Shown here piece after piece: positions 1 to 64,000 of a stretch of DNA of 64,000 nucleotides. The first letter of the stretch is position 1; each line of letters opens with the position of its first letter. Source of the stretch: Tubulanus polymorphus (lineage: Eukaryota; Nemertea; Palaeonemertea; Tubulaniformes; Tubulanidae); the NCBI RefSeq assembly GCF_964204645.1, contig NC_134028.1, forward strand, positions 24,836,153-24,900,152. Reading direction: 5' to 3'. Below the pieces are notes generated by a model that searched no databases, was not told the origin of the DNA, and was given only the letters and a program-made list of their open reading frames with translations. The position numbers and the translations under genes are program-made.

Positions 1-447
1 GACTTGACTTATTTTCTGTAGAGGGTATAGCTCAGACGTTCCATTCAAACGCTCGGTAGCATCGGGGCAGCTGTGAATATTTCACTTGAGTTGAGAAACC
101 TATAGGTAGCAAAGGGACTGCAAATATTTCACCGAAGAAATTCTTATGGTTGGGTCTGATGTCAATGTTTCACTGTTGGTAATTAGGGAAATGGAGGATT
201 TTTCAGGTAGATTTTATTTAAGTTCACACAGCCCTGAATAAGGCAGAATCTACTGAATGAAGATTTCAACACGCACATCATTCAGTAGGAGTCATCATTT
301 CAATGAAGTATGTATCCTCGGTGAAACTTGTATCCGAATCCAACAAAACAGAATAATAAACGTAAAAAGACTTCATATTTGAAAAAATTCTACACTACAT
401 TTATTTTACAAATTCGCGGCAACAATTTTCATTCTTATACGAAAACA
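1..447. repeat. Minisatellite copies downstream of MRPL58
   Basis: No gene seen. About 45-170 holds two degenerate copies of a roughly 54-bp unit (core CTCGGTAGC...TATTTCAC...GAGTTGAGA) that recurs at 35.6, 55.1-55.4 and 57.2 kb. An AATAAA on the minus strand (TTTATT at about 400-405) lies just past the MRPL58 stop and is a likely poly(A) signal for that gene. Confidence 0.6.
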
Positions 448-2400
448 TCAACTATCGTAGAAACCGGATCCTTGACGCGACTGTTTCTTGAGCGAATGAA
501 GTTTTTTCTGTCGTAACATTTCCTGTCGGCGTTTCTCTTGTCTGCAATAAAAATCATTAGAAATCTGTCAGAACTATGAATACGATAAGTTGACGATCCT
601 CTAGGGCAGGGGCACGGGTCGACTGGGGCTCAAGGTGCCATGGTAAATGGATATTCCTTGAAACATCACATAAACGTAATTTCAGTAGATTACGCTTAAG
701 TCCAGAGTTTACCAGGGCAGTTTCTGCGATAAACTTCATGTATAGGGTTCAGAAAATAATTTCAACAAATACAAATATCTGAGTCGAATGAATCTTGAGG
801 GTTGAGCAATTATCCCAGAATTGATAAGTTATATCTGAGTTATCTCAAAGCGTCAAACAGTTATCTCTAAAGTTGGTCGGAACCAACTGAAGTCTGTAAG
901 CTGTAAACTTCTTAAGAATGAAGGCAACAAATTCGAGATATTTGTAAAGAATATTTGATTAACCGACCATTACCTTTTCCGCTTGAGCGCCAGATCATCT
1001 TCACTCGTTTCAGCTGGTTTAATCGACGCTGTTCTGATCATATTACGCAGTTTATCTAAACAATCGGCTTGATTTAAAATCTGTTTTCGAGTTCGATCCG
1101 AACTCAATATCAAAAAGCCATCTTTATTGATACGATTTCTTTCCTGAAAAGAATTGAAACAACATGAAATTATGCTTTGTAGAGGGATGCCTTTGAAATG
1201 ATTGTGGACACAGAGAGTAGTTAAATGGTGGTTACAGGCAGTAAATTTGACAGATATTTGAACCTACATCTGTGGAACTCTTACATAAATCAGTTCATGT
1301 TCAATTTTCAAAACTAGTTTCAAATATCAACACGAAATGGGGAAATTGCATTTTGTTTTTCAAGACTTTTTTAAATCACAGAAAAATCATTCAAATTATT
1401 GCAAATCGTGAACACGTAGGAATCGAGTGATTACTTTTTCGGCTAGTTTGACCTTGACATCCTCGTTCAACCAAACGGCTTCTTTCACGTGAAAACGTAG
1501 TTCTACTTTCGAGTTTGTCGTATTAACGTGTTGACCCCCAGGTCCACTTGACCTCGAATAGCGAAACTCTAATTTATCTGTAAATATAAGAATGCGCATT
1601 GAAATAACAATTTTAGAAAGAAATATGAATTTACCAGGTCAGGAATGGATTGATGTCTTATTCTCTTAGTCAAAATATCAAAATCTGAATCATCATTACC
1701 ACAGTTTAGTTGTCAATTACATGTACAACACAGGACCAAGAAAGGCGACCTATTAATTTAACTGCAGTCTTACTCAATTTTCTTACCTAAAGGAATAAAG
1801 CCTGTAAATTCTGAACTAGTGGGCAGCTGAAACAAATAAAAAAAATACTTCAGTTAAAGGCCGAAAATGGTACCATGGCATATAGGAAATCCATCAATAA
1901 TTTCAGCAAAAGACGGATGCTTAAGAATACTCAAGAACTTTCCATCTTTTGCAGAAATTATTAGGCTGGGATTTCATTCATATTTCAGTTTAATCCCTTC
2001 ACTGGAGAATTCATGCAGAGTGAACATGGTGAAAAGAAAGTAAGGCCTACGTGATAAGTAGTCTAAATACCTTATAATCATATATATATATATATACTAT
2101 AGACATTGGATTAACAGATTATTATTTTTACAGTACCTACAACTCTGATACGAGCCCCTTTGATTTAGACTACGTAAAAAGAGGCTGAGGAGGTCGGGAG
2201 TCTGAGGTTGAGGCTTTTCTTACCTTTTTCGCTTCTTCAGAAGGCGTACCACTGCCGGTGTTTGATTGCGGGTAAAGCCGTTCTATGTTGTATTGACTCT
2301 TGTAACCGACCACTGATAAACGACCAGGCTCTGCTACAGTAGGCAGCACTATTGACGCTGGACGCATCAGAGAAAACGATGAGAAAATCTGCCGCAACAT
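448..2400 (-). CDS. MRPL58: Mitoribosomal peptidyl-tRNA hydrolase ICT1 (mL62)
   Basis: Codon-independent peptidyl-tRNA hydrolase of the mitochondrial large ribosomal subunit, a class-I release-factor relative that rescues stalled mitoribosomes. Exons by complement: 2224-2400, 1787-1826, 1435-1577, 974-1143, 448-541, giving 624 nt and 207 residues, close to the roughly 206 of the human protein. The catalytic GGQ motif lies at about residues 86-88 within [10 protein letters not shown], directly after the usual IPLDKL strand. The first exon is short of acidic residues and rich in Ser, Leu and Arg near its start, as expected for a mitochondrial import signal. The last exon is Lys/Arg-rich ([10 protein letters not shown]), matching the basic tail that contacts the ribosome. 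All junctions are GT-AG and phase-consistent. Confidence 0.93.
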
Positions 2401-3870
2401 TTTGGAAATGAATTGAATTGGCGAACCCGGAAGCGAACGAATGCTGTCTGTCTGCAGAGTTTCCAGAACCTGTCAATGTCAGGTCTTGGGACCTGACATG
2501 ACAGGTCCCGAAAATCCCAAACTCACAACAATATTTGACGAAACGGCGAAATATCTAGGCATGTGCTAGACGAATGGAAGAACATTTTGAGTTGAATGAA
2601 TATTCTGATCCGTCGTAAATATCGAAAATGATTCAACAATAACGATAAGGAAAATGTTCTGACTAATAATTCATTTGAAAGGTTGATTTATAAGAAGAAA
2701 ATATTTATGTGTAAAATGACTTATTTCTGTATTAAAGGAAAAAAATAAGTTTCAGGCATAGATGAATTAATTAATGTAGAAGTAAGGGAAAATTTTCGAT
2801 AGCTGAATCGAGGTCTTGATATTTCGTTTCCGCAATAAGACACTGAAAAATATCTGCTCACTATCCACAGTTCGCCGGCATCACTCCTCACTGTCCTGAA
2901 GTCTCACTATTTATCAGTATCAGTATCAGTGTATTTATATTCATTGTTTTTACGATGTACATGTATAAAGGAGCCGAATGCAATATAGAGACTGATTTTA
3001 TTGAGACTGATTTTAAATCAACTCATCAATTTAAAGCAAAATTTAAAGCAAGAAGTTTTTTTTCTATTTATATCAGTTTTAATGCAGACCTGTCACCACA
3101 GGTTGCGAGAAATTCTGCAAAATGGCGCGAGCTGCCGTGTGAGGTCTCGCTTCAAAATTATTGTTTTATAGTAACTTAAGATTTAATCTATCTATGGTAA
3201 GCAATTGATGTTATACTCATTACTATAATGAGACCAAAAAAATTTTTTTTTAAAGTTTTCCTTCATTTCATCAGTTTAATAATGCAGACCTATCACCACA
3301 GGTCCAGAGAAGCTCTGCAAAATGGCGCGAGCTGCCGTGTGAGGTCTCGCTTCAAAATTATTGTTTTATAGTAACTTAAGATTAACTATATCCGTGGTTA
3401 GAAATTTATTTTTATGGCCTTATTAAAGTTCCACGATATTGTTCAGCTGGCTACTGGCGTGTATTCAACCGGGCAGTAGAACCTTTTCATTCAACTTCTA
3501 TAAGCTCTCAATGTAAATCCATTCAACAATAGAGACACAATTGCGGCTTTTCAGAGTTGTTGATATCATTCATACGCGCCATTGAATACGTCACCGGCTG
3601 ACTACGTTGTACACAAGCATAGGCCATTCACCTCTGCACACTCACACTGTGAACATGCTACCGTGGATTCTCCTCCTGGCGATTTTCGCTGCGCTCCCGC
3701 TCCTGCTCCTGTTCCTGCTTCCTGAGGAACGACGTCTTTATGTTTTATGTGTTACTGTTCGTCTCCGTGCTGTCCTGTACTGTTCCGTGTTCATTAATCC
3801 GTTCTATTTTTCAGCAATTAACCCGTTTTATTTTTCAGGGCCGATTTCTCTGTCGAATTTTAATGTTTGC
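2401..3870. repeat. Intergenic; direct duplication of a ~104-bp block
   Basis: No gene recognised. A block beginning AATGCAGACCTRTCACCACA occurs at 3081-3184 and again at 3281-3384, nearly identical over about 100 bp apart from a few changes, with a similar T-rich leader before each. An (AT)n run sits at about 2083-2096, inside MRPL58 intron 1. Confidence 0.7.
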
Positions 3871-4060
3871 TGGAACAAAACTAATGTTCGAAAGCGTCAG
3901 CTCTCCTTCGCCGGTCACGTGTCGAGGATGTCAGACAAAGAGTCGGTCAGGAAATTCTGCCCTCTACACGCTCTCATATGGAACAAGAAAAACAGGATGG
4001 CGAGGCCTCATTGCCCCCACCTATCTACAAAGTGTGCTGAGTGATGTCAATGACGGGCAT
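3870..4060 (+). mobile_element. Non-LTR retrotransposon 3' relic (plus strand)
   Basis: Translation gives RRLSFAGHVSRM-like text (RQLSFAGHVSRMSDKESVRK), followed in another frame by YLQSVLSDVND. This is the layout of the extreme C-terminus of non-LTR reverse transcriptases ('R-L-x-W-x-GHV-x-RM ... RGR-x-x-x-T'). At least one frameshift separates the two parts. Only the tail of the element remains, with no catalytic RT motifs nearby. Confidence 0.6.
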
Positions 4061-4110
4061 ATCTGTGGGATTGCGCGGGATACAAATGGAGTGGTTATAC
4101 TGGATTGTCA

Positions 4111-4390
4111 CGCTACTAGCATTCATTGTGTCCTTGTGACCGCCCGGATGAGGGATGATTCTACTGTCACGCTCTTTGTTTCTGGTATTCTGAGTCGACT
4201 GAGGGATGATTCTACTGTCACGCTCTTTGATTTCTAGTTTGAGTGCTAGTTTTCATTGTGTCCTTGTGACAACCCCGGTCAGTGGATGAAGTCTCTTGTC
4301 GGCTTGTGAGTGCTAGTTTCATTGTGTCCTTGTGACAACCTCGGTCAGTGGATGAAGTCTCTTGTCACGCTTTTGAGTGCTAGTTGAGAT
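4111..4390 (+). repeat. Minisatellite between two retrotransposon relics
   Basis: Three to four degenerate tandem units of about 65-75 bp. Recognisable blocks are TTCATTGTGTCCTTGTGAC (about 4121, 4253, 4319), GGTCAGTGGATGAAGTCTCT (4277, 4343) and GAGGGATGATTCTACTGTCA (4149, 4201). Confidence 0.75.
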
Positions 4391-4399
4391 CCTGAATCT

Positions 4400-4645
4400 C
4401 AACCCGGTCAAGCTGGTTGTACTGCGCTATTTGTGTTTCGTGCAATCTTACAGGTTTGTCAGTTACTGACGTCGCCCAGTACACCTTGCGGTTAGATGGG
4501 GAATGTGAGGCGTTGTCATTCTGGTTTTCGCGTTCTGTGTGAGGGCGTGTAGAGGGCAGTATATTCCTGGCTGGCTCATTGTCTGGTGTTCTCGGCATGT
4601 GACCGGCGACGGAGAGCTGAAAAGCTTTCGAACATTGTTTTGTTC
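4400..4645 (-). mobile_element. Non-LTR retrotransposon 3' relic (minus strand)
   Basis: The minus-strand frame reads QLSVAGHMPRTPDNEPARN and continues with a degraded basic stretch. It is the same C-terminal signature as the plus-strand relic at 3.9 kb, in opposite orientation. Neither copy keeps reverse-transcriptase or endonuclease motifs. Confidence 0.55.
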
Positions 4646-5095
4646 CGTACCAGGTTTTCATCGCTCTTCTCTTTTTTTCATTTCAGGACTCCCAAGAAGT
4701 TGAAGAAGAAGATGGTAGAAAGCGACTACAGAAGATGCCGAAAAAAGAATAGTGAACTCCGCAATCTTGAAAGTTAAGTTGATTCACAAATAAATTAGGA
4801 TTAATGATGTAGAAATGTGTGACTACAAAATGTTTTTCTTTTACTCAATTTCAGCTTCGACGAAACCCAAGAAGACAAAGAAGTACTTCGATTCCGAAAA
4901 AAATGATGTAAAATCGACTGACGATCACGCAACTATATCTGTACTTTGATTTCGAAAAAAATATTAGACAAAATTATCTTCAACCTTGTAAACTTTCGGA
5001 CTACATGAAAAAAAAGACCAAAGAAATGTATAAATTAGACAAAATTATTAACCTTGTAAACTTTCGGACTACTAAAAAAGACCAAATATTGTAAA

Positions 5096-5240
5096 ATTGT
5101 CGAAAAAAATGATGTAAAATCGACCGACGATCACACAACTATATCTGTACTTCGATTCCTGCCTGTTTCGCTCCTGGCAGGTGTGTCACGATCGTAAGGG
5201 ACACCAACTCAAAAAGTCAAACGAGAGCTCATCAGAACAG
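5096..5240 (+). repeat. Dispersed repeat also present at 44.98-45.10 kb
   Basis: The text around CTATATCTGTACTTCGATT, then CTGTTTCGCTCCTGGCAGGT and GTAAGGGACAC, is matched at about 44987-45080. Its upstream part (GATGTAAAATCGAC...GATCAC) is also duplicated locally at about 4905. Element class unknown. Confidence 0.6.
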
Positions 5241-5779
5241 TGCACAGAAGGGGCCAATTTGGATGAAACTCAACCAACCAACTAAGGAGATCCTCCGGTA
5301 ATGAACCCAGCCATCATAAAAGGTAATTTGATATTTGATAAACTGAACCCAGCAAACTTGAAATGTAAGTTGATTTTAGGCGAACTGTAGGTTTGCCTAT
5401 GCAAATGGCCTGGAGAAGCAGTTTTCATTGAAAATGAATAGAGTACCGGTGTGTCAACAAGGCATAAACATTGGCTGTTGAACCAATAGTGTTGATTTTT
5501 GGTGTCATGGTTTGGCTTATAATGAATTCTCGAGCCCACAAAAATTTCATAGTGATCAAGTTATTTTTAGGGGACTTATTCTTGAAAAACACGTAAAAAC
5601 CCTGCTTTTTAGCACTAAGTAATGGCACGTTTTCATACATGTGAATTTGCATACTTGGAATTGAAATATATAAAAGTTCATTCGGATGGAAACTCTTCTA
5701 GGAATCGTATGTTCGCTTATAATTTGTTCGGTGTTACGAATATAACCGAGTAGGCTATTCTAGGTATATTATTTATGGA

Positions 5780-7215
5780 AATTATTATGATAAATTCTAA
5801 ATGAAATATTTTGTCATTACAGGATATCTTCTTTTAATCATTGCAGCTAAATTTCAACTATAAGAAAAAACCCAGCTTGAGATCGACTACTCGTCCAAAA
5901 TCAACCAACTGGAACAGTGCACAGATGAGGCCAACTAACAAACTAACTGATAGGATAATCGGCGATAACCAAGCAATCATATAAGGTAACTTGATATACG
6001 TGGAATTATTTCGATAAATTCTAAATGAAATATTTTGTGATTACAGGATATCTTCTTTTAATCATTGCAGCTAAATTTCAACTATGAGAAAAACCCAGTT
6101 TGAGATCAACTACTCGTCCAAAATCGACCAACTGTAACAGCGCACAGATGAGGCCAACAAGAATCCAACTTATCAACAAACAAACTTAAGATGATCCACG
6201 CCGATTACGAACCAAGCAATCATTAAAGGTAACTTGATATACATGAAATTATTTCGATAAATTCTAAATGAAAAATTTTGTCATTACGGGATATATCTTC
6301 TTTTAATCATTGCAGCTAAATTTCAACTATGAGAAAAACCCAGTTTGAGATCAACTACTCGTCCAAAATCGACCAACTGGAACAGCGCACAGATGAGGCC
6401 AACAAGAATCCAACTTATCAACAAACAAACTTAAGATGATCCACGCCGATAACGAACCAAGCAATCATTGCAGGTAACTTGATATACATGAAATTATTTC
6501 GATAAATTCTAAATGAAATATTTTTTCATTACAGGATATCTTCTTTTAATCATTGCAGCTAAATTTCAACTATGAGAAAAACCCAGTTTGAGATCAACTA
6601 CTCGTCCAAAATCGACCAACTGGAACAGCGAATAGATGAGGCCAACTGACTAACAAACTAAAAGGATAATTGCCGATAACCAAGCAATCATAAAAGGTAA
6701 CTTGATATACATGGAATTATTTTGAAATTCTAAATGAAATATTTTGTCATTACAGGATATCTTCTTTTAATCATTGCAGCTGAATTTCAACTATAAGAAA
6801 AAACCCAGCTCGAGATCAACTACTTGTCCAAATCGACCAACTGGAACAGTGCACAGATGAGGCCAACTAACTAACAAACTAATAAGATAATCGCCGATAA
6901 CGACCCAAGCATAAAAGGTAACTTGATATACGTGGAATTATTTTGATAAATTCTAAATGAAATATTTTGTCATTACAGCATATCTTTGTTTGCTCATTTC
7001 AGCTAAATCCTATCTATATGAAACTGCCCAGCTTTAAATCAATGACTCATCAAATATCTACAGATAAGCTCAGCCCACTGAACAATCCAAGGTTGAATCA
7101 AATGCATCAACCAATTGCATCAACCAATCCAAAATCTACAAACTGGAACGGTGCACAGAAAAGACCAGAACTGAACCCAGCAATCTTTAAAGGTAAGTTG
7201 ATATACATGAAATCA
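5780..7215 (+). repeat. Tandem array of six exon-intron modules
   Basis: Six direct repeats of about 225-250 bp (starting near 5780, 6000, 6240, 6485, 6712 and 6940). Each carries an acceptor (TCTTTTAATCATTGCAG), an exon-like body of about 130-190 nt starting CTAAATTTCAACTAT, and a donor AAG|GTAACTTGATATAC. The middle copies are almost identical and the last is the most diverged. Related donor and exon ends at about 4776, 5323, 5350 and 7193 suggest the whole locus grew by duplicating this module. Confidence 0.85.
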
Positions 7216-7639
7216 CCTGTATATAGAAATTTCAGTCCTCATATGAATATCATTTAATAAGTGGCTATCATCAAAGTCTATTTACCAGTCAACATTGCTG
7301 AACTTTTATCTTCACTAGTCTTAAACAGTGATGAACTAGTCCTACTACTGCAATTAATTATTGGGGTTTAAATCAGCAATTGACGTCAATGAATTTTACT
7401 TTGTGAAAAACAGGGTGGCTTGTAATTTAAAATGACACGTAAATTAGGATAAATCTATCTGAAATGTTTTGCTTACTTCACTTTGTTTCAGCCATACTAC
7501 ATCTCGGAAAAATTGGCCTGTAGAAAACACTCACAAGTAGAAGAAAACTGATCGACCCATTTGCTAATGAAAACTGCAGAAGCCCAGATGAAAAGTTGAG
7601 GATCCAGCAACGGATTAATCACTCAATGATGGATTCTTC

Positions 7640-7835
7640 TACAATCGGTGGTTGATTTCTATAAAACCGCAGAGACAATAGTGAATCTCATAAGCACTGA
7701 TTCAGGATAAACACTGTTTTAAAAGCAGCAAAGACAATAGTGTATCTTATTAGGAGCAGCATAGATAATAGTGCATGTTATAAACACTGAAATCCAGGAG
7801 CGGCGAAGACAATAGCCGACTTCTGTAGTAAAGTA
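7640..7835 (+). repeat. Short degenerate tandem repeat in the terminal exon
   Basis: About four degenerate units built on GCAGCAAAGACAATAGTG-like text (about 7668, 7724, 7756, 7801), separated by ATAAACACTG-like spacers. It lies between the presumed last splice acceptor at 7.49 kb and the AATAAA at 7934. Confidence 0.5.
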
Positions 7836-8830
7836 TTGATTTTTTTGCTTATCACCTTTTTCAAACCAGTCTGATGGATAATATAGTGTTTTCGAGGAAA
7901 CTATTTGATAATGTTTATGCAATGTGAGAGTCTAATAAAAGCTAAGCTCCATTAATGCACGATTTTGGTCTGCGATCCTTGGTCGATAGATAAGTCAAGT
8001 TAAGTTAGTCACTAGGGGTAAATGGTCGTGTTGAGTGCCTAGTTTTCACTCGTAGGTCTTGTTGAGTTAACTCCTAAACTGAGATATAGTTTCAACATGA
8101 ATTGTGAGTTTAATCATCCAACTTACCATAGTTAAACATAGTCAACTGTGGCTATTTGTCCGTGTAGATATCACATAGTTAGGAATCATAGAACATAACG
8201 TTAGACCAGGGTTGATGTACAAATATTAACTATTTGCTGAATTGTAGATGTACAAATTCGAAGGTAATCAATTTGAAAAATTTGAAACAAATCATAGATT
8301 TCGATTTAAGCCTCCATCAATCTGTTTGATGATCATATCTACGTATTTGAAAACTAAAGCTTTATCTGAAAGGAGACCATTATTTACATTTGAGACTAAT
8401 TTTTAACGTTTTAACATTGTTAATAGCTGTTTGAACTTCTTTTATTGTAATGGGTAAATCCATATCACGAGATGGCTCTCCTGAATAATCTCTTAGCTTC
8501 AAATCGGGTGTATAATGATTATTAAGGAGTGGCAGTGAATCAGTAGCGCTTTCTTAAAATGGGCCCAGAACTTTACAGTGAAAAAATGCCTGCAGTTGTA
8601 AATAGAGGAGTATAAATAATACATAACTACAAACTGCAAGTACATAGATTAATTCTAAAAAATAAAAAAAACCAATAGATAATAAATAGAATAAACAACA
8701 ATACAAACAAACAACAAATTAATATTCTATTTACATGAAAAGGCATTTTTTCAAATATTTATCAACAAGGTTCTTCATTTATCGAACAACCTTCCCTAAG
8801 TATAGCGAAAAGCCGAGATCTTTTCTGTTG

Positions 8831-8950
8831 TTATTCAAAGCATTCTATCAACTCAGTTATTGTAATAAACAAAACAAATAACCATTATAAACCTTAACTA
8901 AATCGAAAACATTTAAAAAAATAACTGATATGATAGAATGCTTTGAATAA
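8831..8950. repeat. Inverted repeat, 30-bp arms, 60-bp spacer
   Basis: Left arm 8831-8860 begins TTATTCAAAGCATTCTATCA; right arm 8921-8950 ends with its exact reverse complement TGATAGAATGCTTTGAATAA. The inner ten bases also pair with two or three mismatches. Probably a small foldback element. Confidence 0.8.
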
Positions 8951-11624
8951 CTGTGATGAAAGATCGACCCGTCCTTTCAACTAGCCGCGTTCAATCACTG
9001 CTGTGACTGTTTATTGTTATACATGGGTAGACTTACTATCTAAAATCTGGTACATACATTTTAATTTTTAGAAAGAATTTAAAACAGCTATAAACTTAAG
9101 TTATTGATGTTATTGATTAGTTACCGATTGTATAATTATGTTGAAGCTGCCAGGAAAAACGTCAGAATACTTAGTATGTAATGTCAAGGTGTTTGGAAAT
9201 CTTTAAGACAAGGCAAAGTTGGCAAAATTCTAGTTTTCTAGTGAAAGTAATGATTAATTGATACTAAGAGTTCCAAAGTGAATCTGAGTTTCTCATCTCT
9301 TAGTTTTAATGCTTTTATGTTGGAGATTGTTATTGTAACACAGTTCGCGTGTTTGTAAATTAGGAACTTGCATGACGATTCCTCGGTTAAGATATTATTG
9401 TTGTGTGAATAAAACGATGTACATTTTCATCATTCATGTTAAAACTTTTCAGTTGTTAAGTTTTATTGCAAAAATTTCACTTTGGTGCTTTTCAGTGGTT
9501 CATAAAATACTGATCTAATCAAGGCCCTGTCGAAAATAGCGAGAGCATAGAATCATTGTCCTAGCTTTGTTTTGATTATCAGTTTAACCACGTCTGTGTG
9601 GGGCCTGTAATATCTGGACAAGAAGAATTTCTGATCTTTATATAGAGTTGTATTTATATCTACTATCAAGTTGAATAAAACAATTAAGAAGTTTTAAAAG
9701 CTTTGAGACATAGAATTACACAAGCCCGGTGGATGAGTGATTATGATAACCTTCATGCCCTAATGAAAATATACTTGTCCCGGGCAATTGGACTAGTGCT
9801 TAAATCAGACCCTGCTTTGTTTCAAATGTAAAATTTGTGAAAAAGTAGTTGATAATATAATGTTTGAGAGAAATCTCTTAAAGACGAGGAAAATTTGGCA
9901 ATGTTTTTAGTTTTCTAGTAATAATTAAGATTAATTAGTTAACCTTACGCTTTCCAGAGCGAGTGAATCTGTAGGTTTAATGTTTTTTCTTGATAATTGA
10001 TAAGATGTCCTCAATCTCGATGTCATTTGAAAAGTTGACGATGATAGATTCATATTTCATGAAATATAACAAAGTGTCGGTTATATTGACCTCATGAATT
10101 GTCAAATTCATAATCTTAGACTTTCTGACTAGTCCTTTTTTCGGTGTTTTATGGATCAAAGTTTACAACTCTTTGTGTATTTTTGTTATTTTCCCATTGA
10201 TGCAAATTGTATGAATCAGCTGTAGTGGAAATGTATCATACATAAAGACTTATAAATAGGCCTACCTTACATGTAACTTTTGTGATTTTAAAGTTAGTAC
10301 AACTTCATTATAGTAATAGAAATAAAATTGCTATTAGAATTTGAGAAAATAAGCTAAAAGTTAATAATTTGATATGTGAAAATAAAATGATGCAAAGCAT
10401 GTAAATCAGATTGATTAATCCTACGCTTTCCAGAGTATTTGGCCAGGTTTATCTCTGGTTTTAGTGCGGGGGCCATGTACAATTGAGTCCATGGTTGGGC
10501 CATAGACTTTTTTGTTTTAGAGTCTATGTTTGGACGAAGGGGCGTATAAACACTCATTTATAGTTTATAGCCTTGGTGGTTGGACTAGTTGTTTTTTGAA
10601 AGTCCACGTGTTTGAGGAGCTTACGTTATAATTCCTCGAGCAATCCTGGCATTTTGTATAATTGTTGTATGAGAATAAATATGATTTTGAAATTTGTCAT
10701 TCGTTGAGTTAAGAAACAAGTGATACTAAAACGAAGCACTACTAAATAAAAAGACTATATGCACCAGAGAAAACCGACCAATTTACGTTTCACATGCATT
10801 TGTTTATATCTGGTATTGCTTACACTAATTAGCAGAGGTGGTTGAATACACAGATAGATGGCACACCCAGTGATGATTTCTAATGAGTGCAATAGCCCAT
10901 CGGACTTCGTTTTAGTCGTGCATAGTTCTTACACCTCTCAGTGCATAGGTCTTAGTTTTAGTAGTGCATAGTTTTAATAACACCACCATTTCACTGCCCT
11001 TCTATTAAATTCACTGCTTTTCACGGCCGGTCCGTGAATCATTTATAAACCCTGGCAGTTGAATCAGATGCAGTTTCCTGGAAAACCTTTAAAGGCCCAC
11101 AGGCAGTACAAAAGCCCAATCAATGTCAGACAAGGCAGTATCTTTGAACCCGTGGAGCAGTGAGGAGCTCCAACGATTGAAACTGGAATTCTCCTATTTT
11201 CTCTGTCAGTTATCCGGTTTGGATTCTCCTTTTTGTCAATGCATAATATATTCATTTCTGCAGTCAAAATTATGTTTCAGGCCCTCCTCTTTGAGTAATT
11301 AAGCAATTTCGCTGGTATTTTCTTCAAGATTTGAATCTTTGAATGACGTAAAGGGAGGAGTTATCCAGTGAATCAACGTAGCTTTCATGGCACAGTACCG
11401 GTAGATTGATTAATGTGGCTGTCTGAGGCCTTCTTTGATGGTAAATAATGTGATATGATATAAAATAAGTGAAGCATTCTGATGAATTCAATAGGGGAGA
11501 GGAGATGGAGAGGGGAGTCTGTAATTCAACGGGAAAAGTTTCAAAAGTTTGAAGAACCATCGCACCGTGCGCAAATACTCTTCGGGGTTAGCTAGGGCAA
11601 GATAACATTAATTCCACAGGAGCT

Positions 11625-11713
11625 TGTCACAATTTGACGGAGGATGGATGACATCAATATCCCTATACATAAAATGAAAAGGATACTGGTGTCATCCATC
11701 CTCAATTGTGACA
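11625..11713. repeat. Inverted repeat around GGATGGATGACA
   Basis: Left arm about 11625-11662 (TGTCACAATTTGAC...AGGATGGATGACA) pairs with right arm about 11681-11713 (TGTCATCCATCCT...AATTGTGACA). The spacer is under 20 nt and the arms carry a few mismatches and one small indel. Confidence 0.7.
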
Positions 11714-12163
11714 TACCGGCCCGAAGCGAGATATGCAGAATTGTTAATCGGGATTCGAACCTAAGTATGCGGAAGTTGTTACTGTCAATCAAATTAAAGT
11801 TTATTGAATCTAGAAAAGAAAATTATTTAGCATACGATGTAACAAAATCGCAGAGTGAGAGTTGAGGCCCAACAGCTGAACGGTGTCTGGTCGCTCAAAG
11901 GTCGTTGGTTGATATTGGAAAGGTCAGTAATTTGTCCGCATTTTTTCTTTGTAAATATATTTCATTATCCTTAAAGTCATTATTGTCATCGAGGCTGTCA
12001 CGGACCGGACCCTCACAAACGAACAACTAATAAAACAGAAAACAGAAGCTGTGCCCTGTGTGTGGTGGGGCCTGGTGGTGGTGGTGGCTATGCCAATCAA
12101 TTCAACAGAACAGAAGAAAATTTGAGAAATCTATATTCATCGTTGTCATCATCATCGTTTCAG

Positions 12164-15100
12164 ATGACACTCATCAGAAGTTTGCAGTTTGTTGTTCGCA
12201 CGCAGCCCGTTCTAGTTCGATACACTTGCCGCAGCAGCTATCACGGAGGAGGGGGCGCTTCGGTTAATAGCGGCGCCGGTGAGAATGTGGTTATTGATCT
12301 GCGTAGTGATACGGTTACTCAACCGAACGCAGCTATGAGGCTCGCGATGCAAAACGCGACGGTCGGCGATGATGTTTTCGGGGAAGATCCAACTGTCAAC
12401 TGTAAGTTATATAACATCTTTTGAAAATGCATCCAGGTGTCATCTCACCTCCAGGTGTCGTTTTGATGTATCATCTGTAGGTACGTTATAACGACAAGTA
12501 AAATCGATTAAAATCTTTAGATATTAAATGATTGAATGATATTTCAGCTCTGCAGGACAGATGTGCCAAATTATTCGGCAAGGAAGCTGCTTTATTTATT
12601 CCGACGGGAACTATGGGTAACCTCATCGCGCGTACGTATTCAAATTCTTTAAAATGCCTACAATTCAGTTATAAAACCTCCCATAACAAATACCTTTCCA
12701 CAGCAAACATTTCCCCCCTACCCCAAGATGGAAGGCGTTCGTAAAGATAGGTTTACTATATTTCTAGTGATGCATTCAATAGATTTTTCAATGTGATTTT
12801 TCAGTGATGGTTTACTGTGATGGCCGTGGTTTAGAATGTTTACTCGGTGATAAGTCTCATATTTTCCTCTATGAACAAGGCGGCATGGCTCAGGTTAGTT
12901 TTCTACCTATTTACTTTGTAGATTCGATTAAAGCGAAGAGACAATTATTCGGAATTTGTTTCACAGGTGCTGCTATCTTTTAATAGAGATAGAAACTAAT
13001 TACTAATAACATCGATACACCGCGATGCGATGTACAATCAAAGTCAATCACCAATGTTTTACACTGCACTGCGGTGTAGATGCATTGAAAAGGTCAATTT
13101 TTTGGGAAACTTCATCGTTACTGCAGCATTCATCTGACTTTAAACAACTTTGAGCAACTGGCCCCGAATGTTTGAAATTATATTTCATAGATAGCAGGCG
13201 TGCATCCGCGTACGGTGTCCAATTTGAAAGATGGGACTTTCGATTTGACGGAATTGGAATATAAAATCCGGATATCCGATGATGTACATCAGCCGGTTAC
13301 TCGTATGATCTGCGTGGAGAATACGCACAACGTCTGTGGTGGGCGTATAATGCCTATAGACTTCCTTAAACACGTAAGTGGACTTTATTCTGAGATTGGT
13401 TTCTATAATTCAGTGGGGAACCAGTAATACTATTGTGCGTAGCCCACATAAGCGGTAACGTCACAGAGTCGGCATTCCCTTCAGTTTACATTTCTATCCA
13501 AAAATGCCAGGAACTCATCTTTGGATTGAGTAACTGTTGACTTTAGAAAGTGCTGAATTTGGCATCAGTCTGACTGCTACAAAGCCTGAAATATTGTTAA
13601 TGAAGTTGTTGTGTATTTTTTAATTGCTCTATACAGTTATTCGCTCATATTTCACGTAATATTTCAGTTGTATCAAATAGCGAAGAAGAACGAGATAAAT
13701 ATGCACATGGACGGAGCTCGACTGATGAATGCAGCCGTTGCTCTGGATATTCCTGTTTCGGATATAACCCGGTTTACTGATACCGTTACGATGTGCTTTT
13801 CAAAAGTAAGCTATACATTTATTGAAGAGTCCAATAAATATCCAGTGAAATTTGACTCGGATTTTGGTTGCAGCGTAGAAATATACTGTACTGGTTAATT
13901 ATTGTTTTAGGGACTTGGCGCCCCGATTGGATCAATATTGTCGGGATCTGCTGATTTCATTCAAGGGTAAGTCCAGCATGAACACCAACGCACATTTCAT
14001 GATAATTGAATACATAGTGAGCCAAAATCATTTTCTCTTCATGAAGTTTTTCGAGCTTTCATTGTTCCAGGTTTTAGCTTATCAACAAATTTCAACAAAT
14101 TTCTAATTAAATTAGACTCCTAACTACTAACTCGAATTGATTTGGCTGCAGTGATTTCTGTTCGAGTTTTGACGATGAAATTCAATTCACATTCTGTTGC
14201 AATAGTTCGGACATTTGTATTTCAGAGTCATAGAATTAATTTGACAATAATTTGAAAGCATTCGAGTTAAGAGGAGTCTACTGTATCAACTCCTCAACTT
14301 CATGATTGGCTTAAATCATGAAATATTTTGTAAATGTTTTTAGAGCGAACCGATTGAGGAAGTGTTTAGGAGGCGGTATGAGACAGGCGGGAGTTCTTGC
14401 GGCTGCTGCTCACGTCGCACTCGACGAGGCTCAATCTAAATTGAAAACCGATCATCATCACGCTCGCCAATTAGCCGAAGGTTCGTTGTTTTAGATTTTA
14501 AAGTTTCGAAAATCATGACTCGATTTGGCGGTTCTCGGTCAAGTTGAACTATGTATAGTTGAAATAAGTTCAGTTCTGGGTCCAGTTCCACAGTTCTAAG
14601 TTAAGATTTGACCCTGGGTTAAAACATTGAAAATGAACTAACTTTAACTCAGAGTTAACTCTAACTCACAACTGTGGAACTGGGTCCTGGGTAAACTGTG
14701 GAGTTAAATTTCCAGGGTCCCTAAGACTCCTTAAAAATCTCTTTCTAAACAGAAAATGCTTTTTAAGTTCTAAGTTAGAAATTTGGTAAAAGAAACTTTA
14801 AGTATTATTCGCTATAAATGTGGTAGACATTTTGTGGTATAAATGGTATAATCTTGTTGTGTATATTCAGCGTTGAATCACCACGGTAAAGGAATCGTCA
14901 GCGTTGATTTGAACGGAATCGAAACGAACATCGTGATGATCAATATGGAAACTGACGATATTTCAGCGGAAGATTTATGTGAAAGATTCGCTCAGGTTCG
15001 TTCGCATATCGATGATTGTCTTGTTTTGTTTTTGAGTAACTGTTTCGCATTTCAACTGGCATAGCTGTAATACACACACAATTCAGTACAAGTTTACTAT

Positions 15101-17200
15101 AAGCATTTGAATTCTATAGTATATCATGTATAACGTTATGAGTATTCCTGATGACTACTGGTAGATATACCGGTAGTCGAATAATCATTAACTCAAGCAA
15201 TAGAATAGAATAGAAATTTATCTAACATTACATTATTTGACATAATAACGGTATTACATAAGATATGGAAAGGAAGGAAAGTATCACAAAATCATAAGGG
15301 CTACATCGAGGAAAGATTTTGGACTTTTACTCAAAATGAAAAGTTAATGTTATTTCATATGAATCAAATTCGTTCATGCCTCCACAGTTTTGATTGATGC
15401 TTTTCATGTTACATAGTGAAGATGATTACAAATGAAATGGGTATTGGTCAGGAGTCAGTCACAGGGGCAGATTTAGGGAGTGGTCTCGGGGGTCCGGACT
15501 CCTGCTTTTCCATTGAGGTTGCCGTTTTTCTCAATTCAAATATTGTTAAAACCTGCAAATTTGATGTTCATTCTTTTGGAAATTGCATATTTTCGGATGC
15601 AGTTCTGTAAAAAAAAATCTACCTCCAAAGGTTGTTGATGTTAGTAGCAAATGACATGACTGCTTTATCTGGAAAAAATACCTTTTCTTGTCTTCTGGAC
15701 CCCGGCCTTCCAATTTTCCTAGATCCGCCCCTGAGTCAATCGAAAGCGGCAACATGAACCAAACTCTTTCAGGTCAGTAACGACGAGCTGAAACAGCAGA
15801 CGCCGCCGGCTGTAGTCAAAATGCGACCAACGCGTTTCTCACCTCGCGTTATTCGTCTTGTTTTACATCGCGATATTAATCCTGATTATTTTGCGATGTT
15901 GCTTGAGAAATTACCATATGTTTTTGCTGACGTTCTACATCGAGGTACAGTTTGATAGAAAAAGGTGGCTTCGTTGTGTCTGTATTTAGAACCTGGGATT
16001 CCTATGAGTATTGTAATGGTAATCATGGTTCTCACAGGACATACCCGGTACAGTGTGGCCACTGACCTGGAAAACCACGAAACACAAGGGAAAAACTTGG
16101 GAAGAATTTTGAATTCATGTCTCTGAGGGAACCATAAGTATCGGTAATAGTAACATCTCTTGTTTGCAACAGGTGTTTTTTTGTTGATGCTTTTCATCAT
16201 TTTTATGAACAACAATAAAATGGCAACGATTGAGAACTTCTTTGCTCTGTTTCGGTCATGTCTAACATTAGTACATGAATGAACATCAGTCACTTCTAAC
16301 TTCACTAGAAAATTCACAGTGATTGTTTTTGATAGCTGACTTGCACCCGTCTTGCTTCACTAACAGAATGGCAATAGATGTAGGTAGAAACTGTCTATAA
16401 CACTGAGAACTGGTTTTCATAATTATATTCCCTGCATTTCCTTACCTTATTAATGTTTAAATTTTAATGCTTATGTTGTTTGATATATCTTACATACTCG
16501 CTTGCCAGGATTTGATTGGATCCCGCTGAGGCTCACACCAACACAACCCCTGACTGCGGACCCTTCATTGGTCTGTTAAATCGTTACATTGCCCAAGATT
16601 ACTTTGGCTTAGCGGCCTCCAATTTCTGTATAAAGTCAATCAGAATCGTTGTCTGAAATCTTCAGCGGTGTAATAGACCTGAGGGTTTGCGACCAGGGCT
16701 TGGTGTGAGGCATTCAAACCCTGGCAAGCAAGGATGTGTATCTTAATGTAGGAATTCATATATTCAACAAAGATAGATAGTGTATTTTGGTATAATTGTA
16801 GTCAGTAGAACTCGGATAAGTGATCAGTATTTTTGAGTCCTGGTTACTGACTCTGCTATAGTCTATGACGCCTTGCTTTATCTGAAAAATGCATTAGTCA
16901 TTTCTTTGAACTGTTGCCTTCGAATTTTCCCCCGAGGGGGCAGTAGATCAGGTCTCTACTGTAGTGTGTCTACCCAGGATTACATGACATTTCCTGCTTT
17001 TTCAGGTGACGGAAGCTGAAAGAGCAGAATTAGGCGAAGAAATAGTCGTGCAGCTATTGGCATTCTCCGAGAAACTGGTCCGTTTTGTCACCCATCAAAA
17101 TTTAGATTCCGTCTCAGTTGAAAAGGCGACTAGAAAAATGAAATTCGTTCTGGACGAATACGCTTTGAAGCACTGCACTAACGAGGCAATTAATTCATAG
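12164..17200 (+). CDS. THA1: Low-specificity L-threonine aldolase
   Basis: PLP enzyme of fold type I cleaving L-threonine/allo-threonine to glycine and acetaldehyde. Exons: 12164-12401, 12548-12631, 12805-12893, 13191-13373, 13668-13805, 13911-13966, 14344-14480, 14871-14995, 15773-15919, 17006-17200 (1392 nt, 463 residues). Family landmarks in order: [33 protein letters not shown], the [10 protein letters not shown] loop, [10 protein letters not shown] (the Asp that binds the pyridine nitrogen), and [12 protein letters not shown], whose Lys at about residue 244 is the Schiff-base lysine. The N-terminus ([15 protein letters not shown]) is Arg-rich without acids, suggesting mitochondrial import. 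The donor of exon 9 (TAT|GTTTTT) is weak; an alternative end or a missed small exon is possible. An upstream in-frame ATG at 12062 was not chosen because it gives a Gly-run leader. Confidence 0.92.
14575..14690. mobile_element. MITE-like palindrome, intron 7 of threonine aldolase
   Basis: Ends are inverted repeats of CTGGGTCCAGTTCCACAGTT and AACTGTGGAACTGGGTCC, with internal TTAACTC-type repeats. It belongs to the 'GGYTGCACAGTC / GTTCCACAGT' palindromic family seen several times in the window. Confidence 0.65.
15461..15733. mobile_element. Non-autonomous hAT-like element, intron 8
   Basis: Terminal inverted repeats CAGGGGCAGATTTAGG at the left and CCTAGATCCGCCCCTG at the right, with GGGGTCCGGAC/GGACCCC pairing inside. 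Flanks AGTCAGTC and AGTCAATC look like an imperfect 8-bp target duplication, as hAT elements make. No transposase frame. Confidence 0.7.
16503..16733. mobile_element. Inverted-repeat element in intron 9
   Basis: Left end GCTTGCCAGGATTTGATTG...GCTCACACCAA and right end complementary to GCTTGCCAGGGTTTGAATG...CTCACACCAA. Arms are about 45 bp and imperfect. Related end sequence (CTCGCTTGCCAGGG) occurs at about 47784. Confidence 0.6.
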
Positions 17201-18850
17201 GAATTCGGATCAGTATTTCTTTCTCAGCTGATGTTACAATGGAAAGTCAAAATCAATTGATTCAATGATGATTCCGGTTTGTTCTATTAAGATACGCTGC
17301 TTAATAGAAAACGGAACACCCCAGCCCCAGATAAAATTATAGAAAAATCTATTTTAAGAAAATCAACATTTTGACTTGTGGTCTTCAATTGTTAGATTGA
17401 CTACAATGAGCTAAGATTGATCTTAAATCGAAGCCATGACTGTGTGAAACTGTATAGAGATATATCTATTCAATTATTGTTGATTATGCATTTCGATTAT
17501 ATTTACATTTATAATTATATTATACAGCATGTTACTGTACGTTTTGAAAAAGTGTTGAAATGATTTTATTATCAATGATGGTATTAAGGTTTTTATTGTT
17601 AAATATTGAGAAAATAAGAAGTGATTTTATCTTTATATATGATGTTTATGGTGTTTTACATCATCCTTGGAAATTTAGCTTTTACACGTACCAACAGTTT
17701 CCATAGTCTTGTACACAGCCATGGTTCGTAAACAACCCCTCTTGGGGGAACCCGTACATTTTCTGGTCTTGGTTGCTTCATGTTGGTGTGGGCTTCGGTA
17801 AAAGGCAACAAGCCCTGGCGAGTGAGACAATGAGGACTTGTGCAAGATTTTTCTCAGGTAGATTTCTCAACTGATAGTCTAACAGGCCCAAGGGCAAATT
17901 TAGCTGGACCCATATTTTTAGCCAAGATAACTTAGGATCTTCAGTAACCGAGGATCCCAACAGACCTCCTGAAAGGCTGCCCACCTACAGAGGTTGCTCT
18001 TCATATACTATGTTACTGTATAATCTAAATTCCTGAATCCGTCTCTGACCTGGCTTAGTCTTTGTGATGTCTACTTTTGAATCCAGCATCTCTACGAGGA
18101 TATGCTTAACAACCAACAGCAGCAATAATCAAAAAAAGGACTACAGTTGACTAATTTTATTATCTCAAGAAAATAGTTATATATAAACGAGTATTATTAA
18201 GGACAAAATCACATCCGTACATGTGTAAAAATCACCATTCTATAAACACAATTCATTACTATTTATGTTATGAAAACAGGAAATTTGTTTAGTAAATCAA
18301 CAATATAAATACAACTGATTGATTCCAGTTCATCATAGATATATATATTTATCGAGGTAAACTGTTTCATAAATCCAGTGGCGAGACTGATGTTAAGTGG
18401 AATTTTCACATTTTTCATCGGGTACCTTCAACTTTTCTTCACTCTTAGAACCTAGATTTTTCAAATAAGAATTATAAGAAAGTACGAATATTCTTTAATT
18501 TGAGTATTGTGAGAAACAGTTTCTCTCATGATGCCGAGAAGCAAGAAGGTTTGTAGTTGAAATTGACAGACTGATTCCAAACCAATAGGTCAAAATGAAC
18601 AGTATCACAAATGATACGCGCACATATATGCAGCATGTGCTTCTCAAGGTAAAACAGAAGAACACTCCATAAAAGCACATCGGAATTCTCTGCAAACGAA
18701 GTTTGATATTTTTCCTCATTTCTTAACATCAATCTCACTCTACAAATCAGATGCTATATACCGGTAGTCGGACAGAGTCAATCGTTGACAAATGAGTTTA
18801 TGAGCGTGTTGTTTCTCAAACTCACAAACTGATCTGTGATAAATCGTTCA
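17201..18850. other. Intergenic, convergent gene ends
   Basis: Lies between the threonine aldolase stop and the LRMDA-like stop, so both 3' UTRs fall here. It contains AT-rich text and no recognisable exon. A minus-strand AATAAA near 18155 could serve the LRMDA-like transcript. Confidence 0.5.
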
Positions 18851-21800
18851 CTACAGGTCAGTATTTCGTATGAATCGATTTCCTTCGGAATGACGACCGT
18901 AATACACATATTTCGACACGCCGTAAGAGCCTGAAAATAACCAGAAACCGCTAAAATACGTAAGTCCTTAAAAGAAATTAACTAGACTTGAAAACTCATT
19001 CAGAATTTTCTTAGAATGAGAAACAAATCAATGCTAAGGAATTCGGGGGCCACAGTGGGAGCCATTTCAAAGAATGACTTATATCAGTCACAGTAAACAC
19101 ACAATACTGATGATAAAATTCAACAAAAATTCAAATTCCCCGACTTTTCCCCTGACTCTCAAGACAAGAAGAGCCAAATTTCCCTGATTTTTCCTGCAAG
19201 AAATAATTGAAATTCCCTGATATTTGTTGATCTACAAGAACTCTGTAACACTTACCGACTGGACCATTTGGTTGTGCTGTATTTTCAGGTAAAGGAGTGT
19301 ATGGCGATGGTCTTTCCGGTTCGCAATAAGTCATCTACAAAATGAATTTCTAAAATGAAGCACCCTCTATAGACAACCCTTCGAGTTGATGTCTAGACCG
19401 TGAAAAGAAGAGATTGAGTGTTTTATAAATGGATCTAGATTTCTATATATCATTACCATATCGTCATCACGAGCTTTCACAGTTTTCAAAAACTCGCCAA
19501 CTCGCTCCGCTTCAGACCGTTCAAAATCAGTAACTGGCGATGCATCGATGAACTTCAAATTCGGTAAATTGTGTAACAAATAAAGCCTGAAATATACCGT
19601 ACAGTATAGTTTAGTTGATGAACTTGCTTATGTGGTTTATTTGAAAATCTATCAGAATGAAAGTCAATGATCAAATGAACAAAATAACTCGAAAGTCATA
19701 ACTCGAAATATTTGACATGGGTTAACCCAAAGGATAAATCTACTATTCACACTATGTGAAAAGAAGACCTTCTAAAATTGAATGTTTTATACCTGTATTT
19801 CTGGTAATCATCATCATCTTTCTCGATGTTCGACAGCTGATTAGGACAGGCCAGATTTCCCAGCAGACTGATGTACGTCAGCGACGGTAAACTCGTTCTT
19901 ATTTTGTCGATCAGGACGTCTAGATCTGATATTTACGATCGTCAAAGATGAAATGCTGTCATACAGAAAATCCCACAATCAATCCATAAAACATAATTTT
20001 GTAGTTAAATCAAGTATTCCTGGAGATGATCACTAGGATATACATGTAGTCTAAATGTCGATAATAAATCATTAACTAAAGGAACTCATTTTCCTTCTCT
20101 GAATGAGAAGTTTCTATATCATCACTACAACACAGGCTGCATCGTTTTCAGAATGGTTTGTAAAATGTCACCATCTCTTTTTGAATATGCAATGAATCTA
20201 GATATTTGTTAAAAAAGATCAAGAATGGTCGTTTTGTAAAAGGATATTTGATTTTTATTCAGCATGAGCGTGTGTAGATTTTCTAATGGTGGAATTTCTG
20301 TGTTGTTGTTTATCTTATTATTGTCAAGTACAAGTTCTTCTAAATGTGTGAATGGCCTTACATCGTCCAGTGAGCTAGAAATATAGATCATTTTCAAAGT
20401 GACAAATCATGATAATGATAACGGAATCATTTGGTCTAGCACGAACATTCTCAAGACGAGCATTCCATAAGATAGGGCAAAGGTAGCTATTGAAAGCTTT
20501 TTTCCCCATCTTTCGGTGTCAGTTGCTTTGAAGAATAAGCTTATTTAGCTATCATGAACTCTAACAATTTTACCTGAACTGATTAAAACTCAAATCTAGA
20601 CATCTAACGAGCTCGCTGTATTTAGAGATGATATCTTCAGACAGTTGATCGACATCTGCCCCGATACAAGAAAGCTACAAAAATAAATAAACATAGTGAG
20701 AATGCAATTATAAAGCAGTCTTTCCTTTGCAAGATTTTCTCAGAGAACTAGCAGGGATGAAATCAATTGGACTAAAATTAAAGAAATCCCATGATATAAT
20801 GATTCAACAACTAAAATCTGTTATCCTGATATTTCGTGAAGATTATTCCTTCTCATGTTTAGAGATGAATAAATCTCTGAAGATGGAGAGGAGAAAATGG
20901 CAAGTGATACTTTGCCACAATAGTACGGCATTATTCCCGTTAACATTAAAAAATGAGAGCGGATAGGGCAGTATTCAAAGCATATTGATTTAACTCTAAA
21001 CCACTAAGGATTGCCCAATTCTCTAATGTTTTAACTACATAGAGCACTCAACCTAACCCTATCCCTAGCAGTAAAACGAACCCTTTTTAGACTAATCCTC
21101 ATAACCATCTGGATCCTCTTAACCCTAATCCTAAACCTAATAATTCTATTGCTATTTACATTTGTATATCTTATCATATATAGATGTCAGCAAAATGGCT
21201 TTCACTAAAATAATGATGCGCTGGCAAAATATCCACTTCCAAAGAAAAACTAAGTGGTCAGTCGGAAATGTCAGGATTTTGTTAATTGTGTGGAATAAGC
21301 TACAGGAGTCATTTTCACAGTCAAGGCTTCCACTCATACAGGTCTAAGACAATTTTCACATCTTTAAATATGTGTTTGACATTTCTCCTGCTGTTGTCAC
21401 TCATATGCACACAGTCAGTCAGCAGGTCCCTGCTGACCTCGTAGGGTTTTCAGATCACGTGACCAAAACCGGCCATAGTGCCGTTTTTTCCCACTTCAAA
21501 AGTTATGAACTTGATAAATCTTATAATTGTCATCCGATTTACTTGAACTAAATTTATGAGGAAAGATAATAAGCATCTTGTACTGTGTTGAAAATTCCAT
21601 GTTAATGCGCGGCGTAGTTCGTGAGTTACAAGCTGTTGGACTCCAGCCAACTTTAGATTGTTGATTGACAGGTGCGCGTGTACTCTTCACCGCGGATTTC
21701 GAAAAATGCAGTTTTGAGATGCCCATCTTCTAGGCGATACTGCAGAAAAGGGGCGGGACTGGGGATCACGAAACCTTCACAGGTGTTTTCAAAACTTCTT

Positions 21801-23651
21801 GATTGACATCCAGGTATGCCGTACTTGTTTGTACCGGCAATTTGACCGATTTTGCGACACTTAAAAGATTTTAACGCAATATATTTCATCAAATTTTGAA
21901 ATTTAGAAATTAGTTCTCCCCCAGGTGGAAAAATATAGTAGTTTTAGTGTATATTGCAAAAGGTTTTAGTTAGATTCGTTAAGCCATCGCTCTCGACTTT
22001 TGGGTTAAATTTGGGAAGTATCGAAAAAATTGCTACATCCGGGCATTTTCATTCACTTCCGGGTTCGCGTTAGCGTTTGTTTACATGTGTAAATCAGCTG
22101 TTTACGCTAGTTTTAAGTTGTTTTAAGTCATTTTCTCACAGAATCAATGAAATTTATGATAATTACTTTATATTGAGCAACTTTGGGGAAGATGTCGCCG
22201 ATAAAGCTCAAGAAATCCCGTGTGTCATTCTGAAGGCCTTAGGCCTACCTCATCAATCACACTGAAAAAGCAGCTAGATGAACCCCCAGCCTCTCCCCAA
22301 TAAAAATGTCCATATGAAACCTAAATTGAAATGAAAATACAATATATATTTATCAAAAAATCATTTATTTATGTTTTGCAAGCTACAATTGAAACGGCCA
22401 AAGCTGACTCCTACTCGTAGTCAATTATCATCTTCCTTGGACTTGGGCCGCCACAAAATTTATAATTGCTGTATTTTATTGCTCATATGAAATTCTCAAT
22501 CCACAATTCCATTAACTTATCTATATTGAAGCTTATTTAGATAAGATGGTTGCAGTTTAAATAACTCCATCTCAGTGAGAGTTAAAGCTTTTAGGACTTG
22601 GCCTACATTTTGCATAATGATTCTTTTAAGAGGGGTTGGCTTATTTAACATCATAGTTCTTAGAGTGACCTGCAAAAGATAAAAGTTTCAATTGATAGAT
22701 CCTTCTTCAAGTACTTTACATACCATAAAGGTTCTTTCTGGATCTTTTTTAGCAACGAGGATCCAATAGGCCTAACGTGACTTGGCCTAAATTTGAAATT
22801 CAAGAATTCTTACTGGATCACTAATATTTTCTTACCAATCAACTGAACGCATGAATCCTGATTAAATAGAGGAAGCTGGGGTAAATACGATCAGTCTGAT
22901 ACCAATCATGATGCTTTTTTGGGTTTGAAATACTTTCCGAGCGCCGACAACCATTTGAATCCCAAATATCAATTGTTGCTATTGTGGTTACCATGGCAAC
23001 CAACTTTTATGTGTTGCGATGTCTGTGGTAAATTATAGTCGGATATATTTATCCCTGTGAAGTCCTAACACAAATAAGTAAACATTTATCCTTTGTTTTT
23101 AGCTGATGAATACCTGGAACTGGCAATGAGCCAATTAATTAAGCTAATTACCCTTAATTGGCTTAATTAATAATTAGTTTAAGATTTATAATCAATAAGA
23201 AAAGTATTATTCTGTATTTTCCCAAAGTTTGATTGAAATCGGATGACAAATCCCAAAGATATACAAGTTTCTTTTCTACTTTCAATTATTTCTTAACTAA
23301 GAAATTGATCATTTGGTCACCATTTGACCTTGTGACCTTTAGTTCATTTCCTAATGAAGACTCTATGGCTGAGAAGTGTGGTTTTCAGCCGACAAATTCC
23401 TTCATAACTTTTGAACGGCTTCACCGATTTTAGTTCTGTAAATTGCTATGATCTTATATTAAACCCTTCTTTCATCTAGGCCTTTTCAATTGTTTGTATA
23501 GTGTTTGGAAAATTTTCACTTGAAAACCCTCTAGGCCTACCCGGTTCTCTTCAGCTGCAAACACAACGTTCACATCGACATCGTCATCGTTATCAACTTC
23601 ATTTGTCGTACTGTCATCATGTGGACTTCTTTCAACTGGAGCAATTTCCAT
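18851..23651 (-). CDS. LRMDA: LRMDA-like leucine-rich repeat protein
   Basis: Small leucine-rich repeat protein resembling vertebrate LRMDA (C10orf11), which acts in melanocyte differentiation; the role in invertebrates is unknown. Exons by complement: 23541-23651, 20574-20674, 20248-20374, 19793-19932, 19457-19586, 19256-19334, 18851-18930 (768 nt, 255 residues, phases all consistent). LRR units: VRCLDLSFNQFSSL, LEELVLDNNKI, LHTLMLNKNQISDL, LTYISLLGN, then an LRR cap (ACPNQL...DDYQKYRLYLLHNLPNLKF) and the conserved tail YYGRHSEGNRFIRN. The acidic N-terminal exon (Asp/Glu-rich) is the least certain: its start ATG at 23651 is the first in frame after an acceptor-like site at 23703. Exon 3 to exon 4 has no GT or AG and fits a U12 AT-AA intron. 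The first intron is about 2.9 kb. Confidence 0.78.
19933..20247 (-). other. Probable U12-type intron with AT-AA ends
   Basis: On the minus strand the exon ends ...AAT CAA and the intron starts ATATCCTTTT, the consensus minor-spliceosome 5' site. The next exon must start ATA TCA GAT CTA to keep the conserved NQ-ISDLDVL reading, so the intron ends ...GATCGTAA. A branch-site-like ATCTTTGAC lies with its adenosine about 9 nt before that end. AAATATC is present at both boundaries, so the exact cut is ambiguous, but no placement gives GT-AG or AT-AC. Confidence 0.72.
21430..23440. other. Large intron of the LRMDA-like gene, repeat-derived
   Basis: No exon seen. It holds degenerate CCTAA/CCCTAA text near 21050-21145, a long AT-rich unit around 21450-21900, and a near-palindrome near 23132-23180 (CCAATTAATTAAG...CTTAATTGGCTTAATTAAT). 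Their class is unknown. Confidence 0.4.
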
Positions 23652-23932
23652 TTCTAATGACCTTTTCAAAGACTTGATAACTCCGCTACTCGATGAAATA
23701 AGCTGAAAATATATCTAAATTCTTAATGTTTAATTTACAGTCCATCCACCATATTGGAATGTCACATGACTTCTGTTTGACAGCTGAAGCAGAACAACCT
23801 TGAGAATCGAGTATTAACATTCACCGAATCAATTCTCGGAGCCACCCGCTATTGTGAACCAGGAAGTAATAAACAAGAAGCGAAGCGGCTCGTGCGAAAA
23901 TTGTTCTCGTCTTTTTCTGTTAATTGGTTAAA
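23652..23932. promoter_or_regulatory. Shared divergent promoter, LRMDA-like / BIRC5
   Basis: The first coding exon of the minus-strand LRMDA-like gene and the ATG of plus-strand BIRC5 are 281 bp apart and point away from each other, so this short interval probably holds both 5' ends. If the acceptor-like site at 23703 is used, the LRMDA-like promoter lies further right. Confidence 0.5.
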
Positions 23933-26155
23933 ATGGGCATGAGAGCTGACGCTAATGGTATTAAACTGGGACTGCACAGTTTAGAAAGTCGACTTGAAAC
24001 GTTTAATGATTGGCCTTTTGCCAGTGACTGTCTGTGCACTCCAGAAAAAGTGAGTAGTTCAACTTGCTTGACTCGTTCAACAAGTCGTTGTTGAGACTGA
24101 GAACACTTTTCAGAATCATCCAGGTGGCTTAGCTTGAAACATTGGCAGTTGAAACCACAGGCACTTGAATATGGGCTTTGATAATGGATAAATATTTGAT
24201 AATTTACCAGCGATACGTTAATCCTACTTTAATAGATCCGCCATGTTTTATAATAAATTTACCCATGATGCAACGCGCGCCGGTCGTTTAGCTATACTAT
24301 ACAGAAATGCTGGAAACGATCCTATCTCCGTAATGCTTAAATCTACCCGCAATTATCGGGACCGCCGAACACTGCCGATGATTGCCGAAGTACATCCTTA
24401 GTGTCAATTTTAATCCTGAAATATAGGAGCGCCCATAATTTCAATTGTAGATGATTTTTTTGGAAACATTGACAGTGTTTTAGCTCCATTAAAGATTTTA
24501 AATGGCAACAAAATTGATTTTTGAAAATTCGCGATGCCTCTTCGGGATTGCTGTGACATCATCTGTCCCGATAACTGCGGGTAGATTTAAGCATTACGGA
24601 GATAGGATCATTTCCAGCCTTTCTGTATAATATAGCTAAACGACCGGCGCGCGTTGCATCATGGGTAAATTTATTATAAAACATGGCGGATCTATTAAAG
24701 TAGGATTAACGTATCGCTGGTAAATTATCAAATATTTATCCATTATCAAAGCCCATATTCAAGTGCCTGTGGTTGAAACATTGTTTTTTAATCCATTCTA
24801 AGCTGTATAGAAGGATGGCCTAAAAGTCTGCATTGAAAGGGAATAAGAAAAAGAGACTCCATGTTTTGAAAGTTTAACAATATATTTTTCCATGTCTACC
24901 AACCAAACTTAAGTTATTTTGTCCTTAGTTATTGATACTCGTTTATATTATTTTCTTCAGAAAAAGTGAGTTGTTGAATTGTTGGTGGCTCAGCCCGCTC
25001 TCGGTCTAGGGCCTATATAACCTCCTGTGGACTGTGGTTTCTGTTTCTATTTCTAGATGGCTGAAGCAGGTTTTGTACACTGTCCGTCGAATGAAGAGCC
25101 AGACCTCGCCAAATGTTACATCTGTTTAAAAGAACTCGATGGTTGGGAACCTACTGATGACCCTTGGTAAAAATTCTACCTTTCGATTTGAATTAAAGCT
25201 TATTTACCCTTCTCCCTGTGACCGACATTTGATGTCAGAGGGATAGTTAGTTACCTAGGGGCCTAATCGTTGGTGGTAAGCTTTTTATAATCGGATGATA
25301 TTATACCAACTTGTGGTTTGTGAAAATATCCGATCGTGAAACTAAACCACAGACAGGTTACTGACTATCAGAGGGACTGAAGTTTAAGCTTAGGTCTTCC
25401 TAAGAATTTTGTGAATGATTATGAATATTTTTTTCTATTTCAGGAAAGAGCATTTGTCACATTCGGCTGGTTGTTTGTTTGTCCAGTTCGGAAAGAAGAA
25501 GCATACGTTGGCGGAAGTGATTAAATTAGAGTCGGCTCGAAGACAGAATATGATCGTAGGTTGACGATTCAGAAATTACAAACAATCAAAACTTATGACT
25601 CTGTATTGTACCTCGAATGCTTTCAACGAGGCGCATTTATTATTCAGGATCCCTCTTGAAAACTGCCGCTTGAAACTTTTAATTGCAACAAAATGCTCGA
25701 AACTCCTTCAATCTTGAGAAATAGGCTATTAGAAATTTAAGAGTACTTCTATATCGGTACAGTTGATACCAGGGGCCGGTTGCACAGTCACAGCTTAGAC
25801 TTAAGACCAGTCTAAGACCAACTTAGTTCTATAGCCAATCTAAAAACAATCTTAACGGGACCAGTCTTAAGATTTAAGACCACTTTTGGACTTATGTCAC
25901 GACTGTGCAACTGGCCCCAGGATCTTTTGTCACCCTATTAGATGGTTATCGAATTAGAAACTGAGTTTAGAAAAGATGAAAATTTGCCTCCAAAACCACC
26001 GGTTCGAACAGTTTACCAACATGGACACTACCGATTTATAAACAATGTAACTATGAATCATTCTTGCGTTTCAGATGAAAGTTATGAAGGAGAAAGTAAA
26101 AGAACTTGAGGAATACGCGAAGGAGACCAGAGAACAAATGATATCGTTATTGTAG
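23933..26155 (+). CDS. BIRC5: Survivin, single-BIR inhibitor of apoptosis
   Basis: Chromosomal passenger complex subunit that docks on histone H3T3ph at centromeres with borealin, INCENP and Aurora B, and has anti-apoptotic activity. Exons 23933-24049, 25057-25166, 25444-25555, 26075-26155 (420 nt, 139 residues; human is 142). One BIR domain spans about residues 12-87; Zn ligands Cys59, Cys62, His79 and Cys86 sit in [14 protein letters not shown] and [10 protein letters not shown], matching human C57/C60/H77/C84. The C-terminal third ([20 protein letters not shown]) is the long helix that bundles with borealin and INCENP. There is no RING. A second in-frame Met (residue 3) follows the chosen start. 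AATAAA lies at about 26285. Confidence 0.96.
24134..24783. mobile_element. Foldback element with ~210-bp inverted arms, BIRC5 intron 1
   Basis: Left arm 24153-24362 and right arm 24565-24774 are near-perfect reverse complements (landmarks: AGCGATACGTTAATCCTACT, GCAACGCGCGCCGGTCGTTT, TAAATCTACCCGCARTTATC) around a 202-bp loop. TTGAAACATTG flanks both sides (24134-24144 and 24773-24783), an 11-bp candidate target duplication. Long arms with 9-11-bp duplications suggest a Mutator-like non-autonomous element. No coding capacity. Confidence 0.85.
25770..25920. mobile_element. Palindromic MITE, BIRC5 intron 3
   Basis: Ends CAGGGGCCGGTTGCACAGTC and GACTGTGCAACTGGCCCCAG, with internal AAGACCAGTCTTA palindromes. 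A second near-full copy lies at 43172-43320 and weaker copies elsewhere. Confidence 0.85.
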
Positions 26156-27012
26156 AGAATAAATCCGGAGATCTGTGTTTATTGGAACCTCGCTCGCTGA
26201 CTTAAACAACGTAAAGAAAACTGTAAACATAACTTGAGCAGGAACCTGCCTGCTGCATGGAACCAGCTTCCGGTCAGTTCTGTGCAATAAAATTCATCAG
26301 ATTCATGAAAAATCTGCATTTATATCCATATTCCCTGTGTACGTGACGTTATTTTGTTATATTTTGTCAATCAGTGCTGATGACTTGACAGAACTGAATA
26401 AAATCAGAAAATAATTACAAATCTCAAGTCTCTCATGTAAGTCACTTAGTATTGTGTTAGCCAACCAATATGGTGTAGTCAGGTGGACAGGGCACATGGC
26501 TGCAAAATGGCACCTCTATAGTGGCGTGTACAGGTCAAAATTCCAGGGCTTGTTCCGTAGTCATGGCTTAGATTCAAGACCAGTCTTAGGCCACCCTAGC
26601 AGCAGAACCTCGTTACAACAAACTTAATGAGACCAGAAAATCTGTTGGCTATAACCGATAGTTCGTCATATCCAGTCACAAATATGGAACCAGCCCGGCA
26701 GTTGTTTGAATAATGAGATCAGATCCGGAAATGCCACGTTAGGTAGCAATTAACCAAATTCAAGAGCGGCGTATTAAAATCAATAGATATAATTTATTTT
26801 TAACAGGAAACATAATATTACATTTTTTCTCTACAAACAGTAATTAATGATGTTCACTTGAAATAATATTAATAATAATAAGCTTTGTATCAAAATGAAA
26901 AATTTCCTGTTTATTTTCTATGAATGGACGGAATCGTTGTTGGAAAATCAAAACTTTAAACCCTTTTTTCCCTCTCCCGTTAGTCATCATGAAGACAAAT
27001 TTCATCGAATGT
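26156..27012. other. Intergenic between BIRC5 and CFAP184 3' ends
   Basis: Both 3' UTRs fall here. A partial copy of the palindromic MITE (TAGTCATGGCTTAGATTCAAG, AGACCAGTCTTAGGCC) lies at about 26547-26603. A minus-strand AATAAA near 26910-26915 fits the CFAP184 transcript. No exon seen. Confidence 0.55.
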
Positions 27013-30000
27013 CTACATCAGTTCGGCATTTTTAGCTTGTTCGATTTTTCGCCTAAATCCGTTCGTGCTAAGCGTCAATTCGGCGTGTGTCATTTTTAAT
27101 TTTTCGAGTTTAGCGCGCAGGTCGGCGCCTTCGTCTTTACGCTCTTCGAAGTCTCTTAATAACGGTTCGTTGCCGAGTAATCCGCAGTTCTGTCGTAGTT
27201 TATGATTGTCGATGCGCAGAGCGTCGCGCGCTTGTTTCGTACGCGACAGTACGTCTCGTTTCTGAAAATATGAAAATTATTCCTGACTCGACAAGAAGAA
27301 CAAGGAATTTCTTGCTTTAAGGCTAAAAAAATTGATACCTTGTTTCTCCGCTCTGCTGAGCTTAAATGTTGACCCGGCCGGCCGCCTATCTACCCTATAC
27401 ATTACTTTTTTTAAAATCGTGATCAATTTTACCATAACAGACCCGGCCGCTATAGAAATGAACTGTTTATAAATTTTATCATATTTTACAAAAATGACCC
27501 GGAGAAACAAGGTATCATTTTTGTTTAGCCTAAACTGAGAATATTCGTAGAGTAGCCGTGTTAACCTGGTTTAGAATAAGTAACGAGACGAGTAGTACTA
27601 TATATAGGGTAACTATTTATTTGACGCACGAGCTTTCGCTACGAATGTAATAGAAGCTTCTTCAGGTGAATGAGTCAAACATTCACCTGATGAAGCTTCT
27701 ATTCATTAGTAGCGTCTCGTTACTTGGTTTAAACTGATAGGAATTATTAATCTTTAATGAATCACGTATTCATAATGAAACACGTGGTCATTAATGCATC
27801 CAAATTCCAAGTTTTTGGCAATATTTGTAAAAAATATTCTATTTCCTAGTTTTCCAGGTCAGTGGCCACCCTGTTGTGGTTCTTTAAACAATCTAACATC
27901 TAAGTCAGTTTTGGTTCTATAGCCAATATTCCTGCTCAATGACACGCCACGCGACTGAAACTGAGTCCTGGACTAAATTGATTTGTCAGACTATTGTTTT
28001 TGATGTGAGTTACCTGTGCTACGTTTCCCTCTATGTCTCGTAGGTGACCTTTCAATACTTGATTTTCACCTTGAACGAACTGTAATTTCTCTTTCAAATG
28101 CGTTAACACTTGTACGGTGCTCGTAATCTTCTTACGCAATTTCAATAATTCCTATATTTGAGAAGAAATCAACCAAACAAAATCTATTATGGAGTTCTAA
28201 TATTTTACACAGAATATGATGTTTTATGAACTTTATTCTCGGTGTGGAAGATAATTGAAATCTAAAAACTGTCAGAAAAATTAGCTTCAGTTATCAACAA
28301 TTGTGAGATTTTTCATGCAAAGTTTTTATACCTCATTTCTTTCTTCAATCTTTTCGTTATAAGTTTGATTTTCAATTTTCAGTTGTTCGAAGTCGATCAA
28401 ATGCAAACCTTCAGCGAGTTCCTCCTGAAAATAACAATAACAAAAAAAATATTATCATATCATACATAAAATATCAATCAATTTTGAATACAGGTGTGCT
28501 AATTTCACTGTCGAACTGGGTACAGAATTCATCAATTCATCTGATCACTTGCCTTCGATTTGAGCTGCAGTTCCTTTTTCTTCAGTTTATTTTTCAGTTT
28601 GATATTTTCTAATCGTACGTTGACAACCTCTGCTTCTTTCTTTGCCTCAGTTGCCAAATACATCTCTATATCCTGAAAATATAGGGCGTTTCCATTTCAT
28701 AACCTGACAGCAGATTGTCTGAGGGGGTGCAGGGTACAGACAGCAGATTGTCTAAGGGGATGCAGGGTACAGACAACAGATTGTCTAAGGGGATGCAGGG
28801 TACAGACAACAGATTGTCTGAGGGGATGCAGGGTATAGACAACAGATTGTCTAAGGGGATGCAGGGTACAGTTTGAAAATATGATAAGTCTGAAAATTCA
28901 AATTTACCTTCTGTGGAATCTGTTTTCCTGAACGGGTATTCACCGAACTAATCGCCACCTGTTTTTTGAATTCCATGAAACGATCTCGCTCCTCGTCGAC
29001 TTTCTCCTGTCGATCCTGACATTTATCTTTCAAATCTTCAATCTGATGTTTGAAGTCTTCTCTCTGATTGGAATCTTGTCTGCGTAAGTCTTCCAGATTC
29101 GCTACAAACAAACAGGTCGATCTTATATACCGTACAACACAATATTCGAAACTCGACTGATTTAAAAGTGGAAAGAAGACCATTCAGGGTATTTCAACAG
29201 GTTTTAGGTTTTTGATTCCACTCAAACCACCGAGTGTCACTCCAGGTATTAGCAAGATAAAGCTTTCTTTTTTCCCCTGAAACCCACTGAGCTCTACTAA
29301 GGGCATTATAAACTGATCTTCTTTTTCTCCTATGAGGAGCTTTTGACGATGAAACCGTCACCAGGATCCAGTTCCACAGTTTCTGGTTGAACGTCTTCAT
29401 TGTTTTATCTCTAGATTCAAATTCAACTAAGAACTATGGTATCGGGCCCTGTATTCTAACATTAGGGTCAAAGTGATGTGGAACTCAAGAGTCCTGAACG
29501 ACGAATCTTACACATGTATTTCAGATATCGTTGTTCCTGATCCGTAACATTTTTATCCATCTCTTGCCTCGTGTCGTCAGCCTTTTTCTTGCGGAAATAT
29601 TCCGCTAGTTTGTGTTGTAGCTGGAAATTCTGTTGTTGTAATTGTTCCCTTTCAGAAATTGCAGCCTGATGAATAGACGAAATAGATTATGATTTAGGAA
29701 CAGCTCATAAGCTACAGGGAAAAACACCAGGATGGCCACTTTTATTTGACTTGCTTTTTCAGATAAAAGCTCAAGTCAGTGGAAGATGTTTGGTCAGGTT
29801 TTTTTCTTCCCGTTTTCAAAGAAATTTCAGATCCAGTAACGGTTCGTTGTTCTTTGACTCTTACGTGATATTTTTCGATGAGCATTTCACGATCAAACTC
29901 CTGGAATTCTTCCTCTTCATATTCATCGTCGTCTTCATCTTCTTCGGCTAAATCATCCATTTGATGAACACCCTCGCCGTCTTCAGATCCTGAATCCATA

Positions 30001-33000
30001 TTTCAACCATAGAAAACAAAACTGTCAGAAAACCGACAATATTGACGATTAACAATTCAAAGAATAGAGACTAAGGACTTACCATATCTATCTGGTGTTC
30101 CTGGTTCGAGAATTGCTGGTGGGGAACGTGGAGTCATTTGCTCATCAGGTTCAGGAGTCCCTTCGCGAGACAAACGCTCTCCGACTGCAACAGGACTCTC
30201 CACTCTCTCACCTTCTGCGAACGAATCACTTTTCTGCAAATTCGAATATATTATCATAGTTTTGTAATGTCTCAATTTTTAATTCGACTAGTAGACCGAA
30301 GTACCCAGCAGTTTTTGATTATGAAAGATAGGCTATTATTCAGAAAATTCTATTTTTTTTCTGTAGTACCACAGATACTAACCGGAGGTTGTTCTTCTTG
30401 ACTTTCAGCAGTGACGGGTTCACCAGCCTCTCCATCTGCAGTGGCAGCAGTTTCTGTTTCATCTCCACCTATGCAAAAAATACAACACAAACCTTTTGGA
30501 AAATTCAATTTTTGGTGAGAACAGAAGTTCCCCGTAACGTTCATTCTTATCAAATAATGTGGAAAAAATATAAAACACAGTGGAACTCGTTATGATGACT
30601 TTCATATTTTTTGGAAAGAAGTCTTTCCCCCAAAATTTAATAAATCTTTATAAACGGATATCACAAACTATTTGGTTAAAAAACGGTCTCCTGAAGTTCC
30701 CTGTAACGAAGTCCCATAGTAATATTGAAATACATAATCTACACTGATTTTGCTCACATGCAAAGCAAATAAATAAAAGACAGTTAAAGCAAGTACCATA
30801 CGGTTCTGTATTACACTATACAAGATACAGATAGAAGCTCAAAACTACATTGAAAACATTAACAGTCAACCTCAGTTGAGCTTTTATCACTCAGGACCCA
30901 GCGTTGATTGGATTAAGCTCATTTAATCTACTTTTTTCAAGAGCTTAATTTCTCCAAAGAATATCAGAATAATTTCTAGTTCATTTTCAATGAAACTACT
31001 ATTTATGATCTCAAATTAATCTGGTAAAATTAAGGGTTAACCCGTGATGGATAAACCGAGGTTGACTGTAAATGACTAGAACTACAATAAGCTGAAGTGT
31101 ATAATCCTGAAATGCTAATGATTTTCTACTGTTCCTAAAATGAAAATAAATACTGTAAAGGAATTGAACTAATAACTACATGTATGATAAATTCATTCCT
31201 GAAAAAGCCGCTATAAAGTGAGAGTTAAAGTGAGAACTGAGGTGAGCGTGGAGGAGGGGTAGGTGTCTGAGGAGAAGCATCTTGAAGTATCTTCTAACAA
31301 TATTTTACTTTTCTCGTCATCCTCTGCAGCAGGTGCCTCCAACTCTTGTCCATCTTCGAGGACGATCTCTTCTTGTTCGGTATCACCTTTCTCTACCGAT
31401 TCGCCGGGTTCTTTCTCTTCCGTCGCTGTTTCCTCAGTTTGTTCCGGTGATTTTTCTTCGAGCATCTCATCGCCGTCGGGAGCGGGTCTCTCCGAGTCCT
31501 CCTCAGCGGCGACCTGATCTTCGCTAGCAGCTTCTTCAGCGGTCTGATCTATTCCAAGCTCTGCGTCCTTCGGTGTAAGATCATTATCAGCCCCGGATTC
31601 GGGGGTAATTTCAACGGGTTCTAATAAAACCTCCTCTGAACGACACACACACAAACGATTCATGATTCATGATACAAAAATCTTTCTATTTAGTTCACGC
31701 AAAGAAATACCCTCATATCTCTTCCGGGATTTTCCTGAAAAGGACGAGGGAGGGCGACTTTTTCATCAATATTCCAATTATGTAGAGAAGTGATAAAATC
31801 TATCGAAAGTTAAAAATGATGAAAAGTAACCAATATTACAATATGGGTGAAACTGATGAACGAAGAATAAAACTGGACTTAGTCTAGTGTCTGTTCCTCA
31901 AACAACATGGAAGACCAAAACGTCTGAAAATGTTTGTCACTGATGCAGGGTTTCCATTTTTATCGAAGAAAACTTTGATTTTGAATTGGTTGATAAAATC
32001 TGCGCGTCATTTTTGTTCTGTTTCATAGAGGTGTCGCACATGGGATTTGGTTTGTATGAGAAACAAGGGTTTTTCTTTGCATGACCTTAATTACAAAAAA
32101 TGAAACGTTATCTCACCTTCTTTTGCTTGATCACCATTTTCAGTCGCTTCATCCGTCATTGCAGCAACTTGCTCTGCTTCATCAGCTGGTGCGTCAGCAG
32201 CTGCACCTTCATCTGCAGCAGAGACTTCAGCACCGCTGGCAGCTGCATCAGCATCAGCAGTAGCTGCTTCACCTGTATTTCAAATTCGCTCAGTTAAGAT
32301 TTTTTTTTCAAATTCGACCAAAAGATTCTGATCGGAAAAACTGAGGATGACCGATTGATATTTCATACCTTCAGCAGCTGCTGTAGTATCCTCCTCTGTT
32401 GCACCTGCATTTTGACCTTCATTATCTGCTGCAGTTGTCTCTTCTGTAGCGGCTGCAGCTGGTGCTTCAGCTCCTTCCCCTTCTGCAGCTGCCGATTCAG
32501 CTACTTCAGCAGGAGCGGTTTCTTCCTCAGCTGCGTTAAAAAATGAACGAAACACATAAATTAGAATTTCTTCATTTCTCATCTGAATTAAGACAAACCG
32601 CTGACCAGGGACAAGGAGCCAACAGCAGGCATCAGACCACAATTAGGTTAGTAGCTCGAAGATGCGTAGGGCCGGACCCCAAAAATAGTACCTAGAGTGA
32701 AGAAGAGGTCCCCCATAAATGTTGCCATAATTTCTGAAAATGGGATAGGTAACGAATTTCGGTTATATGTATGAAATCGATTGATCCTGAGAGACAGCTT
32801 GATGATGAAATAAGGGATTCCCTGGACTTTTTTTGCTTGGAGTAAGGGTACCAAACACGGTGGGGGATTCCCTTAGATATTTGGCTCGGATGTACTGGCA
32901 TACCTGTACTGGGATACCCCTCCTTTCTAAAGGTTTGATTATTTCAAAAGTTAGGTTGGGTATGTGGGGCGAAAACCACTTCAATGCGTAGCTAAGATGC

Positions 33001-33940
33001 TGGCCTATGAGCCATAAGCAGGATTTCCCCTGAATTTACGCGCTTATATATGAACTAAACTCTCGAATTTCTTGTTTTTACTATAGGATATAGAAGATTT
33101 TGGAATAGTGGTCTGAGCTCAGCAGTTTAGGTGTCGAGGCTAACCAAACCCTAGTGATAAACCTGGATAGTGGGAAGGTGATCTCTAATATTATTAGTCC
33201 TACTGTTGATTAGTCTAGTATTTAGCTGTTGAAATGTATCTAATCTAATATCTATCTGTTGAACTTGTCGGTCTACAATGACTGTATTCAGACAACAATG
33301 CTAACCTAATCATAATTGCAGATAAATGTGTAATCAGTTATTTGTCAAATAACAATTACAGCTCTGAACTGCAATTGCCAACAAAGTCATTAGTCCCGAG
33401 AACAGTTGTGGACTGGAACAACAACAGTCAGGAGATGATCTGTGGGATATGTTCTGCTGCCTCAGTACGCACCATCTAATCACACCACCTTCCCCCTGAA
33501 TCTTTATACACGCGATCGCGGTTCAGATGCAGTATCCCATGTAGATGTAGAAGCAATATGCCAGTTTGAGTTAGGGCCTACTACTCTCTGTAGTGTAAAT
33601 ACCTTGTTGTTCAACTTCCGCATTTGAAGGATCTGTACCAGCTGCATCTGTTGGAGGAGTTGATTCTTCTGCAGGGCTTTCATCAACCTTCAAATTAGGA
33701 TTGATAAAATTCAGGTTTTCTCAGTTGTTTCGATCAATATACTGAATTTGAATTGTTTTGTTCTATGTTTATCCACTTTTTTGAAATATTGAGGAAAACT
33801 TTTCCCACACCAGTGAAACGGGGATACTACCCACAGCATATTTCGAGATAGAAGTTCCATTTTGCTCCGATATCTATCGATATTTTGATAAAATTTACCT
33901 GTTGCTGTTCTAGAGTATTTTGTCCTTCCTCGTCCGCCAT
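27013..33940 (-). CDS. CFAP184: Ciliary coiled-coil protein CFAP184 (CCDC96)
   Basis: Axonemal coiled-coil protein; in cilia it works with CCDC113/CFAP263 near the base of radial spoke 3 and the nexin-dynein regulatory complex. Exons by complement: 33899-33940, 33603-33687, 32369-32530, 32117-32272, 31309-31635, 30383-30468, 30083-30233, 29865-29989, 29512-29665, 28908-29101, 28553-28672, 28332-28424, 28014-28151, 27013-27261 (2082 nt, 693 residues). Residues 1 to about 340 are Ala/Glu/Thr-rich and disordered. The core starts at EFDREMLIEKY and NFQLQHKLAEYFRKKKADD, the family signature, and continues as coiled coil to NGFRRKIEQAKNAELM. The N-terminal part is longer than in the 555-residue human protein. 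Intron 11 has a GC donor (AAG|GCAAGT). The gene ends 200 bp from the next gene on the same strand. Confidence 0.88.
27319..27533. mobile_element. MITE with GATACCTTGTTTCTC ends, CFAP184 intron 13
   Basis: Terminal inverted repeats TTGATACCTTGTTTCTCCG and CGGAGAAACAAGGTATCATT, extended outward as TTTAAGGCTAAAA and TTTAGCCTAAA. A related copy lies at 52912-53086. Confidence 0.75.
27582..27722. repeat. Nested palindrome with CTGAWGA...GAAA motif
   Basis: Outer arms AAGTAACGAGACG and CGTCTCGTTACTT, inner arms ATAGAAGCTTCTTCAGGTGAATG and its complement around AGTCAAA. On the minus strand the order CTGAAGA, AGCTTC...GTAGC, GAAA, GTC resembles a hammerhead core. Derived from an unidentified element. 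Confidence 0.55.
28700..28872. repeat. 33-bp minisatellite, CFAP184 intron 10
   Basis: Five tandem units with core ACAGATTGTCTAAGGGGATG and GCAGGGTACAG. The same unit in opposite orientation occurs at about 37775-37865 in WDR45B intron 5. Confidence 0.9.
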
Positions 33941-34139
33941 TTTGTTGTTAGGGTAAACAATAAATTCAATCCAAATCATAATAGTTTATTCTACATTTTG
34001 GTCATCAATGAAATTATCCACCACAATAAAAAATTGAAAAGAAACGAATATTGAAAAACTATCTAAAAATTTATTAAATGCACATCTAAAAAAATCAAAA
34101 ATACAAAAAATTCTAAAAATCCCTTTTTATATTTTAATT

Positions 34140-35510
34140 TCATTTTGCATTTTGTTGGTCGTCGTTTTGCAGAAGCTGCTGTAAATAATTCCTATGAATT
34201 TCCCTCTCGCGCTTCACGCCGTCCAACTCAACGAGGGCCGCGTCCCTTTTCCGCCGACAATCCGACTTCGCGCGTTCGACCGCATCCAAGAAATTCAAAC
34301 CGTACTGCCGCATGGGCGATCCGTCAGCTTCACTCGTCGTGGCAGACGATGCGCCCAAACCCGTCTGCTCCATCTGCTCGACAGCAGACGACACGATCTC
34401 CGCGTTTTCTTTAAACGCCGTCAAAAATGTCTTTAAAGTTTCGTCGGACGGCGTCGTTTTCATAGCCGCGTATTTCTCGAGTAACTCGCGGATCGGAAGG
34501 CAGACGAACTCGCGAGCGCTGCGTCGGAATTCCTCGTAACTCGTCTCCACCGCCGCGAACAACGAATCGACGTATTCGATTTCGAGTTCGTAGATTTCTC
34601 GGTGAAATTCGAGTTCGCGTTCGATCGCGCGAGTTTCTAATCCCGATGCGTTCACGCTATAATTCATCGATTTCACCGCTGCCGTGACAACGTCCTTTAA
34701 TTGTTGCCGATATTTCGGCGTCAATTTTGGGAATTTTGACATAACATTAGCCACGGTCAAGTCCAAATATTTACTTTTCTGAAGCGCAGGCCACGGCGCC
34801 GCGGGCACGAGCACCGACAAGTTTAACAAGTCTTGATTTATATCTTTAAGCGCATCACGCGTTTCGTTGATTCGTAAATAGGTATGCTCATAAACCGGAG
34901 CGCCGAGTTCGAGTCCGGATGAACATACCGTGCGGAATGAATACTCCAAACTCGTTAACCGTTTAAACAACGAGAATAATTTCGTTTCAAGTTTCGAAAC
35001 GTGTTTCAAATTGATATGATCGAGATTCCCGCTGCAAACGTCCAATAAGCTGACGTCGCCATTTTCTTTCAGATCCGGTTTAACGAATTCCCCGACAATC
35101 AGCGCCGGTTTAGCGAGCGTCTCCGCGCTCGTATTCGCGACCGTTTTCGATATTTTTAAACGCGTCGATTCGGCGACTTCGACCATTTTCATGATGTGAC
35201 CGCGCGGGACCGGAACGTCCGGACCGTGGATATCTTTAGCTATGTAAACACGCCACGAGTCGGCTAGTTTACTCAACGAGTTTTCGATTTCGAGCAGCGT
35301 ATTCGAACGGGACGCCAGTGATTCCGACAGAATCAGATTTTGTCTTTCCATTTGTATAAGCTGCGATTTGAGCAACAGAACGCGCCATTCTTCGTAGTTT
35401 TCGTTTTTTCTCTCGTTTAGTAATTGCTCGTGAAGCGATTTCGTTTCTTCAAGTTCAGAATTCAATGATTCGTTTTCTTTGCGCAACTTTTCAATGATTT
35501 TATCAGCCAT
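34140..35510 (-). CDS. Unrecognised 456-residue coiled-coil protein
   Basis: I do not recognise the family. One uninterrupted coding exon from ATG at 35510 to TAA at 34140. Residues 1-35 (ADKIIEKLRKENESLNSELE) and about 45-80 predict coiled coil. The middle (about 90-330) is helical without low complexity, with a Pro-containing segment VPAAPWPALQKSKYLDL. About 280-400 is again heptad-rich (ERELEFHREIYELEIEYVDS), and the last 40 residues form a charged helix ending QQLLQNDDQQNAK. There is no signal peptide or membrane segment. An acceptor-like TGCTTGCAG lies 10 nt before the ATG, so a 5' noncoding exon is likely. AATAAA occurs 65 nt past the stop, before CFAP184 begins, arguing for its own transcript. 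Codon use is GC-richer than its introns, consistent with a real gene. Confidence 0.85.
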   Translation of the reverse strand: MADKIIEKLRKENESLNSELEETKSLHEQLLNERKNENYEEWRVLLLKSQLIQMERQNLILSESLASRSNTLLEIENSLSKLADSWRVYIAKDIHGPDVPVPRGHIMKMVEVAESTRLKISKTVANTSAETLAKPALIVGEFVKPDLKENGDVSLLDVCSGNLDHINLKHVSKLETKLFSLFKRLTSLEYSFRTVCSSGLELGAPVYEHTYLRINETRDALKDINQDLLNLSVLVPAAPWPALQKSKYLDLTVANVMSKFPKLTPKYRQQLKDVVTAAVKSMNYSVNASGLETRAIERELEFHREIYELEIEYVDSLFAAVETSYEEFRRSAREFVCLPIRELLEKYAAMKTTPSDETLKTFLTAFKENAEIVSSAVEQMEQTGLGASSATTSEADGSPMRQYGLNFLDAVERAKSDCRRKRDAALVELDGVKREREIHRNYLQQLLQNDDQQNAK

Positions 35511-35612
35511 GTCAATCACCTGCAAGCACATAAAGTTAATGCAGTTAACTCTGTCTATTCAGTTAGCTTGTGGGACTGACTGTTAAGTTAATATTTCACA
35601 AAATTAATCAGG

Positions 35613-35735
35613 CCAGGCAGGGTAACTCGGTAGCGTTGGGGCAGCTGGTAAAATATTTCACCGATTTGAGGGGAATCAGGGAACTCGGTAGCGTTGGGAC
35701 TGCTGATAAAATATTGCACTGAGTTGAAATTTTAG
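35613..35735. repeat. Two copies of the 54-bp dispersed minisatellite unit
   Basis: Two units with GGGAACTCGGTAGCGTTGGG and AAAATATTKCACYGAKTTGA cores. They match the arrays at 55.1-55.4 and 57.2 kb and the traces at 0.05-0.17 kb. Confidence 0.8.
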
Positions 35736-35913
35736 TAAATTTCGGGCCGATTCATCAAATTACCGAGTTAGGTCCGTAGACAGCCCGAATACAAAAAATT
35801 ACCGTCTAGTGGCGCCACCTTTAAACAAATTAACCAACTTTCCCGTCGGATTTCGTTTTAGTAGCGAATGTCATTAATGAATGGTTATTTAAAATATCGC
35901 TGAGGGTTTAATT

Positions 35914-36349
35914 TTATACTTATACTATAAAGTCGAGCGAAATACCTAAGATTTTACGAAAAAAGCCAAAAAGTCAATTCAAAACCAAAAAGTTCGCCAC
36001 CGAAGAAAGCAGTGACTCAATCCAATCCAGTGAAGATTTTTTACCAGCAATTAAATTCAATCGCAGTTTTGTTGGGAAATTTTTTAAAAGACAAATAGAC
36101 TTTTCAAGAAAAAGTTATCGATTTCCAAACAAGCAATATTTCAACAAGCGATATCCGAAGGGTGAAATAGAAAGAAATTTACATTTAGACCTAGGAAAGA
36201 CAACCAGAGGGATAGGTGTCGCTTTTATCCAGGAAGTAAACTTTAGGAAAAAATATGCTGCAAAAATCGAATTAAATCAAATTTCTCTTAATCCACGTTC
36301 GTTTCTATCGATGCGTGTTGATTTCAGTGAAGTATTTGATGATATTTAG
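35914..36349 (+). other. ATG-less open frame upstream of WDR45B
   Basis: An open frame of about 144 codons, closed by TAG at 36347-36349, 9 nt before the WDR45B start and in the same frame. There is no ATG until its last 13 codons. The encoded text is basic and lacks simple repeats: FKRQIDFSRKSYRFPNKQYF, then LDLGKTTRGIGVAFIQEV, then NPRSFLSMRVDFSEVFDDI. A possible acceptor (ACTATAAAG) precedes it at about 35933. It could be a terminal coding exon of an upstream-starting gene, an ancient transposon or gene fragment, or a chance open frame in a 5' UTR. I do not recognise a family. Confidence 0.4.
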
Positions 36350-36358
36350 AGATTAGTT

Positions 36359-39300
36359 ATGGATTTATTGACGAGTAACCCGCATGGTAATGGTCTACTG
36401 TTCGCAGGCTGGAATCAAGATCAGGGTAAGAATCGTACTAAATACCGAACGAAACTGTGATTACATGGGGCTTGTCAGTTGAGGGTTTATTGGCGGATCT
36501 ATTTCTTGGTTTTGAAAACTATAAATTTATAGGTACTTATACGTATAAACAAGTGGCTGTTTCCAAAGCTACAATGTCTGGTTGGATAGTGTGTCAAAAT
36601 ACAGCTGGAGCAGGGAGGGGGCTTTCAGTGGCCTTTTTTCTTCTTGAAGAAGAATTTGGTTGCGGTTATTAGTTGTCCCTAATATTGTCATGTACTATGT
36701 ACTTGCCATTACCCTTATCCTCAATTGTCATTGATTTTCAGGCTGTTTCGCTTGCGGAATGGAAACTGGTTTTCGTGTGTACAACGCTGATCCATTGAAA
36801 GAAAAGGAAAGACAAGGTTTGTTTCTAAACTGCAGGGAATATCGTAGTCAATGTCGATATCTATGTGTCATCATACTGTCACGAGTTGAAGTTTTTATGA
36901 CAGTGTGTCAAAGATTGTCTGAAGAGAAGTGGGATACAGAAATGATATGAAAATCTACAGCTGGCATATCATCATTCTGATATCTTCTATCTATACAATT
37001 CTAGATAGTTTTAAATTTTTGTGTTCTAGATTTCACTGAAGGTGGTATTGGTCATGTTGAGATGTTGTTCAGATGTAACTATCTGGCTTTGGTCGGAGGT
37101 GGCAAAAATCCGAAATACGCCCCGAACAAAGGTATATCTTTTATGATGTCTGTTTCAAAGTGTAGAAGGACCTGGAGCAGGTTCCACAGTTTTCTGGGTC
37201 AATTTGACTAGACCTAGTTCTGTAGTTAATTTGTGGGCTTATCTTTTGATTCTGAATCCAGTTCGACAGTTATGTGGGTTTGTTTTTACTCTGGATCCAG
37301 TTGGACAGTTGTGCGGTTTAAGATTATACTCTGGATCCAGTTCCACAGTAGAAGGTTGAAACTAAACTTTACAGTTTTCATGAAATTAGGTCATTGATGT
37401 CAAGGATAAACCCTGAATTGTTGTTTCATGTTTTAGTGATGGTTTGGGATGATTTGAAAAAGAAACATGTCATTGAATTAGAATTCAGCGGTGAAGTGCG
37501 GTCTGTTCGATTAAGGAGGGACAGGTACGTTATGAATGACCCTTTGTTAAGTTATGTCTCTATAATTCGCTGATATTTATCAGCTGTTTTATTGTTTTTT
37601 TTTTCAGGATTGTCGTAGTTCTTGATTCGATGATTAAAGTTTACACGTTCACTCAAAACCCGCAACAGTTGCACGTCTTCGAAACGTATCATAATCCGAA
37701 AGGTTTGTTGTCAAATGTTTAAAGTACTTTCTAGACGAATGAAGCCACAAAACACTGTCGATCTGTCTGCACTGTCGCCCCTCAAACAATCCGCTGTCAG
37801 AACCCTGAACCCCCTGGGACAATCTGCTGTCTGAACCCTGCAGCCCTTCAGACAATCGACAAACTATAAAAATTGATTGTCCAAACTTCACAAGGTCGTC
37901 AGTCTGAAGACCCGCATGAAAATGATTACGTATCTAACTAACGTGCACAGATATTAAACATTTAATTACCAAAATCAAAACTTCATCCAAACTTCATCCT
38001 TTGTCTGATGTGGGTGAGATGAAGACCTTTTCATATTTTCAGGTTTATGTGTTTTGTGTCCGAATAGCAACAACTCGTTGCTAGCATTTCCCGGCTCGAA
38101 ACTCGGTCAGGTGCAAATCGTCGATTTAGCGAACACGGAGAAATCGCCGTTAGATATCGCTGCCCATGAAGCTTCATTGAGTTGTTTATCATTGAATCTA
38201 CAGGGCACGAGATTAGCAACCGCTTCTGAGAAGGTCGGTGCTATTTTTCCTCACTTTCTGTATACCTATTCTGGTCAAAGAATCTTCAAATTTTAGATAA
38301 ACTTTCTATCTAAGAAGTGACAGCGCTGATGAAAAGTTGTTTTTTTTTTCTCGTTTCTTTAGGGGACGTTAATTAGAATATTCGACACGACAAATGGCCA
38401 GCAATTACAAGAACTAAGACGTGGTGCTAATACAGCAAATATTTATTGGTAAGCTCTGGTGTTATATGCCATTGTGAAGAAAGCATCGTTGATAATTGAG
38501 AAACAACTGAAATTGTTTTGTTTATTTCTGCAATTTTAACTTTCTGACAGCATTAATTTCAATCAAGACTCTTCGCTGATATGTGTATCCAGTGATCATG
38601 GCACCGTACATATTTTTGCCGCTGAAGATCAAAAAAAGAACAAACAATCGAGGTACGAGATTTGACCCTGCAGTAATCATATTTAAAAAACCCTGGTGTC
38701 TGATTTTAACTCGATAACTGTTCCTTGGAACAGGACCCTGTTCTACAGATCTTGGATATGTTTCACTATAGTTATAGTTTTCAATTGTATAGCCCTTGTG
38801 TCAACTCAAACAGGGTGGCTTCTTAACTAGAAATCAGGGAAATGTCATGGAATTTTGAAGTTGAATATTAGAAAAAGTTAGGGAAATTTGTTGAGATCGC
38901 GTGTAAAATCAAACAGTTTCCCTCAATGTCTTACGTATTTGACTGTGTTAGTTCTTAGCAGATCAAGTCAGGGGGAAAAGGTACATGTCACTCAGGGAAT
39001 TGTCAGGAAAATAGCAAGTCAAATAAAAGAGGCCGCCCTGAATTTTTATTGTGCAACTTGGTCCTGAATGATCGGTTTGTTTTTGTAGATTTTAAAAGGT
39101 ATCTTCTTTCTTTTGCAGCCTAGCGTCGGCCAGTTTCCTGCCTAAGTATTTTAGTTCAAAGTGGAGTTTCTCTAAATTTCAAGTGCCCGGTGGATCACAT
39201 TGTATATGTGCATTTGGTAATGAACCGAATTCTGTGATAGGTGAGTAATGTTATCTCTCGAAGGCTTAAACAGAGTCTACTGTACCATCCAGCTTAGATA

Positions 39301-39939
39301 TCACTCTCAAGTCAAGAGATCCAACTTGAATGGAGTGTACTGTACCATCCAACTCAGATATTACTCTCTAGTCAAAATATCCGACTTGAGCGGAGTCTAC
39401 TGTACCATCCAACTCATATATTGCTCTCAAGTCAAAAGAGCCAATTTTAGCGGAGTCTACTGTATCATCCAACTCAGATATTGCTCTCAAGTCAAAAGAT
39501 CAGACTCAGCAGAGTCTACTGTATCATCCAACTCAGATATCACTCTCCAGTCAAAAGATCAGACTTGAGCGGAGTCTACTGTACCATCCAACTCATATAT
39601 TGCTCTCAAGTCAAAAGATCTGACTTGAGCGGAGTCTACTGTACCTCTATCCAACTCAGATATTGCTCTCAAGTCAAAAGATCAGACTTGAGCGGAGTCT
39701 ACTGTATCATCCAACTCAGATATCACTCTATAGTTGCATAGCTTTGTCCAAAAAGACACATGACTTATCAGAGTCAACTGCGCCGTGCTTTTTACTGTGT
39801 GAAATACAAATGATGTTTTTATCTGGTTTCAGTGATATGCGCCGACGGTAGTTATTTCAAATTCATGTTTAACGCTAAAGGAGAATGTACACGTGATATT
39901 TACGCTCAGTTCCTCGAAATGACCGACGACAAAACCTGA
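36359..39939 (+). CDS. WDR45B: WD-repeat PROPPIN WIPI3
   Basis: Seven-bladed PROPPIN that binds PI3P/PI(3,5)P2 and takes part in autophagy with the WIPI/ATG2 machinery. Exons 36359-36425, 36742-36816, 37030-37131, 37437-37524, 37608-37702, 38043-38233, 38363-38448, 38551-38652, 39119-39240, 39833-39939 (1035 nt, 344 residues, the same length as human WIPI3). The phosphoinositide-binding motif is LRRG (in [14 protein letters not shown]), the PROPPIN L/FRRG signature. Also seen are [60 protein letters not shown] and the invariant tail [11 protein letters not shown]. These are closer to WDR45B than to WDR45 or WIPI1/2. All junctions are GT-AG and in phase. The gene is divergent from the coiled-coil gene to its left. 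Confidence 0.97.
37165..37350 (+). repeat. Degenerate TCTGGATCCAGTTCCACAGT repeats, intron 3
   Basis: Four spaced degenerate copies of CTGGATCCAGTTCCACAGTT-like text (about 37168, 37252, 37291, 37330). It is the same end motif as the palindromic MITE family. Confidence 0.6.
37775..37865. repeat. Inverted copy of the 33-bp minisatellite, intron 5
   Basis: Three degenerate units containing CAATCYGCTGTCWGAACCCTG, the reverse complement of the array at 28.7-28.87 kb. Confidence 0.8.
38811..39040. mobile_element. Short DNA element, WDR45B intron 8
   Basis: Terminal inverted repeats CAGGGTGGCTTCT and AGAGGCCGCCCTG, body built of GGGAAATTT-like text, no coding frame. Partial relatives with CAGGRTGGCCACT-type ends occur at about 7411, 16046, 27860 and 29729. 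Confidence 0.6.
39270..39735 (+). repeat. 60-bp minisatellite, WDR45B intron 9
   Basis: Eight tandem units with GGAGTCTACTGTACCATCCA, CTCAGATATTGCTCTCAAGT and CAAAAGATCAGACTTGAGC blocks. Because the unit is a multiple of three it keeps long open frames open on the plus strand; these are not genes. Confidence 0.9.
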
Positions 39940-42900
39940 TTGTTTGGACGCGACACGTTAGAACGAAGACAACGCGACGCGATTTGACGAATGTTTTTGT
40001 ATCGAATGAATGACGTTACGTAGCGAGAGATTCGCGAATGTGATATATATTAAAACTGTTCTAAATTTCTTATTGCACAAACACTGACTGTATTTGAAAT
40101 CGAAGATAGAAACGATAGTTGCACTGTTTACATAGAGAAGCACTAGGCGTTCGATTACATGAGTCATCCTTAATTCTAGTCTTCATTGAAATTGTAGATA
40201 AAATACCTAAAAAATGGGCAATTCATAAAAAAGTACGTACGCTTTCATTTATGGGTTGAAAATTGACCGCGTCTTCGTGTGTATGTCTTGGGGAGTTGTT
40301 AATGTGGGTGCGTGAAAATTTGCCATTTCCTGTGTTTCAAATGCTTAAAATGGTATACATGGGGGGGAGGGGGGGTATAAAATGTCCACTTCTCCCTTAT
40401 GTGCGTAATGCTTCGAATTGGTTAGCAATTAGCTACTTCTCATGTATTGACTGCTTAAAATGGTAAACTTGGGGGATCAAAATTCTCCCTATGAACATAA
40501 TGAATGCTTGAAATTGATTATACACGAGGTGTCACTTCTCCTTATGTGCATAATCGTCGACTACAGGAGCCAGTTCCATAGTCGTGACTCCAGTTCAAAA
40601 GGGGTCTTAAATCGTAAGACTGGTCTTAAGTTATTCGATCGGCTAGAGAACTAAGATGGTGTTAGACTGATCTCTCAGCTCTGACTATGGAACCGGTCCC
40701 TGGAGGTTTGAAAATGAGCAATCGGTAGTTCAGCGTACCGGCACGTCATTCGTGAACAGCCCTAAAAATGTGCTATTATCGAATTCATGCGGTTGTGATG
40801 ATGCCTCTATTTTGTAAGAGGAGTTGTTTCCTCTCCTCAGACGACTGTTAAATTAGTAAATGCGCCCATTATAATCGATAGCACTGCTGCCTTTTTCAAT
40901 GTGAAATTGTGAATCGCTGATTGCTTTTTAACTGGGGTTTAATTATGATGGGTAAAATGGATGCTTTTTGAGTTTCTTCTGTTGCGCAATGGAATCTTAT
41001 TACAGAGGAACTCTCGCATTATAATCATTTTTGGAAAAAAACAAAAAAATCAATGCAAATTTTGTTTATTTCGCTGGTTATAATGAACACATTTACGCCG
41101 AATCCTTGAAATTTGATTTATTTCATTCATACTGGATATAAACGAATTTCTACATTTTATGAACAAAAACAGAATTTTCCGATTTTTTCGTTGAGCTTGT
41201 TTCTTGTATGAGATTCCGCTATGCTTCGGTTAAAAATACTTGTTTTAAATCAGCCCTTTGTACAAAACTGTAAAAATGCTTCCAAATGGTAAATACTTAA
41301 ACGATAAGGTAGTGCTGCGTCGTATGATTTCTAATGTTCTGGTGCTTTTTTTTTTAGAGAAATATCTCATGAAATGAAGAGTATTTCACCCGTGTAAAAA
41401 TCTGTAAATAAATCGAATATTGTTATGATGATTTTTCGAAAGGAAATTGAATTGAATTTTATTCGCAAGCTAATGATGCTTTTTTGTTGTCTGATTTTCT
41501 CGTTTTTGTACCCGTTTTCTTCACGTTGTTTAAATGAGAATTACTATTGATATTTTATGAAAATGATGATGATGATAACAAGTAGCGATTAAGAGTATTT
41601 ATGTTGCATTTTGATTTTTTTTTTTGTGTTGAGTACAACGTATTTCGATTGTGTTGTAATTTATTTTTTGTGTCAGTAAAAAAAGAAACATTGGTCAGTG
41701 TGGAATGGATGGTTCCACCCCGAAATAAAGTACCTCGCCTAACTCGGACCGGGGAAGTGTAATGTCTCATTACATTTCCTTGCTCGGACAAACTGAGACC
41801 GGCAAAATTGGTCTGAGTTAAGGATCGGAAAATACGTTAGGAATCAGAAGATGATTTTGTTTTTGTCCGAGTCAGTCAAAAGTGCAAGTTTGGCACATTG
41901 ATTTGATAAAGAGTTGAGGATGGGAAGGGGGAGTCGAACTATGACATACTGTATATTTGCTCACGATACATCCTAATAATGCCGAGTACACTCTGCCGCC
42001 TAATGCAGAACTCTGCACCGACTTCACGCGTGCTGTTCAATCACTTGCTTCATATTGCAGTCAAATGTGTCTCCAGAATTTTGGTATTTTTGTCCAGAAT
42101 CACGCTTCTGATCTTTTTTTAACTGATTAAAGAGACATTAGAAAATTATCATTTTTTATCCGATTTTGATAAGATTTTGACACAAACAATGGAGGAGCCC
42201 AGAACATAAGGGTCCAGAAGCGTGGTCCGAACTGGGATACTAGGTCCAATGCACACGACGCAGCGAAACGCTGGGCAACGTGTTTCAGTGTCGTGATTCC
42301 GCGTGTTCCTTTGCGCCGGTGATGATTGTAACCTGGGACCAGTTTCACGAAAAAGTTTACGCCTAAAACAGTTTTAAGTTTGAATTGTTCTCATTGAAAA
42401 CATGAAGTTACCACTAACAATTGCATCAAAAAGTTGAGTTAAACGATTTTGTGAAACTGGGCCCAGCACGCATGGCCCAAGTTCTGCGGTTTCTCGTTGA
42501 TATTGACTCATTGGAAATGTACCCCAACCGATGATTATTGAACCGGGTTTTGGTCCGTCGTGAAAACGTCTGCCTTACTTTGTCATACACATCGCTTCTT
42601 TCGGGTAAAAGTTCTCCATAAAATCCTCAACATTCCATTTTCTTAATTCGGCCAAGTGCGGATAGAATATTTTACCGGTGTCTGATTCGAGTCGAGTTGA
42701 CTGATAATACAGTTCATAAAACTGGGTTCTGTCTCTGACGGATCACGTATGACAAATTGACGAGGCGTTTCTTAAATTATGGCTTGACTTTTTCATCGCC
42801 GACTTTCACTGCGACTATAGCATTAACTGCTGTATCATAAACACATCCACCACTGCAGATTGCATCACGTTAGAATATCATCATATAGAATATCTCTGAC

Positions 42901-43538
42901 GATATATTATATTGCTACCGCTCATAATGTAATGATATACGTATATTATACTTACAAAATTCTATCGTCATTCATTATTATGGTTAATATGAAATTAATG
43001 ATAAAATAAAAATATCACTTATTATTTGCATAATATCTTGTTTTTTTGTTTTTTCTTATATTCCATTCGGAGGAACTATCAGTTTCTTGGAATCAAATGG
43101 CGATTCGGGTTGAACGGCGGCGGATCATCCCAACAACTGATTCGACGATGGCTATCGATACGATATGGACTCTGGGGCCGGTTGCATAGTCACGGCTTGG
43201 ACTTTATATGACCAGTCTTAGACCAACTTAGTTCTATAGCCAATCTAACAACTTTTAAGACCAGTCTTAAGATTTAAGACCATTTTTGGACTTAAGCCAT
43301 GACTGTGCAACTGGCCCCTGATGTCTAAGATGTCTTAGAGTTCGTGATAACTGGTTCTTGTACGTTAGTGGCACATTCGGAACCAAAAGCTACGACGTGT
43401 ACGTGGTCACCTCAAACCCGCCCCCTCATAACTATGAAACACTGTATGCGAAAAAAAGTACAATATATACCTAGGTCTATTGTCTGAACTAGAAAAGTGA
43501 CGACAAATCGGTTCCTTTTATTGAAGGAGAGTCCATCT
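39940..43538. other. WDR45B 3' UTR and gene-poor interval with MITEs
   Basis: Probable long 3' UTR of WDR45B (AATAAA at about 41405 and 41724). Palindromic MITEs lie at 40563-40701 (GAGCCAGTTCCATAGTC ... GACTATGGAACCGGTCCC), 42333-42466 (CTGGGACCAGTTTCACGAAA ... TTTTGTGAAACTGGGCCCAG) and 43172-43320 (CTGGGGCCGGTTGCATAGTC ... GACTGTGCAACTGGCCCC). A local duplication around CTTAAAATGGTA...TCCCTTATGTGC lies at about 40345-40550. A small gene fragment is listed separately. Confidence 0.6.
42575..42742 (-). pseudogene. Short coding-like fragment, family unknown
   Basis: The minus strand reads RDRTQFYELYYQSTRLESD then GKIFYPHLAELRKWNVEDFM and ends MCMTK-stop, about 55 codons with protein-like composition. 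An in-frame TGA lies just upstream, while the neighbouring frame upstream (KRLVNLSYVIRQRQ) looks like its continuation, suggesting a frameshift. Otherwise it may be a terminal exon with acceptor CCGTCAG. No further exons of such a gene were found on this strand up to 45 kb. Confidence 0.35.
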
Positions 43539-43539
43539 G

Positions 43540-43707
43540 TTATTTGGACGTAGAGAAAAATGTCAACCGGTGTATGGACACTTATCTCGGGACTGCGACT
43601 GCGGATAATCAGTGGTTGGTCAAGGCTATTCTGACAAGATCTATTGGTTGTTTATCAACTTTTCGATGACTGTGCCACTATACACGCAAGCTCGTTCAGC
43701 TAAAGGT
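43540..43707 (+). promoter_or_regulatory. Candidate 5' noncoding exon of the first ELOVL gene
   Basis: Ends with a good donor (GCTAAAG|GTAAGTATT at about 43706). A matching acceptor (CATTTTATAG|GCATAAAAC, about 45420) lies 33 nt before the coding start at 45453. The upstream boundary is not defined. Confidence 0.4.
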
Positions 43708-44289
43708 AAGTATTCTTCGGACAACGACTAGATTTAGTAAGACTATAGAAAAGGAATGATTGTGGTTCAACAAATATATGGCGTTAAGTGTTCGAGCTTA
43801 TTACGTAAATTAGTCATTTTAGAATTATTTAAACTTCTCTTAGAAAAAAATTAAGAAATAACAAGTGTGTATACAGTTTAAAGTGAGGGTGCATTTTATC
43901 AGGGTGCATTTTCTTTGTTACTGTGGGGTTTCACAGAAAATCATTCATATTCGACCGTTCAGGCGTTCAAAATCTTAATGGAAAAACAGAATATCAAATA
44001 TCAGGCTGCACACGAGGCTCTGTTTTACGAAAACACCCCACGTATAAAGTAAAGTTGTGGCCATTGAGATTCCATGCTATGTTGAGATAAGCTTAAATGT
44101 CGCGTGTACTTAATAGGCCTAGACCCATTGAATATTGAAAGTCCAATGTTTATCTGAAATCCCCAGATCAATCTCAGAATCTCGAGACGACGAAAAAATT
44201 CAAAATTGAACTTTAAAAAGTTTTAAAAAGTCATTCAGTACCGCGTGATTCACTATTATCAAAGTTTATCGTATTCACAGTGGTAAAAA

Positions 44290-44345
44290 CGATTCGGTTA
44301 GTCGGTGCTACGAGCAATTATCTGTTCAGATAATTGCTCGTAGGT
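44290..44345. repeat. Palindrome CGAGCAATTATCTG..CAGATAATTGCTCG
   Basis: A 30-bp nearly perfect palindrome at about 44310-44340 with a two-base centre. The minus-strand open frame across it (76 codons) has no recognisable motif and is not called as a gene. Confidence 0.6.
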
Positions 44346-44929
44346 CGGTACGAGTTGGTTTTCAAGCAGGCCGCTTTCGATCTTGATCATGCCTGCAACA
44401 ACCAACTCATAATAACAGACAAGAATATAAGCCTTTTTTACAGTTTCCAGGCGCCATTTTTTGGGTACCCGCCGGGTCCGCATTGTTGAATTTTTTGTCC
44501 CTATTTTTGCCCCGTTTAGATCGTTCAAATCGAACGCTGAGCTTGTACGTATGTATTCATATTTGTAATACCAAAAATAGTCTTTATGAATTTTTGGTAA
44601 TACGTACAGCTCTTAGTAGAATAGGCATACTCGATGTGGTGAAAGGATAATGAGATCAAAACCCACTATAGTTCTTAATCTTTTAAATTTATTCAAAAGA
44701 TTGAAAATTAAATCTACATTTATCAAGAATCAAAATCTAAAGATACGACATTTCGAACCCTCCCTCTACGTAGGCACCATCAAATATAAGTAAGTCTCTA
44801 GGGTGAATCCAAAGTGTCATCTAATTCGGTTTTTATCACACTTCGCTTGACTGAAAATGACAATTTGGGCGACGATGCGAAGAAACACAATATTGTTATT
44901 TACGTGGCATCGCATTGGAAATCTGACGC

Positions 44930-45100
44930 AGAGAAATACAAGATATTGATGACGAGATCGAATTGGTACTCGCGTGCCACAGCTAACTACATGTATATCT
45001 GTACTTCGATTTCCGATTTCAAAATCAAACCCCCTGTTTCGCTCCCGGCAGGTGTGGTGGGTCTGTAAGGGACACTCAATCGAACGAAATTTACCAGCCA
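44930..45100 (+). repeat. Second copy of the dispersed repeat at 5.1 kb
   Basis: Shares TATATCTGTACTTCGATT, CCTGTTTCGCTCCCGGCAGG and GTAAGGGACACTC with 5136-5205, then diverges. Open frames on both strands here (84 and 134 codons) overlap the repeat and are not supported as genes. Confidence 0.6.
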
Positions 45101-45452
45101 AATAGATAACAGGGACAATCCCTATTTTAAGATTAAAAAAAGAATCTTCGACGACACGAGAGACGACTGTAGAACACTTATCGCCAACAATATGACGCCT
45201 TACAATTCCATAATCGTCCATTCGTATTAGAACAGCGGAGCCTTATACACAATAGGTGGTACTGGGCCGGAAAGATCTTTTCTACCGCCAATAGTGTCTT
45301 CAAACAAGAACACGAATAAACGTAGAATCGCGTCCCCTTAGTGCCGTATTTAAAACGTAGTACACTAAGTGTACGGTCTGCAAAACGTTAACTTTCTTTA
45401 ACGAAAACTATCATTTTATAGGCATAAAACTCATATTTCAAAGATCTGAATG

Positions 45453-47561
45453 ATGGACACTTTCATGGAGACGTATGAAGCCTTTATGGCAAAAGGAGGT
45501 AATCACATATCAAAATAATTTCTGCTTATAATACATCATCACGATTGATAGAACACTATATCCGTGTTGACGCGATGTAGAGAGAATCCCACAATTATAA
45601 CGAAAAAGTCCGAAAATGAAACTTCGAGATAGTAGTTTATTTCAACGTTTCGGACTTTTTCGTTATAATTGTGGGATTCTCTCTATATATAATACATCAT
45701 GTTTTCATTATGTACAGTATATACTTCTGAATTCAGACTTGGGCTCATTTTACACACAACCATTTACTTTCAGATCCGCGAGTTGAGAATTGGTTGATGA
45801 TGAAAAGTCCAGTTCCATCAATTCTACTAATCGCCGCGTACTTACTGATCTGTATCTGCGGACCGATGCTCATGAAAAATAGAAAACCGTTTGATTTGAA
45901 ATTTCTCATAATTCCATACAACTTCGCTTTAGTGGGTTTATCCGCTTATATGTTTTATGAGGTAATGCTAATAATTAAAACACGTTAAAAGTATATTTAA
46001 TGCACAGTTTGGATACCTTTTAATACGACTTTTCTCCAGGTTTTGATGTCAGCCATTTTAGCGAACTATAGTCTCAAATGTCAACCTGTTGACTATTCCG
46101 ATAATCCATTAGCCATGAGGGTAAGATTCCACGAGTTCCAGCTCTTCGGATGACTTACATGGAACTTGCGTGTAGATTCATATTTTCTCGTTACGTTTCC
46201 TTTTCCAGATGGCCAGAGCTTGTTGGTGGTTTTTCTTTTCAAAGTTTATCGAATTTTTCGATTCGGTAAGTAAAAAATGCGGGAGATAATTATCACACGC
46301 GACCCATCAGTTCCTCGGTTAAAATTTGACTCCACGGGGTTTAATGATATTAATCTAATTGCTAAGCTCTCAAAGAGAACTACAGATTAATAGAGAATTG
46401 TGGATTCTAAGTGGACTGTGGAACTCACTGGTATAAAGAGTTGGATTAGTTTATTTTCAAGTTAAACAAAATCTAGTAGATCAAGTATATCGTGATAGAG
46501 GAGCCGTGTAAAACTGGTATCAAATTGAATATGAAAACAGAATTTATTAGAAATCACAAGCTTTCGCCATTTTATTATATCGGTTAATGTTCTATATATT
46601 TCTCTCTCTATTCGCTAGTTTTTCATGATTCTGCGCGGTAAAACAAATCAGTTGACATTTCTTCACGTTTATCACCATTCGACGATGATCGTGAACTGGT
46701 GGCTGGGAGTGAAATACGTCGCCGGTGGACAATGTCAGTTGATTTTACAAATATATTCAGAAATTCCTGATTTTTCCGTTTAGGAGAGGAATTAACACCA
46801 AACAATCGATTTTGTCTTGCAGCTTTTTTCATCGCTTTGCTGAACTCATCCGTCCATATTATGATGTATTCGTACTACGGGTTGGCGGCGTTCGGGCCTC
46901 ATATGCAAAAATACCTCTGGTGGAAAAGATACATGACTCGCATTCAGTTGGTAAGTTAAAAGCAGCGTTTTCACTAGAGGCTGAAAGATATCTTGCTTCT
47001 TCTCACGGTCGGCCAAATTAATCAGCAAAAGTAGAAAATAAAATCCGGCCGGGACAGGAACCGTATTCACGAAGTACCTGTAAATCAAGATAAAAAGATG
47101 AACTTACGGGCAGACACGTGACACGTATAGGCTTACGGTGCTTCTTCGTGAATACGGTGCCAGTTCGTATAGGAAACATCCAGCCGCTATTATAATGGTG
47201 GTTGATGATTCGGGCTACATGAATTGATTAAAAATAAGTTGTTCTCAACAACCAGTTAAAATTACTTTTTAGGCCCTGAAAACAAACCTAACGATGGGAA
47301 ACATTGTATCTTTTTTAGCCTGATGAATTTCTATTCGTTTCTGAAAGATGAATTTGCAGTTTTTCTGTATTTTTCTAGATTCAGTTTCTGATGTTCGTCA
47401 CTCATTCCGGATATAACGTATTCATGACCGACTGTGATTTTCCGCAAGGATTCAACGTGGCTGTATTTCTGTACAGTATTTCTCTGATCGCGTTATTCAC
47501 GAATTTCTACGTACGCGAATACATCCACAAACAACAGAAAAAGACTAAAAAATCGAAATAA
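45453..47561 (+). CDS. ELOVL4: ELOVL4-like fatty acid elongase, copy A
   Basis: ER 3-ketoacyl-CoA synthase for the condensation step of very-long-chain (poly-unsaturated) fatty acid elongation. Exons 45453-45498, 45774-45961, 46040-46120, 46209-46265, 46619-46733, 46823-46950, 47379-47561 (798 nt, 265 residues). The catalytic histidine box HVYHH is at residues 140-144. Other family motifs: [65 protein letters not shown]. There are about seven hydrophobic segments, e.g. [15 protein letters not shown]. The tail is Lys-rich (KKTKKSK), as in ER-retained elongases. The sequence is closer to ELOVL4 than to ELOVL1/7 or 2/5 by eye; substrate preference cannot be read from it. Copy B lies 2.8 kb downstream in the same orientation. 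Confidence 0.93.
45579..45684. repeat. Perfect 37-bp hairpin in intron 1 of ELOVL copy A
   Basis: Arms 45579-45615 and 45648-45684 are exact reverse complements with a 32-nt loop, ending 89 nt before exon 2. The outer arm AGAGAATCCCACAAT is shared with the hairpin at the same place in copy B. Confidence 0.92.
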
Positions 47562-47739
47562 ACATTTTAATACCGTTAAGCCGTGTCTGGTGAACATTGC
47601 GACCGTTTTTGCGCATTTTTCTTATAATGAAAGATTGATATTGAAATGAAATAACGACTGTATAACATTTTCAATCGTGTTTTCTGTGTTCTTTCATCTT
47701 TTATTCAAAACTATCCATTCAACATTCTGTCCGCTCAGG

Positions 47740-47975
47740 TCTGACCATCCTCCCTCGGCAGGGATTCGGACCTGATGGCATGCTCGCTTGCCAGGGGTCC
47801 GGTATCACTCCCGAACTCGCTTCCACCAGCAGGGGAACAGCTTTAGCGTAGTGGGTTCGAATCCTTTGACGGGTGAAGATGACCTGATGGCATCGCTTCA
47901 CTCAGCCACGGCACGAACCGTGGCAATCTCGATGCCATTAGGTTCGAATCCCTGCCGGAGGAGGATGAGGTCGTA
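47740..47975. mobile_element. Inverted-repeat element with tRNA-like B boxes
   Basis: Left end CCTCGGCAGGGATTCGGACC and right end GGTTCGAATCCCTGCCGGAG are inverted relatives. GGTTCGAATCC, the pol III B-box consensus, occurs near 47868 and 47940. No full tRNA cloverleaf was found, so it is a non-autonomous repeat and not a tRNA gene. Confidence 0.55.
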
Positions 47976-49606
47976 CGCATCACGTCACAGCGCGTCATGT
48001 TGGCCGCAAAGCGATAGGCGGCTCCTCTAGTCAAATCTAACGCACCTTTATCACATGCTGAGCAAAGCCGGCATGAAGTTTGATGACGTGATTTATGTTA
48101 ATGTCCCTGTAATTGGTGGAGCATGGTGAATCTGTATCGTTGTCCTTGATTGGTCCGAAAATTCGAACGTTTTGTCAAACGTATTTTGCATACGCGCAGA
48201 AACCAACAGAATGAGAATCCGCCAATGACATACTCGACATAAAGTTCGTGACCATCACGATCCTTAAGATTTTTTTTTCATACAAAATGTTTTGCACCAT
48301 TCTTTGAGTTGTTAGGTTACGTTAAACCTTCAAATAAAAACTGCAAGTAATTTCTATTACGCATTAACGTTTACCCAACATATATTCATATCAAACATAT
48401 ACTGACATTTATTGGAACAAAGGCTTTTTCTATTTATCCGATTACATTTTTTTTGGTCCCACCGTTTGAATTATCGAATACGATTATCATAATGCATCGA
48501 CGATGATTTACATTTGACAGAACAAAATATTATGCGCATATAGAACACAATATGTGTGCGTGGTTTAGGCCTACGTATGACACATTGGTCGTATAGAAAA
48601 AAATATGATATATATATATAGAATATCGGAGAGACTGGATTGACAACTGTTTTAATTTACGTGGTCTAATTCGATTTATTCGTCATTCGTATGGCGCGTC
48701 GCTCAGTCGGGCAGCCATACAGCTATCAGTCGGTTGCTCGTTCGTTCGCATTTGTCGCCGTACCGACCTGTTTTTTTATAATGCTTTTTATTTAAAGCCA
48801 TTCCGCGTTTTATATACCTGGGCAAACACTATACAGTACAACAATATATATATATATATATAAAGCAGGTCTGAAGCACTTTTTCTATATATATACATTT
48901 TTTCGTGTTAAAAACCCGACCTCGACGTGAACCAATTCACGGCCAGGTTTTATGAGACAACTAGTGTGTGCGGATTTAAAGCACGAAACATTCGAATTCT
49001 GTGGAGCTCTTTTCATTCACAAATACGTAAGTATGTATAACATCAATGCATTTATTTGAATCCGTTTCGATGAAATTGCACAACCAAAAAGTGAGCACAG
49101 CTGTTCGAACGATTTTTCACAGCAATTAATTTTTGTCACCGACCACAGGTTTTTTTATGATTAGTTCTTTCTATTAGAATTTAGGTATTGAAAACGCATG
49201 CTTTCACCTCTCGCAATACATAAACATAGGCAGGACATACATACCGCCTTGATACATATCTTTCCATCGGCAAATAAAAGGAGACTATGATTAATTAATT
49301 TCTTTCACTCATTTTTCATAGATGCCTAGACATCGAGCATCGTTGCGTATGATATTACGAAAAATGTGGAGCATGTATTTCAATAAGTACAGTTTTTAAA
49401 CAATTCAGATATAGTCGGTAGGTGTTGCAACTTTTCAATAGCGCACTTGATCTATATTCAACTCGTCACCGAATGCTAATATGGAACAACTCAGCGCGAA
49501 CTAAAAAGCAGTGCAATTACATATGAATATACATTTTAATGTTTTCATGTATTCACCCAGCCTTATATTAGGGGAACTTCGTGCAAAAGTCATATCCTTT
49601 CCAATC

Positions 49607-50152
49607 CAGGGGGCAGATACAGGATTCCTGAAAAGGCTGTGGTTCACTCAGGACCACGTTAAAAAGGGGGCAAGACTAGGATCTAAGAATCGATGTCCTT
49701 TTGATAATTTATAACAATACGGCTACTTTAGTGAAATAGAATAAAATAGGAGACATACTAAAGCGATTTCTATTTTCTCTACAAATCTCTCCTTTAAATT
49801 GTTTAAAATGACTGTAAAGTCTTTCTTGAATAACCGACCCGTACGGTTGGATTTCTTGTTTTCCTTCTGCGCACACCAGGTCTGCATAGATTGCTAATGT
49901 GTTATAAAGCTAGAATTTTCAATGTCTTTTCGTAAAAACATGTATACCATACAGTGCTCGTTTTAAAGATAGGAAACACATATAGGAATACAATGTGCCC
50001 CTATGAGTGCCGCAGGTCCTTTTCTAAAGATTTGAATCACAGGAAAATGTGATATGTGTCACCGGAACTTACCGAGGCACTTTCTGAAAAGTGCACTTGG
50101 CTAAAAAAGGGTGGGTTCGAACCCACGGAACACACCCCTGTATCCGCCCCTG
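49607..50152. mobile_element. Non-autonomous hAT-like element, 546 bp
   Basis: Ends CAGGGGGCAGATACAGGATT and complement CCTGTATCCGCCCCTG, the same terminus as the 15.5-kb element. Near the right end is the palindrome GTGGGTTCGAACCCAC. I could not identify a clear 8-bp target duplication. No transposase frame. Confidence 0.7.
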
Positions 50153-50342
50153 ATAATAACATTTCATATTTAGCAGCTTGAGACTTTCCGCTTGAAAAAT
50201 ATGTTTGTTAAGAATTGGATACTCGCGCGGTATAATGATCAGTGTTTGACTTAAGACAAATCTAATTGTCAGCTTTGGTAAAAAATTCAAAAACTATGGC
50301 GTTACTGGTTTTAATTATCTTTAAGGAAACCGCATCCGAAAC

Positions 50343-52598
50343 ATGGAAACGTTCACGGAAATATATGACGCCCTAATGGCAAAAGCAGGTATGAATCTTT
50401 TTCTTGTTGGAGAATAATTCAGGCCCGCGGTTGCACAGTCAACCAAGATTTGTCTTCTACTTGACTGTTATTACTAGATTGGCAAGCACCAAAACGGCTG
50501 TGCAACTAACGTAACTTCAGGCACTGACGACAAAAGACTTACATTCATTCTAGCATGCAATTCTATTTTATCACGAATGTGTCTCTGGGGAAAGATACTT
50601 TATATCTTTTTGTTGGAGAACTGTCAAGGATTGATAGCTTAAATAAATGAAGAAAGAACACTTCGAATTTAAAATCATACGATCAAATTTATTAATATGA
50701 AACCACAAAGTTTCGGCTGTTGACTAACAGCCATCATCAGGCGGAATGGAATTGATAGCTTAATTGGCCTTTACGTTCATATGCTAGAAAACCGGTTCTA
50801 TTGCCTGTGAATGCATATGTGTGCATGTATTTTAGGATCTATGTTCAAAGCGAATTGAACAATTGTTTTTGGTCACGTCTATCTAGTGATTTACAGAAAA
50901 AATAGTTTCTTCATTTGAATTTAATTCATCACAAGACCAGAGAAATCCCACAATAATTCAGCCAAAGATGTAAAGAACTTTACATCTTTCGCTGATTTAT
51001 TGTGGGATTTCTCACAATTATTCCGAAATATATTATGAACACATATTTTCAGATCCGCGAGTTGAGAATTGGTTTTTGATGAAAAGTCCAGTTCCAACTC
51101 TTCTTATCGTTGCCGCGTACTTACTGATCTGTATCTGCGGACCGATGCTCATGAAAAATAGGAAACCATTCAACCTAAAATTCCTTATAATTCCATACAA
51201 CTTCGCTTTAGTGGGTTTATCAGCTTATATGTTCTATGAAGTAAGTCAATTGCAGAATAATCTGCTGCCACATCTGGGCTAATGTTCCGTAATACGTGTT
51301 GCATGCACCAACTGTTGCAAACGAGAAATGACAGCCTTTCTAAAGTTTTCGACGTGATATTTCAGCTTTTAATGTCAGCAATTTTAGCCAACTATAGTTT
51401 AAAATGTCAACCCGTCGACTATTCAAATAATCCGCTATCCTTGCGGGTAAGTGTAAAACAATAATCTTTTCTAAATGTCTTCAACTTCTAAACGAAATTT
51501 CACTTATCGTGCATATTGTTTCTTCCATTTCGCAGATGGCCAGAGTTAACTGGTTGTTTTTCTTCTCGAAGTTTATAGAGTTTTTTGATTCAGTAAGTAA
51601 TATATACGACACTCTGTGGAAAAGCTACCGAACCAAAGATAACCCCTGTGGACACTTTTATTAATATCACGTATAACCATCTGTGCTTATAGAGAAGAGA
51701 AGGGATAATATAATTTCCTTTTTGTAAATCCGAGTTTCATTGAATTGCTACGTTTTCTTTGTTACAGTTTTTCATCATATTGAGGGGAAAAACAAATCAA
51801 CTGTCATTTCTTCATGTTTATCATCACTCAACGATGGTCATCATCTGGTGGTCAGGTGTTAAGTACGTCGCCGGTGGGCAATGTGAGTTACTACTTGTCG
51901 TTTACCGGTAATCTAGTTAATATATTTATGTCTATGATCTCACTGAGATGAAATTTGACCACGCTGTAAGGAGACAGCTGAAATATAGTGGTCTCGGAAA
52001 ACTTTCAATTTTCAAAAATCTCTCATTGAGAAGATGATTCCGTTCAATCAAAATTGAATAGTATTTTATTTTGTATATTTGCAGCATTTTTCATCCCTTT
52101 GTTGAACAGTTTTGTGCATACGATGATGTATGTTTATTACGGGTTGGCGGCGATCGGGCCTCACATGCAAAAATACCTCTGGTGGAAAAGATACATGACT
52201 CGCATTCAGTTGGTAAGTTGAATCTTGATTCTTTTTAGTAATCGAGATTGGATGATTGAGTATCTTTGCTATGGGCATAATCCCATAATCTACACGTTCT
52301 GCGAGCCTGGTGGAATGTTTCCCGCCTCTGAAATCTTAATTAACAACAATTGTTATTTGGGGTTGATAACGTTGCTCCGGCGCCTGTTTGTCAACATGTT
52401 TTCCCGTTTTTTTTACAGACTCAGTTCGTGATGGTCCTCGTTCATTCAGGGTACAATATGTTCATGACGAATTGTAATTTTCATCAGGGATTTAATGTGG
52501 CAGCCATGTCGTATAGTTTATCGTTGACTTTGTTGTTCACGAATTTCTACGTGCGCGAATACATCCACATTCAGAAGCAGAAACAACATAAGAACTGA
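50343..52598 (+). CDS. ELOVL4: ELOVL4-like fatty acid elongase, copy B
   Basis: Tandem paralogue of copy A with the same seven-exon structure and the same phases: 50343-50388, 51053-51240, 51366-51446, 51536-51592, 51768-51882, 52085-52212, 52419-52598 (795 nt, 264 residues). The histidine box HVYHH is kept (residues 140-144), as are [49 protein letters not shown] and TRIQL. The tail is KQKQHKN, less basic than copy A. Some exon stretches are nucleotide-identical to copy A while others differ at many silent sites. Likely the same enzymatic role with possible subfunctionalisation; no break is seen. Confidence 0.93.
50421..50512. mobile_element. Short palindromic MITE copy in intron 1 of copy B
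   Basis: Ends GGCCCGCGGTTGCACAGTC and GGCTGTGCAACTAAC. A shortened member of the GGTTGCACAGTC family. Confidence 0.6.
50708..50742 (-). ncRNA. Hammerhead-ribozyme-like core (candidate)
   Basis: On the minus strand: CTGATGA (50734-50740), one base, GGCTGTT-AGTC-AACAGCC (7-bp stem, 4-nt loop), then GAAA (50711-50714). This is the order of a hammerhead core (CUGANGA, stem II, GAAA). A convincing stem I and cleavage site were not found, so activity is unproven. It probably derives from a Penelope-like or other retroelement end. Confidence 0.4.
50940..51013. repeat. 36-bp hairpin in intron 1 of ELOVL copy B
   Basis: Arms 50940-50975 and 50978-51013 pair at 34 of 36 positions with a 2-nt loop, ending 39 nt before exon 2. 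The outer part GAGAAATCCCACAAT matches the copy A hairpin; the inner part (GATGTAAAG) differs. Confidence 0.9.
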
Positions 52599-53353
52599 AT
52601 TATTAGTTGAATCAAGATCGGTGATCATTGTAATCGTAGTATGAAAAGCCCTGAAAATGTGACCCTGAATGATGAATTTGTTTGTAATTATCTAATGTAT
52701 ACGTGTCTATCGGCTATAGCCCTTATCAGGCTGTCAAGTGGCCCTTTGGGGAAAGTATGGATCAATTGTTCTACCTCTGGCATGGCTTAAATCGTGATTT
52801 CAGATGACTGGACAGGGTATCAACTACAGGGAATTTACTCGCAAATACTTTTGCTCAGGGAACGCTGCGACATCCTCGGTTTTCATTTCTTGGTACTTTC
52901 ACCCAAGGCATGTTAGACTAAAATATTGATACCTTGTGTCTCATTTCTGCTGAGCTAAGTTCAGCCTTACCCGAAAATAGTTCATACAATTACAGAAATG
53001 AACTAATTATAAATTTCATCGCAGTTTACAAGATGACCCGACCAATTAGCAGAAATAAGGTATCATTTAATTTTAGCCTAATATTTTCCGTTTCACATTT
53101 TCAATATTTCGGTGGTTAATATCGACGATTCCTTCCAAATTCGTAACAGCTTCCTCTCCTCGAAAACCAGTCATTCCTCTAATGGTATTGTATTGAATCT
53201 GCATATGTTATAACCGTTTATAATCCGAAATCAAACAATAAATAGAAGAATCAATTAATTTATTTATTTCTGTTGTTCGTAGTTTATTCCATGTTTCATT
53301 ATTTCTTAACACATCAATCGATTTTTTTTCATAACAAAACAATTTATAAAAAT
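52599..53353. other. Intergenic, convergent gene ends, with one MITE
   Basis: Holds the 3' UTRs of ELOVL copy B and of the SAP/zinc-finger gene (minus-strand AATAAA near 53259). A MITE at 52912-53086 with ends TTGATACCTTGTGTCTC and AAATAAGGTATCATTTAATT, flanked by TTAGACTAAAA and TTTTAGCCTAA, is the second copy of the 27.3-kb family. Confidence 0.65.
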
Positions 53354-56300
53354 TTACCATTCTTCTTCGTACTCGTCAAACTGACCATACATCGCGTTTT
53401 GGCGGTATCTTTCAGATCCTCCCATCGTTTGTCTAAACCTGCCCGTTTCACCGGCCGTGCGTTCATTTTGGAAACCTCCATCATTATTGAAAGATTCGTC
53501 AAACCCTCCCCAAGAGGCTTTATTACCCAACCTGCCTGTGCTTTGATGAAACCCTTTCGTTCCGCCCTGACTTCCAAAATCTTTTGCCCCGCCTTTGGAA
53601 CCTTGATTCCAAAACCCACTGGCCCCACCTTGAGATGCCTGATTTCCAAACCCCTTTGCCCCACTTTTAGAACTTTGATTCCAATAGCCCCCAGCCCCTC
53701 CTTGTGACCCCCGACTACCATACCCTTTGTCCCCACCTCGGGATGCCCCATTACTATACCCTCCAGTCCTTTCAAAATTGCCGCCCCCAAAATTGTCAAA
53801 ATCAACGTCCCAACTTTCATCCATCGGTTCTTCCTGTCGTCGGTGTTGATGTTGTGCTCGAAGTTCATTCTTCATTTCTTTCATCGCTTTGGCCAAATAC
53901 GTCGAAAATCGCGACATCATCTTCTCCTCGAGATTCCCCTCCTAGTAACGCAACAATGACAGCGATCAAAATCAATCAATCAATGGATACAGATAAGATT
54001 AAAAGGATATTCGACTTACATCGACGTGTCCTCGTGGAGATGCGCCGCGGAAGTTACCCAAAGTATTCGCTTGAAAATCAGGTCGGCTATTATAAAAGAA
54101 GATAACTTTTCCGTAAAAATCCAAATCGGACTTCATGTTTCTCGTTGCGGAAATCTCGATTGTCACAACAGACGAGAAAAAATATATTCACCTTAAACCA
54201 CGATTCGCCGAGTTACGGTTGAAATCAAAATCATCCCCATCGGGTCGACGATAATCGTCTCGGTAATCTGCTCCTCTGCCAAAACCTGGTTTATCATCGA
54301 ATCCAGCGTAATCGCCGTGGCCACCGCGGTTGAACCGGTTGCCGCCGCCGCTGCCTCCTCTAACGCCGCCGCGACCTCGGCCGGTATGCCAGCCATCGTT
54401 TCGTCCGGGGAATCTTAGATGATCGTCGTCGATAAACTGTGTGTTATTGAATCTATTACCGGCTCCTCCTCGAGGTGGACCACCTCCTCCTCGAGGTGGA
54501 CCACCACCTCCTCGAGGTGGACCAGCGCGGAAACGTCCGCGTCCGCCTTCATCAAATCCTACAATAGATTTCACAATTAAATCTCACAGGGGGCGCCTCT
54601 TTTATTTGACTTGCTACTTGATCTGCTAAGAATCCAATCAATTAACACAGTCAAATACATAAAAGACAGACGCAAACTGTTTTTGATTTTACACGTGACC
54701 TCAATCTCAACATATTTCCCTCAATTTCAATCAATTTACAGAGCCAATCATCTAAGACATAGGCTGAAACTATTTAATTTGGTTAAGTCAGTTAGTTTAA
54801 TTTTTCGAAATCAATCTTCATTATTGTGAGTCTTAGATATAAGGTAGCTGTTGGATCTGTGTAGGAACTTTTTAAAAGGAACAAAAGTATTCATACATAC
54901 CAGGTCCAGGCTGTTCGTCATCAAATCTGCAAGAGAATAGATGTACACAATACATAATAATTTGTTAAAATTCTCTCTACGTCTAACTTACTCGGTACAT
55001 GTCAACTGGTGATGAATTTTACCAACATCAATCTATGAAAGACCTTCTATTCCCCTGATTCTTAAATATTAACAGCAGATTTCCCTGATTCTCAACTCAG
55101 TGAAATATTTACAGCAGTCTCAACGCTACAGAGTTCCCTGATTCTCAACTCAGTGAAATATTTACAGCAGTCCCAACGCTACAGAGTTCCCTGATTCTCA
55201 ACTCAGTGAAATATTTACAGCAGTCCCAACGCTACAGAGTTCCCTGATTCTCAACTCAGTGAAATATTTACAGCAGTCTCAACCCTATCGAGTTCCCTGA
55301 TTCTCAACTCGGTGAAATATTTACACCAGTCCCAACCCTATCGAGGTCCCTGATTTTCAACTCGGTGAAATATTTACACCAGTCCCAACCCAGTCGAATT
55401 CCCTGATTCTCAACCATTTAGTCGCAATGTTACCCGGTTAGGCAACATACAGATTTAAACAAACCAGTTTAATGGACCGGTGCACACTTACCCGAAGCGC
55501 CTTTTCTTGTTCTCCGGAACTCGGTTCAAACGAAATCCCGAATTGCCGCGTTTTCTGCCTCCTTTATCCCATTCATCTGTGTAATCAAAACGGAGTAATG
55601 AATTGAGTAACCGTAACTACCGTGTTATATGTCCAAAAACTGAAAACCATTTTCTAGTCAGTGAAGTGTACCGGTCGTACCTCGGTGTTTTTTCACCACT
55701 TTCACTTTAGGTCGCGGATTCGGGTCCAAAAATCGCTCGCAAATCTCGTGCAAACGTTTGTTGTACGACTGTTGTCGTTGGTGACGTTCTTTGTCGTTCA
55801 TTTCCGACCACTTTTTCACGTATTCGCTCTTATTGTGCTCCTCGAGCATTCGAAACTCCCCGACGTAATTGTTTCTCTACGGAAAGAATTAAGACGACGA
55901 TGAAAGTTTGTAACGAGAAGATGCGAAAGGTTAGGATTATTGCTCGGTTTTTTCTTACCAGGAATGTTCTCATGTGTTTGTTTGATGACATATGCGCGAC
56001 GACCTCGTGGTATTTGAAGTCTTCACCCATGTGTTCCTTACATACTGAACACCGGTATTCAATATCACCGTTACTGAACTGCTTCTCAACCAGAAATTGA
56101 ACTCCTTAAATGATGATATCGACGACGGATATAATATTTACAAATATCTATATTTTCTAATCTTGTATTTCTATGATCTTGTCTTCTAAAAACTTCATGG
56201 AGATTTTAAGTTTATCTAAAGGGAGATTTTAGGAGCTCATACGGTAGGAGGGGAATTAAGGATTTTCTCGGGAGGATTTTAGAAATTTTTAGGGGAGCAT

Positions 56301-59300
56301 CTTAGGGGTTTTTAAGGGGGTATTTTAAAAGTTAGTAAGAGTGTATTTGGGAGCAATTTCTATGGGGGATTTTCAGACTTTCTACGATAGGTTTCAAGTG
56401 TTTCAACGGAAATTTCAGGAATCTTGAAGAAGGGATTTCAGGTGTTTTTAAGGGGAAATATGACACATTTAATAGGGGGAATATTTTGAGGTATTAATTA
56501 AGAGAATTTACCAACGACTTTAGTTTCATCTTTGTCGAGGAAGTCTTGGATTTTCGCCCTTTCGTCGACTTCACCTGTCGTTCAAGAGCAGAATTAATAA
56601 TAGACAATTGGAAAAAACAACTAAATACTCAGTGAAAACTAAAGAAAACAGAATAGATTTGACGAACCATTCAACTTCTGACGACGATCTTCCACTGAAA
56701 ATAGATTACATAAAAACAGATTAGTTTTTACTTTCAAATAGTGAATACCTGAAACATCTCCCATCATGATCCCTAGTTTTTTATAACCAACCAAAGATTC
56801 AATGAGCGCCTCTAGTAAACATTTCCCCTGGAACCCGAAAGCTTTACCACAAACTTTGGAACTGATTCCTTGGTAACACCGAGAGTTTGAGGCGAATACT
56901 AGTTTTACTGTTAGAAGTTGACTAGGTTTATAAAACTTAGTTGAATAAATACCTCCTCTCAAAATCATCGAAACTGTAGGACGTTCGGTAGTTGAATCGA
57001 TATGATTTTTACAATATTGTTTCACCAACTCATCCGCGTCGTCTTGTTTACCGTTCTCTATCAAAGTCCACATCTCGTAGTATTTGTCTTTCGAACCGCG
57101 TCTCTGCGAGGATAATCATTTAACAACATTTACAAAAAATGTATGCAAAAATGCAGTAAACCCTGCCCTATTCGGTGTAGGGAGTGCTGTTAGCAATTCA
57201 CCGAGTTCAGAATCAGAACATAGTAGCGTTAGAACTTCTGTCTGTAAATATTTCACTGGGTTGAGAATCAGGGAGCTCGGTAACGTTGGGACTGTTATAA
57301 ATATTTCACCGAGTTGAGAATCAGGGAAACAGGTTCTCGCAAATGAATGTGAGTAAAATTGAGTGTTTTGACGGAGTCGACTGGTACCATTGAGGCGAAG
57401 TCTAGTCAGTATAGCGATATATGTACTTACCATGTAATGCTTCATGTGTGGAAAAGCTGAGAAGTGATCGATAGCTTTCTGAAAGTCGCTCGGTAAATCG
57501 AGATTACAAGTCGAACAATAATGCGATATTTTCCCTGTGCCGAAATGGCGCTCGACCAAAAATTTCAATCCTGAAACAAAGTCGAACGCATGCGTGACAT
57601 GACATAAAATAACAAGAACCTGATAGCCTGACTTCAGAGTTTAAAATGGCCTCCAATCTTAAGACTGTTCTTAACACATTTGCTATGAGATATCTCATTT
57701 TTTTCTGGTTCTGCAAAAACTGTCACTTAAAGGCTGATGATCATTCTAGTTCATTGTTAATCATATGAGAGACTTACCAACTGATGCTGATCGATCCGCG
57801 TCGACCGCGTCCTGAATCATGGCCCTCTCTATCAAAACAACAACTGATTAGAAACATTTTCGCACAGTTTTCAAAAGTGAACAATTGATGAAACATTCTG
57901 TCAGTTTGTAATATAGATACATATACCGGTAATATAAAACCGCACACTTTAAAGAGAGTTCCAAAAGCATTCTATGTGGAATTCTATATTATCTACGTAT
58001 ATAAGATTATTGTTGAAAGGGATGAACACGAAGGTTTTCATTGTATAACGTACCTGGCAACTTGTAATCAGCGTTTACAGTTTCTGTTGCCTGAAACAAA
58101 AATCTCAATTTTCATAATTGATACAATAGACTCGTACGCTTCCAGATCCAGAGCCTATTGTAAATTATCTTAGAGGTCAGGTAACCCTACAGGTCCCCAC
58201 AGATCAGTAATTCCTGGATATAAGGAGTTTTAAGCCAGGTCCCTACAGATCGGTCATTCCTGGATATAAGGGGTCCCTACAGATCAGTCATTCCTGGTTA
58301 TACAGGATCCCTACAGATCAGTCATTCCTGGATACACAGGGTCCCTACAGATCGGTCATTCCTGGATATAAGGAGTTTTAAGCCAGGTCCCTACAGATCG
58401 GTCATTCCTGGATATAAGGGGTCCCTACAGATCAGCAATTCCTGGATATAAGGAATTTTCAAGGGGAAAATTTCAAATTTCAAATTTGTATCATTGTAGC
58501 CATAGTTTTCTGCTACAAATATTTCTAGTTGCCTATTTCTCAAAATTGAAGTTTTAAAGGAGTTTCAAGCACCTCTAAAAGTATTTTCTAGTTTGAAAGA
58601 GTTTCTAAGGAATCAAGGAATTGTAGATACCCTGTAGCAGTTTGTGGGCAACGCTTACCTTTTTACCAAAATCGAAATGCTTTATGACTTTAAAAACGTC
58701 TTTGTAGTATTTCGCCGCGTTCATTTTAATATATTCAGCACACGCTTCATCGAGATTCATCGAATTCGGTCCGCCTCGGTTGTGCTCGAGAAACTGCAAG
58801 ACTTCCCCGAAACCGTTACGATCCGTCTGTCTCTGTTAGTGAGAAAAATGATAAAATTCTATTTAGAATCAAAACTGCCATAAAGCATTTTCAGCCCAAC
58901 CGGGGATTCAAAATATACCCTGAACTCCAATGATTTTGTACAGCATTTTGTTAATTACTGAATTTTTTGTGGAGAATATAAATCATATCATAACCTATCT
59001 ATGTAGTAACGACCAATTGTCATGGCTTAAGTCTCAAATCTTTTCAAGTTTTTAGATAAGCTATAGAACTAAAATGGTCTAAGACTGATCTTCAATGAAT
59101 CGCATGACTGCGCTACTGCCAACGTCCCACAACTGAAGGTATCCTTAATCAATGATATTATTCAAACTTACTAGGAAATTTTTCTTGTGACTATTTGATT
59201 GTAAATGTTCGACCATTTCGAGCGTGGTAATACCGCGCATGTTCTTATCGCGGTTCGCTACAATTCCGCACACCCGACACACGTATAAAATGGCGAAAGT

Positions 59301-62300
59301 TTCGTAAGACGCGGCGTACGTCGTTTCCGATATCATGTGAATACCTGCAATAATAATAACAAACACCAACACATTCAGCACATCTTTTCAACCAAAATAC
59401 CAAGATTTTTCACATTTTTTCCCCAAATAATTTTTCCAGATTTTCACATCAAGGTACATACAGTAAGTAAGTGGTTACTGATCATAATCTGGAGAAATGA
59501 AAATAAAATCTTTAAATATTTCACACAATTTCATGATTTTATTTCCACAAATTTTTCAAACTTTTAAGCCGACCTTTTCAACAATTTCAATATGGACTTG
59601 TCCCCCAAGATTCATTAGACTTTGAGAACTCATTTTATCTTCCTATTGACATAATCACAATTTAGGAATATTTGCAAATGGATAGGGATCATTCATTTAT
59701 GTATGCATGAAATTTGAACCCCCCCCTGTACGCAAAATCGGCTATTTTTTGATATACATTAAGCATTACAGTACGCAATTGCACCTTTCCCCCCTCCCAT
59801 AATGCGTACGTAATAAATAAATGATCCCATATCTGTATAAATCATAAACTCACCCACAACTGGGTCGTCAGGCTTATTCAGTTTTTGTAGGTGCTCGGTA
59901 ATGTGAGCACTTTTTACTTTGATCGGCTTGGCTGCAATAAAACATAAACGTAAATCAAAAACATATCACAATCGCCAAATGCATCAAACTCTGATATTCA
60001 TCAATATTCAAGAATGATTTAGTTGTCGGTAAAGAAAGCAGGTTAAACAAGATTGTGCTCTTGCACTGAAGATAAGATTTCAAACGCCTCATACAAGTTT
60101 CAATCGCTTTATATTTTTTTAAATTTTTATATCGTGATTTACGTGTCAAAATTTTGCGGAACCATACAATAACATTTCCTATTTTATGACAAGCTATTTC
60201 TCTCAGAAACACCAGAATTCAACCTGGTAAAAAATCCTTTCAAGATGCCTCATTTTGCTGCCTGTATAATCCAGGAATCTGGTTGTGGATAGAGCAGCTA
60301 TTTTCCTGATTTTCTACAAAGCAGTTTGAGATGCTACCAGTTTTTTTTTTTCATTTCATTTTCTCCTCCATTGCTGTATATGTGAAGGTAGGTATCAAGG
60401 GTGTTTTGAAGATTTCCGAGTAACAGCCCGAGTCATTCATTCATGCACAAGCATAAAGGGCAATAAAGCCACAAAGCGCGCGTGCTCAACGCCCAATTGC
60501 TGTTAATTCACAAGATATTCCAGTTTGATATGTATTTCATTTGCTGGCTAGAATGACTCTGAACGGCTGGCTAGAAACTCACCATCATTGTCAGTCAACA
60601 ATTTATTCTATAAAGAGAAAACATTATTCAGGTTTTATTAATAATCAATGTGTCATCTCTACTACTGTAGACTTTCATTTGTATTCTTTCAAGACCCTGA
60701 TTTAGGATGAGGAAACGTCCGAAAGATTGAGGGGTAAACCAGTGAATTCGAGTAACATATCGCACAAGATGATTACAGGGTTCTTACAGATCGGAATGTC
60801 CAAAATTCCCTGATATTTCTTATAGTTGACCGAAAAATCCCTGATTAAATCATAAAATATCCTAAGTGAGGCTGTTTCTTGCCATTCATCACCAACAAGA
60901 ACAAGATAGACACTAAAAATTCTCTGAGATTTCAAGAAACGAGTCAGAATTCCCGGTAGGGAAAAATAAATCCTTATTCCCTGATTATCCCTTGATGAGT
61001 AAGAACTCTGTAGTTATTCAATCCTGCATACCATTATATTAGTGGTAACTGGTATGATAGGTTAATGTAGAGATGGAAGGTCAGTAGCACAGTCATGGCA
61101 CAAATTTGAGACCAGTCTAAGATCGTCTCAGTTCTATAGCCAACCTAATAACTTAAGACGATTCTTAAGATAATACCACATTTAGACCCAAGTCATGATT
61201 GTGCAATTGACCCTGTGAGTTCTTATTCAAAGTTGAAGGTTCATCCAGAAATCAGGCTATTTGCAAAATGATCTTCACCTCACAGTAAAACCTCGGGCTA
61301 CGATCTCTGAAACCAAAGAAGTACGGTAATATCCAAGCTACTTCAGCCCCTCTGGCTATCCCTCTGGGTGGAGGGAGGCAAATATAAGGATAAGGAAGTG
61401 TCTTGCCTGTTGTTACTGGACGGGGTTTAAACTCATGACCTGACATCCCAGAGTCGTCATCAACAATGGGAGTTATCAAATCAATGAAACTCAGCAAAAT
61501 TTTTGTCCGAAAATTTGCGAATATTTACCACCATGTGTAGAGGCCACTTGACATGTTCCTTCTTTCTGTTGTACGGGTATCTGTCGTCACAAACCTTACA
61601 AAGCAGAGAAAACAAAACCGGTCAAAAAATCTTCTTAAAATTCTCCTTCGAAAATGACCAATTATGATACGCGTTTACAAGACATGGTTGGTTTTTTACA
61701 TTTAGCAGGCAGAAATTTGGTAGACTTACCTCGCAGTACAGTGTTATCAGAGGAGCTCTAGTCTTTCCTGAAAATGGAAAATAATTAAAATTTAGATCAA
61801 AAAGCGTCCCAGTTGCCAGAATCCCTGTGAAGAGCTCAAGACTATCTCTACCTAGAACTCAAAATACACCAATGAAGTCCACACTTATATAGATCTTATA
61901 TAGTAAACCTTGCCTTACTCTGACATGACTAACTAAGAGTTTTGACCAACTCAGACAAAATACAAAATACTTTCCTAACGGATATTCCAACCCTTAACTG
62001 AGGACCAATTTTACTAGTCGCAGCTAGGCAAGGTCTACTTGTAAACCATAATACATGTAAAATATATACAACATAATAAATAATTGATGCAGATTTGTTA
62101 CGAACCTTTAGCTTCTTCCTTATACTTTTTATACTTCTCCAAATGAGCTTCAGTCTTGAAATGATCCATCATCGTCTAGAGAATAGAATTATTTAAATCG
62201 GTTGATATTTTCATCGGGAATAATTTCTGATTTATTCCATGGGATTTCCAGGTGAGTGTCCACCTTGTAAGCAAGTACCTGAACGTCATCAAGCGGGGCT

Positions 62301-63822
62301 CGGAAGAAACATAGTTTACACTCGGCCTCATTTTCCTCGTGATCTTTGTGCCATATATATTTCTGCAGGTATACGTCAGTCAGTTCACCAGACGGACTGA
62401 AAAACAAGATTAATAAATTAATGATCAAAAATCCTTTTCAGGGTCCCTAGAGATCAGTCATTCCTGAATATATTATAAGCAGTTTTCAAGGAGAAAATTA
62501 TTTCAAGTTTTGAGGAAGTGTCTGCATCACTTTCATATCCTAATTACAGTAGACTCCTCCTAAATCGGTGCTGTTTATCTCAGTAAACCGGTAATTCAGT
62601 GGTTTTGTAAGCAAATTGTTATCCTTCATACTACACAACTCGGTTTCTAATTCAGTAAGCGCCTAATAGGTTAAACATAAAGAGAGATTAAGGCTGAGTT
62701 TTAGGACCCTGTTTCGGGACAAATTATGCGCTGGTATCTAAATGCCAATATCTTAAACTCAATACTTACAGAAACTTTTCGACGAGCCCATCAGGTCCAG
62801 CTAGAAAAGAAACAGTCACGCTTTGAAATGTAGAAAATGATAAATAAGTTGAAAATTCGATTGAAGGGCCTGTTTATGAGTCTTGGTCAGTTCAGGGTAC
62901 CGGTAATGTTCTAGGATATCATCTTGAATGACAGACAATTGCCGGGGTCAGATTGGTGAACTCGGCAGGAATTCTAATATCACATTTTTTCCCGTCCTTG
63001 CAAATGGTCTTTTTTCAAAACAAATTATCTGGATATTTTTACACACAATTTTCCCAGATTTTGTTTTTACATTTTTAACGAAAGGTACAATACTACATGA
63101 CCTCTTGTATCATCTCATCTTCAGCTTATCTCCACTTCTACTGCTACAATCAAACCGATCCGAGTTTGCCCAAAATGCCGTTCATGGCGCGTGGCGAGAT
63201 AATGTTTTGTAAAATCTTTTTCTTATGATGTCAATAAACTAATATTATATTTAAAAAAAAAACCGATCATACATCGACTCATAGAACACTAAATCTCGAT
63301 ATCGTGAATGTTACCTTTACTGATGGCGGAACGAATCCGTGCAAGAAGACTTGATTTATCTCCTCCTGCACCGAGACCGAGTCTATTACATTCATCTCTC
63401 AACTCATTCACAGTCATAGATTCATACAATACGTCATCCTGTAATAAATAAACACTATGTTTTATTCTTTCAGTTTCTTGCACTCGATCAATGGTTATCA
63501 GATTTTAGGAATTTTTTATGCTTATTTCCAGCAGAACTCTGTCTAGTGTCTGAACAACCGGCCCATCCCCATCAAATCAACTATTCTTTCTATTCATGTA
63601 TTAAATTTGACTAAAGTAAAGTTAAGCATTTACTGGTCGCATCGTTTTAAGTTTAAACATTCTTGCTGTGATGTCTGTAAATGCTAGTTGTTTTTTACCC
63701 CGACTACCAGTATCAAAAATAAAACTTCATTGAATTGAACTTGGAAGGAACGAATGAAGAAGGGAATGAATAAGTTCTCTCGGGATTTTCTCTGAGAATG
63801 ATTTATCACTTACCTTATTCAT
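53354..63822 (-). CDS. SAP-domain, multi matrin/U1-type zinc-finger, RG-rich protein
   Basis: Not matched to a named gene. Exons by complement: 63814-63822, 63315-63438, 62770-62800, 62264-62396, 62106-62175, 61730-61767, 61529-61594, 60583-60607, 59854-59931, 59172-59344, 58659-58826, 58054-58090, 57778-57828, 57431-57570, 56953-57103, 56668-56694, 56512-56574, 55959-56104, 55681-55876, 55492-55576, 54901-54926, 54199-54558, 54020-54069, 53354-53941 (2835 nt, 944 residues). N-terminal SAP motif (MTVNELRDECNRLGLGAGGD). Five matrin/U1-type fingers: CKLC..HFKTEAH, CEVC..HVKWPLH, CRVC..HLQSNSH, CSTC..HFSAFPH, CSVC..HMSSNKH. The tail is Gly/Arg-rich (PPRGGGG repeats) then Gly/Ser/Gln-rich (SQGGASGFWNQGSKGGAK), ending EEEW. 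SAP plus matrin fingers plus RG tail suggests a nuclear RNA/DNA-binding scaffold. Exons 8, 21-22 and 24 are short and less certain. Confidence 0.78.
55065..55420. repeat. 54-bp minisatellite, SAP/zinc-finger gene intron 21
   Basis: About seven units with TTCCCTGATTCTCAACTCAG and TGAAATATTTACAGCAGTC blocks; the end units are the most diverged. It is the largest of four loci carrying this unit in the window. Confidence 0.9.
56195..56500. repeat. Strand-asymmetric AGGGG/TTTT stretch, intron 18
   Basis: Degenerate units of GGGGGATTTTAGGNGTTTTTA type on the plus strand, with almost no C for about 300 bp. No exon within it. Confidence 0.6.
57170..57335. repeat. 54-bp minisatellite copies, intron 14
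   Basis: Three degenerate units in the opposite orientation to the 55-kb array (TGTAAATATTTCACTGGGTT, GAGAATCAGGGAGCTCGGTA). Confidence 0.85.
58185..58460 (+). repeat. Minisatellite, 33-50-bp units, intron 11
   Basis: About seven copies of GTCCCTACAGATCRGTCATT followed by CCTGGATATAAGG, some extended by AGTTTTAAGCCAG. A single stray copy lies at about 62442-62475 in intron 3 of the same gene. Confidence 0.85.
61081..61216. mobile_element. Diverged palindromic MITE, intron 7
   Basis: TAGCACAGTCATGGCAC...GTCATGATTGTGCAATTGACCCT with internal GAGACCAGTCTAAGA and TAAGACGATTCTTAAGA. Another remnant lies at about 59020-59115 in intron 10. Confidence 0.6.
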
Positions 63823-64000
63823 GATTAATTCTTCGTTATTCACTCATCAGATGGTGAATATAACAATAAATGCAGGCCGAAATTAAAAAGCAAAACGGTG
63901 AAAATATATAACAATAGTTCAATTCAATTCTTTTGAATTATTTACAAATCAGCAAGGCCTGGTATAGTCGGAGCCACCCTGCTCGCTTCCCTGTGTCAGT
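63823..64000. other. 5' flank of the SAP/zinc-finger gene
   Basis: AT-rich sequence upstream of the minus-strand start ATG at 63822, presumably 5' UTR and promoter. The first coding exon holds only three codons (MNK). No other feature seen before the window edge. Confidence 0.4.

Follow-up and report, generated by a model that had tools for sequence, protein, structure and literature searches.

A probable AT-AA U12-type intron in the LRMDA orthologue of Tubulanus polymorphus

Two neighbouring exons of an LRMDA-like gene of Tubulanus polymorphus, here called exons A and B, read together as one LRR protein, and the question was which splice sites could join them. The DNA analysed (the window) was a stretch of 64,000 nucleotides, G000:C4:24836153-24900152, from an assembly of 268 Mb in 77 contigs, and the gene lies on its minus strand. 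The initial annotation had proposed a minor-spliceosome intron with AT-AA ends between the two exons, and this appears to be the best-supported reading, judged by the 5' site, the branch, the snRNA pairing, the encoded machinery and the LRR that it keeps. The segment 20247..19933 is very probably an A-type (AT-AN) U12 intron with AT-AA ends in an LRMDA orthologue.

Gene structure and identity

Six coding exons were read from 20674 downward, giving 657 nt including the stop, with a single stop at the end. The introns among them were GT-AG in all cases but 20247..19933.

20574 to 20674, minus strand: coding exon before exon A, with GT-AG flanks
20248 to 20374, minus strand: exon A, 127 nt, start phase 2 and end phase 0, SSLDDVRPFTHLEELVLDNNKINNNTEIPPLENLHTLMLNKNQ, placed by frame, AG acceptor and LRR matches
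19793 to 19932, minus strand: exon B, 140 nt, ISDLDVLIDKIRTSLPSLTYISLLGNLACPNQLSNIEKDDDDYQKY(R), placed by the reading frame
19457 to 19586, minus strand: coding exon after exon B, with GT-AG flanks
19256 to 19334, minus strand: penultimate LRMDA coding exon, with GT-AG flanks
18851 to 18930, minus strand: terminal LRMDA coding exon with the stop, carrying the tail YVYYGRHSEGNRFIRNTDL
23541 to 23651, minus strand: candidate first coding exon, 111 nt, unproven

A coding sequence of 768 nt had been suggested earlier. Its 657 nt from 20674 on were recovered, and the full length was compatible with the data, as it would be reached with the unproven first exon (23651-23541), the sole 111-nt open ATG...GT candidate found upstream when 20680-26000 (about 5.3 kb) was searched.

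The joined protein matched the Pfam families LRR_4 (46.3 bits) and LRR_9 (36.1 bits), both above the cut-off. LRMDA is a protein of cellular trafficking in animals. Human LRMDA (C10orf11) is the OCA7 gene and encodes an LRR protein which binds RAB32 and Commander (PMC12491506), and its tail carries Y208, G217 and R222 and ends in IRDDQL, with L226 as the last residue (PMC12491506). The tail YVYYGRHSEGNRFIRNTDL was in register with the spacing of Y208, G217, I221, R222 and the terminal L226, so the published LRMDA residues favoured the LRMDA assignment, and the gene resembled human LRMDA in having both the LRR domain and a C-terminal tail with these five residues at the published spacing. Together, domain and tail spacing support an LRMDA orthologue. 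No LRMDA chain was present among the PDB matches listed for the joined protein. No second LRMDA copy was found in the genome, thus the gene is single-copy.

The final six residues differed from the human ones, being IRNTDL in Tubulanus polymorphus in place of IRDDQL. In the Commander pattern [IL]-x-[DE]-x-x-[IL], position 3 was occupied by N in IRNTDL (window 18851-18870), which may mean that the binding differs, or that the motif is looser than published.

The gene might also be a decaying copy without functional splicing at 20247..19933, and a non-canonical intron end taken alone could indeed be a mutation. This is scarcely credible for a single-copy gene with 657 nt of open coding sequence, whose remaining introns have normal GT-AG ends and whose C-terminal tail is intact and conserved.

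Reading frame across the junction

On the minus strand, exon A ended in ...AATAAAAATCAA (...AATCAA) and was followed by ATATCCTTTTACAA from 20247 down, while the intron ended in ...CATCTTTGACGATCGTAA and was followed by exon B, ATATCAGATCTAGAC, from 19932 down. The protein resumed at ATATCAGAT (19932), right after TCTTTGAC-GATCGTAA. The letters quoted in the initial annotation, which had an exon end in CAA followed by the U12 5' consensus, and on the far side the frame ATA TCA GAT with a branch sequence close upstream, were all found in the minus strand. When 20247..19933 was removed, the intron was 315 nt long, in phase 0, with AT-AA ends, and an unbroken LRR protein was obtained, LNKNQ/ISDLD (slashes mark the junction). 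Human LRMDA presumably has a matching gap-free junction, LNKNRITDLE, which we take as a lead only.

Exon A (...LHTLMLNKNQ) read on into ISFYKTTILDLF and a stop, the TAA lying about 39 nt beyond the junction, and exon B (ISDLDVLIDKI) had an in-frame TAA immediately 5' of its ATA, so the junction was boxed into a short stretch by a stop on either side. All frame-keeping junctions between exons A and B were enumerated exhaustively. For GT-AG, 20 pairs were tested, and the 6 which were in frame all lost 60-82 residues; a U2-type (major) GT-AG intron was therefore rejected, as every in-frame pair would cost at least 60 residues. Among the GC-AG and AT-AG junctions of the same enumeration, none preserved the protein. 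The full protein arose only from a few slides within the shared ATATC or the flanking AA; none of these was GT-AG, GC-AG or AT-AC, and the start of a U12 5' site was found only at 20247..19933. The earlier statement that neither GT-AG nor AT-AC ends could be placed thus stood for GT-AG and went too far for AT-AC, because an AT-AC junction, 20247..19918, was in frame with the loss of five residues.

A micro-exon inside 19933-20247, with two introns between exons A and B, would be another way to connect them, and it is highly unlikely. The direct join already gave an LRR in consensus register with zero residues missing or extra, and no GT donor existed between the last LRR codon of exon A and its stop, so that a U12 donor would be required anyway.

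Splice signals

20238 to 20247, minus strand: U12-type 5' splice site ATATCCTTTT, intron +1 to +10, exact letters
19941 to 19948, minus strand: branch-point sequence TCTTTGAC; the putative branch A is 19942, and the final base of the intron lies 9 nt away
19933 to 19934, minus strand: 3' splice site AA (GATCGTAA/ATATCAG), from the letters and the frame enumeration
19933 to 20247, minus strand: predicted U12-type intron, 315 nt, 31% GC, AT-AA, phase 0, the sole U12-donor junction keeping the full LRR
19918 to 19919, minus strand: rival in-frame AC acceptor, TCAGATCTAGAC/GTCCTG (CTAGAC/GTC), 15 nt beyond the AA, which deletes ISDLD

The A-type 5' splice site consensus is ATATCCTT (PMC2831892), and the 5' site ATATCCTTTT matched it perfectly with TT in addition, thereby also agreeing with RTATCCTT. 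The branch sequence TCTTTGAC matched TCCTTRAC at 7/8 positions, and the single mismatch was at a core position. From branch A 19942 it was 9 nt to the final base of the intron and 10 nt to the exon, slightly short of the optimal branch-to-3' distance of 11-13 nt in minor introns (PMC3584512; PMC6717393).

Under a Markov model of the window, the probability of RTATCCTTT at a given site was about 1.5e-5, that of finding, among 20 starts, a branch that agrees at 7/8 positions or more about 0.012, and that of donor and branch jointly at a fixed junction about 2e-7. The donor motif RTATCCTTT alone was not rare (4 seen against 2.0 expected in 64 kb), and TCYTTRAC was no commoner in the window than by chance; the evidence is the position of the motif, not the motif by itself. 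The other RTATCCTTT sites (11686 and 54010 on the minus strand, 49592 on the plus strand) were rejected, being without a convincing exon end or a branch with acceptor.

Within the intron, a stretch of about 90 nt (19992-20084, minus strand) had six matches elsewhere in the genome, with identities of 75-86%, so a dispersed repeat makes up part of the minor intron. A scan of the window with Rfam matched no RNA family.

The choice of acceptor

A U12-type AT-AC intron ending at 19918 would skip the AA and give a protein without ISDLD. It is in frame, has canonical ends and shares its donor with the AT-AA intron, but it removes the conserved LRR part N-x-I-x-D-L, and every LRR match examined scored lower with this variant: the AT-AA protein gave 73.5 bits for the best PDB LRR match, 46.3 for LRR_4 and 36.1 for LRR_9, and the AT-AC variant gave 53.2, 39.0 and 32.1. 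The AC acceptor was also 24 nt from branch A, whereas 11-13 nt is optimal (PMC3584512) and the STX6 control described below has 12 nt. Such an intron is unlikely, and the AT-AA intron appears much the better reading on protein matches and branch distance. It is quite unlikely that both acceptors, AA (19933) and AC (19918), are used, which would give LRMDA isoforms with and without ISDLD and let 3' site choice tune the RAB32-binding LRR.

An assembly or allelic error might instead have put the AA in place of a true AC or AG, in which case the minor intron would be of the ordinary AT-AC or AT-AG type and end at the same place. One base change would be enough for this; on the other side, the assembly has high contiguity, with 77 contigs, the other LRMDA exons were all read without frame errors, and AT-AA is a known natural ending. 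Such an error is very unlikely.

Minor-spliceosome machinery

All four minor snRNAs were identified in the genome above the Rfam cut-offs, namely U12 (111.8 bits), U11 (98.1 bits), U4atac (73.0 bits) and U6atac, the last in strong copies of 96.5 and 93.5 bits plus a weak third. The two U6atac genes were near-identical and located on separate contigs (G000:C8:14138292 and G000:C6:5269837), and the third match (C8:15260197, 40.5 bits) may be a pseudogene. The N-terminal region of CENATAC was identified on C6 (PF14968, 38.8 bits, above the cut-off), covering model positions 1-43 only.

Judged by letter complementarity only, the U11 of this genome could pair with CCTTTTA through 7 Watson-Crick pairs and a wobble, U6atac could form 7 pairs with TCCTTTT, and 5 Watson-Crick and 2 wobble pairs could form between GTAAGGA(A) of U12 and TCTTTG[A]C, leaving the A bulged.

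For the AT-AA intron, splicing would thus be expected to begin with pairing of U11, and then of U6atac, to ATATCCTTTT, while U12 would pair with TCTTTGAC and bulge the A at 19942. Of the AN dinucleotides, the minor spliceosome would then take the first at an acceptable distance, which is the AA, 9-10 nt away; it would be taken because no AC is in range. CENATAC would be expected to assist, as with human AT-AN introns.

Comparison with known minor introns

The AT-AC minor intron of STX6 is common to fly and human (PMC2831892), and this ancient intron was found to be retained in the genome of Tubulanus polymorphus (G000:C7:16353275-16356460) as GAAACAATTG/ATATCCTTTTCC...TGCCTTAACATGAGTTCTAC/GTATTGTGGAG. 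Its donor ATATCCTTTTCC was accompanied by the branch GCCTTAAC and then ATGAGTTCTAC, with the AC end 12 nt past branch A. This canonical AT-AC intron (STX6 intron 2) resembled the LRMDA intron in its 5' site and branch signals, and differed in that it ended in AC with branch A 12 nt upstream, whereas the LRMDA intron ended in AA with 9 nt.

For PHB2, a Band_7 search yielded no usable intron as a control. Fly and human reportedly have a U12-type intron in PROX1/prospero. In the homologue of Tubulanus polymorphus (G000:C1:1959540-1977695) the prospero-domain introns were GT-AG and without an RTATCC donor, so no A-type control could be obtained from PROX1; a conversion or loss of its U12-type intron in this species is possible.

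The initial annotation had called AT-AA a known, uncommon U12 subtype, and it is already catalogued (PMC10639083): of the minor introns conserved in animals, about 3.8% are non-canonical, with AT-AA the most frequent, as it also is among the non-canonical minor-intron termini of plants (PMC10639083). The A-type class is made up of the AT-AN introns and is CENATAC-dependent (PMC8280824). The LRMDA intron resembled the known AT-AA minor introns (PMC10639083) in its ATATCC 5' site, U12-type branch and AT-AA ends, and the A-type class spliced with the help of CENATAC (PMC8280824) in that CENATAC is encoded in the genome; the difference lay in the host gene and the species only. It adds one case to a catalogued class, and no new host gene is claimed. 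In the article texts searched, LRMDA/C10orf11 was not named as a minor-intron gene.

The locus offers a clean case, free of annotation, of a single-copy animal gene with an AT-AA minor intron. Gene prediction pipelines which require GT-AG, GC-AG or AT-AC ends would probably mis-predict the join of exons A and B, or might instead shift the junction to the in-frame AC and lose five LRR residues.

Two other open frames were noticed in the window, both by eye only. One (34140-35558, minus strand, 472 aa) resembled the C-terminal coiled-coil of dynactin p150, and the other (11975-12424, plus strand) resembled threonine aldolase.
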